Assembly (NCBI GenBank): GCA_031254385.1
Contig: JAIRUO010000012.1
Coordinates: 1 to 11,181, forward strand
DNA: 11,181 nt
Direction: 5' to 3'
DNA from: Treponema sp.
GTDB lineage: Bacteria; Spirochaetota; Spirochaetia; Treponematales; Breznakiellaceae
Both the position numbers and the translations under genes were made by a program. Numbering within the stretch: position 1 is the stretch's first letter; each line of letters begins with the position of its first letter. Under the pieces are notes generated by a model. That model did not search any database. It saw nothing but the letters and a program-made list of their open reading frames with translations, and had not been told where the DNA came from. This document shows positions 1 through 11,181 of this stretch, piece after piece.

Positions 1-305
1 GCTAAGATATCCGGCTCTGCGGCAAACATATTGGAAAGGGCTGAACCGGTATTAATATCCCCGGCATCAACGAGAAGCACATTGGGAAAAGTCGCTTTTA
101 TCCCCTTGACATAAGCGGCGAGTTCCGCAAGTCCGCCCTGACCGCCATTGGGAAGAACCGCCCCGTGGTGATCATTGGTATGGAGCAGTATAAGCTCTTG
201 TACCTGTGACCGGGCGTTTACGTCTGCTACCGGTGATGCAAATAAGGCATTCCCGCTGACAAAAAGGAATACCGAAAGTAATAAAAACATTCCTATCCGT
301 TTCAT
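1..305 (-). CDS. 5'-nucleotidase / metallophosphatase (UshA family), N-terminal part
   Basis: The first 101 residues are visible and the gene runs off the left edge. Residues 1-25 form a signal peptide (MKR, a hydrophobic stretch, then LFA before SPVAD), so the protein is exported. The mature start shows two hallmarks of the UshA-type calcineurin-like phosphoesterases: HTNDHHG, with metal-binding Asp and His, and DAGDINTGSALSN. Family members hydrolyse nucleotides or 2',3'-cyclic nucleotides in the periplasm or at the cell surface; which substrate applies here cannot be seen. There is no lipobox Cys, so it is probably not a lipoprotein. The start is supported by AGGAGG at 319-314, 8 nt before ATG. 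The family assignment is firm, the substrate is not. Confidence 0.9.
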   Translation of the reverse strand, partial: MKRIGMFLLLSVFLFVSGNALFASPVADVNARSQVQELILLHTNDHHGAVLPNGGQGGLAELAAYVKGIKATFPNVLLVDAGDINTGSALSNMFAAEPDIL

Positions 306-335
306 TCCTGAAACCTCCTTTAATTTTATGGGTTG

Positions 336-364
336 AGTATATATCTTTACCCTGGTTTTGTCAT
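336..364 (-). promoter_or_regulatory. Promoter of the 5'-nucleotidase gene
   Basis: ATGACA (364-359), a 17-nt spacer and TATACT (341-336) on the minus strand, about 30 nt upstream of the AUG and followed by a strong Shine-Dalgarno sequence. This is an ordinary sigma-70-like promoter with a normal leader, unlike the leaderless genes elsewhere in the window. Confidence 0.5.
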
Positions 365-406
365 GGGGAATTCAACAGCGTGCGTCAAATATTAATTAAA
401 AACCGG

Positions 407-683
407 TTAAAAATTCTTCCTCAAGAACGCAAGCACTTCCGCGCCAGAAGGCGGACAGCCAGGGCAGGAACAGGCAAATCCGGCAGTGCAGCGGCCTATT
501 CCCATCGAACCTTTTTTGTTCAAAAAGTCCTAGCCTATGCAGACAGGTTCTTTAATCCGCGCTAATCCGCCGCCCATGCAGGATAGGGCGGAAACCAGAG
601 CCTTCAAGGATCACAATATTATTAAAACCTTGTTTTTGCAGATACGCGATTATTCCCGTTTTTCCATGATGAATAGTATAGGG
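407..683 (-). pseudogene. Decayed Cys-rich reading frame, possibly a former Fe-S protein
   Basis: This fills most of the gap between the nucleotidase and the nitroreductase. On the minus strand one frame (683 to about 600) reads PYTIHHGKTGIIAYLQ and then a segment ending NNIVILEG. Shifting frame near 600 gives a coding-like stretch with SCMGGGLARIKEPVCIG, an in-frame TAG at 532-530, then GRCTAGFACSCPGCPPSG and a tail ending LRKNF with TAA at 409-407. The Cys pattern (C-x4-C-x-C-x2-C) suggests a metal or Fe-S cluster site. At least one frameshift and one stop separate the pieces, so I read it as a relic. The parent family was not recognised; the similarity of the first piece to a rhodanese loop is weak. 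Confidence 0.4.
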
Positions 684-730
684 GACTAGGGAGTAGGGAG
701 TAGGATTTTCTATATCCTAAATCCTATCCC
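681..730. repeat. Short tandem repeat and hairpin upstream of the nitroreductase
   Basis: Tandem copies of a GGGAGTA-like heptamer at 681-704 run into an inverted repeat. GGGA, a bulged G and TAGGATTT (696-708) pair with AAATCCTATCCC (719-730) around a 10-nt loop, giving a 12-bp stem with one bulge. It ends 19 nt before the TATAAT of the nitroreductase promoter, so it could be a regulatory site or a small dispersed repeat. No function can be assigned. Confidence 0.45.
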
Positions 731-749
731 TTTAATCCTTCTTCCATGC

Positions 750-755
750 TATAAT
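750..755 (+). promoter_or_regulatory. -10 element of the nitroreductase gene (leaderless start)
   Basis: A perfect TATAAT lies 6 nt before the ATG at 762, so transcription should start at or next to the A of the start codon. No Shine-Dalgarno sequence is present. The expected -35 position (727-732, TCCCTT) is poor and lies in the right arm of the hairpin upstream. Confidence 0.5.
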
Positions 756-761
756 CTGTAT

Positions 762-1514
762 ATGAATGAAATCATCAAATGCTTGTTTGATCGCAAATCG
801 GTCAGGCAGTATGAGGCGCGGCCTATTCTGCCGGAAGATAAAACCCTTATCCTGCAGGCGGCCTTGCAGGCGCCAACTGCCGGAAACCAGAACCTGTATA
901 CAATACTTGACATTACCGATCAAGCGCTCAAGCAGCAGCTTTCGGTGTACTGCGACAACCAGCCGTTTATCGCGCAGGCTCCGTTGGCCCTGGTGTTTTT
1001 GGCCGACTGCCGACGCTGGTATGACAGCTATCAAATGGCCGGCCTTGAAGCCCGTCCACCTGAGGAAGGCGATCTGCTTCTGGCAATTGCCGATGCGGTA
1101 ATAGCCGCTCAGAACACGGTTGTCGCCGCTGAATCGCTAGGTATAGGTTCCTGCTATATAGGCGATATTCTGGAACGCGAGGAAGATCTAAGAAAGGCGC
1201 TAGCATTAGACGATGTGGTGTTTCCCGCAGCTTTTGTGGTTTACGGCTATCCCACGGCAAATCAGAAGGAACGGAAGAAGCCACTTCGCCCGCCTCTTAC
1301 CTCCATAGTGCAGGAAAACCAGTACCGCCGCTTGACTGAGGCAGAACACAAAGATTTGTTTCTAGCCAAGGGAAATATCAAGCATGAGGACGGGTTCAAG
1401 GAATACATGACGGCCTTTTGCACCCGTAAATACATGAGTGATTTTGCCAAAGAAATGAACCGTTCCGCCAGGCGTTACTTAAAGCATTTTAGGCGCCGAT
1501 CAGAATCGAACTGA
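762..1514 (+). CDS. Nitroreductase family protein (FMN-dependent, NfsA/Frp-like)
   Basis: This 250-residue protein has the expected layout of FMN nitroreductases that reduce nitro compounds, quinones or flavins with NAD(P)H. It shows RKSVRQYEARP at residues 12-22 (phosphate-binding Arg/Ser), APTAGNQN near 37-44, SLGIGSCYIGD near 124-134 and KKPLRPPL near 172-179. The long C-terminal helical segment (EYMTAFCTRKYMSDFAKEMNRS) is typical of the larger NfsA-like members. The start follows TATAAT by 6 nt and has no ribosome binding site, so the mRNA is probably leaderless. The last eight codons, including the stop, lie antisense within the tRNA-Cys gene. It is a single plus-strand gene, convergent with its right neighbour. 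The physiological substrate is unknown. Confidence 0.9.
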   Translation: MNEIIKCLFDRKSVRQYEARPILPEDKTLILQAALQAPTAGNQNLYTILDITDQALKQQLSVYCDNQPFIAQAPLALVFLADCRRWYDSYQMAGLEARPPEEGDLLLAIADAVIAAQNTVVAAESLGIGSCYIGDILEREEDLRKALALDDVVFPAAFVVYGYPTANQKERKKPLRPPLTSIVQENQYRRLTEAEHKDLFLAKGNIKHEDGFKEYMTAFCTRKYMSDFAKEMNRSARRYLKHFRRRSESN

Positions 1515-1562
1515 TGCATAAAGGTTTTGCAGACCTCTCCCTTACCGCTTGGGTACGGCGCC
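1491..1562 (-). tRNA. tRNA-Cys (anticodon GCA)
   Basis: The full cloverleaf can be drawn on the minus strand in 72 nt. The acceptor stem is GGCGCCG with CGGCGCC, the D-arm contains AAGCGGTAA, the anticodon stem is GAGGT/ACCTT with loop CTGCAAA, and the T-arm is ATCAG-TTCGATT-CTGAT. The discriminator is U, as expected for tRNA-Cys. CCA is not encoded. The 3' 24 nt overlap the end of the nitroreductase gene on the other strand. Confidence 0.96.
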
Positions 1563-1616
1563 AGTATTCATTACTAGGTTAACCAAAAAAGAGAGTTTTG
1601 TCTAGGGGCAAAAACC

Positions 1617-1640
1617 AAAAAAAACGGCTCCTGCGGGCCG
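1617..1640 (-). terminator. Probable intrinsic terminator after the flagellar switch operon
   Basis: On the minus strand, 30 nt after the FliG-like gene, CGGCCC-GCAG-GAGCCG forms a GC-rich stem with one C-A mismatch, followed directly by eight T residues (1624-1617). It would separate the operon from the downstream tRNA-Cys. Confidence 0.55.
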
Positions 1641-1669
1641 GAACGGGGAAATCGGCGCATTGATCATGG

Positions 1670-2254
1670 TTACGTTTGCATTCTAACCTTGATTCTTGTC
1701 TTGATTTCTTCGGCGAGTTCCGGATCTTCTTCTTCCAAAGCCTTAATAATCTGCTCAGAGTTATAGCCAACTAAATTGAGGATTTCAGCGGCACTTTCCA
1801 CTCCTCCAGCATCATACATAGATTCGCTGGAAAGGGCTGATAATTTTATTTCAAGCACACGTTCAATTTCTCGAATAATTTCCGGAGAAGTACGATCCAT
1901 GCAAGCAATACGTCTTGTTACATCGCTTTGTATTTTATTGGGCAGATTTTGTAAAATAACCGAGGCTTTACTTGATTCAAGATGGGCAAGGATAAGAGCG
2001 ATAACTTGCGGGTGTTCCTGCTGGATAAGATCTAACAGGTATAACGGCTCAACACGACTGATATAATCGAAGGGCTTGTATTGAGTATTTTCATCGTCTT
2101 CGGGTGATTTTTCTTCTTTCCCCTTTGTTTCTCCTTGCGACTCCGAAATCCTAGCCAGTAGGTCATTTTTTGTTTTTATAACAAAACGAACGATTAAAAG
2201 TGATGTTACGAGCCATATCAGAATAAAAGATATTCCAATGATAACATTGACCAT
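1670..2254 (-). CDS. Membrane-anchored FliG middle-domain protein (lacks FliG N and C domains)
   Basis: This is a 194-residue protein. Residues 4-26 form one hydrophobic helix followed by RFVIKTK, which predicts a cytoplasmic C-terminal part. A charged linker (about 27-60) leads to a clear FliG middle domain at about 65-190, with the diagnostic EHPQ at 80-83, then VIALILAHL, LPNKIQSDVTRRIA, GGVESAAEILN and a tail ending EEIKTRIKV. In FliG this domain contacts FliM. The reading frame stops (RMQT) where normal FliG enters the C-terminal torque domain, and the N-terminal FliF-binding domain is replaced by the membrane helix. It starts 1 nt after the FliM-FliN stop, with GGTAGG inside that gene as ribosome binding site, so translation is probably coupled. 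MgtE_N-like proteins are related, but the EHPQ context is FliG. It may be a specialised adaptor or a degenerate duplicate; motor function is not established. Confidence 0.85.
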   Translation of the reverse strand: MVNVIIGISFILIWLVTSLLIVRFVIKTKNDLLARISESQGETKGKEEKSPEDDENTQYKPFDYISRVEPLYLLDLIQQEHPQVIALILAHLESSKASVILQNLPNKIQSDVTRRIACMDRTSPEIIREIERVLEIKLSALSSESMYDAGGVESAAEILNLVGYNSEQIIKALEEEDPELAEEIKTRIKVRMQT

Positions 2255-2255
2255 T

Positions 2256-3575
2256 TTAACCTACCTTTACTTGCGAAGATTCATCTGTTGATTTATCGGA
2301 TGATTGACCAGAAGGCTTAGCGGAGGAATCGGTGGGGGCGATGAGCTCGGTAATCCTTACCCCAAAATTTTCATCAATAACAACAACTTCACCATAGGCA
2401 ATAAGGATTCCATTAGCTTTTACATCCACTAGTTCCCCTGCCAATTTATCAAGTTCAACAATTGTTCCTTCACCCATGCCCCGGACTTCTTTTACAGTTT
2501 TTACCGTGGTTCCGATTTCGACAGAAATTGTCAGCCCTACATTTGACAGGGCATCATCTACGAGTGGATTAACTTTACTCTGTTCCATTTTCTTTCCCTC
2601 CATTTCGAATGGTTTATCCGTAACGCCAATGATTTTGACGCATTTAGCGAACCGTTTATTATCAGGCAATATTTCGCATTGCCATACCCGCCTATCTCCA
2701 AACCATAAAAAACAATGGTCAGGACTAAGAGGGCGCGAAGGCAATAGTTCTGTCCCAATTTCCCATTCTCTTATTTCTTTGATTGAATAATCTCGCCTTA
2801 ATACTTCGGCAGTTATTATTACAGGAACATCCTCTGGTTCAATCTTTCCAGAAGGATGTATTACACTACCGTACCAGAAAGCTGGAAAAAATTTCCCCAT
2901 AATAGGCTCTACGGTACTGTAAGGTATACAAAAATTGATCATGCCCTCGACATCACCAACCTTGGTTTCTAAAGTAATCAAGACTGTCATCATAGTAGGC
3001 GGTACAATCTGGACAAATTGAGGGTTAGTATCAATTTGCTGTAAGCGAGGCCGCAGATCAATTACCTCAGTCCACGCCTCCCTTAAATTTCCCAGTATAC
3101 GAACAATAATGCCTTCCATAATGTTCTGTTCAATATCGGTCAGTTCATGCTGTGATTTCGTTCCCTCTCCAATTCCGCCGCAAATTCGATCAATAATGGA
3201 AAAAGTTATATCTGGGGCAATTTCAAGGATAGCAGATCCCTTGAGAGGGTCCATATTAATAATTGCCAGTGTCGTTGGCGTAGGAATGGATCTGATAAAT
3301 TCTTCATAGGTAAGCTGATCTACAGAGGCAACGTGAACATGACACATGGAACGGAGTTGGGCTGAAAGGCTATTGGTAGTCATACGTGCAAATGTCTCGT
3401 ACATTATTGAGATAGTGCGGATCTGTTCTCTGGAGAATTTGTCAGGACGCTTAAAGTCATAGATTTTGATCTTCCGGCTGCCGGGCTCTGGTTTGAAATT
3501 CTGAGGTTTGGTATGCCCGGCATTTATGGCGGCGAGAAGTTGATTTATTTCTTCCTGCGATAATACTTCAGTCAT
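2256..3575 (-). CDS. FliM-FliN fusion flagellar motor switch protein
   Basis: This protein has 439 residues, about 100 more than treponemal FliM. Residues 1-17 hold the CheY-P-binding helix (LSQEEINQLLAAI). Residues about 40-232 are the FliM middle domain, with FKRPDKFSREQIRT, the FliG-contact GGIG loop at 133-136, and NFCIPYSTVEPIM. Residues about 248-318 look like a SpoA-type domain but differ strongly from ordinary FliM after position 235. Residues about 345-412 are a textbook FliN domain (LTISVEIGTTVKTVKEV, GTIVELDKLAGE, GEVVVIDENFGVRITE). The tail after 415 is Ser/Lys-rich. AGGAG lies 9 nt before ATG. Fusing FliM to FliN fixes a 1:1 ratio in the C-ring. It is first in an operon with the membrane-anchored FliG fragment. 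It could be a second switch set beside canonical copies elsewhere. Confidence 0.92.
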   Translation of the reverse strand: MTEVLSQEEINQLLAAINAGHTKPQNFKPEPGSRKIKIYDFKRPDKFSREQIRTISIMYETFARMTTNSLSAQLRSMCHVHVASVDQLTYEEFIRSIPTPTTLAIINMDPLKGSAILEIAPDITFSIIDRICGGIGEGTKSQHELTDIEQNIMEGIIVRILGNLREAWTEVIDLRPRLQQIDTNPQFVQIVPPTMMTVLITLETKVGDVEGMINFCIPYSTVEPIMGKFFPAFWYGSVIHPSGKIEPEDVPVIITAEVLRRDYSIKEIREWEIGTELLPSRPLSPDHCFLWFGDRRVWQCEILPDNKRFAKCVKIIGVTDKPFEMEGKKMEQSKVNPLVDDALSNVGLTISVEIGTTVKTVKEVRGMGEGTIVELDKLAGELVDVKANGILIAYGEVVVIDENFGVRITELIAPTDSSAKPSGQSSDKSTDESSQVKVG

Positions 3576-3595
3576 TTTTTACTTCTCCTCTTTAT

Positions 3596-3623
3596 ATTAT
3601 ACAGATAAATTAAAATTTATCAA
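3596..3623 (-). promoter_or_regulatory. Promoter of the FliM-FliN / FliG-like operon
   Basis: TTGATA (3623-3618), a 16-nt spacer and TATAAT (3601-3596) on the minus strand, followed by AGGAG (3589-3585) and ATG at 3575. This is an ordinary housekeeping-type promoter; it lacks the 38-bp palindromic unit and begins 30 nt after the truncated small-protein stub. Confidence 0.65.
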
Positions 3624-3652
3624 GCCATATTTCGTTATTTTTATCAATATCT

Positions 3653-3727
3653 TCAAGAGAGGGCATCCCACAGCTTTTGTACGTCCTCTTTTGTTCCCAT
3701 TACGTTGATAATTATGTTTGCGCTCAT
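3653..3727 (-). pseudogene. Truncated third copy of the small-protein family found at 5130-5860
   Basis: A strong GGAGG precedes ATG, and the 24-residue product (MSANIIINVMGTKEDVQKLW, then DALS and a stop) matches the starts of the two downstream paralogues, which begin MTTNVIINAMGTKEDIQKL and MSGNVTIFASGIKEDIQKLW. The match ends where those proteins continue with EPNKY. The copy therefore appears cut at its 3' side, next to the promoter of the flagellar operon. It lies 29 nt downstream of the HNH gene and would be co-transcribed with it. It is probably a recombination stub, although a 24-residue peptide could still be made. Confidence 0.75.
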
Positions 3728-3756
3728 AGATTCCTCCATTTGTCCGGTATAAGCGG

Positions 3757-4698
3757 CTATCGGTTTGCATGTATCACATTTATTAAACTGGATATAATGA
3801 TTTGCACAATTTCTTTTTTGCATTTCTCATATTTTTCATCAAAGGATAAATCAATTTCAAATTCGTCTTTATCCTTATTGAATTTGACCGTATCTTTTAA
3901 TATACCATTTTCTATCATGTCCTTATAGAAATCATAAATATTTTCTTTTCTATATTTTATATCCTTTTTTAAGAGATGAAGTACATTTCCAGTTTGCATT
4001 ATTGATATTAAATTGGTCGGTATCTCATCTGAAAATTTTAGTTCATCATAGAAATAAATTTTATATTCTCCAGCTTTTATATCATATTCTTTGCCTTCTT
4101 GATAAAAGCCAACACATTTAATTCCTGTTTCTTTTATGTCTCCTTTTAGTTTATTTATTCCATCGTATATATATGAAATCTCATTTGTTGAAGTTTTACA
4201 TAACAATATGCTAAGAACGGGTCCAATTTGAATACAAAATCCATTTATTTTCATAAAGGGATGTATTTTTTTATGCTGCGTTTCTGTAACCCAGAGTAAA
4301 TTTTCTTTTCTGTTGTCATATCCATTATTGGATATATGATGAACTTGATTATAAAAGTCCATATTAGGGTTTTCACACCATGTTTCTGCGACAAGCCTAT
4401 AAACTTTTTCACGCCTTTTAGTTCTTATGCTAGGAATGTCTACATATAAATTTTCATCATCAGTAGGAATATATTGTGGAAGAATCTTTTCCCCCGATCT
4501 TACTCGTCCCAAACTACTGACTTCAATATTTTCCTCTTTGGGGTGGTTTTTGAATACTTCCCCTTCAATTTCCCCAAAATTCTGATTGGCACAAATAGCA
4601 ATACCGTTTATTTCAGGTTTTTTATATGGTTTTACCAACTCTGTGGCCTTTCTTTTCAATTCGTCAATAGATAAATCTGTCAACCATTTAATGCTCAT
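3757..4698 (-). CDS. HNH endonuclease-like protein with NUMOD4-type N-terminal region
   Basis: This is a 313-residue, AT-rich gene. Residues about 55-68 (NIEVSSLGRVRSGE) match the NUMOD4-like motif that precedes HNH nucleases of homing or phage type. YRLVAETW at 100-107 is followed by the catalytic HNH segment, QVHHISNNGYDNRKENLLWV and TETQHKKIH (118-146), with H120/H121, N130/N133 and H142 as likely active-site or metal residues. The C-terminal 160 residues were not recognised; they are rich in Lys, Glu and Ile. AGGAG lies 7 nt before ATG, and the gene is driven by a copy of the 38-bp palindromic promoter. The nuclease fold suggests DNA cleavage, either as a selfish element or in defence; target and role are unknown. 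Confidence 0.8.
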   Translation of the reverse strand: MSIKWLTDLSIDELKRKATELVKPYKKPEINGIAICANQNFGEIEGEVFKNHPKEENIEVSSLGRVRSGEKILPQYIPTDDENLYVDIPSIRTKRREKVYRLVAETWCENPNMDFYNQVHHISNNGYDNRKENLLWVTETQHKKIHPFMKINGFCIQIGPVLSILLCKTSTNEISYIYDGINKLKGDIKETGIKCVGFYQEGKEYDIKAGEYKIYFYDELKFSDEIPTNLISIMQTGNVLHLLKKDIKYRKENIYDFYKDMIENGILKDTVKFNKDKDEFEIDLSFDEKYEKCKKEIVQIIISSLINVIHANR

Positions 4699-4719
4699 TT
4701 ATGCTCTCCTCATGAATAG

Positions 4720-4757
4720 ATTATACCACGCTTACTCTATCAAATAGCGATAGGGTG
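4720..4757 (-). promoter_or_regulatory. 38-bp palindromic promoter unit, copy 1 (HNH gene)
   Basis: Read on the minus strand: CACCCTATC, a 6-nt centre (GCTATT), TGATAGAG, then 9 nt, then TATAAT (4725-4720). An A-rich tract lies upstream. Similarity to copy 2 continues past the -10 (CTATTCATG versus CTATTTATG), suggesting that the whole promoter region was duplicated. The -35 position falls in the palindrome centre and is not TTGACA-like. Confidence 0.8.
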
Positions 4758-4777
4758 AAGATTTTTTTTTGTTTTCA

Positions 4778-5127
4778 TCATAATACTAATTTATTGAGTG
4801 AAGCCTTTACTTGGATTTTCAGTTCCTCAGGAACATATTGAAACACCCTGCCGTACACTGTTTCAAGGCGTATTTTCGTTGTCTTGAATTCGTCAGGTAT
4901 GGACCCTAATAGCTCATTAAGTTCATTTTCAGTTAAAGTACCTTTATCAGGTACTCTTGATAATTTTTCTTTTTCTTCTTCAACCTATTTTCTTAAAGTA
5001 TCATTAAAAGCATCTTGTTTTACTGCTTCAAGACACAACTCCGCTGTTTTAGTTCGCCAGGGACATAGTTGAGCGCCAGGCCATACTGCCGCACTGCTTC
5101 AAGGCACATTGCTTCAGTTATTATTAC
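4778..5127 (-). pseudogene. Broken DUF4116-type repeat gene
   Basis: Translation from about 5127 gives TVIITEAMCLEAVRQYG and ALNYVPGELK, resembling the start of the repeats in the intact gene at 5931-6461. One base is missing near 5047-5051; restoring it gives TAELCLEAVKQDAFND. A TAG at 4987-4985 then interrupts the frame. The rest reads VEEEKEKLSRVPDKG, PDEFKTTKIRLETVYG, FQYVPEELKIQVKASLN and ends with TGA at 4780-4778. It abuts the stop of the 5130-5417 gene, and its 5' end is fused to that gene, so a deletion probably joined the two. It is non-functional as it stands. Confidence 0.75.
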
Positions 5128-5129
5128 GG

Positions 5130-5417
5130 TTATACTGCCATTTCTTTGACATCAAAATAGATTCTGACAAACATACTCAATACAGGAAAATCAGTGTATA
5201 GGTCTTTGAAGTCGTTCTTGCCAACATCTTTTGGCATTTTGTCCGTTTCGCCTTTTGCTTCCCATAGGGGGAACGTCGTACTTTCAACGGGATGGATGCT
5301 GTTACAGTCAAGTCTGATACCTGTTTCGTTGTATTTATTTGGTTCACAGAGGGTGTCAAACAGTTTTTGTATGTCCTCTTTTGTTCCCATTGCGTTGATT
5401 ATTACGTTTGTGGTCAT
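5130..5417 (-). CDS. Small protein of unknown family, truncated paralogue
   Basis: This is a 95-residue product. Residues 1-45 (MTTNVIINAMGTKEDIQKLF, EPNKY, GIRLDCNSIHPVE) align with the 141-residue neighbour (MSGNVTIFASGIKEDIQKLW, EPNKY, GIKLDRNSVHPLE), as does NDFKDLYTDFPVLS with NDFNDLYADFPALS. The copy ends EMAV and a stop where the longer one continues EMTVRWVGPD, so the last 40 or so residues are missing. The start lies 17 nt after the neighbour's stop, with only a weak GGAAG ribosome binding site. The layout (an N-terminal beta strand, a helix, Asp-rich segments) loosely recalls Api92-like/YubB ferredoxin-fold proteins, but I would not assign that. It may be a functional short form or a decaying duplicate. 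Confidence 0.65.
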   Translation of the reverse strand: MTTNVIINAMGTKEDIQKLFDTLCEPNKYNETGIRLDCNSIHPVESTTFPLWEAKGETDKMPKDVGKNDFKDLYTDFPVLSMFVRIYFDVKEMAV

Positions 5418-5434
5418 GGATCACTTCTTCCATC

Positions 5435-5860
5435 TCAAGCTTTGGTTAGTGCCTCTACTATTTTATCACACCATTCACGGTCTTCAGGGGTTAAAAATGA
5501 ATCGTAATTATATATATTAACTTTCCCTGATGGTGGAGTAGGCATATCTGGACCAACCCAACGAACAGTCATTTCTCCATCTACCGAATAGACCGAATAG
5601 ATATATATCTTAATACTTAATGCAGGAAAATCAGCGTACAGATCATTGAAATCATTTTTTTTTAATAGTTCTTTCGGCATATTGACCGTTTCGCCTATCG
5701 CTTCCCATATGGGACCTTCCGGTCCTTCAAGAGGATGAACGCTGTTACGGTCAAGTTTGATGCCGATTCCACCGTATTTATTCGGTTCCGAGAGGACATC
5801 CCATAGCTTTTGTATGTCCTCTTTTATTCCACTTGCGAAGATAGTTACATTCCCACTCAT
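5435..5860 (-). CDS. Small soluble protein of unknown function (full-length paralogue)
   Basis: This 141-residue protein has no signal peptide or membrane helix and is the complete member of a three-copy local family. It has an N-terminal strand-helix (NVTIFASGIKEDIQKLWDVL), EPNKYGGIGIKLDRNSVHP, EGPIWEAIGETVNMPKE, DLYADFPALSIKIYIY and a C-terminal TPEDREWCDKIVEALTKA. The pattern of alternating strands followed by a Trp-containing C-terminal helix could fit a ferredoxin-like fold such as Api92/YubB proteins of plasmids and phages, but this is a guess. GGGAG lies 11 nt upstream of ATG (moderate). It is first of a set (this gene, then the 95-residue copy, then the broken DUF4116 gene) downstream of palindromic promoter copy 2. 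Confidence 0.75.
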   Translation of the reverse strand: MSGNVTIFASGIKEDIQKLWDVLSEPNKYGGIGIKLDRNSVHPLEGPEGPIWEAIGETVNMPKELLKKNDFNDLYADFPALSIKIYIYSVYSVDGEMTVRWVGPDMPTPPSGKVNIYNYDSFLTPEDREWCDKIVEALTKA

Positions 5861-5882
5861 AAATTCTCGCTCCCATAAATAG

Positions 5883-5920
5883 ATTATACTATGCTCACTC
5901 TATCAAATAGCGATAGAGTG
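5883..5920 (-). promoter_or_regulatory. 38-bp palindromic promoter unit, copy 2 (5860 gene)
   Basis: Arms CACTCTATC and GATAGAGTG are perfectly complementary over 9 bp around a 7-nt centre (GCTATTT). Nine nt after GATAGAG comes TATAAT (5888-5883). An A8 tract lies just upstream. This is the best-formed copy together with copy 4. Confidence 0.85.
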
Positions 5921-5930
5921 AAATTTTTTT

Positions 5931-6461
5931 TCATGTTCTTATGGTAATATTATACATGGCTTTAATCGCCTTAATCATTTCTGTTGTCATAAGATCATCA
6001 GGAATATGCTCAAGTGCCGAGATGTTCTGCTTTACTGCCTCAAGACACAGTTCTACCGTTTTAAGCCTATCAGGAACAAATTCCAGCGCAGAGCCATTCT
6101 GCTTAACTGCTTCAAGGCACAGTTCCACTGTTATGAGTTTGTCAGGTACATGGTTGAGCGCCCAACCGTTCTGCTTAACCGCCTCAAGACACAGTTCCGC
6201 TGTTTTAAGGCGGTCAGGAACATATTCAAGGGCTTCTCCGTCCTGCTTCACTGCCTCAAGGCACAGTTCTGCTGTCTTGAATCTGCCAGGGACATATTCA
6301 AGCGCCATGCCGTTACGCTGCACAGCGGCAAGGTATGTTCTTTCGGGCATTATTATCGTTTCGGGTGCAGGCTTTAGCGGTTCTAGTTTATCGTAAATGC
6401 TTTTCAAGTTTTCTGGTAGAAGGTTAAGTTCTTTATGTATGGTTATTTTTTTATTGTCCAT
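5931..6461 (-). CDS. DUF4116-type tandem-repeat protein
   Basis: This is a 176-residue protein. Residues 40-159 are five tandem 24-residue units with the pattern (A/V)ELCLEAVKQ-(N/D)G-x-ALE-(Y/F)VPD-(R/K)L-(K/I)T, as in DUF4116 repeat proteins, which probably form stacked helical hairpins for protein binding. The N-terminal 39 residues (MDNKKITIHKELNLLPENLK and onward) lead into the repeats. There is no signal peptide or membrane segment, so it is cytoplasmic. The start has no Shine-Dalgarno sequence; TAAACT of palindromic promoter copy 3 lies 6 nt before the ATG, suggesting a leaderless mRNA. A broken relative lies at 4778-5127. The function of DUF4116 repeats is not established; they are common in large multi-copy families. 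Confidence 0.8.
   Translation of the reverse strand: MDNKKITIHKELNLLPENLKSIYDKLEPLKPAPETIIMPERTYLAAVQRNGMALEYVPGRFKTAELCLEAVKQDGEALEYVPDRLKTAELCLEAVKQNGWALNHVPDKLITVELCLEAVKQNGSALEFVPDRLKTVELCLEAVKQNISALEHIPDDLMTTEMIKAIKAMYNITIRT
5985..6344 (-). repeat. Five 72-bp tandem repeats inside the DUF4116 gene
   Basis: Five in-frame units of 72 bp (24 codons) are similar at DNA level, for example the recurring plus-strand string GCCTCAAGACACAGTTC and its variants. The period invites copy-number change by slippage or unequal recombination without loss of frame. It also explains why the opposite strand stays open here. Confidence 0.85.
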
Positions 6462-6467
6462 TAATAC

Positions 6468-6505
6468 AGTTTAGCATGGGTGCTGTATCATATATTGATA
6501 GGGTG
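6468..6505 (-). promoter_or_regulatory. 38-bp palindromic promoter unit, copy 3 (DUF4116 gene)
   Basis: A divergent copy: CACCCTATC, centre AATATAT, GATACAG, exactly 9 nt, then TAAACT (6473-6468), 6 nt before ATG. The arms have mismatches, but geometry and -10 spacing are unchanged. Confidence 0.65.
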
Positions 6506-6604
6506 GGCATGATTTTTAGATTTTTGCGCCCTTTCCTACATGGAATTGCGCTTAAGGCTTTGAGTAACTAAAGGCGTAAATATTGTTATAGCCTGATCTG
6601 AACA

Positions 6605-7312
6605 CTAAAAATCAAATTCTAGGCTGATGGGGCAATGGTCGGAACCGTTCCAGCGTTTTTGTCCATAATCATTTACTTCCCATTTATTATGAACATGAAA
6701 TTTTACACCAGCAAACAAGTTTTCAGAAACAAAACAAAAATCATTAAGATACTCTTTGTTTCCTCTGTTATGATAAAAAGTCGTTATAAATTCTTCCGGT
6801 TTTCCCAAAGAACTATTCTTAAAGTCTTTTAAGTTTTCAAGCAAATCGGAATAATATTTTTCAGTCTCCTTCGTATTTTCATTATATCCAGTGTTAAAAT
6901 CACCAATAATAATGACATTACCTTTAAGAAACTCTTTTGTTTTGTAGTATTCAATAGCTTGAACAACATTTTTGTCATAATATTGTGGAACTGGCTTTGT
7001 CCAAACTGCAAATAAAGTCAAGAACTTTTCTCCCTTAGAAACTATATAAGGGACAACATATCTGAATTTACGGTTAAATTCGTCAGAGAACCCAATTTTA
7101 AATTCTTTTGAAAAAACGGCAATTCCCAAGTCGCTATATTCTTGATCATCTCCATACCAGTTTTTAAATTTCCAATCACACTTAAAAGCATCTATGTCTG
7201 TTCGTCTACATTCTTGAATGACAAAAATATCTGCATCCGAAAATGCTTCATAGATTTTTTTAGCTTTTATTTCATTTAATCCATTCCTGCAATTCCAACT
7301 CACAATCTTCAT
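6605..7312 (-). CDS. Endonuclease/exonuclease/phosphatase (EEP) family protein
   Basis: This 235-residue protein has all core motifs of the ExoIII/DNase I-like fold: WN at 6-7, the metal-binding Glu in VIQE (E34), GDFN at 137-140 (D138, N140), LNDFCFVS (D191) and the terminal SDH at 224-226 (GSDHCPISLEF). Family members cleave phosphodiesters in DNA, RNA or phospholipids, or act on small phosphorylated molecules; the substrate cannot be read here. At 235 residues it is compact, near ExoIII length. No signal peptide is present, so it is cytoplasmic. AGGAG lies 7 nt before ATG, and it has its own conventional promoter rather than the palindromic unit. It sits among AT-rich accessory genes, which may suggest a horizontally acquired DNA-processing or defence enzyme, but that is inference. 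Confidence 0.87.
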   Translation of the reverse strand: MKIVSWNCRNGLNEIKAKKIYEAFSDADIFVIQECRRTDIDAFKCDWKFKNWYGDDQEYSDLGIAVFSKEFKIGFSDEFNRKFRYVVPYIVSKGEKFLTLFAVWTKPVPQYYDKNVVQAIEYYKTKEFLKGNVIIIGDFNTGYNENTKETEKYYSDLLENLKDFKNSSLGKPEEFITTFYHNRGNKEYLNDFCFVSENLFAGVKFHVHNKWEVNDYGQKRWNGSDHCPISLEFDF

Positions 7313-7353
7313 GATTTTTCTCCTAATTTGTTCAAAACCCGTTTTCCCTATTT

Positions 7354-7382
7354 ATTATACTATGTCTCCAAATATTTGTAAA
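7354..7382 (-). promoter_or_regulatory. Promoter of the EEP-family gene
   Basis: TTTACA (7382-7377), a 17-nt spacer and TATAAT (7359-7354) on the minus strand, with AGGAG at 7324-7320 and ATG at 7312. This is a conventional sigma-70-like promoter with no palindromic unit. Confidence 0.7.
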
Positions 7383-7430
7383 GTAGTTTTTCTCTTACTA
7401 TTTCTCAGCTTTTTCCACACCCATCTTCCT

Positions 7431-7796
7431 TTAATGGCATGTCGGCAGAAGAAATGTTATACAAGAATAAGAATTCAATACGGAATAAACCAAGTAGTGG
7501 TCTAAACCCCAATGAATCAGATGAACCGCCACTTTTTGAATATTTTTCAATATAATCAGATATTCATCTTTTTCCTGTTCTATAATATCTGAAAGTTTTT
7601 TTTCAATTATTTCCCCATTGATTCCATTAACAACAAGGCGCAATCCAATTTGAAATATATCCCTTTCGTCATCAGTCCTTTCTTGATCTAATTGATCTAA
7701 CAATGGTAACAAGCCTTCTCTTCTGGCTTTCCCACCATACTGCAGGGAGCGCTGTACAATTTCAGTATATTTTTTCACAAATTCGTCACGGGTCAT
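7431..7796 (-). CDS. Small MotA-loop-like protein of a flagellar-type operon, C-terminus probably altered
   Basis: This is a 121-residue soluble protein. The motif KARREGLLPLLDQLD (23-37) followed by DIFQIGLRLVVNGINGEIIEKKLSDII (46-72) resembles the cytoplasmic loop of MotA (KARREGLL, then a GLxLVVDG segment), but the MotA membrane helices are absent. GGGAGG precedes ATG, and the start overlaps (ATGA) the stop of the FliG C-terminal relic, supporting a former motility operon. The last residues (SCITFLLPTCH) look unlike the rest. An alternative frame just there reads SADMPLKEDGCGKS and a stop, so a small indel may have replaced the native tail. I am confident that it is coding and only moderately confident of the motor link. 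Confidence 0.65.
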   Translation of the reverse strand: MTRDEFVKKYTEIVQRSLQYGGKARREGLLPLLDQLDQERTDDERDIFQIGLRLVVNGINGEIIEKKLSDIIEQEKDEYLIILKNIQKVAVHLIHWGLDHYLVYSVLNSYSCITFLLPTCH

Positions 7797-7909
7797 TCTG
7801 TGGTTCCTCCCTTTGAATAAGGAATAATAATTTCACCAGTACTTTCTAAATCATGGATAATTCTTAATATTTTTTTTTGCACTTTTATAACGTCTGCTAG
7901 CAGAACTGG
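7793..7909 (-). pseudogene. FliG C-terminal relic (last 38 residues)
   Basis: The frame from 7909 to the TGA at 7795-7793 encodes PVLLADVIKVQKKILRIIHD, then LESTGEIIIPYSKGG. This matches the end of FliG (GPVRL-x-DVEEAQQ-x-IV, then LE-x-x-GEIVI). The rest of the FliG C-terminal domain is missing: upstream in frame there is a TAA at 7915-7913. In the adjacent frame, ATG AAA AGC ATA (from 7925) may be the remains of the preceding FliG segment after an indel. A GTG start at 7934 with an upstream AGGAGG would give a 27-residue peptide in that other frame (7934-7851). The stop overlaps the start of the MotA-loop-like gene, as in an intact operon. It is probably non-functional. Confidence 0.7.
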
Positions 7910-7954
7910 CTCTTATGCTTTTCATAGTGCCCACAAAAATGCCTCCTGCAATAC

Positions 7955-7992
7955 ATCCTATAACACCCACTCTATCATATAGCGATAGAGTG
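7955..7992 (-). promoter_or_regulatory. 38-bp palindromic promoter unit, copy 4 (FliG-relic operon)
   Basis: Perfect arms CACTCTATC and GATAGAGTG with centre GCTATAT, then 9 nt from GATAGAG to TAGGAT (7960-7955), which is a poorer -10. It is followed by AGGAGG and the GTG at 7934, and would drive the FliG relic and the MotA-loop-like gene. Confidence 0.75.
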
Positions 7993-8076
7993 AATATACT
8001 TTATTCAATCAACAATGCTTTTTCCCGCTGAACTAAAAAAGTGTTTCTTACCATACCTCTTCCAAACCATTCCTAA

Positions 8077-8289
8077 TCATTTCAAAATGCCGAAGTAATA
8101 CATTCCACCCTTACACACAATACGGTATTTCCACACTTCCGGTATATGTCTTTCAGTCGGCCTGACTTGATATTGTTCAAACATTGATAACTTCTCTTGA
8201 TGTACCTTCATTGTCTGATTAAAATGTATGTTAATACTATTCTTCATTTCTTCCAGTGTTGGAGTGTCAAATAGTATGTCAAGTTCCAC
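8077..8289 (-). CDS. Hypothetical 70-residue protein
   Basis: Not recognised. It starts at GTG, with AAGGA about 8 nt upstream, and encodes a mostly helical N-terminal half (LEEMKNSINIHFNQTMKVHQ), followed by RPTERHIPEVWKYRIVCKGG and MYYFGILK. There is no signal peptide or membrane helix. It lies downstream of palindromic promoter copy 5 with a leader of about 50 nt. Good translation signals and an upstream regulated promoter argue that it is expressed. It could also be the trimmed N-terminal part of a longer ancestor. Toxin, antitoxin or regulator roles are possible but unsupported. Confidence 0.5.
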   Translation of the reverse strand: MELDILFDTPTLEEMKNSINIHFNQTMKVHQEKLSMFEQYQVRPTERHIPEVWKYRIVCKGGMYYFGILK

Positions 8290-8344
8290 TGATAAATCCT
8301 TTTAATTATCCTGTGTCCTGTAAGCACTTTTTCCGATATAACAA

Positions 8345-8382
8345 ATTCTACCACACCCACTCTATCATATAGCGATAGAGTT
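8345..8382 (-). promoter_or_regulatory. 38-bp palindromic promoter unit, copy 5 (8289 gene)
   Basis: Arms AACTCTATC and GATAGAGTG with centre GCTATAT, then 9 nt from GATAGAG to TAGAAT (8350-8345). The segment between palindrome and -10, and the -10 itself (TGGGTGTGGTAGAAT), is identical to copy 6. Confidence 0.8.
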
Positions 8383-8394
8383 AAAAGAAAATAT

Positions 8395-8493
8395 AACCAC
8401 GGAGTACACGGAGTTTCACAGAGGAAGAGGAAGAAAACTAATTAAAACTCCAAGTTGACCTACGGTCAGCAGTTCTCTGTGTCCTCCGTGGTT
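8395..8493. repeat. Nested inverted-repeat element, about 100 bp
   Basis: Outer arms AACCACGGAG (8395-8404) and CTCCGTGGTT (8484-8493) are perfect complements. CACAGAG (8417-8423) pairs with CTCTGTG (8475-8481), and a central hairpin GTTGACC-TAC-GGTCAGC spans 8454-8470. The ACCACGGAG/CACAGAG wording resembles a small dispersed element seen in many unrelated bacterial genomes. It lies between divergent genes and could fold in RNA or DNA. It accounts for most of the 8383-8604 gap; I see nothing else there. Confidence 0.7.
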
Positions 8494-8604
8494 CATCTTC
8501 TCGGGCATCCCTATATCTAAGCCGATGACAAATATAATCCGACCAATTTTAAGCCAATAGAGAGTACATTAACAAACACCCCCATTCCTTATTCCCTATC
8601 ATCC

Positions 8605-8633
8605 TTGCGTAAAAATGGAAAACATGGCATACT
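8605..8633 (+). promoter_or_regulatory. Promoter of the GNAT-like gene pair (leaderless)
   Basis: TTGCGT (8605-8610), a 17-nt spacer and CATACT (8628-8633), followed by 6 nt and the ATG at 8640. There is no Shine-Dalgarno sequence. Spacing predicts transcription from the A of the start codon. Confidence 0.6.
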
Positions 8634-8639
8634 CAAAAC

Positions 8640-9164
8640 ATGGAGCTTGATTTTGAAATAGACAAAATCACAGAATCAATCGAAAACGCCGAGACTGGTG
8701 AAACGCTTGATACCCTTGTCCTGCCCGTAACAAAGGCCGATTTGGAGGAAATAACTAAAAAGAATGGCTGGCTTTTTGACTGGAAACTGGAGTTTTCTGA
8801 ACCCGAAAAACAAGTGTATAAACTTATTGCCAGACAGGAACCGCAAACCATACACGGTATGGTATCGCTTGAAAAATTGAAGGATCATGTGCTTATGCAC
8901 CTAATAGAAAGTGCGCCGTACAACATCGGCAAAGAAAAGAAATATCTTGGAGTATGCGGTAACTTGACCGCTTTCGGCTGTAAATTATCGAAAGAGTCAG
9001 GTTTTAACGGAGTTATCGCTTTCGTCCCGAAAACCGCCCTTATCCCCCATTACCAAAAAACGCTTGGGGCAGTACTTATAAGCGAGCGAAGAATGGTTAT
9101 TTTTGAAAAAGATGCACAAGTCTTACTGGATAAATACTTTCCCGAAACGGAGGTAAAATTATGA
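8640..9164 (+). CDS. GNAT-like acetyltransferase-fold protein
   Basis: This is a 174-residue protein. The C-terminal half contains a segment typical of small GNAT-like proteins: KKYLGVCGNLTAFGCKLSKE, SGFNGVIAF, then ALIPHYQKTLGA at about 132-150 (the motif resembling the His-Tyr-x-Lys-x-Gly-Ala end of the acetyl-CoA-binding region). The N-terminal 65 residues (acidic, containing TKADLEEITKKNGWLFDW) were not recognised. The start lacks a ribosome binding site but follows CATACT by 6 nt. It overlaps the next gene by 4 nt (ATGA), so the two are coupled. A pair of GNAT-like protein and small partner could be a toxin-antitoxin or modification pair, but the partner here lies downstream and shows no DNA-binding motif. 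Fold call moderate, activity unproven. Confidence 0.7.
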   Translation: MELDFEIDKITESIENAETGETLDTLVLPVTKADLEEITKKNGWLFDWKLEFSEPEKQVYKLIARQEPQTIHGMVSLEKLKDHVLMHLIESAPYNIGKEKKYLGVCGNLTAFGCKLSKESGFNGVIAFVPKTALIPHYQKTLGAVLISERRMVIFEKDAQVLLDKYFPETEVKL

Positions 9165-9358
9165 TATGGTTAGATACAAAAGAAGAAGTAGACTTTGACT
9201 GGTTTATGGAAGTCCTAAGAAACAATGAACTACAGGTTGTCAGCAGAAAATGGACTCAAGAAGAAAAAGAAGAACTGTCAAGGCAAATCGCCGAGTATAA
9301 AGCAATGCGGCAAGAAACCGTTTCCACGGAAGCGGTTTTGGTAACGCCTGGCAGTTGA
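9161..9358 (+). CDS. Small 65-residue partner protein
   Basis: Not recognised by family. It starts within the last codons of the GNAT-like gene (ATGA overlap), so translational coupling is likely. The sequence has an acidic N-terminal part (MIWLDTKEEVDFDWFMEVLR), a charged helix (KWTQEEKEELSRQIAEYKAM) and a flexible tail. It is acidic overall and soluble, which would suit a small binding partner or antitoxin-like protein, but nothing proves this. A hairpin lies in its last codons, and an orphan palindromic promoter (copy 6) points into its 3' end from the other strand. Confidence 0.6.
   Translation: MIWLDTKEEVDFDWFMEVLRNNELQVVSRKWTQEEKEELSRQIAEYKAMRQETVSTEAVLVTPGS
9316..9340 (+). terminator. 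Hairpin in the 3' end of the 65-residue gene, weak terminator candidate
   Basis: AACCGTTTC (9316-9324) and GAAGCGGTT (9329-9337) form a 9-bp stem with one T-G pair, a 4-nt loop and a short T run. It lies inside the coding sequence. A second tiny stem, CAGT-TGAC-ACTG followed by five T (9352-9368), overlaps the stop. Either might end transcription. Confidence 0.3.
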
Positions 9359-9389
9359 CACTGTTTTTATCTATACACTTTAACAAATT

Positions 9390-9427
9390 ATTCTACCACA
9401 CCCACTCTATCAAATACCGGTAGACTG
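9390..9427 (-). promoter_or_regulatory. 38-bp palindromic promoter unit, copy 6 (orphan, antisense)
   Basis: The left arm is degraded (CAGTCTACC, with centre GGTATTT), but GATAGAGTG is intact and TAGAAT (9395-9390) keeps the 9-nt spacing. No minus-strand gene follows; transcription would run antisense into the 65-residue and GNAT-like genes. It begins 12 nt beyond the stop of the WYL gene. It may be a leftover from a lost gene or an antisense promoter. Confidence 0.6.
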
Positions 9428-9438
9428 AAAAATATTCC

Positions 9439-10428
9439 TCACTTTTTTGCCGATTTTGCCCTTTTCTGCATATCCAAGAGATTCTCCCGCCAATCCTTGA
9501 CCAATTCCGCTGGTTCCAAAGGCAAGGCATCCCTGCCGTTTGACAAGACAAGCTCCAACACCTTGCCGTATTGGGTGCTGGAAAACTCTAGGATTACGCC
9601 GTCTTCGGTTTCTTTTATGCGCTGATCTGCGGCCCAGAGGCGTTCTTGAACCCGCATTGCCCCGTCATTGTAAAAGGCGATGCGGAAGCGAAATTTCTTT
9701 TGGCCTGAGTATGCGCCAAAGTAGCTGCCGCCCAATTGGGCGCAGAAATCGGCGGAGGCAGGGAAACTAAAGGTTCCGTTTTCAAGGCTGATGTTCTTTA
9801 TGCGGGAAAGCGAATACATTCTAACTCCCCGGCCTTCTATCGAGTGTGCGTAGATATACCATGCGCCGTTATCAAAAAGAAGCTGATAGGGACGAATGCG
9901 GCGTGGAGTGTAGCCGCTTTTCCATGTGCTGCGGTAATCAAACCTTAAAACGCGGTTTTTTTGCAGCCCTTCGCAGATGCATTGCCATACTTCCGGGGCA
10001 AATTGGACTAAAGGCACTTCTGGAACAATGATGCGTTCATCGTACCAATGGGAGTTTTCCGCCTCTCCCAGAGGCGCGGTAATGGTTTCCACAAGATCCT
10101 TAGCGGCATCGTATATCGGGGTGTTCCGGTACAGGGAAAGAAGGTTCTTCGCCATGCCCAGGGCCATGATGCCTTCGACCGAGCCAAAAGTGCCAGGGAG
10201 CCGGAATGTTTTTTCGGTGTAGTAATAGCCCTTCTGCGTATAATCGTATTTAATAGGGGCGGATAGCCAATCACGCATGAGTTCGATGTCCCTGCTGATG
10301 GTAGCGGTTCCGGTTTTATATTTTTCTGCCAGAGTTGTGGTATTTGGATATTTCCCCGAAGCTATTTCCTCATCAATAAAGAAAATCCGGGGCAGAGCGG
10401 TTCTTGGTATGCTTTTACGATCTTTCAT
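9439..10428 (-). CDS. WYL-domain transcriptional regulator (wHTH-WYL-WCX)
   Basis: This protein has 329 residues from the chosen start. Residues about 12-66 are a DeoR/YafY-like winged helix (TTLAEKYKTGTATISRDIEL, recognition helix about 41-52; the wing contains YDYTQKGYYY). Residues about 156-213 are the WYL domain, with RPYQLLFDNGAWYIYAHS (W190-Y191-I192) and RMYSLSRI, the pocket that binds nucleic acid or nucleotide ligands in characterised members. Residues about 245-325 are the WCX C-terminal extension (FRIAFYNDG, QERLWAADQR). An ATG 30 nt upstream is possible but lies within the palindrome, upstream of the -10, so I chose 10428. TATACT is 6 nt before that ATG, implying a leaderless, autoregulated mRNA. 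It is the only transcription factor in the window and the prime candidate to bind the seven palindromes. Confidence 0.9.
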   Translation of the reverse strand: MKDRKSIPRTALPRIFFIDEEIASGKYPNTTTLAEKYKTGTATISRDIELMRDWLSAPIKYDYTQKGYYYTEKTFRLPGTFGSVEGIMALGMAKNLLSLYRNTPIYDAAKDLVETITAPLGEAENSHWYDERIIVPEVPLVQFAPEVWQCICEGLQKNRVLRFDYRSTWKSGYTPRRIRPYQLLFDNGAWYIYAHSIEGRGVRMYSLSRIKNISLENGTFSFPASADFCAQLGGSYFGAYSGQKKFRFRIAFYNDGAMRVQERLWAADQRIKETEDGVILEFSSTQYGKVLELVLSNGRDALPLEPAELVKDWRENLLDMQKRAKSAKK

Positions 10429-10434
10429 GCTTAT

Positions 10435-10472
10435 AGTATAGCACAATAAGTCTATCATTTAGCGATAGAGTG
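10435..10472 (-). promoter_or_regulatory. 38-bp palindromic promoter unit, copy 7 (WYL regulator)
   Basis: CACTCTATC, centre GCTAAAT and GATAGAC, then 9 nt and TATACT (10440-10435), 6 nt before the regulator's ATG. An A7 tract (10492-10486 on the minus strand) lies upstream. The position suggests autoregulation. Confidence 0.8.
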
Positions 10473-10519
10473 GAAAGATTCTTTTTTTGTTGTTCCCTCA
10501 ATGTAAATACTTTTAGGGC

Positions 10520-11181
10520 CTAGCTCTTACCCTTATCATAAGGCTGCCCCACAGCTCGGGGAGCGTAATCTTTGCCGCTAAAAATGACCAGGGTAATAAG
10601 GGTGATAAAATAGGGCATGGCGCTGAAAATTTCCGAAGGCAGAGCCCTCAAAGCAGAAATATTAATAATATTGACTGCCAGCGCAGAGGAAGCGCCAAAG
10701 AGAAAACTCGAACCAAGTATACCCAATGGCATCCAGCGGCCAAAAGAAACAGCGGCCAGGGCGATAAAGCCTTTTCCGTTAATGGAAGTAACGGTGAACT
10801 GTATGTCCTGGGTCAGCACAACGCAGGCGCCTGCAATCCCCGCAAGGATTCCAGAAATAAGTACGGCAATATAGCGGATTTTTATGACATTGACACCGGC
10901 GGAAGCTAAGGCTTGGGGATGTTCGCCGGCAGCCCTTAGGCGGAGGCCCCATGGCCTTTTGTATAGCATAAAGGCGGCAAGGCCCAATATGATAAAAGCC
11001 ATCCAAGCGGTGGGATAGATGCCGCCTATCCATGCCTTCATCCCCATCTGGTAATTCTGGCTCCTGTCCATGCGGAAGAAAAGCTGACAGACAAAAACCG
11101 TTAGGCCGTTGGCAAGGAGGTTGATCCCAGTTCCAGAGATGACTTGATCCGCCCGGAGCGTTATCGAAGCAAAGGCATGTA
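10520..11181 (-). CDS. ABC transporter permease, BmpA-type nucleoside uptake (NupQ/YufQ-like), 3' part
   Basis: The frame is open to the right edge, so the N-terminus is missing; about 220 residues are visible. The opening ASITLRADQVISGTGINLLA and then RPWGLRLRAAGEHPQALASAG and KIRYIAVLISGILAGIAGA are signatures of the second permease (BPD_transp_2, LivH/RbsC-like) of BmpA-dependent nucleoside ABC importers. Several hydrophobic helices are evident (for example TAWMAFIILGLAAFMLY and YFITLITLVIF). Such genes normally end an operon of lipoprotein, ATPase and two permeases, which would lie upstream, beyond the window. A purine nucleoside substrate is plausible from the family; the exported 5'-nucleotidase at the other end of the window would fit salvage but is not linked to it. 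Confidence 0.9.
   Translation of the reverse strand, partial: HAFASITLRADQVISGTGINLLANGLTVFVCQLFFRMDRSQNYQMGMKAWIGGIYPTAWMAFIILGLAAFMLYKRPWGLRLRAAGEHPQALASAGVNVIKIRYIAVLISGILAGIAGACVVLTQDIQFTVTSINGKGFIALAAVSFGRWMPLGILGSSFLFGASSALAVNIINISALRALPSEIFSAMPYFITLITLVIFSGKDYAPRAVGQPYDKGKS

Follow-up and report, generated by a model that had tools for sequence, protein, structure and literature searches.

A WYL-domain regulator very probably binds a palindrome that recurs seven times in an 11,181-nucleotide stretch of a Treponema sp. contig (JAIRUO010000012.1; hereafter the window), because one base of the half-site covaries with residue 42 of its recognition helix, both at the regulator's own operator and at other sites. 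We put it somewhat above an even chance that the seven units are operator-promoters of this protein, from which a WYL dimer activates its own gene and the surrounding island on a signal.

The Units and the Genes behind Them

Each unit consists of a CTCTATC-N7-GATAGAG-like palindrome, then 9 nt, then a TANNNT hexamer. The seven units that the earlier note had reported on the minus strand are all there. The palindrome with up to 3 mismatches matches the window 8 times versus 0.33 expected by chance (sd 0.55), and none of 200 shuffled windows has 8 or more. The eighth match is at 3910 with 3 mismatches; the other seven are the units. The arms are perfect at 5883, 7955 and 8345, with one mismatch at 4720 and 10435 and two at 6468 and 9390. 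A repeat search of the window returns the same seven copies as one 58-nt family, 66–88% identical to the reference copy, and the copies have centre and spacer letters in common (GCTATWT, TGGGTGTGG).

In the direction of transcription, all on the minus strand, unit 1 (10435..10472; CTCTATC/GATAGAC, 9 nt, TATACT) is the WYL gene's own, with the ATG 6 nt past the hexamer. Unit 2 (9390..9427; GTCTACC/GATAGAG, TAGAAT) is followed within 300 nt by no clear gene, the two same-strand ORFs there being just 48 and 42 codons long; it points antisense into the plus-strand ORFs at 8640–9358. Unit 3 (8345..8382; TAGAAT) precedes a 70-aa ORF (8077–8289) with no Pfam match. Unit 4 (7955..7992; TAGGAT) precedes a 121-aa ORF (7431..7796), also with no Pfam match, that is weakly similar to part of MotA-type stator proteins (NCBIfam, E 2e-5, far below the curated cut-offs). 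Unit 5 (6468..6505; CCCTATC/GATACAG, TAAACT), again with an ATG 6 nt past the hexamer, precedes an apparently leaderless gene for a 176-aa DUF4116 repeat protein (5931..6461; Pfam). Behind unit 6 (5883..5920; TATAAT) is a 141-aa protein of no assigned family (5435..5860), with a paralogue at 5130–5417 and a fragment near 3653. Behind unit 7 (4720..4757; CCCTATC/GATAGAG, TATAAT) is a 313-aa HNH/homing-endonuclease-like protein (3757..4698), matching Pfam HNH_3 at 20.4 bits, below cut-off, and the PADLOC HEase model at 5.4e-7. An endonuclease/exonuclease/phosphatase-family protein (6605..7312, minus strand; Pfam 1.7e-7) lies within the island with no unit directly in front. Two island proteins of a relative's genome, G045, have weaker, below-cut-off matches to related families.

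The earlier note listed a FliG relic operon among the downstream genes, but the ORF behind unit 7955 is not FliG-like in the Pfam and NCBIfam scans; the FliG middle-domain protein of the window is encoded at 1670–2254 (Pfam).

The WYL Regulator

The gene at 9439..10428 (minus strand) encodes P0001, a WYL-WCX winged-helix-turn-helix transcription regulator with Pfam matches above cut-off to WYL (5.4e-15) and WCX (1.5e-6). Its structure model (mean pLDDT 72.8) has a helix-turn-helix with a wing, and the recognition helix reads T41 A42 T43 I44 S45 R46 D47. DriD, BrxR, CapW and PafBC chains rank top in a structure search with the model. By sequence and profile, PafBC chains are the best matches; DriD (8tp8) has a profile match of 6.4e-4 and ranks below PafBC, CapW and BrxR, while its structural Z is tied. 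Residues R176, R203, R209, W190 and Y191 are each kept in at least 90% of 57 sequences; compared by eye in the alignment to the PafBC chain, they correspond to the conserved residues of the basic groove in WYL domains.

The start is most likely the ATG at 10428, giving 329 aa. A longer, 339-aa ORF has its start inside the palindrome. To judge by position, unit 10435 is apparently the promoter and the transcript leaderless. The protein heads the island, its own gene carrying the same unit, and probably reads all seven. Members of this lineage were found in 164 of the 390 genomes searched of the order (E <= 1e-30). The WYL protein's role as the regulator, its covariation with the operator and the likeness to DriD promoters were absent from the earlier note.

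The Units in Relatives

Genome-wide searches were made in the genomes of relatives. The palindrome with a spaced -10 lies upstream of 32 of 77 WYL genes, against 1.7% of random windows, both under a loose regular expression. Graded by WYL identity, a promoter with operator and spaced -10 is present in 6/6 at 55% or above (the window's own included) and, under the loose expression, in 15/37 at 45–55% and 11/34 at 33–45%. The palindrome also recurs before genes neighbouring the WYL gene. The 4.06-Mb genome G045, which is probably T. primitia ZAS-2, has four composites of palindrome plus -10. They share one strand and fit within 7.7 kb, and the WYL gene's own promoter is the first of them; searched by itself with up to 2 mismatches allowed, the palindrome turns up at two further places, 2770512 (no -10 in register) and 4043144. 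A search of 195 genomes of the family with the composite gave 26 matches in 18 genomes, compared with 4 for a reversed control pattern; 17 of the 26 have a listed WYL match no more than 15 kb away, and 9 are on contigs without a listed one. These searches in relatives follow the genome pattern check that the earlier note had proposed, and comparison supports its reading of an operator-promoter unit and of one regulon.

A second WYL paralogue of G045 (A42, H45) has its own operator, TTTAGCANTCNATGACAAACC, which stands four times on one strand within 6.4 kb; the rest of the genome has no further copy, even with 3 mismatches allowed.

The geometry also shows when loci are collected solely by WYL homology. 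Among 111 such loci, TATA[ACT]T follows the palindrome after 8 or 9 nt in 21 cases, any other offset accounting for at most 3 cases each, and a centre of 7 is found at 68 oriented sites versus at most 7 for each other length from 3 to 11. The 9-nt spacer, described earlier as invariant, holds in all seven window copies; outside the window it is 8 or 9 nt, and once 7 (locus L098). The promoter set below (64 sequences) includes loci fetched with the composite; the WYL-homology set, used for offsets, centre length and G-14, excludes them. TTGACA is matched at 4/6 positions in one of the 64 and at 3 or fewer in the rest. TGn occurs in 35/64 and G-14 in 18/30. The palindrome ends 8–9 nt upstream of the predicted -10. 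In these sequences the centre of the palindrome takes the place of a -35 box, and the palindrome keeps a distance of 8 or 9 nt from the predicted -10.

A wider pattern scan of contigs gave 21 stretches, three of them titled Treponema. In two (L008 and L014) the palindrome forms the promoter of the WYL gene; in the third (L019) a WYL homologue, 32% identical, lies about 2.6 kb from the palindrome and not behind it. The other 18, and five viral-contig stretches with the palindrome, look like chance. An automatic scan assigned operators to 38 of 66 WYL loci, not all of them good (for example G079, G082 and G045_2422k), with an extra same-strand site in 19 of the 38. At its loose threshold it gave 37 extra same-strand and 23 opposite-strand sites versus 20.5 for permuted operators on both strands. 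What is claimed here about the architecture is therefore based on the loci with high scores, the composite search, TTTAGCANTCNATGACAAACC and the nearest-WYL site table described below, rather than on this sum.

Residue 42 and the Half-Site

The proximal half-site is GA[T/C]AG, and its third base tracks residue 42. At the regulators' own operators, Ala42 goes with T (GATAG) in 20/20 and Ser42 with C (GACAG) in 13/14 (Fisher 1.5e-8, a value inflated by shared ancestry). Bases were compiled manually for 37 WYL loci, of which the 34 with A or S were tested; the three with P or I all have T. The base of L095 was read from its downstream sites. This table omits genes without an in-register operator, L097 with its broken helix, and rows with Y, H or C at residue 45; among those of the last kind that were read, L083, L104, L202, L197, L229, L230 and L085 would fit Ala–T, and three (L135, L077, L091) break it. 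On a FastTree tree built without the HTH columns and used without branch support, residue 42 needs 5 changes, the base 6 and the joint labels 6. Because the joint labels need only 6, at least 5/6 residue and base changes coincide.

The same pairing appears at sites besides the WYL gene's own promoter. With the nearest S45 or I45 WYL protein as reference, A–T holds in 24/24, P–T in 4/4 and S–C in 9/10, one G190 palindrome being counted in its second orientation and no site being counted if Y, H or another residue stands at position 45 of its nearest WYL. Keeping N45 and C45 gives A–T 28, A–C 1, S–C 13, S–T 1 and P–T 5. One genome, G025, holds two islands, one A42/GATAG and the other S42/GACAG. 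A code based on residue 45 was also considered; it fails in distant WYL members. Comparison across relatives thus shows, at the level of sequence, a palindrome of near-fixed geometry, its covariation with the regulator and its local multi-copy sites.

Activation, Repression and Other Readings

We infer dimer binding, activation over repression, the signal and the -10 assignment as follows. A WYL dimer would sit on the 7-N7-7 palindrome from about -42 to -22, counted from the hexamer, with one half-site each side of the -35 box place. The WYL domain would most likely sense a signal, which, going by DriD and PafBC, would be single-stranded DNA arising from damage or infection, and the sensing dimer would hold sigma70 RNA polymerase on the -35-less promoters, so that the WYL gene and the island are switched on together. 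Granted WYL binding, activation is slightly favoured over repression, as DriD sites are likewise 7-N7-7, over the -35 place, with a poor -35 and G-14.

A less probable but serious reading is that the dimer is a repressor covering -42 to -22 of strong extended -10 promoters, with a ligand derepressing the island. The near-consensus -10s and the TGn frequency fit it, as do the autoregulation reported for CapW (PMC9122588) and the defence-type genes in some relatives' islands, as in BrxR's. Yet repression alone would require neither a missing -35 box nor a near-constant spacing, and the described repressors place their sites otherwise: CapW palindromes overlap the -10, and BrxR has two sets of 11-5-11 repeats, of which the first lies downstream of the predicted -10 and the second upstream of PbrxA.

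It is improbable that the units spread by duplication of the DNA itself, whether as promoter cassettes, as recombination sites or as a small repeat element, with nothing but shared descent behind their geometry. The window copies do agree in centre and spacer letters and group as a single 58-nt repeat family, but in G045 and other genomes those letters differ while the lengths are kept, the half-site base follows the local WYL residue, and the 40 proteins scanned with Pfam include no integrase or transposase family. As regards an integron cassette array, the site is tied to promoters, and those 40 proteins include no integrase. Least probable are plus-strand terminators or RNA hairpins: plus-strand T-runs follow copies 4720 and 5883, but the palindrome lies upstream of the -10 and would not be part of the WYL and DUF4116 transcripts, which look leaderless; the island genes beside most copies are on the minus strand, and Rfam gives only a tRNA.

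Returning to activation by WYL, a broader model, tentative and a little short of even in our estimation, is that Treponematales carry modular islands, each WYL-headed with a private operator letter code. New accessory or defence modules would join by acquiring an island's operator-promoter, and several insulated islands would coexist in a single genome and fire as units by DriD-like -35-less activation. We propose a regulator, a readable operator and a one-residue/one-base code for this WYL lineage. The paralogous WYL–operator pairs are a natural series for testing both WYL action at -35-less promoters and the insulation between gene islands. Should activation be shown, the DriD mechanism would extend from single targets to whole islands.

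Comparison with Known WYL Systems

The earlier note knew of no description of this element, and the titles and abstract openings listed in searches of open-licence papers contain none. DriD, a WYL activator of Caulobacter, has 7-N7-7 pseudo-palindromes (ATACGAC-N7-GTCGTAT) that overlap the -35 place at one distance to the -10, with -35 matches of 1–2/6 and a conserved G-14 (PMC12340889). The units are alike in the 7-N7-7 form, the centring on the -35 place, the poor -35, G-14 and a related WYL fold. They differ in their half-site letters, their near-consensus -10s and a distance of 8 or 9 to a -10 that is predicted. In the window, the site stands at the promoter of the regulator itself and at its neighbours, whereas the named DriD targets are didA, bapE, recJ, dnaG and a driD-adjacent operon.

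BrxR, a WYL repressor of BREX islands, is similar in that a defence island has a WYL regulator and more than a single inverted-repeat site for it (R-BOX1, R-BOX2), but those are two sites of 11-5-11 (or 10-5-10) rather than seven of 7-7-7 (PMC9122601). CapW, a CBASS WYL repressor, is a homodimer with a 19–24 bp palindrome and autoregulation (PMC9122588), the dimer and autoregulation being proposed here; its palindrome overlaps the -10 in one shared promoter region, whereas here it is upstream of the -10. The mycobacterial activators PafBC and SiwR have sites between -35 and -10, with sigma adaptation for PafBC and something like it suggested for SiwR; they differ in that PafBC is a heterodimer with a -26 motif and SiwR has a single 19-bp imperfect palindrome at one operon (PMC11804915, PMC10693628). 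WYL-controlled islands are already known; what is new here is the seven operators and the private regulator–operator pairs.

Operator–Promoter Units and Their Geometry

The window contains the seven minus-strand units that the earlier note had described, each with the form CTCTATC-N7-GATAGAG (zero to two arm mismatches), 9 nt and TANNNT, at 10435, 9390, 8345, 7955, 6468, 5883 and 4720. By chance, 0.33 palindrome matches at up to three mismatches are expected in the window. If the hexamer is taken as the predicted −10 (−12 to −7), the proximal arm falls at −28 to −22, with the palindrome centre (−35 to −29) and then the distal arm (−42 to −36) upstream of it. The WYL gene comes first, followed on the same strand by six further units. 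The unit at 9390 is antisense to a plus-strand gene pair (8640–9358), the second gene of which matches an addiction-module model (TIGR02574) weakly, with a score below cut-off.

The geometry was examined in 111 loci retrieved by WYL homology alone, with palindromes read in both orientations. The motif CTATC-Nn-GA[TC]AG gave 68 oriented sites at n = 7; no other n from 3 to 11 gave more than 7. Behind the palindrome, TATA[ACT]T occurs at offset 8 in 16 cases, at offset 9 in 5 and at any other offset in at most 3. The closest TTGACA match at 16–18 nt was 4/6 in one of 64 promoters and at most 3/6 in the others.

The WYL Gene and Its Operators

The promoter of the WYL gene (9439–10428, minus strand) is itself a unit, and its ATG lies 6 nt after TATACT; the DUF4116 gene, with its ATG at 6461, looks leaderless too. 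The named relatives of the WYL protein are Treponema and Spirochaetia proteins; T. primitia inhabits the termite gut. In two loci retrieved by the palindrome alone (L008 and L014), the palindrome is again the WYL promoter. All the loci compared together contain 79 non-redundant WYL genes, of which 77 were scored, two having no upstream DNA. Across three identity bins, a loose operator regex found 6/6, 15/37 and 11/34, and a strict one 6, 11 and 10, with random-window backgrounds of 1.7% and 1.1%, respectively. Of the 45 genes missed by the regex, some have a variant that can still be made out, for instance CCCCATC-N7-GATTAAC paired with a Y45 helix; upstream of the rest, no operator variant was seen. 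Near 1078 of locus L097, a stop interrupts the recognition-helix region of the WYL gene, and the operator–promoter is intact.

Residue 42 lies near the beginning of the recognition helix (41–53 in the predicted structure model). Where residue 45 of the WYL protein is S, I or N, Ala42 goes with GATAG in 20/20 own operators and Ser42 with GACAG in 13/14 (Fisher 1.5e-8, a value inflated by shared ancestry). A FastTree tree computed with the HTH columns removed requires the residue to change 5 times, the base 6 and the joint labels 6, and these counts are the safer figure. For sites outside the WYL's own promoter, the base was compared with residue 42 of the nearest S45/I45 WYL: Ala with T in 24/24, Pro with T in 4/4 and Ser with C in 9/10. 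The sole exception (G163_C2 17112) is 9 kb from the nearest S45/I45 WYL gene; on the other side of this site, about 5 kb off on the same contig, there is a P42 paralogue. The rule is broken in three own operators with Y45 or H45 (L135, L077 and L091).

Islands in Relatives

The relative's genome G045, probably T. primitia ZAS-2, keeps the order of the window, with the WYL gene at 300,859 and, on the same strand, five more sites that lie 1.9 to 11.9 kb downstream of it. It also has a second WYL paralogue with its own, different operator in four local copies. Further sites follow the WYL gene in G025 (two on C28, three on C94) and G164 (four on C337), both strands of G125 C64 carry sites, and several loci have a single extra site; 19 of the 38 loci with a called operator have no extra same-strand site. 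In some distant members (L193, L194, L198, L199, L225 and L226), an opposite-strand site lies 34–63 nt upstream. Near-identical operators plus −10 occur at G090:C125:4694 and G059:C143:468, on contigs for which no WYL match is listed, and are possibly unlinked targets.

Defence-type genes in relatives include GmrSD, PDC-S26 and SduA_C-like proteins (L150), dynamin/LeoA-like GTPases (L138), IetA-like AAA proteins (L095 and L148), DEDDh exonucleases (L088, L148 and L212) and, in G045, a nucleotidyltransferase-HEPN pair and a FlhA paralogue. Some of these genes lack a unit directly in front, and single-domain matches are no proof of a defence role. PADLOC, run on six proteins of the window, gave a match to a homing-endonuclease model for one, a weak match to a candidate model (0.0047) for another and none for the remaining four. 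In L212, the ORF at 3652–4392 resembles, on visual inspection, an IS3-type transposase; some 10 kb separate it from the WYL gene.

At its far end, the window's island encodes a FliM-FliN-like protein (2256–3575) and a second protein (1670–2254) that has of FliG just the middle domain, preceded by an apparent membrane segment; a tRNA-Cys gene (1491–1562) borders the region. Flagellar paralogues recur in relatives: the G045 FlhA paralogue is at 304.8–306.7 kb (main FlhA at 1,326,646), and L095 has a FHIPEP N-terminal piece. DUF4116-type repeats at 4816–5130, where the ORF listing has no minus-strand entry of at least 50 aa, are probably a decayed gene between the units at 4720 and 5883.

Activation or Repression

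In the literature searched, of incomplete coverage, no account of this element was found. WYL-controlled islands are already known; what is new is the form seen here. Repression by the WYL protein at the units is favoured by their strong −10s, with TGn. Provided that the protein binds the units, we nevertheless lean modestly towards its being an activator, since the sites of the WYL repressors BrxR (PMC9122601) and CapW (PMC9122588) are unlike these in geometry or place, and the sites of the WYL activator DriD (PMC12340889) resemble them in arm and centre length, in lying over the −35 and in their constant distance to the −10, a poor −35 and G-14 also being common to both.
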